From: Branchiostoma floridae
Lineage: Eukaryota; Chordata; Leptocardii; Amphioxiformes; Branchiostomatidae
Assembly: GCF_000003815.2 (NCBI RefSeq)
Contig: NC_049981.1
Span: 25,109,875 to 25,173,874 of the forward strand
DNA length: 64,000 nucleotides
Direction: 5' to 3'
The position numbers and the translations under genes are program-made. The notes under the pieces were generated by a model that saw nothing but the letters and a program-made list of their open reading frames with translations, was not told the origin of the DNA and made no database searches. The stretch's first letter is position 1, and the number at the start of each line of letters is the position of its first letter. Positions 1 through 64,000 of the stretch are shown piece after piece.

Positions 1-1950
1 TTTGGTCATTTTTCTACATCATGAGTTGAATCTACACTACACCCAAGCCATTTTGTTTTCTGCAGCTCAGGAGTTTTCAGTAGGCTGTCCAACACATAGG
101 GACTTGCAGCTCACTTTCACATAATTTACCAATGCATGAAATGCAAAAAAAAAATGCAAAAAAAGCTATTAAAACAAGTAGCTCTGAATTTAGGTTTTGA
201 AGATCAGAATATTTGCAGGTTTGGCACCAAACTTGCTCAGTTATGTACAGCACATAACTAATAGGACAAACAGACAAACTTTGATTAATATATGTCTGGT
301 ATCTTGGCATGGCTCTGCATTGCTTGACATTTCCAATGCCCTGCACAGCTCCAATTTTACCTGTAGTAAGCTGCATATGCAGGTGGTATTTCGAGTCCTG
401 CATGGTCAATCTGAATTTAATTTCTTCACTTCTTGTGAAAAGATTTTGCCACAGATGATGGCGCAAGTCAAACATTCCTGTTTTACAGTTTTAAAACAAT
501 GAGGATGCATGGCCGTATCTAGTAATTTACATAGTCATTTCCATAGTGATAACAACAATGTATTATTGTATGTAGTAATGTGCCATTGATTTCGATTAAA
601 TTTTGTATCATACTCTCTCAGTTTTTTAACACTTTACGGAGAAAAAATTTCAAAATGTTGATTTTTTTTTCTAGATGGCCTAAAAATGGTTCAACTGAAC
701 AATGTGTTCAGTGTTCTGGATAGATTCAGTTTGGACCTGTTTGAACTAATCCAATAACCAGAGAGCATTGCCAAATAAGAATGTACTTTTTGTTGCCATG
801 ACATGCCATCACACAAAAACTCTATGAATTATTAAGCAACTTCGAACAATAGACACCCATATCAAAAATCCATCCAGAGAAAAGCTAGATAATTACACCC
901 CATCTTCTTCAATGCACTACCAGCATTCTGTGAGTTATTGGAGTTGGACCAACCTATTCTAGAATGTCATAAATCTTTCAAGACTTTCTTCAAAAGCATC
1001 TGTAAAATATTAGGGGTGGTATGTGTGTACTTCAGTATGCCCTATCAAGTTTCAGAAAACCAGACACAGGATTCATCCCCTATAAATCATACATGAAACA
1101 GAACTCAGAACACAATATGAAAGATGCACTTCTTTCCAGTACAATAACTTGTATGAATAATTAATCAGTTTTAGAGGCATAAATCGTCTTGCCATTTTGC
1201 AAGTTATGGTGCTCATATTGTGTGAGTGGATCATAATTACGTGGCGATCTTGGGGTGTAGTGGGGCAACTATTGAAGGCATGCCATCAAATAAATTGATG
1301 CTCCCAGAAGACATAAATTATTCAGAAGGCTATTTTACAAAAAAATTGCTGTACATTTCAAGTGAAGACTTTTCCAAGGCCGATCTGTGTCCCCATCTTT
1401 CTACAGAGCAACAAGAGCCCAAAGTTATAATCTTACTCTCAAATCTTCTGAAATTTAGCAAAATGCTTTGTTCATCGTTCATCAGATTCGAGGAGTACTT
1501 TCTTTAGGTCTTCCACCATCAACTTTTACTTGACCTATGCCCTATGTCTGTTGGATGCAGTTGCTATGGAAACCAGGGCAGTCATCTTTCTTTTCATTTC
1601 CCCTCAGTCCTGAAAACTTATCTATACACAAATACCTGTAAATCTTCATTTCTTAAAGATTTGGCATGAAAAGTGAAGAATGGCTGCAACCAGAAAAAAG
1701 TTTAGACATCCTTGAACTATTTCCATATTTCCTTGCATTTAGCCATTTTTCCTAACATATCTTTTTAGAAACATCACTTTTGGTGATATCAGTCGTAAAA
1801 CATGCCTCCATATCATCACAAACGCACAAAAATGGAAGTGATGAAGACATGACATCAATGTCATGGATATTGAAGTTTCCGCGAACATTGCTGATGAGGG
1901 ACCACACAGGTGTAAACAAACGCTCTCCAAAATATTCAGCCCCCCAAAAA
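1..1950. other. No recognisable gene; AT-rich flank
   Basis: This stretch is AT-rich with only short overlapping open frames on both strands. The longest, at 77-475 on the minus strand, has low-complexity Phe-rich sequence over a poly-A run and a competing frame on the plus strand. I see no domain and no convincing exon. It could be intron or 3'UTR of the minus-strand gene whose first exon lies at 2566-2875. Confidence 0.5.
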
Positions 1951-1951
1951 A

Positions 1952-1996
1952 ACAAGATGGCGGCCGGTGTCACGACTTCTTGGTATGTTGTGAGTA
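1952..1996 (+). CDS. Candidate first coding exon with YY1-type start (MAAGVTTSWYVV)
   Basis: The sequence AACAAGATGGCGGCCGG is the AAGATGGCGGC motif, a YY1-type site found over the start codon of many metazoan housekeeping genes. The ATG at 1959 opens MAAGVTTSWYVV and is followed by a good donor (A|GTAAGTG). I cannot identify a second exon, and it would run head-on against the minus-strand exon at 2566-2875, so one of the two may be misread. The product is unknown. The call rests only on the start motif plus the donor. Confidence 0.3.
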
Positions 1997-2565
1997 AGTG
2001 TTTTGGACCGCTGAGTTTTCTTCGAAAACAGCGGAAGCCTTGGTCCATTTGTCCCAAAAATAATTGTTTCAGTTTCCTCAAGTCTGCATATGGTTATAAA
2101 AATGACGTCTTAGTACTGTTACACTTTCTTATGGAAATAGCAACTTGGATTTCGCGGCACCTTACGACTACTTCACACTTATAGAACGTTTTAGCGACCT
2201 TCCCCACCGCTAAATGCTTAGAAAGAGAAGCATACATTCGACATTTCTACCTTTTCATCGAGACCAAGCCAGGAAGGGTCTATAAAGATACCATTTGGAT
2301 GCATTACAGCTGTCTGTTTCGACTATCGGTACGAGTTTAGGAAGTTTGGGCGGCGAAACACCATGTTGTGGGTAACATGTCTTTTTCCGTCGAAACAACC
2401 TTACCTCGACGGCGATGAAATTTGTTTTATCTGTTTCTTTTGTCCCATATCTTGGCAGGTGTACGTTTCTCACATCTTTTAAATTCATGGTCTGTACGTC
2501 AATCTGTAAGACTGTAATTTTGAGGAAGCACACCACCACTAGTCTCTAAACAACCGAAAGTTTAC

Positions 2566-2875
2566 CTCGGATGAAACGCTTGAACTTGTTCCAACACCCG
2601 GTCTGCTGCTCTGGCCCTGCCGGCTGCACAGCCCGTACCGTGCCGCCATGAACGTACATCTCGCTCTCCATCTCCGATGGAATAGCCGCTGGTGATCCGT
2701 ACGAGTCTCGAGCGTATGCCGAGGCGTCCAGACGAGCTGGAGACGTCGGCCGAGACCCGTCGTACCCGCGGTTGTCCCATGCCCCTGAGCGGGCGGCACT
2801 GCCAGGACGCTGCCCAAGCTCCATTTCTTCCCGTGCTGCTAACGACGTGCGCCTATCCTCACGCCGATCAACCAT
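2566..2875 (-). CDS. First coding exon of an unidentified protein
   Basis: The minus strand opens at the ATG at 2875 and reads about 103 codons, from MVDRREDRRTSLAAREEMEL to GCWNKFKRFIR, then meets a good donor (CCGAG|GTAAAC). It is GC-rich compared with its AT-rich surroundings, and competing frames give no better reading. The peptide is hydrophilic and disordered (Arg, Ser, Gly, Pro rich). It ends in a basic aromatic stretch of the type that often precedes a first membrane segment, but no such segment is visible here. Later exons should lie at lower coordinates and may be outside the window. I do not recognise the family. Confidence 0.5.
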
Positions 2876-3109
2876 CGACTACCAAGTTACAGAGAAGCTT
2901 TTCAGGTCCTAGAGACCTATTTGGCGATCTTAAGTCCCAAAACGTTGGGATAAAAGTCTCAAAGGACCCCAAGAGGTCCGAAGTTGTGTGTCTGTCCCCC
3001 AAGACGGAAAAATTTGGACTCGTACAGAAGTTGCCTCGGTCTCATTACTTATTCATGACGTCACCACAAGTACAAAAGTTCCTCCACGCGGGAGAATTAA
3101 TCTTTTGAT

Positions 3110-5590
3110 CAGCCCAGGGACTTTTGTAGAATGCGTTTGTTCTGTTAACGTTTACCTGTCTATTCGCTGTGAATCGTATGTTACGTTTTCTCATGTTTAT
3201 CATGTGAATGAAAATGTAACTGTTGAAAATGTTTCACAGATCCAACCGACTTCACTGGCAGAAATGAAGACATAACGTTACAAGCAACGTCCTTGATACA
3301 ACTACTGTGAGTTGAAAGTTGATGGAAAACCACATAGATTGTGAGGCCATGTCGTCATTTTACGCAATGGGTTTCGTTTTCCATCTTCATTTCTAAACCT
3401 GCACAACGTTCTAGATAGAACTTTGTCTCCAGTGTTTCCTCAACGAACATTGTCATTTGGCATTTGTGTGACGTTCATTCGTTTTCAATTTGAGTCAGTT
3501 TAATACTTACATCATCTCTTTGAAGATATAAGTTGCCACTGCCACAGCCATTTCCTCGGACTGGTTTAGTCTCGTCGGCAGGAAGTTTATGACGCCATCA
3601 AGTACAACATGATAAATCATACATGACACTATTGAATTGATAGTTAGGAGTATGACGTGGGGTGTTGTTTTTTTTTTAAGTATGACGTGGGGTGTTCACT
3701 CTTGCTGAGCACAGCCTAGTACAGAGATTCTCAAGGCGTCGTGCATAATTTAACTGCCTAACAAGAGACTGTAATTGATGCTATATAATTCGACAGGAGA
3801 TAGCTGATATTTCCTCAATGTATATACAACTCAAGGTTCTGACAGCCTTATGTATTATTGTTATCATGTGCAGTAAAAGATGAAAACGAAGTGGACTCGA
3901 TCCACCTGCCCTGTCCTGTGTGAAGTTCACCCGAACAGGCTGAGAGCAAAACATATTTTGTACCGTCATGCAACGTTAACTTGCAGCAAGTATGCCAAAC
4001 TTTGGGTAAGATGGTAGATGAGATACTAGTAGGTAGACAAGAAAGCGTGGATTCAACGCAGCATTTGCCGCAACGCCGGTAACGTTTAGTACAGAGAACT
4101 GTGGTGGGGTACGTCGGAAATCAATACATTGTATTTAAGTTTAACCATACTCTTAGTCTTTAACTTTATAACGTTATATGATGAATTTTCTAAACAGTTA
4201 GATCAAAACCAGGACCATGTACACGCTGCAGTGTTGAATACAAGGAGATTATACAATAGTCTATATATTCTTAGTTCGGATGTATATATTTGGACGATAC
4301 GATTGTGTTTTCATAATCAGCCGGTTGGTCAGGCCAGGAGACATAACGATCCTGACTGTCATATTGGCCTTATCACTTGTCCGTCCATTTCTAGATGTTC
4401 GTCGTTCGTCTCGTTCAGTCATCCATCAGGTGACACTATAAAGTTCCGTCCAGACGACTCTGTCGCTCATGACAGACAGGACGGTTGTTCAGCTCAAGAA
4501 TAAAAAGCTGTGAGAGGATATAGCGATGTTGTTTTTGTTTTTGTTTTGGTCAGCAATATGCAACACAAACCCACAGTTCCATCTACACACAATAAGGCTT
4601 TTGAAATCTTGCAGTGATTCTGGTGCCCCAAACAACCTGTAATTCTATAACTGCCCTACAATGTTCCGGTCGTGCAGTGTAATCCTGTTTTCAGGGCGTG
4701 GCTCGTCCACACAATTTTTCATATCGTCAAAGATGTTTCCAGTTGAAGTGAATCATTTCAAGGCATACACAAGGCACAAGGCTATCTGATTATGACAATA
4801 TATACGCACATTTAGTCACTCCGCATTCTACATGAAGTCGAGCATCTGGGACTCTCATCAGTTCTGAATCCCAATTTGGCATCAAAAATGTTTATTTTCC
4901 AAGCAATCATTTTCAGTGTCACTCTGTAGTGTCACTCTTCGGTCCTTTGGACGGCAAAATTGTTGACAAGTCAAGAGTGTTTTAGAGATGGTGACGTAAA
5001 ACCATACGTGGGCTTTTCCCTGACATTCGGCGGGTAATATCGATGCGCATGCTCTGTAAACGTCCTTCTCACACGCAAAACTGACAGACGACTATTTCTG
5101 GCGAAGCCACGACAGCCTCTGCCACAAGGCTTATTTCTGCTTCTTCGATAATATGCTATTTTATGATACATGTATAACGTTACTGCAGTTACATTAGACC
5201 ATCAAAACCAGCTCTACATTCAGAAACATGAATGAACATATAATAAGAAAATAGCCTTATGTTTCTACTGGATATGATTATCTCATGCATATTGTACGGG
5301 ATGGTTCCCATACTTTTGTTTTGTTGAATAAAATGGAAATAAAGAGAAAATAACCCCACGGCAAGGCTATCCTGGCGGCTAAATTCTCAGAGCTAGAGCA
5401 GAGCAATTTTCAGAGGTAAAACACGGACAGAGCTAGTTGTCTGACTGACGTCACTTATGATGAATCATAGGAAGACATGTGCGTGTCTTGCATTTAATGT
5501 ATTGTTATTTTTATAAAAGGGTCCTTGCATCTAATGCACACATGCGTTCAGTCCTTTGTTCAGTGGCTAATCGAAAAACAGTTAACTATA
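3110..5590. other. No recognisable gene
   Basis: Only short random open frames are present. There is a small direct repeat (AGTATGACGTGGGGTGTT) at about 3650 and 3690 separated by a T run, and nothing else that I can name. Confidence 0.5.
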
Positions 5591-5593
5591 ATA

Positions 5594-5689
5594 TGGTGTT
5601 TACGTTGGACATGCTTCCGATAGCTGAACAGGCTCTAAACTGTGTGTTTACGTTGGACATGCTTCCGATAGCTGAACAGGCTCTAAACT
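5594..5689 (+). repeat. 48-bp tandem duplication beside the foldback element
   Basis: Two identical-looking 48-bp copies lie head to tail. Each starts GTGTTTACGTTGGACATGC and ends GGCTCTAAACTGT. The second copy ends about 3 bp before the left terminus of the large inverted-repeat element. No copy is visible at the right end, so it is not a target duplication in the usual sense. Confidence 0.85.
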
Positions 5690-6099
5690 GTTGTACGTAG
5701 CCGTATTGACTTCTTACGGTAGATCTCAAAGAAAACGGTATAGTAAAGCCGCGATGCGTTATATCAGCCTAAAAAATGGTTCCCCGTTCTTGGAAGGGGT
5801 TGATAAATCACGAGGAACTACTTTTGAAAGCTAGACCGCAGTTAGAAGTCATGTAATTACGCCTGAAAGTTGACCAATTTTCAGGGTTTCAGTGGTGCGT
5901 TTCGCTATTGTTTTCGGGACGAGTTACGCACTGCATGGGGTTTTCCGATATACCGGGTTATAGGACAAGGATCAACTGCTTCCGGGTCAACCATACTAAT
6001 AGTGTATTGTTGTTGCACATATGATCACCTAAGTCGGTGATATGGCAGTAAATTTAACACATTTAATGGATTACTGTACTCTTGAGGTTGTTTTTACAT

Positions 6100-8770
6100 A
6101 CCAGACTACAATGTAGAGGCTTTTCGTTACGAGGGAGGTTTATACGGAATACGGATAGACCTGAGTGCCAATTACTGCAGGTGTCGGTAAAAAAAAGTGA
6201 CAGCCTGTGCCAATGTCGAAGCTTTCCCGGCTATCAAGGCAAGTTTATACGGATGGAACAGAGACTTTCTACAATAAAGATTAGTACAGTTCTTGTCCTG
6301 TCGAGATTTTACGTTACTAAGGGAGGTGTATTCAGATACAAATGTGCCATACTACCGTGAGTTGTGTCCAAAAAAATTGACACAGTTGTGCCAATGCCGA
6401 CGATTTCCAATCTTAAGAGAGCTTTGTACGGATGAAACAGAGACTTTCTACATGTGTATCTTACAGAATGACACTGTCCTTGTCCTATTAAGATTTTACG
6501 TTATAAAGAGAGTTTTCTTTCGGATGAACAGTGCCATACTCAAGTGTGTCAAAACAAATTGACACAGTTGCGCCAATGCCGACGATTTCCAATCTTAAGA
6601 GAGGTTTGTACGGATGAAACAGAGACTTTCTACATGTGTATCATATAGAATGACACTGTTCTTGTAATGTTGAGGTTTTACGTTATTACAGAAATTTTAT
6701 TTGGATAGAACAGTGCCATACTACAGGTGTGTCAAAACAATTTGACACAGTTGCGCCAATGCCGAAGATTTCCGCTCTTAAGACAGGTTTGTACGGATAA
6801 AACAGAGACCTTCTACATGTTTATTAAATAGAATGACACTGTTCTTGTCCTGTTGAGATTTTACGTTATTAATGGAGGTTTATGCGGATAGCACAGTGCC
6901 AAACTACAGGTGTGTCGAAAAAATTGACACAGTTGCGCCAATGCTGAAGATTTGCGTTCTTAGAGGAGGTTGTTACGGATGAAACAGAGACCTTCTACAT
7001 GTGTAACATATAGAATGAAACTGTTCTTGTCCTGTCGGGATTTTACGTTTTTGAGGGAGGTTTATTCAAATAGAACAGTGCCATATATAGGTGTATCAAA
7101 TAATTGACACAGTTGTGCGAATGCAAAACATTTGCGTTCTGAAAGGAGGTTTATACGGATGAAACTTTCTACATGTGTATCATAAAGAATGACACTGTTC
7201 TTGCCCTATTAAGATTTTACGTTATAAAGGGAGTTTTATTCGGACAGAACAGTGTCATACTCAAGTGTGTCAAATCAAATTGACACAGTTGCGCCAATGC
7301 CGACGATTTGCAATCTAAAGAGAGCATTGTACGGATGAAACAGAGAATTTCTACATGTGTATCATATAGAATGACACTGTTCTTGTCCTGTTGAGATTTT
7401 ACGTTATTACGGGAGTTTTATTTGGATAGAACAGTGCCATACTACAGGTGTGTCAAAGCAATTTGACACAGTTGCGCCAATGCCGAAGATTTCCGCTCTT
7501 AAGACAGGTTTGTACGGATGAAACAGAGACCTTCTACATGTGTATCATATAGAATGACACTGTTCTTGTCCTGTTGAGATTTTACGTTATTACAGGAGTT
7601 TTATTCGGATAGAACGGTGCCATACTACAGGTGTGTCAAAACAAATTGACACAGTTGCGCCAATGCCGACGATTTCCTAACTTAAGAGAGCTTTGTACGG
7701 ATGAAACAGAGAACTTCTACATGTGTATCTTACAGAATGACACTTCTTGTTCTATTAGGATTTTACCGTTATAAAGGGAGGTTTATTCGGATAGAACAGT
7801 GCCATACTACAGGTGTGTCAAAGCAAATTGACACAGTTGCGCCAATGCCGACGATTTCCAATCTTAAGACAGCTTTGTAGGGATGAAACAGAGACCTTCT
7901 ACATGTGTATCATATAGAATGACACTGTTCTTGTCCTGTTGAGGTTTTACGTTATTACGGGAGTTTTATTTGGATAGAACAGTGCCATACAACAGGTGTG
8001 TCAAAAAAATTGACACAGTTGCGCCAATGCCGTAGATTTCCGTTCTTAAGAGAGCTTTGTACTGATTAAACAGAGACTTTCTACATGTGTATCATATAGA
8101 ATGACACTGTTTTTGTCCTGTTGATATTTTACGTTATTGAGGGAGGTTTATTCGGATATAAATGCCATACTACAGGTGTGTCAAAAAAATTGACACAGTT
8201 GCGCCATTGCTGAAGATTTGCGTTATTAAAGGAGGTTGTTACGGCTGAAACAGACACTTTCTACATGTGTACAGTGTAGAATGACACTGTTGTTGTCCTG
8301 TTGAGATTTCACGTTATTAAGGGAGGTTTATGCGGATAAAACAATGCCAAACTACATATGTGTCAAAAAAATTGACACAGTTGTGCCAATGCCAGAGATT
8401 TCCGTTCTTGTGGGAGGTTTATACGGATGGAACAGAGACTTTCTACATGTTGTATCATATAGAATGAAAATGTTCTTGTCCTGTTGAGATTTTACGTGAT
8501 TAAGGGAGGTTTATGCGGATAGAATAGTGCCATACTACATGTGTGTCAAAAAATTGACACAGTTGCGCCAATGCCGAAGATGTCCGTTCTTAAGACAGGT
8601 TTGTACGGATGAAGCCGAGACTACTCACATGTGTATCATATAGTATTACACTGTTTTTTTCCTGTCGAGATTTTACGTTATTGAGGGAGGTTTATGCGGA
8701 TAGAACAGTGCCATACTACAGGTGTGTCAAAACAAATTGACACAGTTGCGAGGTTGATACGGATTAAAAA
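6100..8770 (+). repeat. Left array of ~181-bp tandem units
   Basis: Repeated landmarks recur about every 181 bp: GATAGAACAGTGCCATACTA, then TGTGTCAA...TTGACACAG, then TTGCGCCAATGCCGA, then GATGAAACAGAGACTTTCTA, then TTGTCCTGTTGAGATTTTACG. Units are diverged by point changes and 1-4 bp indels, as expected for an array that has not been fully homogenised. Short open frames inside it are chance readings of the repeat. Confidence 0.9.
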
Positions 8771-8779
8771 GAGACTTTT

Positions 8780-10440
8780 TACATCCGAATAAAACACCCT
8801 TAATAACGTAAAATTTCAACAGGACAAGAACAGTGTAATTCTATATGATACACATGTAGAAAGTCTCTGTTTCATCCGTAACAACCTTCCCTAAGAACGG
8901 AAATCTCTGGCATTGGCACAACTGTGTCAATTTTTGACACACAACTGTGGTATGGCACTGTTCTATCCGCATAAATCTCCCCCCGTAACGTAAAATCCCG
9001 ACAGGACAAGAACAGTGTCTTTCCTTATGATACACATGTAGAAAGTCTCTGTTCTATCCGTTAAACATTCCCTAATAGCGATTGATACACCTGTAGTATG
9101 ACACTGTTCTTTCCGAATGAACCTCCGTAACAAAATAAAATCTCAAAAGGACAAGAACAGTGTCATTCTACATGATACACATGAAGGAAGTTTCTGTTTC
9201 ATCCGTATAAACCTCCAATAAAAACGGAATACTCTGGCATTGGCACAACTGTGTCAATTTTTTGACGCACCTGTAGTTTGGCACCGTTCTATCCGCATAA
9301 ACCTCCCTTGATAACGTAAAATCTCAATAGGACAAGAACAGTGTCATTCCATATCATACACATGAAGAAAGTTTCTGTTTCATCCGTAACAACCTCCTTT
9401 AAGAACGCAAATCTTCAGCATTGGCGCAACTGTGTCAATTTGTTTTGACACACCTGTAGTATGGCATTATATCCGAATAAAGCGCCCTCAATAACGTAAA
9501 ATCCCGACAGGACAAGAACAGTGTCATTCCATACGATACACATGTAGAAAATTTCTGTTCCATGGGAATAAACCTCACATAACAACGGAAATCTCTGACA
9601 ATGGCACAACTGTGTCAATTTTTTGACACACCTGTAGTATGGCACCGTTCTATCCGAATAAAAGCTCCCTTTATAACTTAAAATCTTAACAGGACAAGAA
9701 CAGTGTCATTCTATATGATAGACATGTAGAAAGTTTCTGTTTCATCCATATCAACCTCCCATAAAAACGGAAATCTCTGGCATTTGCACAACTGTGTCAA
9801 TTTTTTTGACACACCTGTAGTTTGGCACCGTTCTATCCACATTAACCTCCCTTAATAACGTAAAATCTCAACAGGACAAGAACAGTGTAAGTCTATATGA
9901 TACACATGTAGAAAGTGTCTGTTTCATCCGTAACAACCTTCTCTAAGAACGGAAATCTTTGGCATTGGCACAACTGTGTCAATTTTTTGACACACCTCTA
10001 GTATGGCACTGTTCTATCCGCATAAACCTCCCTTAATAACGTAAAATCTCAACAGGACAAGAACAGTGTCATTCTATATGATACACATGAAGAAAATTTC
10101 TGTTTGATCCGTAACAACCTTCCGGAGTTGCGCCAATGCTGAAGATTTGCGTTCTTAAAGTTTAAGAACGCAAATGTTCAGCATTGGTGCAACTGTGTCA
10201 ATTTATTTTGACACACCTGTAGTATGGCATTTATATCCGCGTAAACCTCCCTCAATAACGTAAAATCTCGACAGGACAAGAACTGTGCTAATCTTTATTG
10301 TAGAAAGTCTCTGTTCCATCCGTATAAACTTGCCTTGATAGCCGGGAAAGCTTCGACATTGGCACAGGCTGTCACTTTTTTTACAAACCTGTAGTATGGC
10401 ACCGGTCTATCCGTATTCCGTATAAACCTCCCCCATAACG
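8780..10440 (-). repeat. Right array of ~181-bp units, inverted
   Basis: The same landmarks appear as reverse complements (AGTATGGCACTGTTCTATCC, CTGTGTCAATTTTTTGACAC, CGTAAAATCTCAACAGGAC). One unit near 9080 is truncated and lacks the palindrome. The units near 10130-10190 contain a local inversion that makes a hairpin. Confidence 0.9.
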
Positions 10441-10855
10441 AAAAGCCTCTACATTGTAGTATGGTATGTAAAAACAACCTCAAGAGTACAGTAATCCATT
10501 AAATGTGTTAAAGTTACTGCCAGGTGATAGTGCAACAACACTACACTATAAGTATTGTTGACCCGGAAGCAGTTGATCCTTATCCTATAACCCGGTATAT
10601 CGGAAAACCCCATGCAGTGCGTAACTCGTCCCGAAAACAATAGCGAAACGCACCACTGAAACCCTGAAAATTGGTCAACTTTCAGGCGTAATTACATGAC
10701 TTCTAACTGTGGTCTAGCTTTCAAAAATAGTTTCTCGTGACTTATCAACCCCTTCCAAGAACGGGGAACCATTTTTAGGCTGATATAACGCATCGCGGCT
10801 TTACTATACCGTTTTCTTTGAGATCTACCGTAAGAAGTCAATACGGCTACGTACA

Positions 10856-11758
10856 TGGTACCAGTAACATGAGCGACACCTAGCGGTTCTAACAAGAAGT
10901 GGAGAAGGGCAAGTACATGTACTAGTATTAGTCATATCTACAAGTACTTTGTACTGGGAGTGCTTCTAGACTGGAGTAAAAACTGGAAACCGCTCTATCT
11001 GGGAAGAAGGTTCGCTATTTCTGTCTGTTTGTGTGATCGCACCTATCCTCAACATTCTTTTGAAAGAAAATGTTTGGATTTTGGCATGTTGGTAATTATA
11101 TGTTACTTGACTTTACTTTACTTCATTCAGGTTGTGACAAGTACAATACAGTGGCATCCAAAGAGCTATCTTTGCCACTAAATAATCACGACCATTGCAT
11201 GTCGAGAAGAACCAGAGATATCAAAACTTGTGTTTAGGAAGGTCCGCTGCAGTACTGTGGAAAGTCATTAGGGTTTCCATTGTCGAGCTTGGCTTCGTTT
11301 TCGCCACCCCGGCCCTACCCACCTGCCAAACGTCATCTCGAATTATGATAGCAACACACAGGCAGACAAGCAACACTGAAAATATTGACGGAGGTGAAAA
11401 TCAGGATTCAAAATCATACGACACTGTTGCACTAACACTAGTAACAGTGAGCCAGATGGCGTGTCTCGTGTCACTTGTCACAGTTCTATCAGCTCTGCAA
11501 AACTTCAACAACACCGACGACATGGGTGATGTCGGATTTATGGTTCCAGGGTCAGACCAACGCACCCCTCCGGGATTGTACGGACTAGATGGAATGCGAA
11601 AAACAGGTTACGTAAGCAAAAAATAAGGGTTATACAAGCAGAATTTGGCCGACTCAGCAATTCTACTTTTTAAAAGTTCTTCCAGACTGTTCTGAGGGAC
11701 TCAGAAACTCCGGACGTCCAGGATTCTAGTCTACCGTAAGGATCGAGACTCGGCAAGC
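10856..11758. other. No convincing gene
   Basis: An open frame at 11195-11626 (+) has one hydrophobic stretch but no start context, splice site or recognisable domain. I treat it as chance. The stretch directly before 11760 is probably the 5'UTR and promoter of the EMI-domain gene. Confidence 0.45.
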
Positions 11759-11759
11759 C

Positions 11760-13931
11760 ATGGCGGTTCAGCAAGTGTTCTGCACCATTATTTTTGTGGT
11801 GACGATCCTGAGTAATGCGTCTGCTCAAGACTCAACGCCTTCTCCAAGGTAAAGATGTCTAGTTATTTGTCTATTTCCCTACAAGCTCAAGGGAGAATGG
11901 ACAAACATGACGAAATGGATCTATTTGGGCCCAAGTAATGAATTGTTGCCTTTATCTGTCTCGACATACCCAATGATTGCAAAACAAACGCGCAGGGCCA
12001 AGAAATTGCCTTTATCTGTCTCGACATACCCAATGATTGCAAAACAAACGCGCAGGGCCAAGAAATTGCCTTTATCCGTCTCGACATACCCAATGATTGC
12101 AAAACAAACGCGCAGGGCCAAGAAATTTATCTACGGATATGACGACTACTGACTGGGTGACATCTAACGGTATAGCTATTGTCGAGGCCTACTATGACAC
12201 TGCATATCTTCACGTTTCTATCGATAAACTCATGCTAACTTCCTTACCATTGCCTCTCCGTCAAGAAGATGGTAGGCAAAGGCTTTGGATTGAACAAGAG
12301 ATCATGAAGTTGTAGTTATCGGAACAGAGCACGTTCGATTAGAAGCGAACTTTGACAGTGACAGTAAACATCATCATCATCATCTGNNNNNNNNNNNNNN
12401 NNNNNNNNNNNNNNNNNNNNNNNNNNNNNNNNNNNNNNNNNNNNNNNNNNNNNNNNNNNNNNNNNNNNNNNNNNNNNNNNNNNNNNACCCAAATTTGGGT
12501 AATGAGCCTGTTTAACGTGGTCGAGGCCATACTCGGCACGGGACCCCCATTTTACTCTTTTACGTCCCTCCCGGTAGACGATTTCGTGGAAAGCTTCGTG
12601 AGGCTACAGCAATCCGGACGTCCTTGGTTGGTCTCCCATCCAAGAACTGTCCGGACCGCGCGTTGTTTAACATCCGAGATCGAGGGATCGGGTGTACCAA
12701 CACATATTTCACCACAAAGAAGAAATACTGTCTACCGTAGTAATGGAAGGTATCTTGGTAGCTAGGGCCGTTCGTCTTTCCTAAAAATATAGACAACGAA
12801 TGACTTTTCCACCTGACATGCATACAAAAAGTGCTGCGCAACAAAACTTGGCAAGTATCCTTAATGGCGATAGCGGTGACAGATAGATGGTCACGTGTCC
12901 GAATTATTTATACACGTGTGTTACCAGGCTAATCCGTTGTCACGAAGAAGTGAGGTTTCAGACTCCTTGCATTGATATAAGTAATAAGCTACCATAGACT
13001 TAAAATCGAATTCAATGGCACGAAAGGGTACTCATATGCCTAGACATTAAAAAATTATCGTCTCGTTTCAATCAATTGCTTTTTTTTCTCAAATAACTCT
13101 TACCGTCATTGTTTTTCTTTCATTGCAACTGTATCAAGTATATTGATATTGGGAATGAATCAAGGCTTAATAGGATGAAACACTACAGCGCACGGATGAG
13201 CATTTCAAAACTTGGTATGCGACTACCTGTATGCACCGAGTTACGCGAGTATCAACATTCTTACATTTGATGTTTTCCTAAATTAATTCTATTTTTCTTC
13301 ATTTATTTATTTTAGGAGACAGCCGAAGTGGTGTCCCGTGGAGGTTCAGGAGGTAAAACCGTACAGAGTGCGGTCAGGTTCCCGGACAGAGTGTCGCAGG
13401 GCCTGCACGTGGAACAGGTTCTGCTGCGAGTAAGTCCAAAGTTCGAGATCATATGATTCTGAAAAAAACACATGCATATGGTCACTTCCTTACAGTTGTA
13501 TCAACTTGTACTCGACACATTCACTGAGGGGAGCTGTAACGTTAGATAGTCGCAGCATATGTCAATCTTGATCATATCCGGCCAAATATTTCCGGTTTTG
13601 TCACCAAAAATGTTGCATTGGGTGCCTTCAACAAAACATAGCACATCCATTTTTTTTCTAATTACAAAGAAGTTTTAAAAGATTAGCGATCCACACGTCT
13701 TGCGTGAGAAAAATCATCTTCGCATATCTTCAGTTGTGTTCTTTCTGCTAACTGACGGAATATGGAGTTGCCAAGGAATCCATCTTGCTCTTAATCAATA
13801 GTTAATTTAGTTTCATGCTACCAATCGCCCTCACAGGTTCAACATCATCCCTGTCTATACCACTGCATATCGCCAGGTGTCGCGACAGGAGTGGAAATGC
13901 TGTGACGACACAGTGCCCTGCCCAGATAAAA
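11760..13931 (+). CDS. Secreted EMI-domain protein, 5' exons (partial)
   Basis: Three exons splice in frame: 11760-11848, 13316-13429 and 13837-13931, each with GT/AG borders. Exon 1 starts MAVQQVFCTIIFVVTILSNASA, a clear signal peptide with likely cleavage after ASA. Exons 2 and 3 encode a Cys-rich module running from PKWCPVEVQEVKPYRV through CTWNRFCC to YRQVSRQEWKCC. The spacing and the YRxVxxxEWxCC ending match the EMI domain of emilins, multimerins and related extracellular-matrix proteins, a protein-protein interaction module. The usual CCPGW ending reads CCDDTVPCP here. After exon 3 there is either a weak donor (A|GTAGGA) or a read-through stop about 23 codons later. A 100-N gap and a transposon follow, so the 3' end is uncertain. 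Exon structure is seen; the family is from motif recognition. Confidence 0.65.
11946..12125 (+). repeat. 60-bp tandem repeat, three copies
   Basis: Three perfectly phased 60-bp units (11946-12005, 12006-12065, 12066-12125) start TTGCCTTTATCTGTCTCGAC. Only one base differs, in copy 3. It lies in intron 1 of the EMI gene. Because 60 is a multiple of three, it creates open frames on both strands, which I take as artefacts. Confidence 0.95.
12387..12486. other. Assembly gap (100 N)
   Basis: A run of exactly 100 N, a conventional placeholder length. The left edge is a short CAT repeat, which may have stopped the assembly. The gap lies inside intron 1 of the EMI gene. Confidence 0.99.
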
Positions 13932-14287
13932 GTAGGACAATACTATGCTACTTTAAGCATTTATATTTCCATATACCCTCTATAGAGCAACGAAATTAAT
14001 AACGCTACGGAGCTATACGCATCGGCATCGCCCTCATCTGAGCCCAGCGTACAATGTAGCTTCGATGCCTTCCCCGGTACTCTCATATTGTCCCACTTAG
14101 GCCAAAACCACAGGCCACAACGATGTCGAGACAGTCACAATGACCCTTCAATTAACATGATACGTAAACAGACGACTTCATTTGACTGGAAATTCAAAAC
14201 GTATGAACTAAACGTCAAAAGTGTTTGAACAGAGATGAATCCGAACCCTCCTACTGGATTTTAGTATCCGCACTAGCTTTCATATAG

Positions 14288-15408
14288 GAGGGTCTGTATG
14301 GGGGGTCCTGACAACGCTTTACGCTAAATTCGGGACGGTCGACAACGCTTTACGTTAAATTCACGAAGGGTTAAGCATACTNNNNNNNNNNNNNNNNNNN
14401 NNNNNNNNNNNNNNNNNNNNNNNNNNNNNNNNNNNNNNNNNNNNNNNNNNNNNNNNNNNNNNNNNNNNNNNNNNNNNNNNNCAAAGAGTCCCAGGGGTTC
14501 AGCGTAAGCTTATGAGGGTGACGCCAGCCAACTTATTTTTGCAACGTCGAGCGCCGGGAAAATTTTGAAATCCTGCCCCCCTGAAACGCCAGTTTTTTTG
14601 GCTATTATAGAAAACTAAGTGAAATTACATTTCTATCAGTAAAAAATGTGCTTGAGGTTGACACGTCACATCCCCCAGCCATGATACATATTTTTTACGA
14701 AGTCGATGACCGAAGGTGAAGAGAGTGGCAAATGAGATCCGGCTAAATTTTGAAATCTTGACCCTCTATAAAACGATATTTTGTGCATTTTGATGGGCAA
14801 ATTTCTATTAGCAAAACAGATCTTTGAGGTTGACACACATCCCCAACATATTTTCAGAATTTCGAGTTCCAAAGGCGCGAGGCGGCACAAGGAGGACCAT
14901 GGAAATTTTGAAATCTTGACCCTCTAAAATGATATTTCCTGCATTCTGATGGGCAAATTTTGCTGGCAGACTAAGCTAACTTCAATGACATTTCTAGTTG
15001 CAAAAAAAAGAAGATTTTTGAGGGTATATACCATATTTTTACCATGTCGATGACCGAAGACGAAGGTGAAAGGAGTCGCAAGTGAGGTCCGGCGAAATTT
15101 TGAAATCTTGATCCTCTGAAACGCAATTTCCTGTGTTTTGAAGGACTAAATTTACTGGTAGACTACGTTTCGACTTACGAAATTTGGGAGGCCAGCTACG
15201 ATTTACGGGTAATTTTTAGGCTTAATTACGCTTTACGTGAAATTTTTAGGCTAGATTACGCCTTACGTGACTGAAATACACTGGCTACGCTTTACGGTAA
15301 ATTTTCCATCCTCACTACGAATTACGTGAAATAAAATAGCTTACCCTACGAATTACGGGAATTAAAAAGGCCTGCCTACGCCTTACGGAAAAGAGCATGC
15401 AGACCCTC
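14288..15408. mobile_element. Inverted-repeat DNA element with TACGxxTTACG arrays and 6-bp TSD
   Basis: The left end GAGGGTCTGTATG and the right end CATGCAGACCCTC are inverted copies. They are flanked on both sides by ATATAG (14282-14287 and 15409-15414), a perfect 6-bp target-site duplication. Inside are four degenerate copies of a 155-195 bp unit around TTTTGAAATCTTGACCCTCT (near 14560, 14745, 14900 and 15095). Next to the right end is an array of ~30-bp units with the core CTACGCTTTACGTGAAATTT (about 15170-15400). Two related units near the left end (about 14310-14365) carry the same core in the same direction. No transposase frame is visible. A 100-N gap interrupts it, so its true length is unknown. 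Superfamily not assigned; a 6-bp TSD is uncommon. Confidence 0.75.
14382..14481. other. Assembly gap (100 N)
   Basis: A second run of exactly 100 N. It falls inside the repeat-rich element at 14288-15408, a likely cause of assembly failure. Confidence 0.99.
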
Positions 15409-15414
15409 ATATAG

Positions 15415-15830
15415 AATAAGAATAACTTTATTGCGCAACAATTGTAACAGTTACAATGTATGGCAATGTGAACAACTATATACTAATACAAATAACTAAC
15501 AACTAATGTAATATAATATAACAGTATAAACAATCTAGTGAGTATCATAAAGCATTATCTCGTTTTTGCAATGAGTTGTAAATAAATTGGCCAACGTAGG
15601 CAGATATATGAACAGGACATGATAATATCAAATGGAATACCTCTGACCTAGCATGTGGTAGTACAATTTCGGACTTACATACAATATTTTGAAATAACTT
15701 TTGACGGTCTTCTGCAAACTCTTCCGCTGTGACCACTGACCTGTACACGTGTACATTGCACAATAATGATCTCCATGGCAATCTAGTTTAAACTGCTTAA
15801 CTGGCAGATCTACACCATGTCCCAAAGTCC
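15415..15830 (-). mobile_element. 3' end of a non-LTR retrotransposon (probable)
   Basis: On the minus strand a 78-codon open frame (15545-15781) ends GQFIYNSLQKRDNAL, followed by an AT-rich tail with CAATAAAGTTATTCTTATT close to the end. A short C-terminal hydrophobic 'GxFIYxxxxxR' segment and an AATAAAG tail are typical of CR1-like LINE 3' ends. No catalytic reverse-transcriptase block is present, so it would be strongly 5'-truncated. The neighbouring element's ATATAG target site abuts this tail. Confidence 0.4.
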
Positions 15831-16169
15831 TGACATTTGAAAATAAATTCTGCCCCGCCCCCCGTCGTCTCTAGGGGTCTATGAACAACAGGTGTCCAAC
15901 TTCGGGATGGGCGTTCCGACTCGACAAGAGGGGTTCTTTCAATAATTTGTAGAACACAAATTGAAATTGCTACTTGATAAATAGGCATTCATAGAATCTA
16001 ACAATATCATAATATAACATATTCTTTATCTTTATTGTATTCAATAAACTCATATGTGTTTACAATAGCTTGTTATGAATTTGATACACCCCTAAAACAT
16101 ATTGACACAATCTCATGACCTCTGACCTACAGATACACAAAATAAAGCTTGCACAAAAATCCTAGCGAA

Positions 16170-19100
16170 ATGTTGACGGTAATTTTTGTCGTTCTCTCCG
16201 CCCACATAGCCGTGTCAGTGGACACACCGTACAAGGGGATCCAGCTCTTCGCGGACGAGTACCCAGTGCCGCCGCTGCCGTACGAGTACGATGCGTTAGA
16301 GCCGTACATCGACGAGAGGACTGCGCGAGTCCACCACCTCGGTCACCACGCGGGCTACACCAAGAAGATGAACGCTGCACTGAAGGCGTGGAGAGACGAG
16401 GTATGATAGTCTCTACCAGCAGACCCTGGGCCAAATTGGAATGAAAAATAAAAACTGTCAAAATTAAGCCTTAGTTATTTTGCCGAGGGATTTGCACATT
16501 AATCAACCCAGGACAATCCCAGTCTTACAAATTATTAAGTCGATTTCAAGCTCTTGCTAACTATGAACTTGTGCTTGTGTGTCTGTGTGTGTATTTGTAC
16601 TGTGCAGCATCTTTTTAATTTGCGTCGAAACAACCATAGGACAGGTATGCAATGAATACCAGAGGATGCGACATAAACCACCTACTATTTTACAATTATA
16701 TATATATGATATTAAAAGCATGTAATGTATTACAGTCCAACCTGCCCCAAAAGACCTCCCAGTGGACTTTGCCAAAAATATCCCAGGAACCACTGAAAAT
16801 AGAAAAGTGGACACATTGGCCAGGTGGCCCTTTTGTAGAGGCAGTCACTTGAACAAGTTTGACTGGATACTGGAAGCTTTATGTAGTGGAGCTACTACTA
16901 GTACTAGACATAATGTTTACTACTTACTTATCACACCTTTAGCTTCATGTTGCTCATTGACAACTTGTTTAGACTATCTCAGTTAGGATAGGCTGATCCT
17001 GCTGTTTCCAAATCTGATCATGTTTAGACAGCTGTTATAACTTAGCTGCTAACTTGTCCACTTTACAATGTCTAACCTTTAACTGATCTTGTACTTGAAG
17101 TGTGTCTGCATAAGAAATGTTTTACAAGATCAAAACATGAATAGAATATAAATAATACAGTTTTATACAGTTCTATACAGTTTACTGATGTTGTATAAAA
17201 CACCTGATAAAAGCATTAAAAGAAGATAAATTGCATCAAATGGCTGGAATGGCAGCTCTGCCCTAAATATTCACAGAATATTGAAATTTCTCCCAGGAAG
17301 GGGTCCAGGCCTCTGACCTCTGGCTCAAAAGGAGGTGTTACAGTAGAGTTTAGGGATCACTGTATTTCTTAAGATATTCTGTTGTGATATTTGGGGACCA
17401 CAAATTCATCACGCCTGGAAACAGATGCTGGCATTTCCATTGAATTTCTTCTGTCGTTTCAACCACTTTCCATTTTCACATTCTGTACATATAATCAAGG
17501 TACTGCATTGCTACATATTGTTCAACATATTTACAGTAATTGTACAAAATTACTGTGTACATAAAAAGCCTTCAGAAAGGACTGTCTACAATTTTGATTT
17601 TTTTTTTCAGGTCCCACCTATTGTTTTAGAGCCTATGTTGTTTATTTTTGTTGGTAGATCTATCATTTTAGGCTTACAGAAATAACGTTACATTTTCATG
17701 AATTTCATCATTTTTTTACAGATGTGAAAATTTTCGGGACGGGTCCTGTAGAGTCAGTGCCAAATTAAACCGAACATAATCAATGCCACTAATGATAACA
17801 GTGGTATCATATAATTTAGATTATTGTCTGCACATTATACATCTATTACTGCAAGAGACACAGTACTAAGAACCTGCAGACATGGGTCAATGTGGACTGT
17901 ACCAACTGTTGTCTGTCTACAGGTGGGACCAGGGGTGGGTCTCCAGTCCAACTCCATCCTGCATATCCTGGAGAACCTGGACCAGGTCCCAGACAAGCAC
18001 AGAACTGCCATCAGGAACAATGGGGGAGGGTAGGAAAAATCATTCACATTATGTCTTTTTATTATCAAAATTTTTTTTCTTGATAATTCCTTTCAAAAGT
18101 GTTTAGTCTTTGCCATGCTTTTATGTATAAAATCCCGGAGGACATGCATTATACTGTTAAAACAACAATGAGTATTTTTTGTGGCAAAAGGTAAAGAAAA
18201 TTGATTGTCTTGAGTGGGTTAAAAGTCAAAGGTAGGACGCAAAACAATTTTCACAAGGATAGAGTATGGCAAGAATGAATGTGATTTTAAAACTCCAAAA
18301 GTAGTGTGTTACATCCCTTAAAATTGTAATGGTATGACCCCGTTGTCTGGTTAACCTGTGTAGGAGTTTAATGCTGGCAAATTGCCACATGTAGAGGGTT
18401 GGATGGTGATGACCTGTCTGAGTCTGGAGTTACACTTTCAACAGCTTACAGCTGTGAGGAGTAGCAGGGTTATATGGGGTTCTGCTGTTTTCCAAGTAGC
18501 ACTGTTAATTGTTGCTAGCTAGCCCACTGGAATCAGCTCTAATGGTTGTCGTAAAATTTTTGTAATTGGTCGCTGTGATTTTACACAGCATGTCATTTGT
18601 TATCCTGAATTCATCGTTACTTGTTATTGACAAAATCTTTTGATAAAAGCTCCTTGCTTACAGTCAAACACCAGGTTTCCCCATATCATGACAGGTGCCC
18701 ATATTATTTGCCTTAAATTTTTTTTCCAATTGAGGTACCCACATCCAGCTTAGTGCATATAGGAATGCACATCAATTCACAACTTAAAAGTATTGTCAGC
18801 ATTCATAGATCTACATTCCCAGTCACCCATTCATTAAGGATTGCCATGATCCTCATACACACCCTCTTATCAAGCAAAATACAATCCTGGTGTGTTTCCA
18901 CTTTGACTCCCAACAGGGCTCTCTTCAGCTGTACATTTATCTCCGCCCACTCATTTTGACAGAGCAAGTCTCAAAGCACCATGGTGCAAGGATGAGGCTT
19001 GTAGGAGCCTGGGTCTGGGCATATGCCCCCCTGTGGAATTGTGTTCCCTCTATGCAAGGAGGTGTAAATTTACTAAGATGAAAGCTCCTTGCTTTATTTA

Positions 19101-20640
19101 GCTATCTCTCAGATATAAGGTAAATTTCAAATGGGTTTATCCTGATTTATTTTGTGGAAATTTTGTAGCCCCATTGACGACCTTTGGAAAATGTTATGAA
19201 TTTCTATTTTTATCTGTCAGGGAATAGTGAGCACTGCTGTGTATCAAACTGCCTCCTCTCTGCAGAGTTCTTTTGAAAACTAAGCAAGATAAAACTAAGT
19301 TAAGACTGAGATAAAAATAACTAAGAACTTTCAAAAGACCTACACCAACCTGATGGGACTTTTAAAAATCACAGTCATTGGTGCAATTCTGCTGCTGTTT
19401 TAGTGTCCAGGAGCTTAATCATGCTTCAAGGTTCTTTATACTAAGGTAAAGATATTCAGACCCTCTCAAATAAGTATCAGTTGTTTAACAAATCTTGTGT
19501 ATGACCGGTTGTAATGCAAATAGGAACACCAACATGCAAGGCAGCCTGATCAGTCTGTCTGCTTCATTGGATGTACAAAGTGTACAAAGAAAACACTCTA
19601 TGTCTAACTTTGACTAAGCTCAGATTTATTTCCCAGTTTTGTGAACCATGCCATCTACTGGGCGACCATGTCCCCCCGGAGAGAGGGTGAGCCCCCCAGA
19701 CTTCCTGAAGCCACCCTGGCCACCGAGATCATCGCTAACTTCCAGAATTTCAGCAACTTCCAGGAACAGTTCACAAACACTGCCAAAACTCTGTTTGGTT
19801 CAGGTAGGCAATGCAGTTTGAAAGAGCAAAGCACCAATATGCAAGAATTGTAGGGGCATCTGCTCCTCTGTGAAACTGTGTAAAATACTATCTCTCAAAT
19901 ATACATAGAGTATCAAGTGCTGTCAATATGCAGTGGAAACATTGGGGCCTGCTGGTGATTTGACCCTGAACCTTCAGATTCTTAATAGCCAGCACCTGTC
20001 CTTTTGTCTTTTGGATGGAATTTTGCATGTCGGGACGGAAAATAATTTTGCTCATTCCGTCCTCTGTGACCAAAAAATGTAGATATGTATAGATATAAAA
20101 AAAATCTTCCTTGTGCAATTTTTCACCAAAATAGATGGTGTTGAACAGCTTAGTCTACCAGCAAAATTTACACCTCAAAATGCAGGAAGTAGCATTTCAG
20201 AGGGTCTAGATTTCAAAATGTTTCCGTGGAGCATTCCCCCTGAACCCCGAGTAACAGCGCCCCTTCGTTGTACAATTGGATTTAGAATTGGAGGGACGGA
20301 AAATTATTTTAGGCTGGCTACAACCCTGGAAATATAGATACAGTGATTGTGGAAGGGGAATCAATTTTTACTCTCTTTTTGAATAGGTTATGTGTGGCTG
20401 TCGCGCAATCCCAGAGAGCAGACCCTAATCATCCACACAACGGCCAATCAGGACTCTCCCATCAGCGACAAACTCCGCCCGATCCTGGTGATTGACATCT
20501 GGGAGCACGCCTACTACCTGAAGCACCAGAACAAACGTCCGGACCACATCCAGGACTGGTGGGCACTGGTGGACTGGGGACAGGTCAAGGCGCTCTCTGA
20601 TTGGTGGGCAGCATATGATGCTGGTCATGATGAGCTGTGA
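16170..20640 (+). CDS. Manganese superoxide dismutase with N-terminal signal peptide (secreted type)
   Basis: Four coding exons join in frame: 16170-16400, 17923-18029, 19637-19803 and 20387-20640 (TGA), giving 252 aa with GT/AG at every border. The enzyme dismutates superoxide to O2 and H2O2. The Fe/Mn-SOD fold is clear. LPYEYDALEPYIDE opens the first domain. VHHLGHHAGY carries the first His ligand, NNGGGFVNHAIYW the second, and DIWEHAYYLKHQNKRPDHI the Asp and His ligands. ANQDSP supplies the Gln typical of Mn rather than Fe enzymes. The start MLTVIFVVLSAHIAVSVD looks like a secretory signal, not an Arg-rich mitochondrial presequence. About 20 linker residues precede the catalytic domain. 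An AG at 16131-16132 suggests an upstream 5'UTR exon. Exon structure and ligands are seen; secretion is inferred. Confidence 0.88.
16401..17922 (+). other. Intron 1 of the Mn-SOD gene
   Basis: The intron starts GTATGATAG and ends TGTCTGTCTACAG. It is AT-rich with no coding signal of its own. Confidence 0.85.
19976..20335 (+). repeat. Interspersed repeat in SOD intron 3
   Basis: Two copies of GGGACGGAAAATAATTTT-like sequence (near 20031 and 20292) bracket about 260 bp containing TTCAAAATGTTTCCGTGGAG and GCATTCCCCCTGAACCCC. The layout resembles an old interspersed repeat. I found no second copy in this window. Confidence 0.35.
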
Positions 20641-20775
20641 AGCGTCTTGCCACACTTGGAGTACCAGCTTGTGGTGCTAGGGGTCTCTTCTGTGTTGACT
20701 TGTATCCTAGCTGAGAAAGTTACAATTTTACATCAGCTCAGCAAGTTGTAAGGGTCCTTGTAAAGGGTTTCTTAT

Positions 20776-21255
20776 GGTCTCATTGATGAGTTTCCGCTTC
20801 CCATAGACTTCTATGTTATAATTCGTGTTTTACATGGTCGCGTTTATAATGAAGCTACATGAAATGTCAGCAGATTTTTCATTCTATGTTGAGCAAATTT
20901 ACTCTATATAATAGAAAAAAATTGCCAATGACTAGAATCCATAGGTTTGTTGTTTATAGCAATTACAAGCTACAATCAGTCAATCCCAGCAAAAGGCACT
21001 TTTTCCTTGCTAGCGTACAGCCGCACCACTCAGAACCCAGGACTGTGTACCTCCGACCTAGCGCGCGGCTGTCAAACTTTGCCTGCTGATTTCTTCAGTT
21101 ACAAGCAAGCTTTCACCAATCTAACTTTTGATATCAGTTTGGCTGGCCAAAAGCGAACTTCTCACCGCTAAAAACAGGCGTCCATGCAGCCGTTCAGTTT
21201 TTGGCTCGGATCTATTTTAGGGTACCCACTCGCGGAGTAATACATCAATGAGACC
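20776..21255. mobile_element. 480-bp MITE, copy 1
   Basis: The ends are GGTCTCATTGATGAGTTTC and its inverse ...CATCAATGAGACC, with TTA next to both ends (TTAT on the left, TTAA on the right). The interior (for example CCCATAGACTTCTATGT, GCACCACTCAGAACCCA, GGGTACCCACTCGCGGAGTA) matches 55654-56132 at nearly every position. There is no coding capacity. TTA flanks would fit a Harbinger-type 3-bp TWA duplication, but the superfamily is not proven. Confidence 0.85.
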
Positions 21256-21499
21256 TTAAGACAAAAGTATTTTGAAGTACCAGCTCGTGATGCTAGGGGT
21301 CTCTTCTGTGTTGACTTGTATCCTAGCTGAGAAAGTTACAATTTTACATCAGCTCAGCAAGTTGTAATGGGTCTTGTAAAGCATTTGTTATGACCAAATT
21401 ATTTCTTTGTTTAGACACTGCATGTATCAAATTGCTGCACATGACATGTGAGATGGCAAGTGAGATGGGTTTTAATTTCATGGTAGCAGGAAAAAGGGC

Positions 21500-21640
21500 T
21501 TTTCGTGGTGGTTTTAAGTTCGCGAGTGCACCATGTACTGTAGTCTCTTAATGCCATGGAAAAATGTTCGCGGTGGTTTTAAGTTCACGGTAAAGCAGCC
21601 ACAGCAAAAACCGCAGACATTAAACCACCACGAAAGTTTC
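21500..21640. mobile_element. Short inverted-repeat element (TTTCGTGGTGGTTTTAA)
   Basis: TTTCGTGGTGGTTTTAAGTTC at the left is mirrored by TTAAACCACCACGAAAG at the right. An internal second copy (GTTCGCGGTGGTTTTAAGTTC) starts near 21567. This looks like a MITE of about 140 bp between degenerate SOD-flank repeats. Confidence 0.55.
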
Positions 21641-22379
21641 TGTATTTACAATACACTATAAAATTGGCATGGTTGCAGTGCCAGCAAGTGATACTAAAAG
21701 TCTCTTCTAAGTTTGGTTTTTATAGGGCAGAGAAACTTACAATTTTTATATAGCAGCACAGCAAGCTGAAAGCTTCTAAAGCGGGAAGTATTTCTTTGTT
21801 CAGAAACGTCTTTTGGTCTCTATACATGACCATGTGGCGACTGTCAGAAGCAGACCAAAGCTGCCAAGGCTGACTCCAGGCTGGTGAGCAAGTAGGTAAT
21901 GCAGACTATATGTACAACATTGGAATGGTTGAAGTACCAGTCTATAATGCTAGGGTGCTCTTTCACCTTGGAATCCATAGAACTGAGAAAGTTACAATCA
22001 TATCTTAATGCATGTTCAAATTTCTTATGTAGACCAGCAGCAGATAGCTACTCACATGTACTTAATGCAGCATTTGTTATAAACAATGTATCATATTTTT
22101 GTGTTATGTTCTGGATGTGTCCAGTTGTGTCAATTGTATCGGGTATACTTTGGAGGAAGTTCTACATCTATCTTGAACTGAAATCCTAGGGACATTTAGG
22201 ATTGGAGTATTGGCATTGATTTCTAAACACAAATGTGTTTGTACCCACTCTGTTGCAAGGAGGTGCCCTTGTCTGTAGTAAGTCTAGGCAGGATATTGCC
22301 AAACAACATCTGAACAAACAGTTTTCTGGAGATGGCTGCAAATAAATGGCAACATGTGGCAGTGCTCTCTGGATAAATA

Positions 22380-22410
22380 GAATTGAAATGAAATGAAATG
22401 AAATGAAAGG
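22380..22410. repeat. (GAAAT)n microsatellite
   Basis: About five units of GAAAT (AATTGAAATGAAATGAAATG and on), just upstream of the SINE. Confidence 0.8.
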
Positions 22411-22544
22411 CAATAGCAGTATTTTGTCTGTTTGTTCCAAAGTGACAAGACACTCCAGTATAGAAGCTGTTTTCTTTAGAAGGATGCTATTCATGTTAAT
22501 GTACATTGTCATGAATGCATTACTGACTCAAAACTGCAATAGGG

Positions 22545-22890
22545 CGTGGGACTTGGGACCGTGTAGCACAGTGGCAGTTTCTTCAGCCTGTGACCGAGAG
22601 GTTCCGCCTGCTGTGTTACCGATCTTGTGCCCTTGGGAAAGGCACTTTACACGACTTTCCTCCCTTCACTCAGGTGAAAATGAGTACCTAGCTTCGGCTG
22701 GGGCCGTCCTTCGGATAGGACGTTGGAGGGTCCCGTGTTCGGGGAGAGCAACACCCCAAGCACGTTAAAGAACCCACCACATGTGCGAACATTCACCCTA
22801 GCGGATCAAACCATTCCGGCCAAAATAGGGGTAGGGAACCCTCGTAACCCTGCTTCGCCTACGTGGTGACCATTGAGTAAAAAAAAAAGG
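22545..22890 (+). mobile_element. tRNA-derived SINE with A-rich tail
   Basis: An A-box-like TAGCACAGTGGCAG and a B-box-like GAGGTTCCGCC open the element. The body follows: CTTGTGCCCTTGGGAAAGGC, CACTCAGGTGAAAATGAGTA, CGGATAGGACGTTGGAGGGT and CACGTTAAAGAACCCACCAC. It ends in a run of A at 22878-22888. Matching body pieces appear at 32780-33000 and, inverted, at 52590-52802. Dispersed copies, Pol III boxes and an A tail together define a SINE. Confidence 0.8.
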
Positions 22891-23800
22891 GGCTCCCTTG
22901 GAAATCAGTTACTACGTTAAATAAATAGATAAAGTTATTATAGACATTTATGCCATCAAATTATATTATCTTTCAATATTATTTGTGCCTTTGTGCATCC
23001 CTGTACTTAATTAAATTGTCAGCTACTGCTACTACTACTACTTACACCTACTACTTTCCTTGTCAACTTTCCCAAAATGAATGAATGAATGAATGATTTG
23101 AAAATCAGGAGAAAATCACATTTACCATGCATGGCAGTCAAAGATGGGCTGAATTGTGGCATGGCTAATGGTAGTATTAAAAGTAATAGATGTTATTAAA
23201 ATCAATATTTACCGATATAGCCACTTTATCACCATTATAACTTGGTCTGTGCACCTGTACATTATACCTGTACATTGTAAAACCGTTTAGGTACAGCTCC
23301 AGACCTGGATCTCAAGTTCAACCTGCGTCTGTCTGAGAAAAAACTAAAGACTGGTGGATATGTTTTATCATAATAGAGATATCCAGACTTTAATTCAAAA
23401 TGTACGGAGTAAAAACCATGTGTTCGTATTTAGCTAGAGGGCAAAAGGTCAACCCCAGTTCACTCAGAACCTTTAAGAAATTTTCCGGTGCTCCTTCTCA
23501 GGTACATCATTGACAGCGTCCCTTTCTTTGGAGACACCAAAAGAGACAATAGACTGTAAAAGCCCTTTAGGAGGAAGACCACAATGACAATTGAATTACC
23601 AAACTTGCTTCGCCATTGGTCGATTCATACACAATGTTGTGCGCTATCCATCTTGATTTTAAAGAATGACGCGTGTGTCTGACGCTGTAACAATGAGAAG
23701 ACTTGGAGAGGAAGTCATATATCTCTATCTTTTATCATTCTGGACGTTGTTGTGTGTGTACCCATTATTTCACAACGCGACGAGCCACAGTGACAGAACA
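22890..23800. other. No convincing gene; microsatellites
   Basis: This holds short CTA and ATGA runs (about 23022-23060 and 23076-23096). Two possible terminal exons follow acceptor-like AGs at about 23290 and 23502, but each reads only 18-28 codons to a stop and neither is recognisable. Confidence 0.4.
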
Positions 23801-23949
23801 GCCTCTACCAGGCTCCACAGGTCGCTGGAAAAATAGAAGTCCTTAGGTTGCAAACTGTACTCATTGATAATCCACTCCTCTGGTGTGTTTTCTGTCTTAT
23901 TTGGCCAATTTCAACTATTTTCCAGCAACCCATGGAGCCTGGTAGAGGC
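23801..23949. mobile_element. Short MITE, family GYCTCTACCAG, copy B
   Basis: The termini GCCTCTACCAGGCTCCA and TGGAGCCTGGTAGAGGC are perfect inverse copies over 17 bp, followed inward by GTCGCTGGAAAA and TTTTCCAGCAAC. The ends resemble those of the element at 24634. CAGTGACAG occurs on both sides, but on the left it is 4 bp away from the end. Confidence 0.7.
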
Positions 23950-24633
23950 CAGTGACAGATCGCACGGAACAGTTCTGTCGTTTGTGAAATCAAGATTGGA
24001 TGAGAACTCAACATGGAATCCATCCGCGATATCTTCGCTTGTATGGAGGTCCATAATGTCGGGATCTAGTACCATTGACGCAGTGCTTTGATAGTTTTAA
24101 TTTAACAGATAATACACTTAGACCGCACCTTGGTCTCGTGTGTTTTAATGTGGAACGTCATGAGAACAGAGGATATGGAGGAAATCTTGAATTTGAATGT
24201 ATTCAACTCCTAGTATCAGTACACCACGGCATAACCTTGGGCTTAAGCCATGTTTTCCTTGAGAAAGACTATGTTGATGTTTTGTTTGAAAAAAAAAAAC
24301 AGCTAGAAAGGATAATTACGAATGGATAGTAGCTGAATGATAAAGTTGGGGAAACTTCATCGAAAGTACCAAATGGATATCTGATACATGTCAATGTTGA
24401 GTGGATTCTTAAGGCCCTTTTTCGTACACAAAAGTTTAAGCGCCACACCTGCATCCACGAATTAAACAATGTATCCTAGTAGTGTAAGAGTGAATTGTTA
24501 TCGGTAAGTATGGAAAATCGCGACGATTTTTGAAGAAGTATCAACGAAAATTTATGACAAAACGCCAGGAAGCCATAATCTGAATCGGCGCTTTAAATCT
24601 ACTCCACAGGACGACACCGTGCTACTTTTACTA

Positions 24634-24835
24634 GTCTCTACCAGATTCCGGATCGCTGGAAAATCGTAGAAATGGAACAAATAGAGAGGAATATAACCGG
24701 CCAGGGAACAGCTCGCGATCCTAGGATCGCGGTCGCGTTACTGTTGCCTAGCCGGCTATATTCCTCTGGCCGGCATACTCCTCTATTTGTACCATTTCTA
24801 CGATTTTTTCCAGCGACTCGGAGTCTGGTAGAGAC
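24634..24835. mobile_element. Short MITE, family GYCTCTACCAG, copy A, TA-flanked
   Basis: The left end GTCTCTACCAGATTCCGGAT and the right end CGGAGTCTGGTAGAGAC are inverted. Pairing continues inward through CGTAGAAATGG and CAAATAGAG, then again in the centre around the GCGATCCTAGGATCGC palindrome, so most of the 202 bp can fold on itself. TA flanks both ends, as expected for Tc1/mariner-type insertion. Confidence 0.8.
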
Positions 24836-24837
24836 TA

Positions 24838-27376
24838 TACTTTTACCGTGCTGGTAAGTAATTATCAGAACCTCGCCTTTGCTCTTTTGTGTCGACTATT
24901 GTAACTATGATCTAGACAACTGCGGCTCAAACCTTTCTTTTGTCAATTGGTAACAAAAAGACACAAATCCTACAAACCTCCCTGGGAGACGAGAAGATAC
25001 CTGATCGTAGGCGCGTGCACCTGTCCAGGATTTCTTAATCGCTGCTTTAAACAGAACCAAAATGTATGGCAACCAGTAGTAACAATGCTGAAAGTGGCGC
25101 ACTGGCGACGTAGTCTAGTTCTGCCGATAGCCACTAAATCCCTCCTATTTTCTAGCATATTCTGTCTCTTTCATGCGCCTCGACGCTTGAAATAACTTGA
25201 TCCTATTTAGCGGAGAGAGAGCACGAACATTTGTTCTTGTCATAATCCCACGAGCTTACTAAAATCCCCGGGTTTGGGGGGTAATCTTTCTTTGCTAGTG
25301 TTTTTCTGTTACTATATCGTCTTGTCTCGATCAAATTGCGCGCTCTTGGCAGGTGCATCCGTTACAAAACAATGTTTAATCCTCTACTCCCTCAATTACG
25401 AAATGACCCTATATAAGTGCGTGCAATTTTAAAGAAAAAAATGAGCGCTTTCAAGCTAGGAGCTAGTGATTGAATCGTCTGTCCAAAACAAACCTTCTAA
25501 CCACAGTACAGAAAACAGTACTTAAGCGATACTGCCACGTGTCATGGTCATCAGGACCAACCACGACTACCATGCAAGGAACCGTCCCTAGGGGAGGAAG
25601 AAATAGAGATAGGCAACGGAAAAGATAGAAGTAGGATATCAGAGAACGGACAGACATGGTACCAAGTGAAACATTCAGAAAACTGAGAAGGTCGAAAAAA
25701 AACTCGCCCCAACGGTCAAATGCATGCAGTTGGACTAAGGAGGGGGTCAAGAGTTTAAAAAAAAAACAAATGCTGTAAAAAATTCTACTACAATTTGCTA
25801 AATGTGAGAGATTGAAAGCGAAAATTCAAGAGACATCTGCAAGGTCGTTCACAAAAGTGAATACCAAGTGAATATCAATACATCGTAATATATGTATTCA
25901 TGGTGACTCTACGTGTAAGAGATATATATATAACAAATGTGTTCTTCATGTAAGAGATTTTGGACTACAATTATCTAGAACAATAACGTCATTGTGGAAT
26001 ACAATCAGGACGTATTCTAGCTATTTAGCAAATGACTCGGAAAAAATGAGGATTTAACTATCCTTAATTTGATCATTTATAGATGTACGGTAAGACCTCT
26101 TCTCAAGCATGCGTAATGTGATTAGGTTAATCCAAAATGAAAAAAAAAAAAATTTTTTTCCCCGGTAACAGATATTGAGGAATTTGTGCGGTTTCCTTGG
26201 ATACCGATGAACATGGACGACGATTGGTCATTTTTGAATACAAGTTAACGTGACGTTTACAGATGACTCATGGGACTGACCAACAAACCGTCTCGTGGGA
26301 CACTTGAACCCACTCGGGTGGCAATTACGTTTCAATTAGCACTATCTAATTGAAAATCAGCAATTACGTTGGACGGTTCTGGGCCATGGAAGGTTTGACC
26401 ATTGCATAGACGTTAGAACAAGGAGATTGGTTAGAATTAACAAGGAGAAAGCTCCTTGGTTGGAAGAAGTTAATTTTACCTTCCAACATCTGCTTGTAGA
26501 TAACTATATTACTATTGTAGTGCCAGTACATATGCACACATGAAGTACATACTCGATCAGTGCAAGGACGCAAGTTATGACAGTGGCGTTATGATCCATG
26601 ATTTGAGACAAAAAATCTCACGCTTTTGTGTTCGTTATTTCACCTAGCGTCGTACGTTACTGTGTTTTTGCATTGTTTGGGTCCTTCATTGTCCACCTAA
26701 CGCTGCATAAGAAAGCCACACGTAACTCTCAATGGACGATTTAGTGGACAACACACCAAGAAGTGTGTCCAGTGGGAGGGCTACGATCGCCTGTCGACGG
26801 GCACGTGGACACACTATCTGTGGTGTCATCACAGCACGTGCCGGCGTGTCGCTAGGTGGTCTTAAGTACACATTCAAGAATGAGCCTAAGATTACAACAA
26901 CAATTAAAAGCTCTCAAGAGGACTAGGCAGCGTATCTTCATATTACTGGTTCTATATCTGTATACACTCGACAGTCTCTGTCAGACTACGTGGCTTGTTG
27001 AAAAAAATGATAGCAGATTCATAGGTTGTCATGTGTAATTCCTTGATTATAAGTTGATATTGTTTGGCTAACTCCAGAAAAATTATGCAGAGGGTTTAGC
27101 CATTTTTTACCATTTTTCGAGCAACGCAAAGACTGCAAATCGAGACTGTTCATTTGTTTGGCATGTACCTCATTCGGAAAGGGCCCTTCAAACCGCTCCT
27201 TGTCTTTACGTTCGAACGTTCCTACTACTAGTGCTGTGTTGTTTTAATGTCGATAAAGGTTAGACTTCCAGGTAATAAGATACGCAATGTATTGATAAAC
27301 AGATAAACTCAAGCAACTGGATAAAATGTGGAAACGGTCAGGCGATTTAGGCAGCCTTCCGTCAGAGACTAAACGA
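24838..27376. other. No recognisable gene
   Basis: Only short frames are present on both strands. Around 26690-26870 there is a locally GC-richer block open on both strands for about 60 codons. It may be a degenerate repeat fragment; no family is recognisable. Confidence 0.45.
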
Positions 27377-27377
27377 G

Positions 27378-27534
27378 AATCTACCAGACCTGTACATTCA
27401 CTGATTATAGCAGAAATTGACCAAAATAGTGGGAGTCGACGAATGCCTGCCCGCACGACCGACTAAGTTGTCCGTCAAAAAGATTCTCCTTATTTTCGCA
27501 AATTTCTGCAATTCTTTTCAGTCTGGTGGAGACT
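27378..27534. mobile_element. Diverged short MITE, family GYCTCTACCAG, copy C
   Basis: ATCTACCAGACC at the left and GTCTGGTGGAGACT at the right are imperfect inverted copies. Pairing continues inward (GCAGAAATTGACCAAAATA against the inverse of TATTTTCGCAAATTTCTGC). It is shorter and more decayed than copies A and B but of the same plan. Confidence 0.5.
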
Positions 27535-28400
27535 GATTATAATTGTGAGGTAGTGTTCTTGCTTATGCCATCATAATACCCAACCGACACCCTCAGTTCT
27601 TACACCATTGTTGTCTTGCCGAGACACAACGACCCTACCCCTTGGGGCAAACCCATTGTGACTCCTCAGATCTCGGACAAACGGCTCTAATGAGCAGTGT
27701 AAGAAATTGAATCAGAGATGATCCAAATAAAATCTTTAAGTGTCGTGTGACTCTGTTATGGACATAGACAGCGATGCTTTGACACCTTGTTGCTAAATTG
27801 ACTCACCTAATCAACTCCTGATTGACTGACAGTAAATAAACATGTAACTGGGAACCGAGAAAGAAGAAAGAGAGGGAGAGAGAAAGGAAAGGAGGGAAGT
27901 AAGAACGCGGAAACCCGAATTGAGAGATGAAGAACACAAATCATTCACATGCGTAACGTTATATGTCTATAAGAATGTAGTGTTGATAGTTCCATTCCAA
28001 TAACGGTGCGATCACATTCGTCTATTCGTCACACAATTTTTGATACATGTCACAAACTTCTCGTGCAGGCTGTGAAAGAACAAACCACCGACAAGGATCC
28101 AAAACAGCCTTTTCTGTAACATACGTACAAATCAGCTGATGCGACATATGTAAGACTTTTCCCAGAGTGCCCTCAGATCAGTTTGTAATCTCACTGGTAA
28201 TGTCTCAATGTCATTACTGTTTGTTTGTCGGCTTACTTTATTTTGGTTTTGTTTCGGTTGCTTTTGCCTTACCTTTTATAGTTTTTCCCCCCTGCCAACA
28301 AAAAGTACACTGGTTTACTGGTCGTTGGGATGATTCGTATTAGTCAGCTACAGCACGTGCACATCTTAAAGACATTTATTTCTAAGTACCGCGGCACATT
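27535..28400. other. No recognisable gene
   Basis: A purine-rich patch lies at about 27855-27905. No coding or RNA signal is seen. Confidence 0.5.
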
Positions 28401-28625
28401 GGCGGATTTTCCGGTTCATTCCGTCTGCAGGTGCTGACACCGATGTCCGGACGGACATACCAGGCTACCCGGCATGCTGAGCGGGCTGAATGTCTCCGAC
28501 CAGTGGGCCGCCGTCACACCGCGTTCGGGCTTTGTGGTGCGGAGAAAGAGCCGCAGAGGGGGAGATGGTTGGTCGTGGGGCCGGCTGGGACCATGCTGGG
28601 GGCCGCCGCCCAAGGCACGAGAACT
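28401..28625 (+). repeat. 225-bp GC-rich repeat, copy 1
   Basis: It runs from GGCGGATTTTCCGGTTCATT to GGCACGAGAACT and is nearly identical, in opposite orientation, to 48841-49065. Homology stops sharply at both sides. It is much GC-richer than its surroundings and stays open in several frames, for example MLSGLNVSDQWAAVTPRSGF. I see no inverted ends, A-tail or target duplication, so the class is unknown. It could be a retroposed or captured exon, or part of a larger element. Confidence 0.85.
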
Positions 28626-29160
28626 CTTATTCAACCAGCCCATAATTTCAGGCATTACCGATTCGCATAATTACACCGCCGGGAATGAACTTTCATCTTT
28701 ACTGTCGGAAATGGTACACTGGACACGGAGAACGAGAGCACGGTAACTGCCACTTACCGTTTCCTTGTCGGAAGCCACACTGTGATGTGGCCAATAATTT
28801 CCTCATTTCCGACAGGCTATACTGAAGTACTTTATAAAAAAATCGAGATCAGCGCCAATAGTTGTACCCCACACTGAGAGATGGGGTCTATCAGGACGTC
28901 CTGGGAGTACTGTCCCGTTTATTGACCTGTCCATGTTTACTACATATCACAGTTAATTTGTGAAACATGCTGTGATACACGCAATCATTCCTGTTACTAC
29001 CAGGTCGCGCATCTGTCCCTGTTATAAAACTTCACAATTACCAGTGCAGAGGCAGTAAATAAAGTAAGTGGGTAAAGCAGTCATCCTGAATAGGGGGGGA
29101 GCACGATGTTTTTCAAGTAGTGCGATGTGGCTACGAATCTTCTTTATTGTTGTTTATTGT
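28626..29160. other. No recognisable gene
   Basis: The reading frame of the 225-bp repeat continues briefly (to about 28746) without homology to the second copy. Near 28752 and 28800 there is a short inverted pair (GCCACTTACCGTTTCCTTGT region and CATTTCCGACAGGCTA). Nothing else is seen. Confidence 0.4.
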
Positions 29161-29169
29161 TTTATTAAC

Positions 29170-29375
29170 TCCTTTAGCCATTAACAGCCTATAACTGCCA
29201 CAGCTACTCTTCCAGGAGTAACTCTATATATGAGTGTGTTGGGCTCTTTTACGTGCAGAGGTTTGGCACTTGAGACTGCCCCATGAAGCCCCGGCTACAT
29301 GTGGCCATCGGCTTTACGTCACCATCCGAAACGAAAAGTACACCCTCACACTTGCCCGAACGGGGATCGAATAGT
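29170..29375 (+). repeat. Interspersed repeat (TGTTGGGxTCTTTTACxTGCA family)
   Basis: The core GTGTGTTGGGCTCTTTTACG, TGCAGAGGTTTGGC, CATGAAGCCCCGGCTACATG also occurs, diverged, at 33515-33590. It has no coding capacity. It resembles the 3' portion of a dispersed retroelement, but the class is uncertain. Confidence 0.55.
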
Positions 29376-29399
29376 GTGTTTCCAATATAGCATTGATGA

Positions 29400-32300
29400 A
29401 TTAGAAGAAGGGATAGTTTTAAAGAGAAAGCTAATGAGTCATTTTCTTATGTTATGATGAAGTCATTCCCTGCTGTCCTGTGACAGAAAATACAGCTGTC
29501 CTGTGACAGAAAATGATGTAGATCCTTGTCAACGATTTTGTCATAGTCTTGCTGAAAATCTATGGCAAAAATTTACAACAAATAGATTAACAACAAATAA
29601 ATGTATAGACAGCGCTGCATATAGACGAATATGGCCGTACCGTTACGTGAACTTTCACGTGGAAGTTTAATTTTCGGAGAGTCTTTTTTTTTTTTAAGGT
29701 AACGTAGGTAACGTGATCCTGGAAACATACAAAGTCACGCGTTTATCGATAGAATGTTTCCCTCTTTAATAAGAGTACACTTAGAAGCTGAAAGGGGCGA
29801 ACTTCACAAATATAACATCCAACTCGACAGATGGATAGCGTGAGGCCGCTGTTATGTTGGTTAAATGTCTTCGTGTATAAACACTCGAGGTGAACCCAAA
29901 GCAAACAATAATCGTAAACACGACGCCAACGGACGACACCAATAGCTGGAGGGGTTTCTTTGTAGTCTGTTCCAAAGCACATACGCTATATAGAATGTTA
30001 ATACTTGTTAATCTTGACCACTCTTAATACTGTATAGATAGAAATGTCTTTCTTGAGGAGCTCCGGGAAAAAAAACGGAAACCTGTCGGGAGATTCATGC
30101 AAATTATCATTGAGTAGCGTCCGATGAAGACACGTCTAAATCAACTGTCGCACACGAATATCTGGGCTTTTCTGTTATATGGTATATGAGGTCAAGCGGT
30201 CGGGCAATAGATATTCTGTCCCTTTTGATTAAACACGACATGGCTATTCAAAGCGCGGAAAATTAATTTAGCGGACGAAGAGACTAAGAATAAGGACAGG
30301 GGACCGTTACATCAATGGTGGAGCAGGTGGCGAATTGCCATTCAAAATAGCGCGTTTTTGTGTGAGGTACAGTCATATTGTTGTGTGAAGCAGATATTGT
30401 GTGAATGTTTATGGTGTTTCGCTGAAAAGATTTATGCGGTACTTTGAAGATACAAGGATACGCCCTAGGGTTTGAAAATAACTTCTTTTGATTCTTCGAA
30501 TCGTAGTAACACAAATCTTAAGCGAACTTCTTTCGAAGGTGGCAAATTTATCGTCATTCCGTAGAGGGTCGTTTTAAGTAAATTGAATTCAGTGTTGCTA
30601 GTGCACTGAGCTGTTAAACCAAATTGCTATGTTCAAAAAGACTTTTATCGCACCCTCCGTAGTATAATGAACAATTCACATGTGTATATACAGTATTTCT
30701 AAATCTTAATAATGTGCCTATCATATTCCTAGAGAAAAATGTTAGATACAAATACGAGTTTATCAATGTGCCGAATATTTGTGTACATTTGCACCCTAAG
30801 AATTTTGGTATTTTGAATTTGAAGTTTTCTTTACTACGTTGTTAAATGGTTGAACCAGGGAAGGTATTAATTGAGAATTGCATCAGAAGTTTTTTAGAAG
30901 GAAGAAATTTGACAAAGTTAACAAAGAAAGATCACTGATATCAGGTGAATAGGAAACAAAACTTGAACGACTGTCTAAAAAGAACTACTCGTCCCAAAAT
31001 ATGTCATATAAGGCGCCCCTTTCCACTTTCGATTCTTCGTAGCTACGAAGTACCTTGGTCTGTAGTTTTTCTCTTCCTCTTCAAATAATTGACGTTGACG
31101 TCTGTGAATTTCCTGAAAACAAGTATCATTCACATTAACTACATGTTTATTTGTATTTCCGTCTCATTTGGGGCCATTATATGTGTGTAATGTAGCTGAG
31201 ATGATTGGCGATGATTGGCAGAAACGACCCATCAAGGTCAAGGGTTCGGGGTGTCTGTTTTTCGTCATGACTGGTGCTCTCACCTGATGACGTGGGAACA
31301 TGGCTGACAACATGCCGATCATCTTTCCACTGGGTGGACGGGTTAGCACCCACATGACGGTTTGAATAAGATCCATTCTGAAAAAGTATGCTTTGAAAGG
31401 CAGCAAAACACAAAAGCCTTACAAAATATACGTTTGTATTAATGAAATCTGTTTGAACGACAGATAAGAGTAACGGTCGGCGCATCAGAAGAAAGGGGTA
31501 TAATGCCTAACGTTAAGGTGTCATTTTTTTAATTTTGTGATATTCAATAAGCATAATGGGCTATCGTTAAAACTTTCTATTGAAAACACAAAATTATCAT
31601 TTGTAAGTGTCAACGTCCATTCTCTTATCCTGACGTTTATACAGAATATGATATATCGTCTGTGCTTCGGCTAACCGTTAGTGAGGTCGTCTAAATATTT
31701 CAATTCAATCCATATGGACGGACTTTAATGACGAAAAATCATATTCCTTATGTAACTAGATAACCATGTATTATGAGCCCCATCCGCCCGTCCATTTACA
31801 GCTGTCTTAAGACGCGAGAAGAACTTTACAAACTACTATACATTTGGCCGCGGTGTATAAAGAAAACGGCACAAAATAGACAGCCTGATAAAAACGCATA
31901 AAAACACGTCAAAAACAGCCGGAGCCGAACCTGCTTGGAGTGTATATACGTTAGTCATTGTGGATGTAGTAAGACGCAACATACTTACATCACTGTAATT
32001 ATTCCCCTGCCTTATAATGGTAACCTGTATTTAGCTGCTTAATGCATAGACGTAATGGTTGTCTTCCATTCATTCAGCATATATCTCAGGAAAGTTTTAG
32101 TAGATTTTATTACCCACGTGTACTGCGTCTAGTGGAATATCTCCCTATCCTGCAGACAATTTCCCACCATAAAATGGCTTAAGGGTAATTTTGTCGGGCG
32201 ACGTTTTGGCTGATATATAACAGTCATTATACCATCTGTATTGGGACGTCTGTTTCTCGTCAAGTTTATCTTAATGACATTTCTTCCATCTCCCTACTAA

Positions 32301-32760
32301 ACCCTCACCTGATGTAACCTGCGATAATGGCTCCGTGTTGTTCTGTGCGCTTTGTCTCTTAAGCCAGCATCGCGGAAACCAATGGTAAATGGTAATTTTC
32401 CTAGACAAATTCGTATCTTTAATGTCCAATTTCGTATTTTGAATTATAGCAATCATGAACTTCGGACATGTTCCCACCGTTGGACAGATGCAGTTTCGGT
32501 TTCAGGTTGGTGGACACATTTTTCAGGTCCCATTGTTATAGGGCTAAACAAGAATTATGTACAAAGCCAAATGCACGATCGGACTTTTGCAAATATAAAT
32601 TATTTCTCATTTTTTAAATTTTGCAGCTACATTCCTCTTTTAAAATAGGTTTAGTGCCGAATATTTTACTATCAAATAGATACACAGAATACATGCGAAG
32701 CATTGACATTTGTACTGCCTGATACTAGATGTTAATGACAAGAAGTAGCTACTTAGTAGC
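29400..32760. other. No recognisable gene
   Basis: AT-rich, with short random frames. It includes a 2x ~25-bp direct repeat (AGCTGTCCTGTGACAGAAAA) near 29470-29513. It lies 12-15 kb upstream of Neurogenin, so long-range regulatory elements are possible, but nothing in the bases proves one. Confidence 0.45.
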
Positions 32761-32764
32761 ATCT

Positions 32765-33000
32765 TGCATGGTGGCCTGTCTGTTAGGTTAAGGTTGTTGA
32801 CCACTGTGTCCCTGCGAAAGGGATTTTCACTATTTTTATCACTCGACTAAGGTGAAAATGAGTACCCAGCTTCTGTAAGGGACATCCTCCCGAATGGGAC
32901 CTTAAGCCAGAGGTGTTGATTTTAGAAATGCGCTTAGAAAAACCAACACACCTATCACTCAGACTACAACTCCTTCCCATGTGCAACAGGATCAAACCTA
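32765..33000 (+). mobile_element. Degenerate SINE fragment
   Basis: CTGCGAAAGGGATTTTCACT, CACTCGACTAAGGTGAAAAT and GAGTACCCAGCTTCTGTAAG match the body of the SINE at 22545-22890 with many changes. The tRNA-like head is missing or too decayed to see. Confidence 0.65.
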
Positions 33001-33514
33001 TCTGTTTAGTTTAGTTTTACACATCATTTACACAACGTACAGAAGTGTTGTTTTACACCTTTACTAGTTATGAGAACAAAGCCATGAAGTGCCCACACAT
33101 AGTACAACTGCGTGCCTAACATCACCCGGGTTCTCCTATACTATGATGTTGACAGTAATTGTGATGTTAACAAGTCATCACGAGCTGTGACAAAGCCTTC
33201 AGTCTTGATGTTTATCAGTCACTGCTCGCGTCAGTGTGACAGATAGGAATCTGAGCAGGTAACGTCAACAAAGGCCTGTGACATAGACGCATTTGTCATG
33301 GCTGACAGTGACGCACACTTGTGAGACTTTGTGCCTGAGGTGATTTGGTCTACCTTGTCGATCGAAGGTAAGTAAGGTGAAGGTAAAGCCATCGACCTCT
33401 CTGGTTGAACCAAACCTTTGTTGATTGCTAGTACACACACATGTAAGTACGATGTGGTTTCGCCATGGCTCGCGCTTGAAGCCAAGCACACCAGATCACC
33501 CCTACTCTTCTGGA

Positions 33515-33600
33515 CAAGTGTGTTGGGTTCTTTTACATGCAGAGGTCTGATGTCTGAGGCTAACACATGAAGGCCTCGCATACACGGGGACAGCATCTCA
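33515..33600 (+). repeat. Second copy of the TGTTGGGxTCTTTTACxTGCA repeat
   Basis: GTGTGTTGGGTTCTTTTACA, TGCAGAGGTCTGATG and CATGAAGGCCTCGC match 29245-29310 with scattered differences. Confidence 0.55.
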
Positions 33601-33619
33601 TTATTGATTTTTTTACCAT

Positions 33620-36600
33620 TTAGGAGATCACCAAAAGACCATATTTCTACTAAGAGCACAAAATCATATCATTATCTCATTATACAAAACTTGGGCCTGT
33701 TCATTAACCATTGCCTTCAAAGAAGAAGTTAACCCTGACAAGAGTATACGTTGTATCGTATAGTTGATTAGACACTAGTGTCTATACATGTAGAGACTGT
33801 ACATGCAATTAGCCTTCGAGCATGTTTTTGCAAATAAAACACTTGTTAATAAGTAAAGTAGTCTCCGACGTCGCTATCAAACCTACTGGGTCAAGGATGA
33901 TCTCTGGAATAGATATGATTTAGTAGCATTCTAAAATGACTGACATCATCGTATAGCAAACCCGTTATCATGGCAATGGAGGGCGGGTCCTACGGGGAAT
34001 GATTGACAAATAGCTAACGTTTTCAGAATGATCACTCAACTTGCATTGTAATTAGATACAACTACAGATAAATAATGAGGAATGTGATATATTACCGAGC
34101 ACTTTTACGTACAGAACACATTAACCTTGAAACTTAGGCGTCTTAGCCCAATGGCATTTATTCGACTTAGCCGGGCTAGGAACTTAAATTGTTTAGGTAC
34201 GGGAGCTAATTTGAACATCAGACGTACCTGTACCTTTACCTGAACAAACTAAAACACCATGTGAATACCATGGTTCAGAATAGCTATAGGCAATGAAACC
34301 ACCTCAAAAACGACATCGTTGACAGTTAAGCACTTGAACTTTTGACGAAAATTATTAATGCTCTTATTTTGAGATCAAAACATGTGTATCTTCATACAAA
34401 CAACGGATGACAATTTACCACTACCTCCTTTTCACACATTTAAACACAAGTCGTCATGTCGACTTGAAAAACTAAAACGATGTGATTTGTGAATGAATTG
34501 AGATAAAAGACGTCTTCTCCATCGTTCGTACCAAGTTGAATTGTTAAAGATAGTATTGAGAAAGCTAGTAACGTTACCTCCCTCTCCAATCCAAGTTTTG
34601 CAATGGAATCACCCGAAGTCCGCGTCGGATACGCAAACCAGACCTTACAATTATCATCAATCTAAACCTGACGTTTTAGACAAAACCTAGAATCTCCTCG
34701 TTTTGGTTGTATACTTAAACATGGCCCTTTCCGGTGTGGTAACGCCCAGTAAATTTCTACTGATTAGAGGTCTCGGTGGTTAGAATACTAGTAACCACAA
34801 CACACCTGCTTTGGACAGGTGAACATTTCTCAAGCTATCTACATTGTTATCGCTGTTATTCACATTTGGGCAGTATATGAGGCCTTGGAGCTTTAAGTGA
34901 TAGATAAATTAGAAGACAAGTGAGTATATGTCAAAATACCTCGGACAAGTTGATATGATTTCCCCCCATTGTTGATGACAACAGCCCTGTAGTGACGTCA
35001 CTAGCTCAACAAAATGGCTGCCGGACTTGGATACTTTGCTGATATGGGACACTACGGCCAAAACACGATCATGCTCACTGTTGGTTCTTACAATACTTTT
35101 ACCAAAACAAAGTCATTACGCTATCTAGATTCTGTAGTCCTAGTGGCCATAGTAAAGGACATATGACGTATAAGAGATGTTTATCTGCTCATCTTTATTT
35201 GCAAATTAATCACTTATGTAAAGGTCACATTTCCAGACCCAGGCCTGGCCGGGATGTTTGCGGAAACGTCTTTCAAGGAATATGAACAAATGGTGCTGAT
35301 TATCTTTTTTTTTACGTTCTGTGTGTTCTGTTGTGTTAATATCGTACCCGTCGTTCCCGAAAGCTGCCCGAAGGGAACCCGGTTTGGAAATGTGATCGTA
35401 GCAACACTGAAATTACTCACTAACTCACTCAGACAAAGGTACTCTATCATCATCATCATGGCTCTTTCCCCGTCGTCGATGATTCGTGGGAAGAAATACT
35501 GCTTTAAAACTCGGGATCACAATACTGTTACTCACGAACAGTGACGGATAACGGACGTTACTAATGTCATCGTCAATTACAAGGTCAAAGAAGAAGATGT
35601 GAAAAAGTAAAGAATCTATTGCTAACGTTAGGTATCCAATACTCTGTATTTGGTCATCTTTTCAACATTCCAGACCACTTAGATTTCATAATGAAGGCAA
35701 CTTTACTTTGGCCAAACTTTTCTTTTATCCGTACGCTCGCTTCAGGTTTGGTGTACCTAGAGTATGTCATCCATATAATCAAATCAACTTGGCCTAATTG
35801 TGACTAAAAATTGTCTAGACATCCAGATACGGGTAAAATTGACAGGACGTAAAAACAAATGGGCCACGTCCGACGATTAGCACGTTGTAAAACTTATCTC
35901 ACTCTCTATCATTTTAGGTGATAAAGCACCGGGACAATATCATGCGTTAGTAACTGTTTTTACTATTGAACCAACAAGCTATTTGTAAGTAAAAATGGGC
36001 TCGTGCAAATGTAGCCCGCCATGTTTAAACTTAATTACACAAAATCTCAGCGCACTGGGAAATCTTTCATTGGTCTTCGTTTAATAGGCTTTCCAATAAT
36101 GATGGTGGTATCTTGATAATGACAATGACAATGAAAATAACTTCCTGGTAATAAGGACCCGGGGTTACACAGGTAAGGCCATGAATGTCGTCAGAAGAAA
36201 AGATAACCATGTCTTATTTCATGGGAATACAGATTCTGACAAGAAAGGGAAAATGAGAGAAAAGAAATCACAACGTCCATCTTTCATGGGTTTTTCCTTA
36301 GCAGGTCTTTCAATATTATAATGGCGATGCCTCCATAACTTCCTGGGAACGAGGTTTTCGTCCCCAGAGTTACACAGATCACGCAATAAATCGTCTGACA
36401 CGAAAAGACGACCACATCTTGTTTTTCTGTCTGAAAGATTCTGGTCAGTTACAAACTGAGTTGACTATGGTTTTAAGCGCTCTGTAACGACGAAAACAGT
36501 CTCAGTCCACATTCTGGACTATTTGAAGAAGAGTTCCGCCACCTGTTACGACAAGGCCCCATACATCTAAATACATCATGCCGGCTGACAAAGTCGTCTG

Positions 36601-36740
36601 ACCATTGACCTATGGGACCTTAGTCAAAGAGCGTACCCACGCCATCCAGAAGGAGAGATAGATCCAGGGATACAGACAGAGACGGACAGAGAGAAAGAAA
36701 ATGAGGAAGAAAGACAACACCATTAGCATGACAGTCAGTC
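33620..36740. other. No recognisable gene; one weak candidate start
   Basis: CAAAATGGCTGCCGGACTTG at about 35009 resembles a YY1-type start (MAAGLGYFADMGH). It reads only 50 codons to a stop with no convincing donor. The rest is AT-rich non-coding sequence. Confidence 0.4.
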
Positions 36741-36741
36741 A

Positions 36742-36755
36742 CAGAGAGAGAGAGT

Positions 36756-36825
<70 letters not shown>
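36742..36825. repeat. (GA)n microsatellite
   Basis: An almost uninterrupted GA run of about 84 bp with one TCT break. Reading frames across it (Ser-Leu or Glu-Arg repeats) are artefacts. Confidence 0.95.
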
Positions 36826-36827
<2 letters not shown>

Positions 36828-39280
36828 CACCAGAAGCTTGACAAAGATATCCATTTCAAACTTTCTATACATTCCTTTTCAGTCACGACTATCACAGTAT
36901 ACTTTTATACAACATACAGCACTTTGTGTACACGCAGGTAGTACGTGTACCGCATTTCCAATCATTTCGAAATAAAGTGCCCACCCCTCTGATTTCTCCT
37001 TCGTCGCGCCGAACCTATTTGGCTATAGAACACATCTTGAGTGTTACAATCCGCTTATCGCCATCGCTATCAAGAATTAAGTACTTGAAGAGACAGAAAG
37101 GCAAATGAAGTCTTTACATTCTTATCTTGCTCCGTTTTTCCTGAGTAGCCAGACGAAGCGTAATGTACCCAGTACATATACACCGCTAATTGACGCCACT
37201 TCAGGTAGACCGCGCGACGTCTTCACTGTTGTCTCACCAATTAAAGAGATAAATGTTTTGTCTTTGTATATCCTACAAGAGTTCCTTTTTGTGGTTCCTC
37301 CTTGTGTTAAGAAAATATAGCAATTGATGCTTTCTTTTGAAACGGACGAAATAGCCTATATGATGCACTGTTGGCCCGGATTGATGTATTGAGAAACATT
37401 AGGAAATGTCATATTTCACATTATCTATTTGCTTAAGTGTGGTTGTAAGCATCATTTGATGATGAAAATCCTTTTTGCCTTTCGCTGGACGGCAATTGAT
37501 CTTTTTTTGTTTGTCGTGCTTTTACGGATAGCTCAATGAGTGGATGCTCTTTTTTATTATGGAAACGCATGTTTGCCCTCGCTCTGACAGAGATGGAAGA
37601 GTCTACGGAACTCCACGCGAGTCAACCAAACACTCCTCTTGCCAGAAAACGCGGCCCTGTCCTTTAATGCTTTCTAATGGAAGGCTTGATAGATGGTGAC
37701 AAAAGCGTTGCCTCCACACAGGCCACTTGAGTTGGGCGGCAAACATATACAACGGAAAGAAGTTGGCCACAGCTAAAAGCATGCGGAACGATTAACCGCG
37801 TTCTCTTTGTGTGCCCCAATCGGATCAGCGGCTCTTGATAGTTTTTATAAAGAACAAAAGGAGAGATTTGCAGCAGAGGTTCAAAGATGCATGTATCTGA
37901 CACGTGAGACTCTATCTCGTCTGTCATTTGTGCTTCTACTGTATTTTTGTGTAGATTTAGCTAGCCACTGTGTACCCTGTGTCTTAACCGTTTTCGTCGT
38001 TACCGTCAAATGCGACAGTATCTTTACCAACGCGCAGATTTTTTCACCGTTACGTGACTTGAGTGTATAAAGCAACCGTTTCTATAGCGCTATCCTGGAG
38101 TATTTTTCCGGGAAAAGTTTCAAATAATTGTCTGACAAGAGCACAAAGGCGCGGGCAAACAATGACACCCGTAGCGAACAAAACCCATTGCTCGGCACAC
38201 ACGTCTTGACCTCGCGACACCAAGCGCATTCTTCACCGCGTCAAAAGCCGCGCAGCCCCGGCCAACCTTGTGTGAAAAGCTGACAAGAAGATGCCCAATT
38301 TCTGAGGACCTTGTAAACACCGTGTCCTTTCATGTCCACAGACGATAATTTAGACACGCGGGAAGTTGTTTGAACGACGCTACCGTAAATGCGGGTGCAA
38401 GGTCATATTGGATGACATTGGTCCTGTGGTAGCCGAACATTGTCACCAAACAGTGCCTGTACACCAACTGTGCCTTAGCGTCCCCAGCTCATTGTGTATT
38501 CAGGACAGGCGCAACCCAAACATCCAACCAAAGCCATACACACACAAAAACACACGGCGATACAGACAGATTGTGACAGGTGGAAGTCCGTGGAACGCTA
38601 CCGTGCGAGGTGTCCTTGTACAGGGGAGCGACACGCGCATGATGGAGGACAATATGCTTCCAAGGGTAACGGTCAAATCCACAAGCTGGGTGTTGACACT
38701 GAAATAGCGTGGATGCAAAAGCACACGCCATCTTTGCCTGGCATTTCCTTCCCTTTTATCTTCTCAACGCTCTTAAAAGGATGAGTATTAAGTGTAGTGA
38801 AGACTGCTTAATTATGTTGACATTGAACACCTATTTGGAAGCTACAAGATTTTTCTGTACGTATCTAAAATTTTATTTCTATTATACTTAAATGGCCGTG
38901 TGGATGAAAAGGTTTACTGCTATCTTTCTTCATCACGTGTTTCGTAAATTGCCTCGTCATGGGAAGGGTCAATCAGCAGTCACGGACAATTTATCACCTA
39001 CTGACCACTGTCAGTGGACACTGAGTGATGTCCACTTCGCTCGTATTGTTCTCTTTGATTCTCCTGACAAAGCTGGACACGTGATGACACCTACCTTTTA
39101 TTGGAGAACGTCAAGAGATAGAATTGATGGGCCGATATGTGACAGTGAAGGATTCGACGTGATGGTGATAAAAACAACAACAAATGCGAAGCGATGAGCG
39201 CGAATAGCTTTTTACGGACGCGTGTTTTAAAGGATGAGCTTGACGAAATCGGAATGTATTAGAGAGAGACAGAGACAGAG
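36826..39280. other. No recognisable gene
   Basis: Mostly AT-rich. A GC-richer block at about 38120-38320 and another at 38360-38700 keep frames open on both strands, but no start, splice site or domain is convincing. Confidence 0.45.
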
Positions 39281-39282
39281 AG

Positions 39283-39333
<51 letters not shown>
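39262..39333. repeat. (GA)n microsatellite
   Basis: A GA run with a few C interruptions at its left end, like the one at 36742. Confidence 0.95.
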
Positions 39334-39338
<5 letters not shown>

Positions 39339-42300
39339 AATTGAAAGATGACGTGAAGAGAAAGAGAGGGAGAGAAAGAAATATCGCCCCAATTCTTCTC
39401 CTTAAAAGCAGGAAGAAAGGCACGTGTTGTCACTTTGCTGTATTGTCAGTCTTAGAAGATTTAATCCTGTTGGCCGCACCCTGTGGAGTGACATGGCCAA
39501 TTTCCTCGCCCACCTTTCAGGCTATACACTTCCTCCGAACCCTTCCCTTTCATTGAGTCCCCCGTGCCTCATTATATAATGCTTGACCTTGTAGCCTTTC
39601 CTCCGAGTGGCCACCGCGAGCATGGTCCCCGCACCTGCCGTAAAGACCAAAGGTCTTCACCCCGCGCGGCATGCTGCCCCCACCGCCTACCCCAGGGCGA
39701 CAACCCGTAGGGGTGGCTGTTCATCCGTCCGTCTGAAAGGGTCATCCCAGGCCCTGGGCCCGTGAGCGGTAATAATACCACGTCTCCACACAGTACAAGG
39801 GTCGTGAGTCCGGGGTTGGATGGAAGGGAGGTCCTCCATTCAAGCCTTTCAGGCCTTTCTCACGTACAGGACAATGTGCCACGTGATTGAAGAATACTGG
39901 ACCAGGACCTAGCCGCCTGACCGAACGCCGGCTGCGATTTAAGAGTAGAAAGGGACAACAAAACGACACATTCTCGACATTTCAATGGAAAATACGCATG
40001 CAGAGACGGTTTATGTGGAAAGGGCCTGGGAGAAACGATATGGGTCATTTTCGTTTGCCGGTTTGGAAATCACAGGGAATCGTCATCCGGCCGTCTTTAT
40101 GTACTGTGTTTATCAAACTAAGAGACTGCGGTATCCCCGTTCTTCAATATTCTATCCTTGACACTTGATTATGCTCCAGATATCAAAATACAAATGTTCT
40201 AAACCTGCAGATTCATTCTAAATTGAGTCCAACTTAGAGATTGCGATCTTTACATAGACCAAGACACTAATAGGTTGATCAGCGTGAAGTAAAAATGTAT
40301 TTTAGCACACCTTTAGGAGCACTTTTCCTCACACAGTCACGGAAAGGTATCCATTACATTGATATTCCCAATCTTGAAGCTTAAAGCGTGTATTTCTGGT
40401 GACAGTCTATTCTTCTTCTTCTATTGTTCTTCTTCTTCTCTCTGTCTCTCTCCTGACTCCTTGTCTCCCTCTCTCCCCCCCTCTCTGTCTCTCTCTGTCT
40501 GTCTCTGTCTGTATGTCTGTCTCTTTCTACATCTCCCTCCATCCCCTCTCTCTCTGTGTCTCTAACGTTATATACCTCTGACACGTTGACAACCAAACGA
40601 CACTACAGATGATTTGACTAAGTGCAGGTAAATGCTCAGAAATGACGTTAAGTTTAAGGAGCGCGGGACCTTCAACAAAATTACAATCAGACAAGACTCC
40701 AGTGAATCCCCAGACTATCTACTTTTTTTATTTCTTCCATTCCGTACAATTGAACACCACAGACAAAGCTGTCAAATAGCCTTTACGTTCCCTATACCAC
40801 GGACCTGTTGTGTGATGATTGTGGATGGGTTTGCAGAGATACGTATATGTGTTACGTCAATACCTTTATGATAAAGGCAGCTGGCCTAGGAAGATATATA
40901 TCCCTCCGATATCTGACATTCAAACCACACCCAGGCAGGTGTATGCTTATCTTGATATAACAGGACAGGTCATAACAGCTAGTTCTTAAATGACTGTGGA
41001 TTGTTCAGTCAGCGTGGTTTACAAATGACCTGTCCCTGGTCTCTGGTCAGTCGCTTAATACTACCTAGGAAGAGTGTAGAGCGTTCATGTCAAATCAGTG
41101 ATCCACACACTGCCTTTATGCAATATTCCTTGTAACGTCGATGAAATGTTGTATTTCAGGACAGAATAAATGAAGGTATTGCTACTTTGATATGAACACG
41201 CGGTATCCAGGCAACGTACCCGACAAATCCCGTACTTGAATTCCGAAGAATGAATGGGATTTTTGCATGCAGCTGGAGTGCCTCACTTCGTCGAAATCAG
41301 ATCGTCTAATTAATAGTCCATGCCGAATCGCCATAACTACCTCTTGGGGCCCTCCATACCTCCCTCACGTCCAACTGGTCGTTTAGAAACACAGCCACAT
41401 ACTCCTGTGATTAAAAATGACAGCACATTGCAACACATCTTCATGATCTACACTTAAGACTGTTCAAGTCTTAACAGAAGTCTGTGGAGCTTCGAGAAGT
41501 ATGTACGCCTTTCAGGGGCCCTGTCGTCTGGGCCCGTCGGCGACCTGCAACCCCGCGTGGCCCTCACCATAGACTAAACGCCCGACGAGTTTTTATAAAG
41601 AGGTGGGATTGTGTTTTGCTTTGTTGTCAAGAGGAGGGATGAATAGCAGAATAAAAGGTGAAACAATTACATGGCTAAGAACTTAAGGGTACAAGTCTGG
41701 GTATGATGGCAATGTAGAGTGGTACAGTATGTATGTGAAGTTGTGTCGTCGGTGTAGAATGTGTTTATATGGTATTATTGTTATGATGGTATAGAGAGTC
41801 GAGTCTTGATTAGTGTGAATGAAAAAGCACGCCCCGTTTATTTCATCTCATGGCCCTGTTGTTGTTGGGCCCACATTTCCATCACACAGGAGTCGCAGCG
41901 GCGGATAAATGAATACGAACAGTGGTTTTGGCACGTCTGACATCACCGAGCAGGTGACGGCCGGGTGGTCGTGCTGAGCCCGCCCGCCCGGGCCCTCTTG
42001 TTAGCGCGCCGCTTTGATTCAAGGCGTACCACGCTGGTCTATTGGCCTTTTCCAAACACCCAAGTGCAGGCTAAAGAACAAAGGAGGACAATACAGCCAC
42101 CTGAAGGGCAGCGCGACCACCGGTCTATTCGCGTCGGCACTGTCAAGAGGCGGCGACTGGCACGCGCTTGGAGGCCAGCCGCCTCGAACAACAGAGCGCC
42201 CGCGTCTAGCCCACAATTGCCGCCAATCTCAATGCCTCAATTGCTGTGGACCGCTTTCTGCTATCAGGACCAGGTGATAGCTAGATGAATAACGCTCTTC

Positions 42301-43070
42301 AAGGATATCTGCCCACTTAGTGTGGCCCAAACAACACCGCAACTTTGCGATAAAAGTGCCGGTGTGTATTTGCTGTAGGTATAGGGCAAGGGAGCCGACG
42401 CTCATTTCGGTGACGGCCGCCAAGTGATAGACATCAAAAAGCAAAGATTGCGAAAGCGATGGCATATGGCGTGTATGTGATTTCAAAGCCCATATTATCC
42501 CCTATTTTGCAAAATATACTTGTATGCAGAACACAAAGTCATTATTGTTCTCTCCGGCGCATATTATACGACAGGACAATGTGGGTAACACGCGCTCAAG
42601 TTGAAGCGGACCTCGATTTTGGTCGCACCATTGTTTTTGAGTGCGAGCGACTCAGACAATAGCACAGACCTCGTGCTTGTAGTTCTAGGCGAAGCCAGAT
42701 GTAGCCTAGAAGTGCCAAAAGCAAACAGAAAAAGTTAGAACAAACCACTTGAACACACTTAGGCGTCGATTTCCATGCAACAGGGTAAACTTTTAGCTAT
42801 TTTTCGGCGCTGTTGGACGATACGATCAACGGGTTGCGACGCCCAGTAGGCCCGAGGGAGAGCGACAAAAAGGCGCAGCCGTAGATTTTATCAATAGCCC
42901 TGCTTCCCTCGCCTCGGTAGGACAAACAAGTGGTCGAGGTTGCCGTAGAAACCCGGTCAAAATTATCATTCAATAGCGATTTTCTTTGCAGCCACGCGCT
43001 CGACGAACAAAGCCCGCTCCGACATCCCAGCGACAGGTGGAACGGACTTGACGCCACAAGAGCGCTCGAT
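39334..43070. other. Gene-poor Neurogenin upstream region
   Basis: This contains a CT-rich pyrimidine tract (about 40420-40560). Several locally GC-rich islands (39590-39860, 41515-41590, 41960-42250) have open frames by composition only. No protein family is recognisable. It lies 1-5 kb upstream of Neurogenin and could hold cis-regulatory modules; that is inference from position. Confidence 0.45.
40420..40560 (+). repeat. Pyrimidine (CT/CTGT) low-complexity tract
   Basis: Runs of TTCTTCTTC, then CTCTCTGTCTCTCTC and CTGTCTGTCTC units. A pyrimidine-rich strand over about 140 bp. Confidence 0.9.
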
Positions 43071-43195
43071 AAATGATTAATATAGGTAAAGTACCTCTAA
43101 TTAAGCTCAGAATTTAATAGACATGAAAAGGATGGTGTTTATTATTGGTTCTGCAAATGGCACAGACCAGGTGGATGGGTGGATTATTAGGCACC
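43065..43195. promoter_or_regulatory. Candidate cis-regulatory cluster upstream of Neurogenin
   Basis: A compact cluster of binding-site words about 1.1 kb upstream of the Neurogenin TATA box: TAAT/ATTA homeodomain cores (ATGATTAATATAGG, TCTAATTAAGC, GGATTATTAGG), TTATTATTGG, an octamer half-like CTGCAAATGG, and a CAGGTGG E-box. Such words occur by chance in AT-rich DNA, so this is a lead only. Confidence 0.25.
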
Positions 43196-43199
43196 CGGC

Positions 43200-43760
43200 C
43201 TTGTCGGCTTTGTTGTCGGTTTGTTTGGGAAGTGTGCCCTTTCCAGGCCTGCTTTCAAGTGCAATTACACAAGCGAGGAACGGCGAGGCAGGGAAAATTC
43301 ACCCGCCGTAGGCGCTGGCCCGAGTTACGGCAGCGGAACCGAGCCGGAGCGCCCGCCCGCCGCCCGCCGCAAGTGGTCCGCCCACCCGCCAACTTTCTCA
43401 AACTTTTAAACTACGCGCTTTTATTCTTAGCACGCATGCGCACTGAGCTGTGTACACAGATCACCTGCTGCCTTTTGGCACGGCAGTACGGCGGGGACTT
43501 TGCCGCTTCCCTGGCGCGTGCCACCGCAGAGCGGCGCGAGCCAACCGCCCCCTCCCCCTCCATACTCTCTCTGCTAACCTGTTTACTCTCTCACCAAGAA
43601 AATTGCCAAAATATTACAATCAAACTGCGGAATGTTGCCTGTAGTCAACCAGGCGACGAAAATAGTCCCCTCAGACTTATATATAACTGTTATATATATA
43701 CATATAGCGTTAGCTACTTTCAGACTTTAAACACAGTGATTGTTGTGTAGTACTACCTAC
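43200..43760. other. GC-rich block without a convincing gene
   Basis: An open frame of about 200 codons (43145-43750, +) spans this block. Its peptide is Arg/Pro/Ala-rich without a domain, and parallel frames are also open. High GC and CpG density explain it better than coding. It may be part of a CpG-rich promoter-proximal region. Confidence 0.45.
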
Positions 43761-44089
43761 TTCATGGCGCGAAGGTCAAGAAGTAGAGGTAGAGAGAAAA
43801 AATATTTATTCAACCGGAAAAAAATACTTTAAAGGAAGGCAGTTTTGATCCTGAGTTGAGAGTCGATTTTGAGGGATGGTTTAAAGGGTCGGGGTGAGAG
43901 AGACATTGTCCACGTGGGGCGTAAAATCCGGGCACACGAATATCTCAGTCCAGATTAGGACTGGTGGTCTTTTCATCACTGGTGTGACAAAGGACAGAGT
44001 AATAGCCGGTCACGCTGAGATCATTAATGCGCTAATAGCTTCTGCTTGGAGGAGATTTCACCGGGTAACCGCACCAAGAACAAAACTTC

Positions 44090-44281
44090 ACGCCTCTCAT
44101 TGGACGAGAGGAGACCCTTAGAGGCGCAGGGCATTGTTGACAAGGGGGCAGTCCAGTGGAAGCGTTCGCCCTTATTCATATGTATACACGATCACTTAGC
44201 GTGATCTGATAATAGGGGGAGGATGGTCAAAGTTTAATTCTTTGTTAGGCGAGTGGCATTGTCGGGGGACGGGTATATAAA
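44090..44281 (+). promoter_or_regulatory. Neurogenin core promoter
   Basis: TATATAAA at 44274-44281 puts a start site near 44305. Upstream are an inverted CCAAT box in CTCTCATTGGACGAGAG (about 44096), GGTCAAAG (nuclear receptor or TCF-like) and TTCTTTGTTA (SOX-like), and CTGATAATAG (GATA-like). The TATA is well placed for the 5'UTR exon that follows. The factor names are motif guesses. Confidence 0.65.
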
Positions 44282-44304
44282 CAGCGCAGGAGCCCGGCTC
44301 GAGA

Positions 44305-44467
44305 CACACACGCGCGGCAGAGCCTACAGGACACATCGGCAGCAGCCCCGCCTGACAGCCAGCGCGTGCCCTCAGCACTTCAGCCCACGGAAGCAAACCC
44401 ACTTTGATACGCCAACAGTTTTCCGGTGAAAGACTCCACCAACTGCACAAGGCTCCACTTGGTTACG
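44305..44467 (+). other. Neurogenin 5'UTR exon 1
   Basis: This non-coding leader runs from the predicted start about 25-30 bp after the TATA box to a consensus donor (TTACG|GTAAGC). It is spliced to an acceptor at 44897 (CTCTCTCTGCAG), leaving a 430-bp intron. Confidence 0.55.
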
Positions 44468-44927
44468 GTAAGCATCCGGCATCTTTTCGTACAGCAAATA
44501 GCTTTTAACTACTCTACTGATGGTGACAGAGTTATACAATTACGTGAGAGGTTTTTGATCTGTTTGGCCGTGATGCTTAATTGCTGTGTGTTGCTAAATT
44601 TGAACTAAAAGAACAACCTACATTCCAAAAATACTCATGTCAAGTAAGGCATTGCTACAATACCAAACGGTTGCAATATACATATATAGATGTACTACAG
44701 TATTTTTGTGTGTTTCTATTTGCATGTGATGCAGAGTGAGTACTGAAAATTCTTTGTTTCAACAAGTCTGTGAAGTGCAATAATCACACGGACTACTCCT
44801 TTCCGCCTGTTGAGCAGCTGGTGGACTATTTCCTTATTTGTTCTCTTGTCCACCCATATTCTGACGCAGTATTTTCTCTTTATTCCTCTCTCTGCAGACG
44901 ACTTTTTGTTCCCCGTACCAACCAAAG

Positions 44928-45695
44928 ATGTCGGACGGCGCCCTGTCCCCTCTTCCCCGCCAGGCAGACGACATGGAGACCCACCCGGGGTCGCCCTACT
45001 CCTACTGCTCGACTGACTACCACTCGCTCAGCCCGCCGACGCTGTCCCCCTCCCCTAGCCTAGCGGAGGTCCGGTACACCGACTGCCTCCCGTCCACTCC
45101 CGAGTACCACCCCGAGGATGTTATGGACACCGACTCGGAGGAGAAGAAAGCAGGGCGGCAGCCGAGGGTGGCCCCCACACGCAAGACCGAAAACAACAAA
45201 GCCGAGAAGACGACGGCGGGCACCAAGCGCAAACGGTCCCACAAGTCGCGACAGAAACCTAAGAACCAGGAAGCGGTTGTACAGGTGAAGAAACAGCGTC
45301 GTCGCAAGGCCAACGATCGGGAGAGAAACCGCATGCACAACCTGAACGGCGCGCTAGACCAGCTCCGAGAGGTCCTACCGACGTTTCCCGACGACACGAA
45401 ACTGACAAAGATCGAGACGCTCCGCTTCGCGCACAACTACATCTGGGCCCTGTCCGAAATGTTGAAGGTAGCGGACGCCGGTGGAGACCCCACGGTACCA
45501 ATGCAGGCCATGCCGGGCCTCTTCGGGCCGGGCGGCGGTCTCGAGAACATGAACATTGGCTGGGCGGGTGGGCCGTCCTGGACGCCCGAAGGACAATGGA
45601 TCTCAGCCCCGCTCAGTGACCCCAGTACGACCCCGAACGGCTCATTGTGTTCTGAACTCTCCGAAACCGACTCTTACACGTACCCGTCACCATAA
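44928..45695 (+). CDS. Ngn: Neurogenin, proneural bHLH transcription factor
   Basis: This single uninterrupted coding exon of 255 aa encodes a nuclear, E-box-binding activator of the atonal/neurogenin class. Such proteins dimerise with E proteins to commit cells to a neural fate. The bHLH domain is at about residues 124-178. Its basic region [17 protein letters not shown] carries the DNA-contacting Glu in NDRERNRMH, and helix 2 reads [21 protein letters not shown]. The [19 protein letters not shown] and [11 protein letters not shown] signatures are those of neurogenins rather than NeuroD or atonal. A Lys/Arg-rich stretch (about 97-126) is a likely nuclear signal; the N-terminus is Ser/Pro-rich and the C-terminus Gly/Pro-rich and probably disordered. 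The ATG lies in a good context (CAAAGATGTC) 30 bp after the acceptor. Length and layout are normal for the family, with no damage. Amphioxus is known to have a single Neurogenin, expressed in neural plate. Confidence 0.95.
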
Positions 45696-46260
45696 AGGCA
45701 TTATGGCAGAGAAAGGAACTCTCTTGAACTATAGCAAATCGCCATTCCAGTAACGTTTCTCACAAAGGGCGCCCATGCCCCAGTGATCAAGGTAATTTTC
45801 CATACATAGATGGTAGCAGAGATTGTACCTACCGCTTTCAAATGTGATATCCTATCCACACTCAAATGAATGTTCCTGCAGTTAGAACTATGATAGCCAT
45901 CATAAAATGTTGTTTCAGAATGAATTCTTTGTAAATCGAATGACAGAAAACAAATTGTATGAATTTTTGTAAGAAGACAATATTTTGGTAAGATTTTCAG
46001 GGAGATAGTTCAAGCGAAATCTTGAAATTTAATCTGTAAATAATACTGTACCCCTTCTAGCTTTTGTAAGATCCTTTGTGAAAATAATCTATTTCTTACC
46101 AATGAAAAGAATGACCGCATCGGGATAGTATATAGGAGATAGCTGCAAGCGACCAATGCTGTCTAGATCTGGCGAGCTTGCTCGCTTTGTTATACCATGT
46201 CTTTCTATGTAAAAAATCTATCTGGTGAGAGAAAAACTCCAGAATAAATATGATTTTTAA
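45696..46260 (+). terminator. Neurogenin 3'UTR and polyadenylation signal
   Basis: An AT-rich 3'UTR leads to a canonical AATAAA at 46243-46248. That gives a UTR of about 570 bp. Confidence 0.6.
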
Positions 46261-46264
46261 TGAA

Positions 46265-47420
46265 CGCTATATCTTGTGTCTGTAGTGATGTTAACTATAC
46301 CAGTAGTTGAACAGGAAGAGTAGACGACTTGAGTGATTGTCCTTTGTGTATCCCACACTTGGACGCGACAGACCGGTAACGAACGAACCACCGATGTGTA
46401 GTGTCAATACACATACGCGTAACCCAGCAAGGTATAGCACTGTCTTTCAATAGCACATACTAGTTCCTTATTCTTTCAAGTAAAACGACGATCGTATCCT
46501 TTTACAACACTGCAAAACGTTTAAATTAAAGACAAGGTAGCCTGCATGCAGAACGTGTAAGACTCATATAATGTTCCTTAGAAAATGCGCTGTATGATCT
46601 AAGAAAGAAAAGAAGTAGACCACGCGGTACAGACAAACTGGTACCGTTTTACCCTTGCATCCGAATCGTTGACGGACTTGAAACACTAGAGAGAAAACAC
46701 AAATATAACTAGCATCTTATTTAGAAACTAACGCTTGTTCATAAGATACATGTAGCACAAATTCAACGGGAATGAGTGAGAAATCTCAAAAAGACGGTCT
46801 ATAGACTGTGTAACCTAATTTCTCTCCTTGTGGCCGCCCTGCCTAGCCTGGGTACCATCCGGAAAGTTTTCTAAAGTAGTTCGCTCTTATGTTAACTCCT
46901 GCTACCCACACAAGAAACTACACATAGTGTATGATAAACGTCGAAACAAACTGCTACCCGAATGATACCCAGGCGAGGCCCTAGATATAGCCCTATGCGG
47001 TATCCGCCCAAGCTTAGAGAGAAACGGAAAGAAATTAGGTCTGGGTACAAGTCTATGGTCTGGGGCCTTCTCTCACTGTTGTCTTAGGGCACGTGCCGGG
47101 AGGCAACCCACGCGCGTGTCGCGGCGGAAGTCGCACATTTGTCACCGCGACTATTCGGTCAATGTCCGAATTACTACCGCAAACAACATGCTACCTTTCG
47201 TCTTTGCCCTACCGTCGCAATATAAGACTTTACCCAAATTCCCAGCACAAAGACCCACAAAAATGTCTTACGTTTAAGTCTGGGGGATCGTTTAAGTGTT
47301 TAAATAAAGTTTGGTGATGGATTAAAAGATGTAGGAGGCTGAAATGACCAACAGCTAGTGGTCACGCTTGGTGATGGCTCTCCCCTGCCCAGCTGCCACG
47401 CGCCACTGTGTGTATGATCT
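46265..47420. other. No recognisable gene
   Basis: Intergenic sequence after Neurogenin. A GC-rich patch lies at 47090-47150, with no coding signal. Confidence 0.5.
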
Positions 47421-47465
47421 CACCCAGGCGTATATAAACCTGCCACAAGAGAATAGAGGGGAGGG
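47380..47465 (+). promoter_or_regulatory. TATA-type promoter candidate 3' of Neurogenin
   Basis: TATATAAA at 47431-47438 sits in GC-rich context (CACCCAGGCG upstream, CCTGCCACAAG downstream), with a CAGCTG E-box about 42 bp before it. The predicted start is near 47462. No coding exon is recognisable downstream within 1 kb, so it may drive a non-coding RNA, a gene with a distant exon, or nothing. Confidence 0.35.
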
Positions 47466-47469
47466 CTAG

Positions 47470-48840
47470 ACACTGGGTGTGAAAATCGTCACCAACGTTC
47501 GAAAACGTTTTCCTTTTTTTCCTTTTCTGTACAACCACCTGTTAAGTGATCTCCATAGTTTGAGTCCCACGTATAGAGAGTCTTTTAATGACCAGGAGTG
47601 GACACAGACGGGTTAGGTAGGGTTTGAACCGAAACAGCATACAAAACAACAAGACTTTAGAGACTTGTTCTGTATATGTAGAAACCCTTGATAAAACCCT
47701 TCAAAATCAAGTTTGTTCCGTAGATTTCAGAGGATTGGTACCGAAAGGAACAAATCTCTGCATAGAAAGTCGTATTTTTGGTCAGAAAAAAAGGACCAAT
47801 CTTAGAAAGCAACAAAGAAGAACTGTACAGTACTAGTATCAGCTTGTTCTATGTGTTATTATCTATGTGCCTATGCCAAAATTGATGAAGGTAATAAGAT
47901 ACACAAACAAAAGTTACTCAAACAACAGATTTTGTGAAGGGTCAGACGTTTCAGGTATACTTTTCGTCAGTGACAGACAATTAGAATAAGGGCGTTGATT
48001 GTCACTTGCTGTTGATTGTTTTTGCTTCTCCGAGTTGAAATCTATTGTTACTGGAAGATATCATGGGAAAAAACGCCAATTCTGAAAACCCATACGAATG
48101 TTTTTCACGCCACCAGAACTGAAAGAGTAACAACCACACGCGCTGTAAATGAACTCACATTGTTTTGCAAAACTGGAATCCCTGATATAAAAAAAGTGTT
48201 CCAAGTATGGAGCCATAAATCAGCCAACTGCTATTGTCCGCCCGAGAACAATTGCGGTGGAATAATAATGGCGGACCTCCAAGGGCTGCCACCATTCATT
48301 GTCATCCAACTAGGGGAAGAAAGGGCACAAATTAAAGTCACCTCGCTGGTTCAATTTATATGGCTTCCTTTCTGAGTACAATTAATCCACTCTTCGCCCC
48401 CGTCCGTGGTTTTCACGCCTATTATGCGAGAGAATTTCTCCTATATTCTTCTGCGTCTGGGTCGTCTGAAACAAGATGGCGTCTCAATGAAAACTTTTCA
48501 ATGGAAAAAGAGACGATTTTTTTTAGAAAATGTGTATTCGTTGTGGAACGAAGCGAAACTAATACACTTCACAGTGGCAGTGTGAATGGGCATTGTGGAT
48601 AAAACTCCGGTCAAGCAAACATTTTACAACTTACTGTACTACATTTCCACATTTTGCCACGATTGTTTTTTATACCCCTAGTGGTACATTTTAAAACGAT
48701 TAAAACAAAATTTTCAGCGTAGAATGTGAGTGTGAAAGTTTCAAAACTTTTCAAAAGTTTCGTTTAGTGGTAGGTACCGGTAAAACGCAGTCGTCCCGAA
48801 GGGGTTATTACGAACGTCAATAATGGTTCTAGCTGAATGA
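47470..48840. other. No recognisable gene
   Basis: Short frames only. The longest (48016-48375, +) has no domain. ATGGCGGAC (about 48269) and AAGATGGCGTC (about 48473) resemble YY1-type starts but lead to short frames. Confidence 0.4.
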
Positions 48841-49065
48841 AGTTCTCGTGCCTTGTGCGGCGGCCCCCAGCATGGTCCCAGCCGGCCCCACGACCAACCA
48901 TCTCCCCCTCTGCGGCTCTTTCTCCGCACCACAAAGCCCGAACGCGGTGTGACGGCGGCCCACTGGTCGGAGACATTCAGCCCGCTCAGCATGCCGGGTA
49001 GCCTGGTATGTCCGTCCGGACATCGGTGTCAGCACCTGCAGACGGAATGAACCGGAAAATCCGCC
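48841..49065 (-). repeat. 225-bp GC-rich repeat, copy 2 (inverted)
   Basis: The reverse complement matches 28401-28625 almost base for base; the visible difference is one C/A change near GCCGCCxAAGG. Both borders are sharp and the flanks are unrelated. Near-identity suggests recent duplication or gene conversion. Confidence 0.85.
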
Positions 49066-52000
49066 CTGCAGTGTGGTCATTCAAGTACAAGGTTGGACGG
49101 GTCAGCGGACATCCATACACAAGAAACGCGCATTAGTCGCTGGTCGACCGGTCACTGGTCATCAAGTCGTGGCGGAAGAGAAGGGGCTAATCTGAGCTTT
49201 CAATGTCCCAAAAAAATGAATATTCCCGACTTTATTTCGGAGTGGTACAAGAAAATTAACTACGTTATGTGCAAAAATCGTCGACGTCAGATGTTGCAGA
49301 TCATCATAGAAAAATCGTCGACGTCAGATGTTGCAGATCATCATAGAAAAAAGTTTGATCAGTATAAGAAAATCATGGGAGGATTATTTGACATACCAAT
49401 TGTGGAAATAAAGTTTATACTGGTTAGATGTCACTAGACCATTCTAATGCCATGCAAAACAACGACGTTTAACTGCATCTAGAATTTCGAAAACGAATTT
49501 CTTGCCATCTTGGTAAATTTTTTGTTTGCTTTTAGATCCAAGCCATTGTTTCCATTTCGTTACAAGCAAGGCGTTCCTTGAAAATCAGAATTGTTAGTTT
49601 GCAACATTCGACAACAATGCCAAACAGAACATGCCTTTCCTTCGTCCCTTTAAGTAACCACCAAAGCAATTATAGATCTTCGAGTTTCGTCACCACTCAG
49701 ACACGTTCTATTCCCCCAACCACACCAACTATATGGAGTTTCCACGCGGGTCAATTTGGGGGCATTTGGCGGATAGGTGTCAGGTCATTGAGGTTGTTTG
49801 GGGGGCAGGGTACAGCTAATGTTCCGTTGTTGGGGGTGTGGAGGGGGAGGTCATTCGCAAGTACTTGAGGAGGCAATCCAAGCAATAGCTCATTAAGGTC
49901 TAGCAATGCGGGGATTTTCTTGATTAGTTTATTGGGGGCAATAAATCCATTTGATGTGAACTGGTGACCCGAGCTTCACATCGTTTTTCTGCTTGCATAA
50001 TCAGTTCGGAGGCAGTTACTTTGTAGCATGTTGCACTTCTCTCGGGAAGTCTTTGTTGGGATATCGTGTTATTTTTCGTCATTTCAAACGATATTTGGCC
50101 GAACTAAAATATGCAGATTCCGGGATAACAAGTTGTTGCTGTCTTCAGTCCAACACAAAGGACATAAAGGATATCTTTACGGTCTGCTAAAATGAAATGT
50201 TTAGAATAAACGATATCAAAACCGATCATTCCTAACCGCCTTGATGGAATGTTTAGTGTTTCTTCCACGTAGACACTGTTTTTGAAAGTTTGTGAGGCGT
50301 CTCTGGAATGATTGATCGTGTTTCTGAAGTTTGTGCTAAAACCCTTGTCCGCTTTGTTTGTGTATGTACAATCCGGCGGCGCCCGTCCGTTATTTCAAGG
50401 GTCAGTGGCCGGCCCCCCAGCGCGTGCCTGGGCGAGACAACGACCCACCATAAAACCTACACCCTACTTACCTCCTATCACTGATGACACCCGGAATCAC
50501 AATGGGAAAATGGCGAGTTTCAGAGCTTCAAACTCATCTCCATAGTGACCAATGATAATTCCTGCCTCTCAGAACCGATATATTGATGTCCTCAGGGAGT
50601 TAGACCGTTTCTTATGCAGCGTTGTTTCATCTCCAAACCTAGCGATGCGCGAAGAAAGCACACAACAGTCGCGCGACAGATCCAGAGGTACACGACCTGT
50701 GTGTTTTAACGTCAGTGAGTTTGTTTACTCAGCAGTTGACGCCAGGACGTCTGCACACAACTGTTTAAGCGACGTGCGTCCAGGAAGTTTGTTTTTCGAT
50801 TGGTAAATATGCCTTGGGTAAAGATGAAATAAAAAAATCTCAACCGAAAAGGAACGGTCACTAGCGATTTGAAATTATGAGTAAATCCGAACCGCCCAAA
50901 CGCGTAAAAAAATCCTGGTTTTACCATACGTGAATACAGTATCAAATATTTCCTTTATTACCTACATGTCATGAAACCAAGGAGATCTTAGAATTGTTCT
51001 AAAATCGTCCTTGCCTTCATCATTGAGGTTAAGATGATTTTTAACCTCCCTGCCTCACCAAACCTTCCTCAGGGGTTTATGAATGGTAGACAACAGGAGA
51101 GTGAGTCCGCCGGGTGAGAGGTACTAGGTGAGGATAGCATTTCCAAATGAAACCCAATGGTGACCAGACTCCCCTGGCAAAATATTCTCCCCATCTAGCT
51201 TGATTGTACTATTTTACTATCAGCCACGGTAGTATCTATAATCCGTGCACATTTTTTCGGGCGCTACAAAAATCCCTATTCCTCGGGGACACTTCTTTGA
51301 GCCTGTGATAATTTCCGCCCTACTTACGACGACAAAAACAGGACAACAATAGAGGAAACCCGCCTTTTCATTCCCCCAGCAGGCCTTACTTATTATATTC
51401 AAATTCCACCGACAGTTTCTCTTGTAGAATTCAGCGCAAAACAGGCAATTTTCGCCCAAGGGATGGGGCCGATGAATAGTCGACGATGTCGTTGTTCCCC
51501 CTCCCCCCCGTGTTTTCAATGTTTGAAAAAAGTAGTGATTTTCCCAGAAATAGCCTTAGAAAACGAAACGTACTTAGAATATAAGGCAATATTTTGCCTA
51601 TCGCTTTTACTTTTACGAAGAGTTACAATAAAATATATACATACCTATAATTCAGAATATGCATGCTAACCGAGTTCAATAACAAACCCTTCCCTCTGTC
51701 AAACTATCACGAAAATCATTAGAACAGATCGCTATTCAAACAATGAATCAGAAAAGATTTGGTTATGACATTGCTCTTGTAGCGCGCGAGCACAGCCCCG
51801 TGTCCGTATTTACTTTTTACAGCCGACGAATCTACAAGTACACTTGAGCTATATTAGTCAGCAAATGCTAAGATTACAAGCTATTAGCAGTGTAATTAAA
51901 TGTAGCAAACAGTAAAGGCTCAAACTAAGCCGTGCAAATACATTTTCATTTATGCAAGTTCTTCTATGACGACTTCAACTTTTATACAAAATGTAAATAT

Positions 52001-52585
52001 TGGAAGCTATACGAAAAACATACCCTAAAACACAGTTATTCTCTCCACTTTACATGTTTTAGCAGCGTTGCTCTTGAAAACTTTTTTCCAGCAAAGTTCT
52101 AGACATATTAGGTAGGACTTAACGGTCGCCCTACCAGCCCCTTGGAATTGCATGTTTTGAATGGGTGAATTCTCAAGAAGTGTTCAATTGTCTGGAACAG
52201 TGTTTAATGGATATGCAGTGGGCCAAGGCCCCGGCCTCTTGCAACAGTGCGAACAATAAGAGTCTGGTCACGCGTGTTAACGGCCCGTGGCACCAGTCAT
52301 GTCCCGGAGAGCTCTTGTGCGCTCTTTTATCGGGATGGAAAACCCACTGCATGCCTGGGTGCTGGTTGTTCTGCGAGTGATTTTATAGAGAAAAGAGCGC
52401 CGCTATGCGATTAAGCATTGTAACTGCACTGTCAAATTGTTTGCCTAGCGCTATATCATACAGCCCAGGCAGGAATTGCATTCAAGTTCACAGCGATGAC
52501 AAGTAGTAGTCCTGAGATTGTCGTCCCCACGCCAGCATCACGAGTGTTTAACCATCTTGCGTCCTTTAATTTTGGCGACTGTTCC
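49066..52585. other. No recognisable gene
   Basis: AT-rich with scattered short frames. A G-rich run at about 49795-49852 contains several GGG-GGGGGG tracts. A frame at 52165-52380 (+) has no domain. Confidence 0.45.
49274..49350 (+). repeat. 37-bp tandem duplication
   Basis: Two copies of ATCGTCGACGTCAGATGTTG...ATCATCATAGAAAA stand head to tail. Confidence 0.9.
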
Positions 52586-52589
52586 GTCT

Positions 52590-52802
52590 AATTTCGCACC
52601 AAAAATAGCTCAGCCTGATGGACGGCCCTAACCGAAGCGAGGTACCCGGTTATTTTAACCAGGTATTTTAACCTGAGTGAAACGAGGAACTTCGTGTACA
52701 GTGCCTTTCCCAGGGGCACAACACCGAAACAAATCAGTGGTTTCGAACCCGTAATTACCTCTGGGGTCTGGGTCAAACACCTTACCGATTGCGCCACACG
52801 AT
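52590..52802 (-). mobile_element. tRNA-derived SINE, minus strand
   Basis: Read on the minus strand it has an A box (TGGCGCAATCGGTAAGG) and a B box (GGGTTCGAAACC), then the body CCCTGGGAAAGGCACTGTAC, TTTCACTCAGGTTAAAATAC and CTCGCTTCGGTTAGGGCCGT. The body is the same as in the SINE at 22545-22890. The tRNA head is better preserved in this copy. Confidence 0.8.
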
Positions 52803-53650
52803 GCCACAGATTTACGGCGGCATATTGGGACAGTCGACGTAGATGTGCATGTGGTAGATCAAACTTAAGGCTATCTGTCCTATGATGGACAAGGCTGTCG
52901 CAAATCCCTGTGGATATTCGCCTCTGTCAAAGCCTCGTGAAAAATCAGTACGACAAAAAATCGTGGTCACATTCATCGTTCTGTACATGTAGGCTCACGA
53001 CAGCAGAATTGTGGATGTGTCATGAAACCCAGTAACGAAAGCCGTTGATTTTTGCGGACTGCCATACTATCACTGAAAGACCTCAGTGCATGTGACAAAA
53101 AAAAAATGTAGGATGAATGTTGCCTGACAGCGACATATCGGAGTGCAAGTTAAACTGAGACATTCTTGGACAGTTGTTTATCTGTGGAACAAAATGAACT
53201 TGTCTTGTATAGGAAAATAATTGCTACAGACCATTGTGCACGATCGTTTCTGCCATCGCCTCGCGAATGAAATAAAAACAAGTGCTTTTAAAAAAGCTGG
53301 CATTTTGCCAATGTTTGCGTGTGTGAACGTTTTTTTCTAGTTATTAGAATGTCATAAATAGAACAGAGTAACTAAACCTGATATTGGCGCATGGAGAGAT
53401 TCACATATGTGCCTGAATCTAGATCTAGACGCCACCTGTTAAAATTTGCGTGAACTGCAGCAAATTTCACTACACTGCCTGTTTTTGAGTGAGCTCTGTT
53501 GCGGGGCATTTTTAAGTTGTTTTTTTTTAATTTTTATTTCTATTCGGCAAAAAAACGAAGCGGCGAATCCGTTAACCAAAGAAATAAATTGGTGTGGCCA
53601 AATGGATGTAAAAATTAGTATTTTAATGGTGTAAAAAAGAAAAAAAAAAT
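52803..53650. other. No recognisable gene
   Basis: AT-rich sequence with no coding or RNA signal that I can support. Confidence 0.5.
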
Positions 53651-53724
53651 CTACCTCCCCGGATTCGAACCGGGTGCATTGGTTTAGAATGCGTAACCTT
53701 TAACCACTGCGCCAGTGCGAACTT
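53651..53724 (-). pseudogene. Degenerate tRNA-like sequence
   Basis: The minus strand has an A-box-like TGGCGCAGTGGTTAAAGG, a 5-bp anticodon stem (GCATT/AATGC) around CTAAACC, and a perfect T arm CCCGG-TTCGAAT-CCGGG. The variable loop is only one base, position 37 would be C, and the acceptor halves do not pair. It is therefore a tRNA relic or a SINE head, not a working tRNA. Confidence 0.55.
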
Positions 53725-53764
53725 GTTGAAGAAATGTTTTAACAGGTATAGAAATGTTTGGCAT

Positions 53765-54810
53765 GAATTGAACAGGTCCGTTCATCTCAACATCACTCCA
53801 TCACAACGGCGACTACTATGGATAGAAATGCAAACAGGAAAAAATAAAATTCGTTCGGTGATTTTTATCATTAAAGATCGACAAATCCTTTCAAGTTGAC
53901 TTTTATCCCCCGAAAAATTAATTTTTCCTCATGTTCCAGGCATCATTTTAAAGCTTGAAATGTGCTCTTTCAACATTCATTCTGCTGCGGTCTAAGACGG
54001 CGAAGCGCAAGCGCAGTAAAGTGGGGGTTCCCAGAAGTGTGGAAGCAGGATCCGAAGACCCGACCTCCCCGCTTACACCGGCGAATTTCTGGCATTTAAA
54101 AAATTTACAAGCAAAATAAACACATCACAAGAAAAAGAAACTTATATCCTTTATTTTGATGGGTAACTTTACCTCTAGAACCGGATAGTTTTTGTACCGC
54201 GGGTGTGGGAAGATGGTAGGAAATTTACGGATCGCCGTACTGCAGAGGGTTTTCGCGGATCAAATTATGAATATTCGCAAGGGCCTCTGGGACGCTATAT
54301 GTAAGTGTTATGTATATATATTCGATTTATTTGGAAAACATTTCATCTTTATGAATTGCTAATGCATGGTTAAATGTTAAAGCAATTATTTGATGATATG
54401 CTGCACCAATCTAAGGAATATCATACTTCATTTATTAAATTCAATGAAATATCAGGGGCAATTACGGACCACAAACAATGACTCATGACACAGCTTTTAA
54501 GAAGTATACAAATTCTTAGCAGATACTGTAAATCACTTTATCTTCACGGTACCAAATTTTCACGGTCTGAGAAAATTGAACTTGTTCTCGGAACTATATG
54601 TTCAGTGTCGAGGCAAGTGCACATGAAAAATGTCTGTGACTTATTTTTTATCGGTAATGATAAGTTCACGTTACAGTCGTCACCGTGAAAACAGTGAACA
54701 TAACATTACAGTGAAAAAAATCAGGAATTACAGTATTGAACAGGTCCGTTCATCACAACGGCCACTATTCTGGCCTCAGAGCATTTTGCCGCTAAGGCGG
54801 CAAAATGCAA
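53765..54810. repeat. Repeated GAACAGGTCCGTTCATC segments and a perfect hairpin
   Basis: GAACAGGTCCGTTCATCTCA (about 53769) with CACAACGGCGACTA recurs near 54738 as GAACAGGTCCGTTCATCACA with ACGGCCACTA. After the second copy lies GCATTTTGCCGC-TAAG-GCGGCAAAATGC (54781-54808), a perfect 12-bp stem. The two copies may be ends or relics of one repeat family. Confidence 0.5.
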
Positions 54811-55456
54811 AAAAGAATCGTACGACAAGGAATGAACATTAACATATGAGTGCAAAGGGGGGCATTCGTCGATCAGTGGATCTGTCGTACAGATTTCCAG
54901 TTGTCTTGTGTGCGAACAGGTTGCTACAGGTCCTCGTTGGCAACCAATGCTGCCATAGGTCTATAATCCAACAACAACAACAAAAAAGAACGACAGGCCT
55001 TCCTACAAGGGTACGGATCATAAAACTGGACAAAAAAGGGAATAATTGGGCCTGGCAACTATTCTCCCTATAGCTAGCGTATTTAGTCTGGTAGAAACTA
55101 CGACGAACGTACGCGTGCTTGAACTATAAACAGTGACATATGAGTATTGAAAGGTGTGGGAAAACGTGCCTAAGCAGTGTCCCAGTCCCAGTACAGAACA
55201 GCCGCTATCAGATAACAGACTGCTTATGTAAACATTAATCAGCAGACGGTTATTATCTATTGTACGTGGTTGACGTTGGATTTGAGCACCGCTATAATCA
55301 ATGCCGCCCTTGATTTGATAATTGCATATAGGTCACTAACGGCGTTTGTCGTATCAATTATGTTTACGCAGACCTTCGTCGTCATCGTCTTCAATTGATC
55401 ATGACTGCCGAGTCCGCTGAATGCGGCGGACCATCAACATTGTCCTGATATAACCC
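54811..55456. other. No recognisable gene
   Basis: A TTTAGTCTGGTAGAAACTAC word near 55082 resembles one end of the GYCTCTACCAG MITEs, but no partner is visible. Otherwise nothing is seen. Confidence 0.4.
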
Positions 55457-56200
55457 ATGTTCGCCTCTATTTTGTTCGACTTATTAACGGCTGGATGGAT
55501 TGGTTTCATGTATGGCGTGTTGGTAGGTTTTGGCAGAAGCTGGAAATGGTTAGATTTGGGGGCCCCTACTGCGGCTACTTTCCAAGGTATTGCAGCGGAA
55601 CTTCCTGTTTCGATATGTCGTGATCTGGACATTTCATGGTCACCATGTTTTATGGTCTCATTGATGAGTTTCTTTTTCCCATAGACTTCTATGTATTAAT
55701 TCGTGGTTTAAATGGGCGCGTTCATAATGAAGCTACGTGAAATTTCAGCAGATTTTTCATTCTATGTCGAGCACAGTCACCCTATATCGTGGGAAAAAAT
55801 TGCCAATGTAAACTATACGTAGGAACTTTTTTTATAGCAATTACAAACTACGATTAGTCAATCCCCACAAAAGGCACTTTTTCGCTGCTATTGTACAACC
55901 GCACCACTCAGAACCCACGACTGTGTACCTCCGACCTAGCGCGCGGCTGCAAAACTTTACCTGCTAATTTCTTCAGTTACAAATAAGCTTTCACCAATCT
56001 AACTTTTGAGATCATTTCCACTGGCTACAAGGGAATTTCTCACCGCTAAAAACATGCGTCCGTGCAGCCGTTCATTTTTGGCTCGGATCTCTTTTAGGGT
56101 ACCCACTCGCGGAGTAATACCTCAATGAGACCTTATATTTGGTGGTAGATAGCTCTTGTGCTCGGAAAGAAGTAACGTAAGTTCTGGACACCTAGCTAGT
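55457..56200 (+). pseudogene. MFS-transporter-like fragment interrupted by a MITE
   Basis: The frame from 55457 reads a hydrophobic segment with GWIGFMYGVLVGF, then WLDLGAPTAATFQGIAAELP. This resembles the MFSD6-like branch of the major facilitator superfamily, where a Gly-rich helix and a GIxAELP motif follow each other. Soon after, the 480-bp MITE interrupts the frame (55654-56132). Sequence after it (GTGCTCGGAAAGAAGTAACG) again resembles the related fragment at 58390-58670. No start, no further exons and no intact membrane domain are visible, so it is a broken fragment. The family call is by eye. Confidence 0.45.
55654..56132. mobile_element. 480-bp MITE, copy 2
   Basis: GGTCTCATTGATGAGTTTC at the left and CTCAATGAGACC at the right, with TTAT immediately outside both ends. 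It is nearly identical to 20776-21255 across its length, in the same orientation. Confidence 0.88.
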
Positions 56201-57366
56201 TTCTAAATCTGACCATGTGAAACACGACCGTTGGTTTTGCTATCTTCATAAAGTCGCACAAAATGTAAATGCAAGATCTAGACTCTTGAGCATGCGCCGA
56301 TAAAGCAGTACATAGCGTCCTTAGACTTCATCTATATATAATATATCATATGCAATGTTAAAATCACCTTAGATCTATAACATAATTTCCAAGTCGATGT
56401 TAAGATCCAGCTTATTCTCAAAGTCTCAATCCTTTACTCGTGCATTTACAGTATTTTGTATGTGTCTTCAGAAGAATGCCTTATTCACTGAAATGCCAAA
56501 TGGGAAGAAGAGAGGGAACGCACCACAACGGAAAGGTATAGAAAAGCCTCCCAACCGCGCATGAAAACGAAGAAATTTGGTCTTTGCGAACAATTTCGAA
56601 AGATAAACCGCTTCTTGTGTGTGATATGCATAAATCTTAGCAAATGGACGAACCCTGGCACATCCTTGTGTACATATGGAGACATCTCCTGTCTAGTCCT
56701 TCAACATCAATCATCATCATGTCGACTTAACAGCGACCTCTGACCCTCGTCACTGTCGGTTTACTCGGGTGATCTTTGTGTTGTACGTTTCATTTTAGAG
56801 CTGCATTTATGCCAAGTAGATATTTCTTGGGTTGGCTTGGGGATTGCTGGATCCAAGCAATGCATACATCATACTAGTAATTTCTCCGCTCTTTCCGACG
56901 AAAAGAAAAATGCACTCTGTTACTCACAGAAACTATGTATTGCGTAAAATAAGAGGTCTTCGTCTTCCATTTCTTCGAACTAAAGAGGTCCAACACACGC
57001 GCAAATTAGATGTAGACAATAACTCTGTGAAATGACGTTATTTTCTCTACAACATCCTTGGTATTTGAAACTAGAATCAGCCACACATCACACATTTGGC
57101 TCCTGGCAAGATTTTTTAAATGCATCATTAGAACTTTCCTCTCAGTCTCAGTGCATAATTATGTGAAAACCATATAGGGGTAACTGGATGATCTTGGTAG
57201 CAGTATAGTAACTTCTAGCGATTGTAGGAATAGACCGCCTTGAGGCAGAATTGTACTTGCTCATTTCAGATGAATTGAATCAGTGACATTATTTGACTTT
57301 TCAAGTGGTTTTATATTTGGATGTCTCGAGGTGGTGTGTTGTGTACATGTACATGTAGCAGTCAGC

Positions 57367-57411
<45 letters not shown>

Positions 57412-58190
57412 GGAACAGATTACTAGTATACTTCGTATCTGTGACATGTTACAGATCACATATTCACAATGATCTTAACCAGGGGCCTTGGCTAACGTTC
57501 AGTGAAATTAGTGAAAGTAAATCCATGTACTAGTATATCGTATCATGATAGCTTACGGGAGAAACTTTACGTTTGTGACGAGAAGGACAGCCTTAACATA
57601 GTCGCATACTACTTCATGTGCTGATATCTCAAAGTTCTCTGTTGTATTCCTGCATAAATTATGTATGTCAGGTTAGAGGCCACGGTCTGCTCAGAGAATC
57701 ACTGATTTTACCGACAGAGCTAGAGATCGTGATCGGAGTGTCGACGGAGACCCAGAATGGTGGGAATGTGTTAAAGTGGTCTCACATTTATAAATCCTAA
57801 CTTTCAAGTCGATCCTTTCATCTGGATCAAAGCTGTAAAATTTAGACTGTCATCTAAGGAGATATCTTTCAATATGACTCCGATTTGGATGTCATTCTAC
57901 CAGCTTGAAATCTCTGCCCTGACAAATGTAGATTAATGAGCTGCAATTTTATGTTCCTTTACTTTTCAGTCCATCATTCCTTTAATAGTTTTTGTTATGT
58001 TAGACAATGTCAATAGGTCTTCGTTCCCACCGCAAACCGTGAATAAACAACGTTCGCTGAAATCCCTACCTACAATTCCGCGAACAAAAGTAACTAGTGT
58101 TCCTTTCAGCGTTCTGCGAACTTCCCAAACAATGTTGGCGCGCTTCCGCACGGGTGTACAGATGACTGGATAATTACAGAGACTAAACGT
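56201..58190. other. No recognisable gene
   Basis: AT-rich non-coding sequence with a CT microsatellite at 57367-57408. Confidence 0.5.
57367..57408. repeat. (CT)n microsatellite
   Basis: Twenty-one uninterrupted CT units. Confidence 0.97.
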
Positions 58191-58389
58191 GCACAATGGT
58201 AGAGTTGACATACGATATACCGTGGGAACGTAATGGACTAGTGTCCCAAAATATAATCGTCCCGGAGTCAAGATTGAAATACAAGATTAATTGGGTGTTG
58301 AAAAGTCCTGCTGCGGGCTCTGATGCGTCACCATGCGGGTCGCCACGTGACCTGCAGGCTGGGATCAAACAACACAGCTACAGGTGGGA

Positions 58390-58676
58390 GATTTCTCCAT
58401 TCTGTACTGGTTACTTCCATGAAAAATGGAGACATTGTCTTTGGTGTGTACATATCTGTATGTGCTTTCGTTAGTATAACGTTTGGGTGGACTTTGATGA
58501 TATTCAGTATGTAGGCAGCTTGGTATCGGGGAGACAGAAATAAAAGTTATAGTTTGGGCCTCCTGGTGGCTGTCCTTGGTATTGTAGCAGAACTTCCGGT
58601 TTTTGTATCTTTTGTCCTCGACATGCTATGGTTGTATTCGGAGAAGAACGTTCATGTCCAGACCACATAAACACTG
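58390..58676 (+). pseudogene. Second MFS-transporter-like fragment, in-frame stop
   Basis: One frame reads FGVYISVCAFVSITFGWTLM, then a TAG stop (58512-58514), then AAWYRGDRNKSYSLGLLVAV and GIVAELPVFVSF before another stop at 58670. The order of a Gly-containing helix, a basic loop and a GIVAELP helix parallels the fragment at 55457. DNA similarity is also visible (GGTATTGTAGCAGAACTTCC against GGTATTGCAGCGGAACTTCC). The internal stop and missing remainder make it a pseudogene fragment. Confidence 0.45.
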
Positions 58677-58679
58677 GAA

Positions 58680-59110
58680 TGGGGTAATGTACGCTTCTGG
58701 GGATCAGTAGACACCGTTACGAAAGAGTGCTATAATAATAAAACTACAGGTGGAAGATTTCTCATTTATTTACTAGTACTAGTTTCGGGGGGAACTTTTT
58801 TGTCTGGAGAAATTTGTATGAAAATATTGCTTTCGTCTGCTTTCAGTAAGCTGGGAAATACTGAAATCTAACAGAAAGAAACGAAAATATGATAATCATA
58901 TCTCCGCTGTTACTTTATCAATCATATTGTACAAGGTACTAGTATGATTGGGAAGCTAATCCATTACCCTCTACAAATGCCGCATTTGCTACGATCGTAC
59001 ATCCATAGTCAAACAACAGGGCTGTTTGTGGGTGGGTCGTAATAAAAAAAGTTTCTCTATATCCATTTTTTATACTTAATTACCTTTTATACCATTACTT
59101 TTTATGTATC
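58680..59110. other. No recognisable gene
   Basis: A short stretch (CTACAGGTGGAAGATTTCTC near 58744) repeats wording from 58378-58400 (CTACAGGTGGGAGATTTCTC), a small local duplication. Nothing else is seen. Confidence 0.45.
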
Positions 59111-59115
59111 TGATA

Positions 59116-59457
59116 TCATTTATTGTTTTTATTTCCCTTGAAATGATACCTCATTTGTGATGACCATTCTCTTGCGAGGAACACCGGGACTGATTGTGTA
59201 GGCGGGCCACAACAAAAGGGCCTGTGCGGCACCCGAACAGAAACAAATTTTTTAGCTGAGTTAACGATTATAGCAAATATTAATGAGATATGTACAAACA
59301 GGTTGTCGTTGGTTAACTCTTTACATCGTGTATCTACTACATTCAGAGCACTGATAAAAGAGTTGCGCATATCATTGTATAAAGGACACTCTAATATAAA
59401 ATGGACTTCATTCTCTATACGGTTGGAGTGCAATTGATACGTTTTCCTATCACGCAA
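59116..59457 (-). mobile_element. C-terminal fragment of a non-LTR retrotransposon ORF2
   Basis: A 113-codon frame contains NRIENEVHFILECPLYNDMR. This matches the Cys-His tail that follows the reverse-transcriptase domain in many LINE ORF2 proteins (the CP/ECPLY segment). The catalytic part is absent, so this is a 5'-truncated relic. The frame start is not a real start. Confidence 0.65.
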
Positions 59458-59539
59458 TGCAATACGTTCTCATCCTCACCCAGAAATAAGGTGCACAGCT
59501 CAAATCTCGGGGCATAATCACACGGTATGAAGTCTTTTA

Positions 59540-60415
59540 TCAATAATATCCACCAAATTTCAAATCACTATTGTCACCGCTTTCCAGTCGACGTCAGTTT
59601 TGAAAAAAACGTAAGGACTAGTATTTAAAGTGGTTAGAAAAGCAAGTGTGACCTGTGATCAGAGCTGTGTGGGTCTTTTACCTTATGCCGTGAAATCTTC
59701 GAAGATATTCTCCAAATGTTTGATAAGGATTCCCTTCGTATGTCAACTAGAAAGGAGTGTGTCTCTGACTTTCAGCAAGCTGACCCGCACACCTCGGGTC
59801 GCAGTTCATGAGGTTTTCCCTTCTCTCCCACCGAATGTAGCGGAGTACCGCCATGGGAATTGAAAGTGTTCAATACTACCACATAGAAGGCACAATATAA
59901 AACAACAACATCAACAGACAGGTGTGTCTGTATACCCAAATAAGGCTTCCAGCCAAATAGCTGATAAGAATCAACTCCTCTAACAAAGAAAACAATGTTA
60001 ACTATAGTGATAGATTGTAACTTGTTAAGATATAAACATAGAAACATTTATATAGATCATATTACATATGAAATTCAAAAGTTAACGTAACTCGACAGTG
60101 AAGATTATATTGTACTTGTGTCTTTTGCAGTAGTCACCTACTCGCCACAAAAACATCATTTTGTATGCATTGATTTGATATTTTGCCGTTTCTACTACGC
60201 TTTCGCTTTGAAGTAAACAAAGAAATATGTCATTAAAAGAAAAATGTTTTCCCACGTAAAAAAAACAACGACAAAAATGCGCACGTGTTACACTATTGGT
60301 GGGATAGGTGAAATGAGGTGAGATTATGGGTCATGTGAGGTCATGGGCCTTATCGCAATCGGCGTGGACTCGAGGACGGGTAACTGTGTTCCACTTAGGA
60401 CCGGTTGGTGTGTGT
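59540..60415. other. No recognisable gene
   Basis: Short frames only; AT-rich from 59870 to 60290. Confidence 0.5.
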
Positions 60416-60419
60416 ATCT

Positions 60420-61624
60420 ATATAGCCGGCGTAAAGCCATACGGACGCCGGCCGAATTTGTAGCTCGGTCAGAGCTCGCCGAATGTCAACATCGCCCGAG
60501 TATCGGCTGTATTTTTCGTTGAAAATCTGTCCCCTTTACAAATGGACGGAGCCCGCCCGACTTCCGTCCAACACAACTGATTATAATTTGTTAATGAGAT
60601 TGTACTATGTCTTGAACATGGACGAAGTCAGAACTGACTAACCTTGTAAAAAGCCAATATGTGTGTAAAATTTAATTTCTGAGTTGCGGGATATATGCAT
60701 GACATGAGTGGAGTGGACGGGCACACTGAAAACAATAATATCAACAGGAATGTTGTGATACACCAATCCGAAAACTATCACAAGAGCCATAAAGTTAACA
60801 GACCAGTCTTATTCAACATAATACAATAGTTTTGACGTTGCGGAAATCGGGCGAACCTCGGGCAAACCTTGGGCGAACCTCGAGCGAAGGCCGGCAAAGG
60901 CCGTTCGAGTTTTAGACTGGAAACCTTCAGACATGAAGAATATATGATCTCACACATCCAAACCTATAGCAAAAAAATAAATAGAAAGTACTGTCTTCGT
61001 GTCCCTTCGTGTGCCCTTATATTATAAGAGGTACGCAGCTTTCTTAGAAAAGTTCATACAATAGTCTTTATTTATCTTATATTTCGGACAAACTTTTTAC
61101 TAAAGATGAAAGCCCAAAACAAAGGCACGTATTCAACACAGGTGTCAAATTGATTAGTTGACAGTTCTGCCGGAGCCCTCCCGAGCTCCCAGCGACACCA
61201 GCACAACGCTCGCTCAAAGCACGCCCAACATGTTAAAAGTCCGACGGAATATCGTCCGGTTATTGCAGGAAGCCCGAACGAGTCTGGCGCGAGGCAGAAG
61301 ACTTCGGGCAAACTCCGACCGAAAAAGAGAGAGTCAAAAACCGTCGGGTTGCCGCCCGAGTATTGGCCAAGTCTTGGCCATTGCTCGGACAAGCTCCGGT
61401 CGAGCTACAGGCAATCCATTGACGAGCTCTCCGAGCTCAACACTCGCCGCCGAGGCCTCGCTGAAATTAAGCGCAGCTGCAAGTGTCCCGCAAACGCCGG
61501 CCGAGCTGCTAAATATCGGCCGAGGTCCGCATAATCGCCCAAACTCCGGTCATACTCCGGCCGAAAATGTCCATTTGGAGCTCGCCAACAACTCGGCCGA
61601 GCTAAATTCTTGATTTGTAAAGGG
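60420..61624. repeat. GC-rich CCGAGCTC/CTCCGGCCGAG repeat block
   Basis: Degenerate words such as CTCCGGCCGA, GAGCTCGCC, CGGGCGAACCTCGGG and GCCCGAGTATxGGC recur on both strands at 60420-60600 and 60840-61620, separated by AT-rich sequence. CCCCTTTACAAAT at 60532 is inverted at 61612 (ATTTGTAAAGGGG), suggesting the block, or part of it, is an inverted-repeat element. The long frame at 61158-61613 follows composition and is not a gene. Confidence 0.55.
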
Positions 61625-62293
61625 GGCATAACACACCAGCTTCGCAGGCACGCGGCGCGGCAGCAGCTGGTTATATTACACCGAACGACTCGTTACCCCT
61701 AACTTTTGCACATCTATCTGCAAGAGTTCTTTTAATAAAACTACCCAGAGAAGATGCCCCTACTGTACTTGGTGATAACAAATTCCACTCTACGATAGTT
61801 CTGGGAAAGTACGAATTTTTGAACACATCAATCCTAGGTTGGTAACTCTGGTATTTGAAGGCATGACTGTTTCTTGTTCTTGTTTGAGCTGGTATTGGAT
61901 ACTTATCAGTTGGTACGTCCACCAGTTTATTGGTCATTTTGTACATCATGGAAAGTCTGCAGCTGGACATTTTCCTTCTGTCTTCAAGTGACATCCACTG
62001 CAAATCTGTTTTCATTTTGGTAATACTAGAATACCTGTTATAGTTGTTTGTGCAGAATCGGGCAGCTTGGTTCTGTACCCTTTCAAGTTTATCTTTGTCT
62101 TTCTTTGTATACGGTCCCTTACTGTAGCGGCATATTCAAGGTTAGGTCTTACTAGTGACGTGTATGCAAGTGATTTTACCCTGGTTGGGCATGCCCACAA
62201 GTTGCGTTTGATTACTCCCAATGTCTGTTTAGCCTTGGTTGTTATTTTGTTAACATGGACACCCCACTTCAGCCCTTTATTTGTGGTAAGCAT
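61625..62293 (-). mobile_element. 5'-truncated LINE (CR1-like) with 3' end of ORF2
   Basis: The minus strand carries the end of a reverse-transcriptase ORF. The segment GVHVNKITTKAKQTLGVIKR with LAYTSLVRPNLEYAATV lies at 62012-62293. MSLEDRRKMSSCRLSMMYKM and RTRNSHAFKYQ with FPRTIVEWN lie at 61671-62015. These are signature blocks of the thumb and C-terminus of CR1/Jockey-type LINEs. The two parts are in different frames because of a single-base loss near 62130, just after the LEYAATV block. The 3'UTR contains CAGCTGCTGCCGCGCCGCGT. Only the tail is present, as usual for truncated insertions. Confidence 0.8.
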
Positions 62294-62299
62294 ATGTCA

Positions 62300-63585
62300 T
62301 TGAACATTTCATTCACTTCAATACACTTCAAAATTAACAAAAGCTCGGGGCCAATTTTCAATACATTTCAGCTCCATTTGCTGGGTTTCAAATTCCCTTC
62401 TATCCAGGCAACGATTATAAAAGATTCATTCCTAATCATTCCATTTTTGTATCAATGCTAAAACACTTGTCGTTTGGTTATAATTTGTCTGTATTATTAA
62501 GTTGTACTGATTTAAGTTGATTTTTAAAGCACGTTTTTGATAGTTACTTTTTGTACCTGTCGCATGTTCTTTGATTTTGATCAGAATGTCGGGCGTTCAA
62601 AAAGAACCGTCGGCGCCTATCCCCAATGACAACTACCAGACAAAGAATGATCAAAAGTCTACATGAAAGAGAACAAAAGACGAAATGACCTTGTACCTGA
62701 ATCGGTGATCTTGGGAAAACTGGTCTTCCTTTTTTCACATGGGATTACGGATCAACAGGTGACTTAAGTAGCATTAAGGCAAGGACAAGATAACGATCGA
62801 TTAAGAACCGACACGTGACAGAAATGTTCTGATAAGTATCAAGGTTGTAACATTGCCTTGGGCCCAGGATCTGGTCCTGTGTAGTGCACTAGTGCAGAAT
62901 ACACAATTTGTTATGCCACATTGAGTTTATAAATGGCATATCCGAAATGGTGTGAGAGGGCGAAAACAAGAAGAAAAGGTCCAGGTGATCACCAAGGTTC
63001 TAACCTCAATTCAACACACAGAATATCACGTGTCCTCCCCGAGGGTGTAGATTTTCTGTTTCAGAATATTTGGGAATTAGCTCATTTTGCGTTTTTTTTT
63101 ACGATTTGAAGTATTGTTGCATTATATTTACCTGTAGTTCTCAGGGGCGTAAATTTTCTTACAGCCGGTGAACCATGGATGCGCGAGGGGATGGCAAACA
63201 CAGTTCAGAAACTAATTTCAGTTTATCATCTCCGTCCCTTGTAACATTAAATCAATCATTGGAAAGCGTATCTATCATCCTTGATATTCCATTTTCAACA
63301 TTCATAGGGCTGCTTATGTACGTCCTGGTCAGTGCCGAAATTACCCTCGAACATATGCCCGTTAGCATTGTCTCTCCCACATCGTTGAAGGGATATTGAC
63401 GTTTTCCAATGATACGCAATGGTTGTTTCTAATGCTAACACAGAGAAAGGTCGGCTTTATTTTTTCTGCGTATCACTCACATAAACAGCCCTGGTGCTCG
63501 ACCCGAGCTTTTGCGAGTTACAAGCTTCATGGGAGGCCAAGAATTTTAAAAAGAATGTTGGTGTTTACAAAATATTCAGCGAGAG
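62300..63585. other. No recognisable gene
   Basis: AT-rich sequence with short random frames and no motif I can support. Confidence 0.5.
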
Positions 63586-63649
63586 TCAGTGATTTTTGTT
63601 ATTTTGCTGCTTCAGTGAGCGCCACCTGCCGTTTTTTGTTGCAATAACA

Positions 63650-63751
63650 ATGTTGTGTCTTCCTTTTTGTTTCTTTTCTAGTCCGTGGAACAAGAGAGCG
63701 CCATCATGCACTCTTAGGTTCTTGGCAGAGCGGAAAACGGCCGCCATTTTC
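63650..63751 (-). CDS. Candidate first exon with YY1-type start (MAAVFRSAKNLR)
   Basis: On the minus strand GGAAAATGGCGGCCG at about 63742-63756 resembles the ATGGCGGC start motif. It opens MAAVFRSAKNLRVHDGALLF within a longer frame. I see no good donor, and the opposite strand shows a pyrimidine tract plus AG (TTTCTTTTCTAG at about 63681) that could instead be an acceptor for a plus-strand exon. The function is unknown. Confidence 0.25.
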
Positions 63752-63855
63752 CTTTCAGAGCAAGGGGCAAGTAGCGTTTGACCCCTTGGCCCCATCGGAG
63801 TGTTAGTCTGTGTGCATTGTTGAAGGGCTCTAAGGTCTTCATTAAAACGACTCAC

Positions 63856-64000
63856 TCTTCTTTTCCTAAACCCCAGCTTGAACAGAAACTAAAATGATTT
63901 GTTTTTACCTACCAATAATAGCAAAATTTGTTTATGTAAGGAAATATAGTAAAATAGTATAGTAAACACCAAAATGGTGTATGTACAAATTCAGAATGAA
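63856..64000. other. No recognisable gene
   Basis: AT-rich end of the window. Confidence 0.5.

Follow-up and report, generated by a model that had tools for sequence, protein, structure and literature searches.

The window analyzed here, a 64,000-nucleotide stretch of the Branchiostoma floridae genome, contains at positions 5692 to 10855 a foldback element, in which mirrored ends enclose two arrays of a single ~181-bp unit that face in opposite directions. This arrangement, proposed in the initial annotation, was confirmed by a self-BLAST of the window, which paired 5692-6416 with 10855-10162 as inverted copies (91.2% identity over 725 columns, gaps counted) and returned, between the ends, numerous matches within the arrays, both direct and inverted, spaced at multiples of ~181 bp. 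Over the first ~450 bp, the two ends are 97.0% identical when gaps are ignored. The element opens with the left outer terminal inverted repeat (5692..6111, plus strand), which starts TGTACGTAGCC and is not unit-like; its inner boundary at 6111 was borrowed from the near-identical end of another copy, L009, whose first unit match starts at element base 421. A unit-like stretch within the left terminal repeat (6112..6273, plus strand; BLAST match 6190-6273, start set by comparison with L009) leads into the left array of ~181-bp units (6289..8750, plus strand), followed by an apex (8751..8782) where unit orientation flips and which is too small for a gene. Beyond it lie the right array in opposed orientation (8783..10298, minus strand), a unit-like stretch on the inner side of the right terminal repeat (10299..10413, minus strand; the match extends to 10453), and the right outer terminal inverted repeat (10414..10855, minus strand), which finishes in CTACGTACA. 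With its long inverted arms and internal tandem repeats, the element has the anatomy of the foldback class. Elsewhere in the window, an open frame at 44865-45695 encodes a bHLH (HLH) domain, which we take to resemble neurogenin; a dispersed direct repeat links 20772-21258 to 55650-56135 (self-BLAST, 488 columns, 87% identical); and TRF reported near-perfect tandem arrays at 11946-12127 (60 bp, 3 copies) and 49273-49351 (37 bp, 2.1 copies).

TRF described the left arm as 13.5 copies of a 182-bp period (6289-8750) and the right arm as 5.7 copies of a 181-bp period (9082-10120), with 2.8 copies of a 91-bp period at 8802-9060; the consensus ~181-bp unit consists of two related ~91-bp halves. A hidden Markov model (HMM) of the unit matched the window copy 16 times on the plus strand and 10 times on the minus strand, with 14 and 8 full-length matches, respectively (150 or more model positions), so that the original estimate of about 15 left and about 9 right units was fair. 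The outermost HMM match on each side is the unit-like stretch within the terminal repeat. The outer end shares no more sequence with the unit than shuffled sequences do. The view that the element lacks coding capacity also holds: the window copy carries no recognizable gene of its own, and four reading frames of at least 150 amino acids (stop to stop) occur in the window, none of them inside the element.

To place the element in its genome, we searched 513.4 Mb on 431 contigs and found related ends at about 35 loci. After we merged loci across four end searches, there were at least 36, or at least 35 if both ends of L027 are counted as one; these counts are lower bounds, since the search scores only the best candidates. 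The window end gave at least 105 matches (unit-like pieces included), the end of a second subgroup at least 42, and a 192-bp end at least 40. A terminal pattern allowing up to 1 mismatch hit 62 places, versus 5 for the reversed control, and its exact form hit 38, two of them apparently unrelated. Four merged loci (C7:19945901, C9:4325105, C9:4533274, and C13:14181916) were included on a 25-base match only. The ends are found on 13 of the large contigs C1 to C19 plus four small contigs, and this dispersal of copies that have ends in common but differ in arm length, typical of the foldback class, supports the mobile foldback family that the initial annotation had put forward.

The ends fall into at least four types. 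Type A (TGTACGTAGCCGTATTG) is that of the window copy, type B reads TGTACTCAGCC or TGTACTAAGCC, type C is found in C8 (about 78% identical to A; its first 25 bases recur in C157), and type D is found in L027 (about 87% to A). Out of 26 aligned ends, 25 start with TGTAC, the exception being the right end of C8 (TCTCA); the tip deviates in L040 and C145. Within the window subfamily, left ends are 99.3 to 100% identical to one another and right ends 98.9 to 100%, versus 96.6 to 97.7% between left and right. Given that left ends are closer to left ends (99%) than to right ends (97%), the lopsided element moves as a whole. Copies of subgroup B have a centre spacer in common (C5, L021, L022, L023, L035, L041, and part of L033), which is about 1 kb where complete and 93 to 99% identical among the rows listed; these centres also contain a ~20-bp minisatellite. 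Separately, seven places (C4:31138076, C5:5290576, C3:22594476, and others) carry another end-like sequence, TGTACATAGCCTAAGTGAAGACTTA, and an eighth carries a one-base variant of it. No mirrored partner lies near any of them among the terminal-pattern places listed, and they may represent either a relative that encodes the missing transposase or something unrelated.

We then asked whether the copies are flanked by target site duplications. Eleven places have two ends; L012 was dropped as a two-ended copy because its flanks mirror each other and one end adjoins a gap, but was retained in the controls, leaving 10 usable copies. Five of these have exact 4-bp duplications: L009 (AGCG), L010 (GTGT), L013 (TGCC), C5 (GCGG), and L029 (GTGT). 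In C8 the duplication is 5 bp long (AGGGC) and the right end is altered; in L011 and L017 three of the four letters agree; and the window copy (CTGT on its left, TGGT on its right) and L023 have none. The initial statement that there is no target duplication is thus correct for the window copy and wrong for the family. At the background 4-mer match rate (165/34,485), five in 10 would have a probability of 6e-10. A comparison of left and right 4-mers from different elements, which is the stricter control because the targets are biased, gave matches in 4 of 110 pairs, a rate at which five in 10 still has a probability of about 1e-5. Among the two-ended copies without N (the window copy, L009, L011, and L023), an exact duplication is present only in L009, and the other four exact cases (L010, L013, C5, and L029) span assembly gaps. 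The two GTGT duplications are weaker evidence than the rest, since GTGT recurs as a target. The end-adjacent 4-mers have a GC content of 69%, versus 42% in the background, and GTGT or ACAC adjoins 5 of the 22 sites (P = 3e-6), one of the five being L023, whose right side is unmatched. These 22 sites are the clean ends, without L012, L022 (a duplicate of L021), the second L027 end, and unclean places, and two-ended copies contributed their left 4-mer.

The left edge of the window copy has a peculiarity of its own, in that an exact two-copy tandem duplication of 48 bp (5596..5691) lies outside the element and ends exactly at its border. At L023, the one further copy that lacks any target-duplication match, the left edge carries a 13-bp tandem duplication with one mismatch, and no edge duplication was seen in the other 34 flank stretches examined. 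For repeats of 6 to 60 bp, the random rate in the window is 0.006. The 48-bp duplication is possibly a scar of aberrant insertion or repair.

The flanks bear on whether a transposase was needed at all, since the family could also have spread by segmental duplication or by ectopic recombination between dispersed arrays. L021 and L022, about 36 kb apart, share flanks, as do the two L027 ends, suggesting that some copies were duplicated together with their surroundings, and the two copies without target duplications would fit such a history as well. Most other flanks, however, differ between copies while the TGTAC boundary is exact in 25 of the 26 aligned ends, and half of the usable two-ended copies carry exact duplications, which makes this route improbable as the general explanation compared with transposition.

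The arms record how the copies differ. We clustered 142 full-length units at 95% identity, leaving out C8 and units containing N, and obtained 49 clusters, 30 of which are present in more than one element. Numbered by cluster, the left arm reads 0-13 in the window copy; 0-9, 9, 10-13 in L013; 0-3, 26 (perhaps a fusion), 6, 8-12 in L011; and 0-3 in L009. The right arm reads 14-21 in the window copy; 14, 15, 16, 18, 19, 20, 22-25, 21 in L009; and 19, 20, 19, 23-25, 21 in L011. A best-match mapping of the units agrees with these strings: the 14 left units of the window copy and the 15 of L013 follow the same order at identities of 0.98 to 1.0, with one unit doubled in L013. On the right, seven of the eight window units recur in order in L009 (0.98 to 1.0), and four consecutive L009 units are absent from the window copy. 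About 1.9 kb of the window copy, with the apex, has no counterpart in L009, where the left and right arms are joined at a shared ACACA. Given that shared units keep one order across copies, the unequal arms look like deletion and duplication derivatives of a longer parent, and descent of the compared copies from one such parent is the simplest reading of their unit sequences. The right arms of the window copy and L013 have no matched unit (best identity, 0.73 to 0.93), suggesting that the two copies either kept different blocks or differ more deeply; this mismatch is compatible with deletion but is no proof of it. In the window copy, mean unit identity is 0.82 within the left arm, 0.81 within the right, and 0.80 between arms. 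The arms of this copy are thus not homogenized, and left ends group with left ends, so that in subgroup A each copy inherits the asymmetry of its predecessor. Subgroup B differs: the four outermost units of one arm mirror those of the other in L017 (0.97 to 0.99) and C5 (0.95 to 0.99), and only partly in L023.

A mainly satellite origin, in which an array captured terminal repeats or the element is a source of free arrays, would agree with the variable unit number, including the doubled unit of L013, and has a precedent in Tetris of Drosophila virilis, which, in the available part of its description, gave rise to satellite arrays (PMC4079207). We consider it very unlikely here. Among the matches listed out of 242, no free array was found, although assembly gaps could hide long ones, and the sole listed cluster without visible ends, L041 (C3:13492218-13493847), adjoins the subgroup B centre spacer. 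The listed unit matches thus all fall in family loci, with no sign of a free satellite, and the suggestion in the initial annotation that the element could seed satellites finds no support. Finally, the refuting case named in the initial annotation, a single-locus segmental inversion or an assembly artifact of a satellite array, is scarcely credible: even though mirrored arrays are hard to assemble, as seen from the N gaps in the arms of many copies and from the L012 flanks, which mirror each other for 568 bp up to the sixth mismatch (a sign of misassembly), the window copy contains zero N, and the same ends and unit order recur at other loci in unrelated flanks, several with 4-bp duplications.

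A transposon family of this kind would need a transposase, and we recognized none in or beside the copies examined, several of which are gapped, among the part of the frames that was scanned. Genome-wide, where the best candidates were scored, the nearest of 135 integrase-core matches lies 45.3 kb from any of 52 family places (the L041 array included), and the nearest of 27 MULE matches lies about 274 kb from a family place; assembly gaps, especially those in C8, L014 to L016, and L027, may hide a gene. Several copies with long centres or short end matches were considered as sources and rejected. In C5 (19.6 kb), the frames of at least 130 amino acids (L018 and L019) comprise reverse transcriptase (RVT_1 was matched by one of them), repeats, and a frame that looks GIY-YIG-like by eye; C8 (11.3 kb, 7.9 kb of it N) has no frame of 130 amino acids; L029 holds pieces of acid phosphatase and reverse transcriptase; and frames of L031, L033 to L035, and L038 to L040, viewed by eye, showed no transposase. 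Ten frames compared with Pfam gave only UMPH-1 (in a frame that also matched HAD and Tag1_C weakly) and leucine-rich-repeat domains. The longest frame of the L023 centre, which is common to several subgroup B copies, had no Pfam match, and its relative in L035, as judged by eye, is shorter and has a different end.

Three observations were made along the way. L029 (C14:12983851-12989892) is a 6-kb two-ended copy with GTGT duplications that encloses a His_Phos_2 (histidine acid phosphatase) coding piece alongside its reverse transcriptase pieces, with gaps just inside both ends, reflecting either gene capture or a scaffolding error. One MULE match (C19:2136178) lies 29 kb from a related-looking tip (C19:2165406). 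Lastly, 11 of the 135 integrase-core matches lie in open frames of exactly 417 amino acids (e.g., C15:3691545 and C9:16357640), a length below that of the long frames in which most other such matches lie, as if they belonged to a repeated single-gene integrase-type transposon.

Taken together, the window element probably belongs to a family of non-autonomous foldback DNA transposons present in low copy number. A transposase encoded elsewhere would bind the TGTAC... ends, and perhaps also the repeated units, by analogy with a report for Galileo; it would excise the element and reinsert it with a 4-bp stagger at GC-rich or GTGT/ACAC targets. The arrays could shrink and grow by slippage, by unequal exchange, and by deletions joined at microhomology across the hairpin apex, leaving unequal arms. 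The absence of matching duplications at the window copy, whether they were lost or were never there, may reflect exchange between copies or a local rearrangement, the latter also leaving the 48-bp duplication beside the left edge. Counting against this reading are the two copies without target duplications and the gaps spanned by most of the exact cases, and the unmatched right arms of the window copy and L013 reduce our confidence in it slightly.

The foldback anatomy itself is known from fruit flies; among the foldbacks compared, the duplication length and the ends are what is unusual. Within the partial literature covered, foldbacks with internal tandem repeats all come from Drosophila. Given these similar elements, the window element adds a new example to a known kind. 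Its individually recognizable, ordered units offer a readable record of arms becoming unequal, and with them two points become testable: whether the repeated units serve as binding sites for the transposase, and by what means so lopsided an element still transposes intact. We found no paper joining foldback, amphioxus, and transposable element, and no description of the family in the literature searched; Repbase entries lay outside the comparison, and an existing entry is possible. According to the text available, Repbase classes non-autonomous elements by duplication length and first 11 bases (PMC4455052).

Elements with TGT...ACA ends and 4-bp duplications offer one comparison. Sola2, Academ, and Chapaev also make 4-bp duplications. 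IS481EU comprises 4-bp TGT...ACA elements of parabasalids, as far as its description was available (PMC10045372). Ginger1 and Ginger2, integrase-type DNA transposons reported from B. floridae among others, have in the accessible text TGTNR ends of ~40 to 270 bp, with Ginger1 duplicating CCGG or CCGT and Ginger2 preferring RTATAY (PMC2836005). The window family resembles them in its TGT...ACA ends and 4-bp duplications, GC-rich as in Ginger1, but differs in starting with TGTAC rather than TGTNR (TCTCA at the one remaining end). Moreover, none of its six duplications (AGCG, GTGT, TGCC, GCGG, GTGT, and AGGGC) fits the Ginger targets thus described, neither CCGG/CCGT nor, with end-adjacent 4-mers of 69% GC, RTATAY; one unpaired end, L035, adjoins CCGG. 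We give a small but real chance to a bolder reading, namely that the family is a DNA transposon lineage of its own outside the superfamilies compared, with TGTAC...GTACA ends, 4-bp GC-rich or GTGT targets, ordered 181-bp units as transposase binding platforms, and an undescribed transposase.

The closest parallels in design are the Drosophila foldbacks, here taken from the available portions of their reports. Tetris has ~220-bp tandem units within each arm, 8- to 10-bp target duplications, and unit arrays also outside the element, and was placed in Mutator/MULE by its authors, who found no transposase (PMC4079207). The window family is like Tetris in its foldback anatomy, its tandem units, its rearranged copies, and the lack of a recognized transposase, but it makes 4-bp rather than 8- to 10-bp duplications, which does not fit Mutator/MULE, and shows no free array among the matches listed. 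Galileo, of the P superfamily, has ends that are long and full of internal repeats; the two arms vary independently of each other, and the repeats hold extra binding sites for a known transposase. Galileo uses 7-bp target sites, and its chimeric copies, attributed to exchange between copies, lack matching target duplications (PMC3573991, PMC3688188). The window family shares this design and similar arm dynamics, but no transposase was found for it, and its 4-bp duplications depart from the 7 bp of the P superfamily. Duplication length thus separates the family from the 7- to 10-bp foldbacks with which it was compared.
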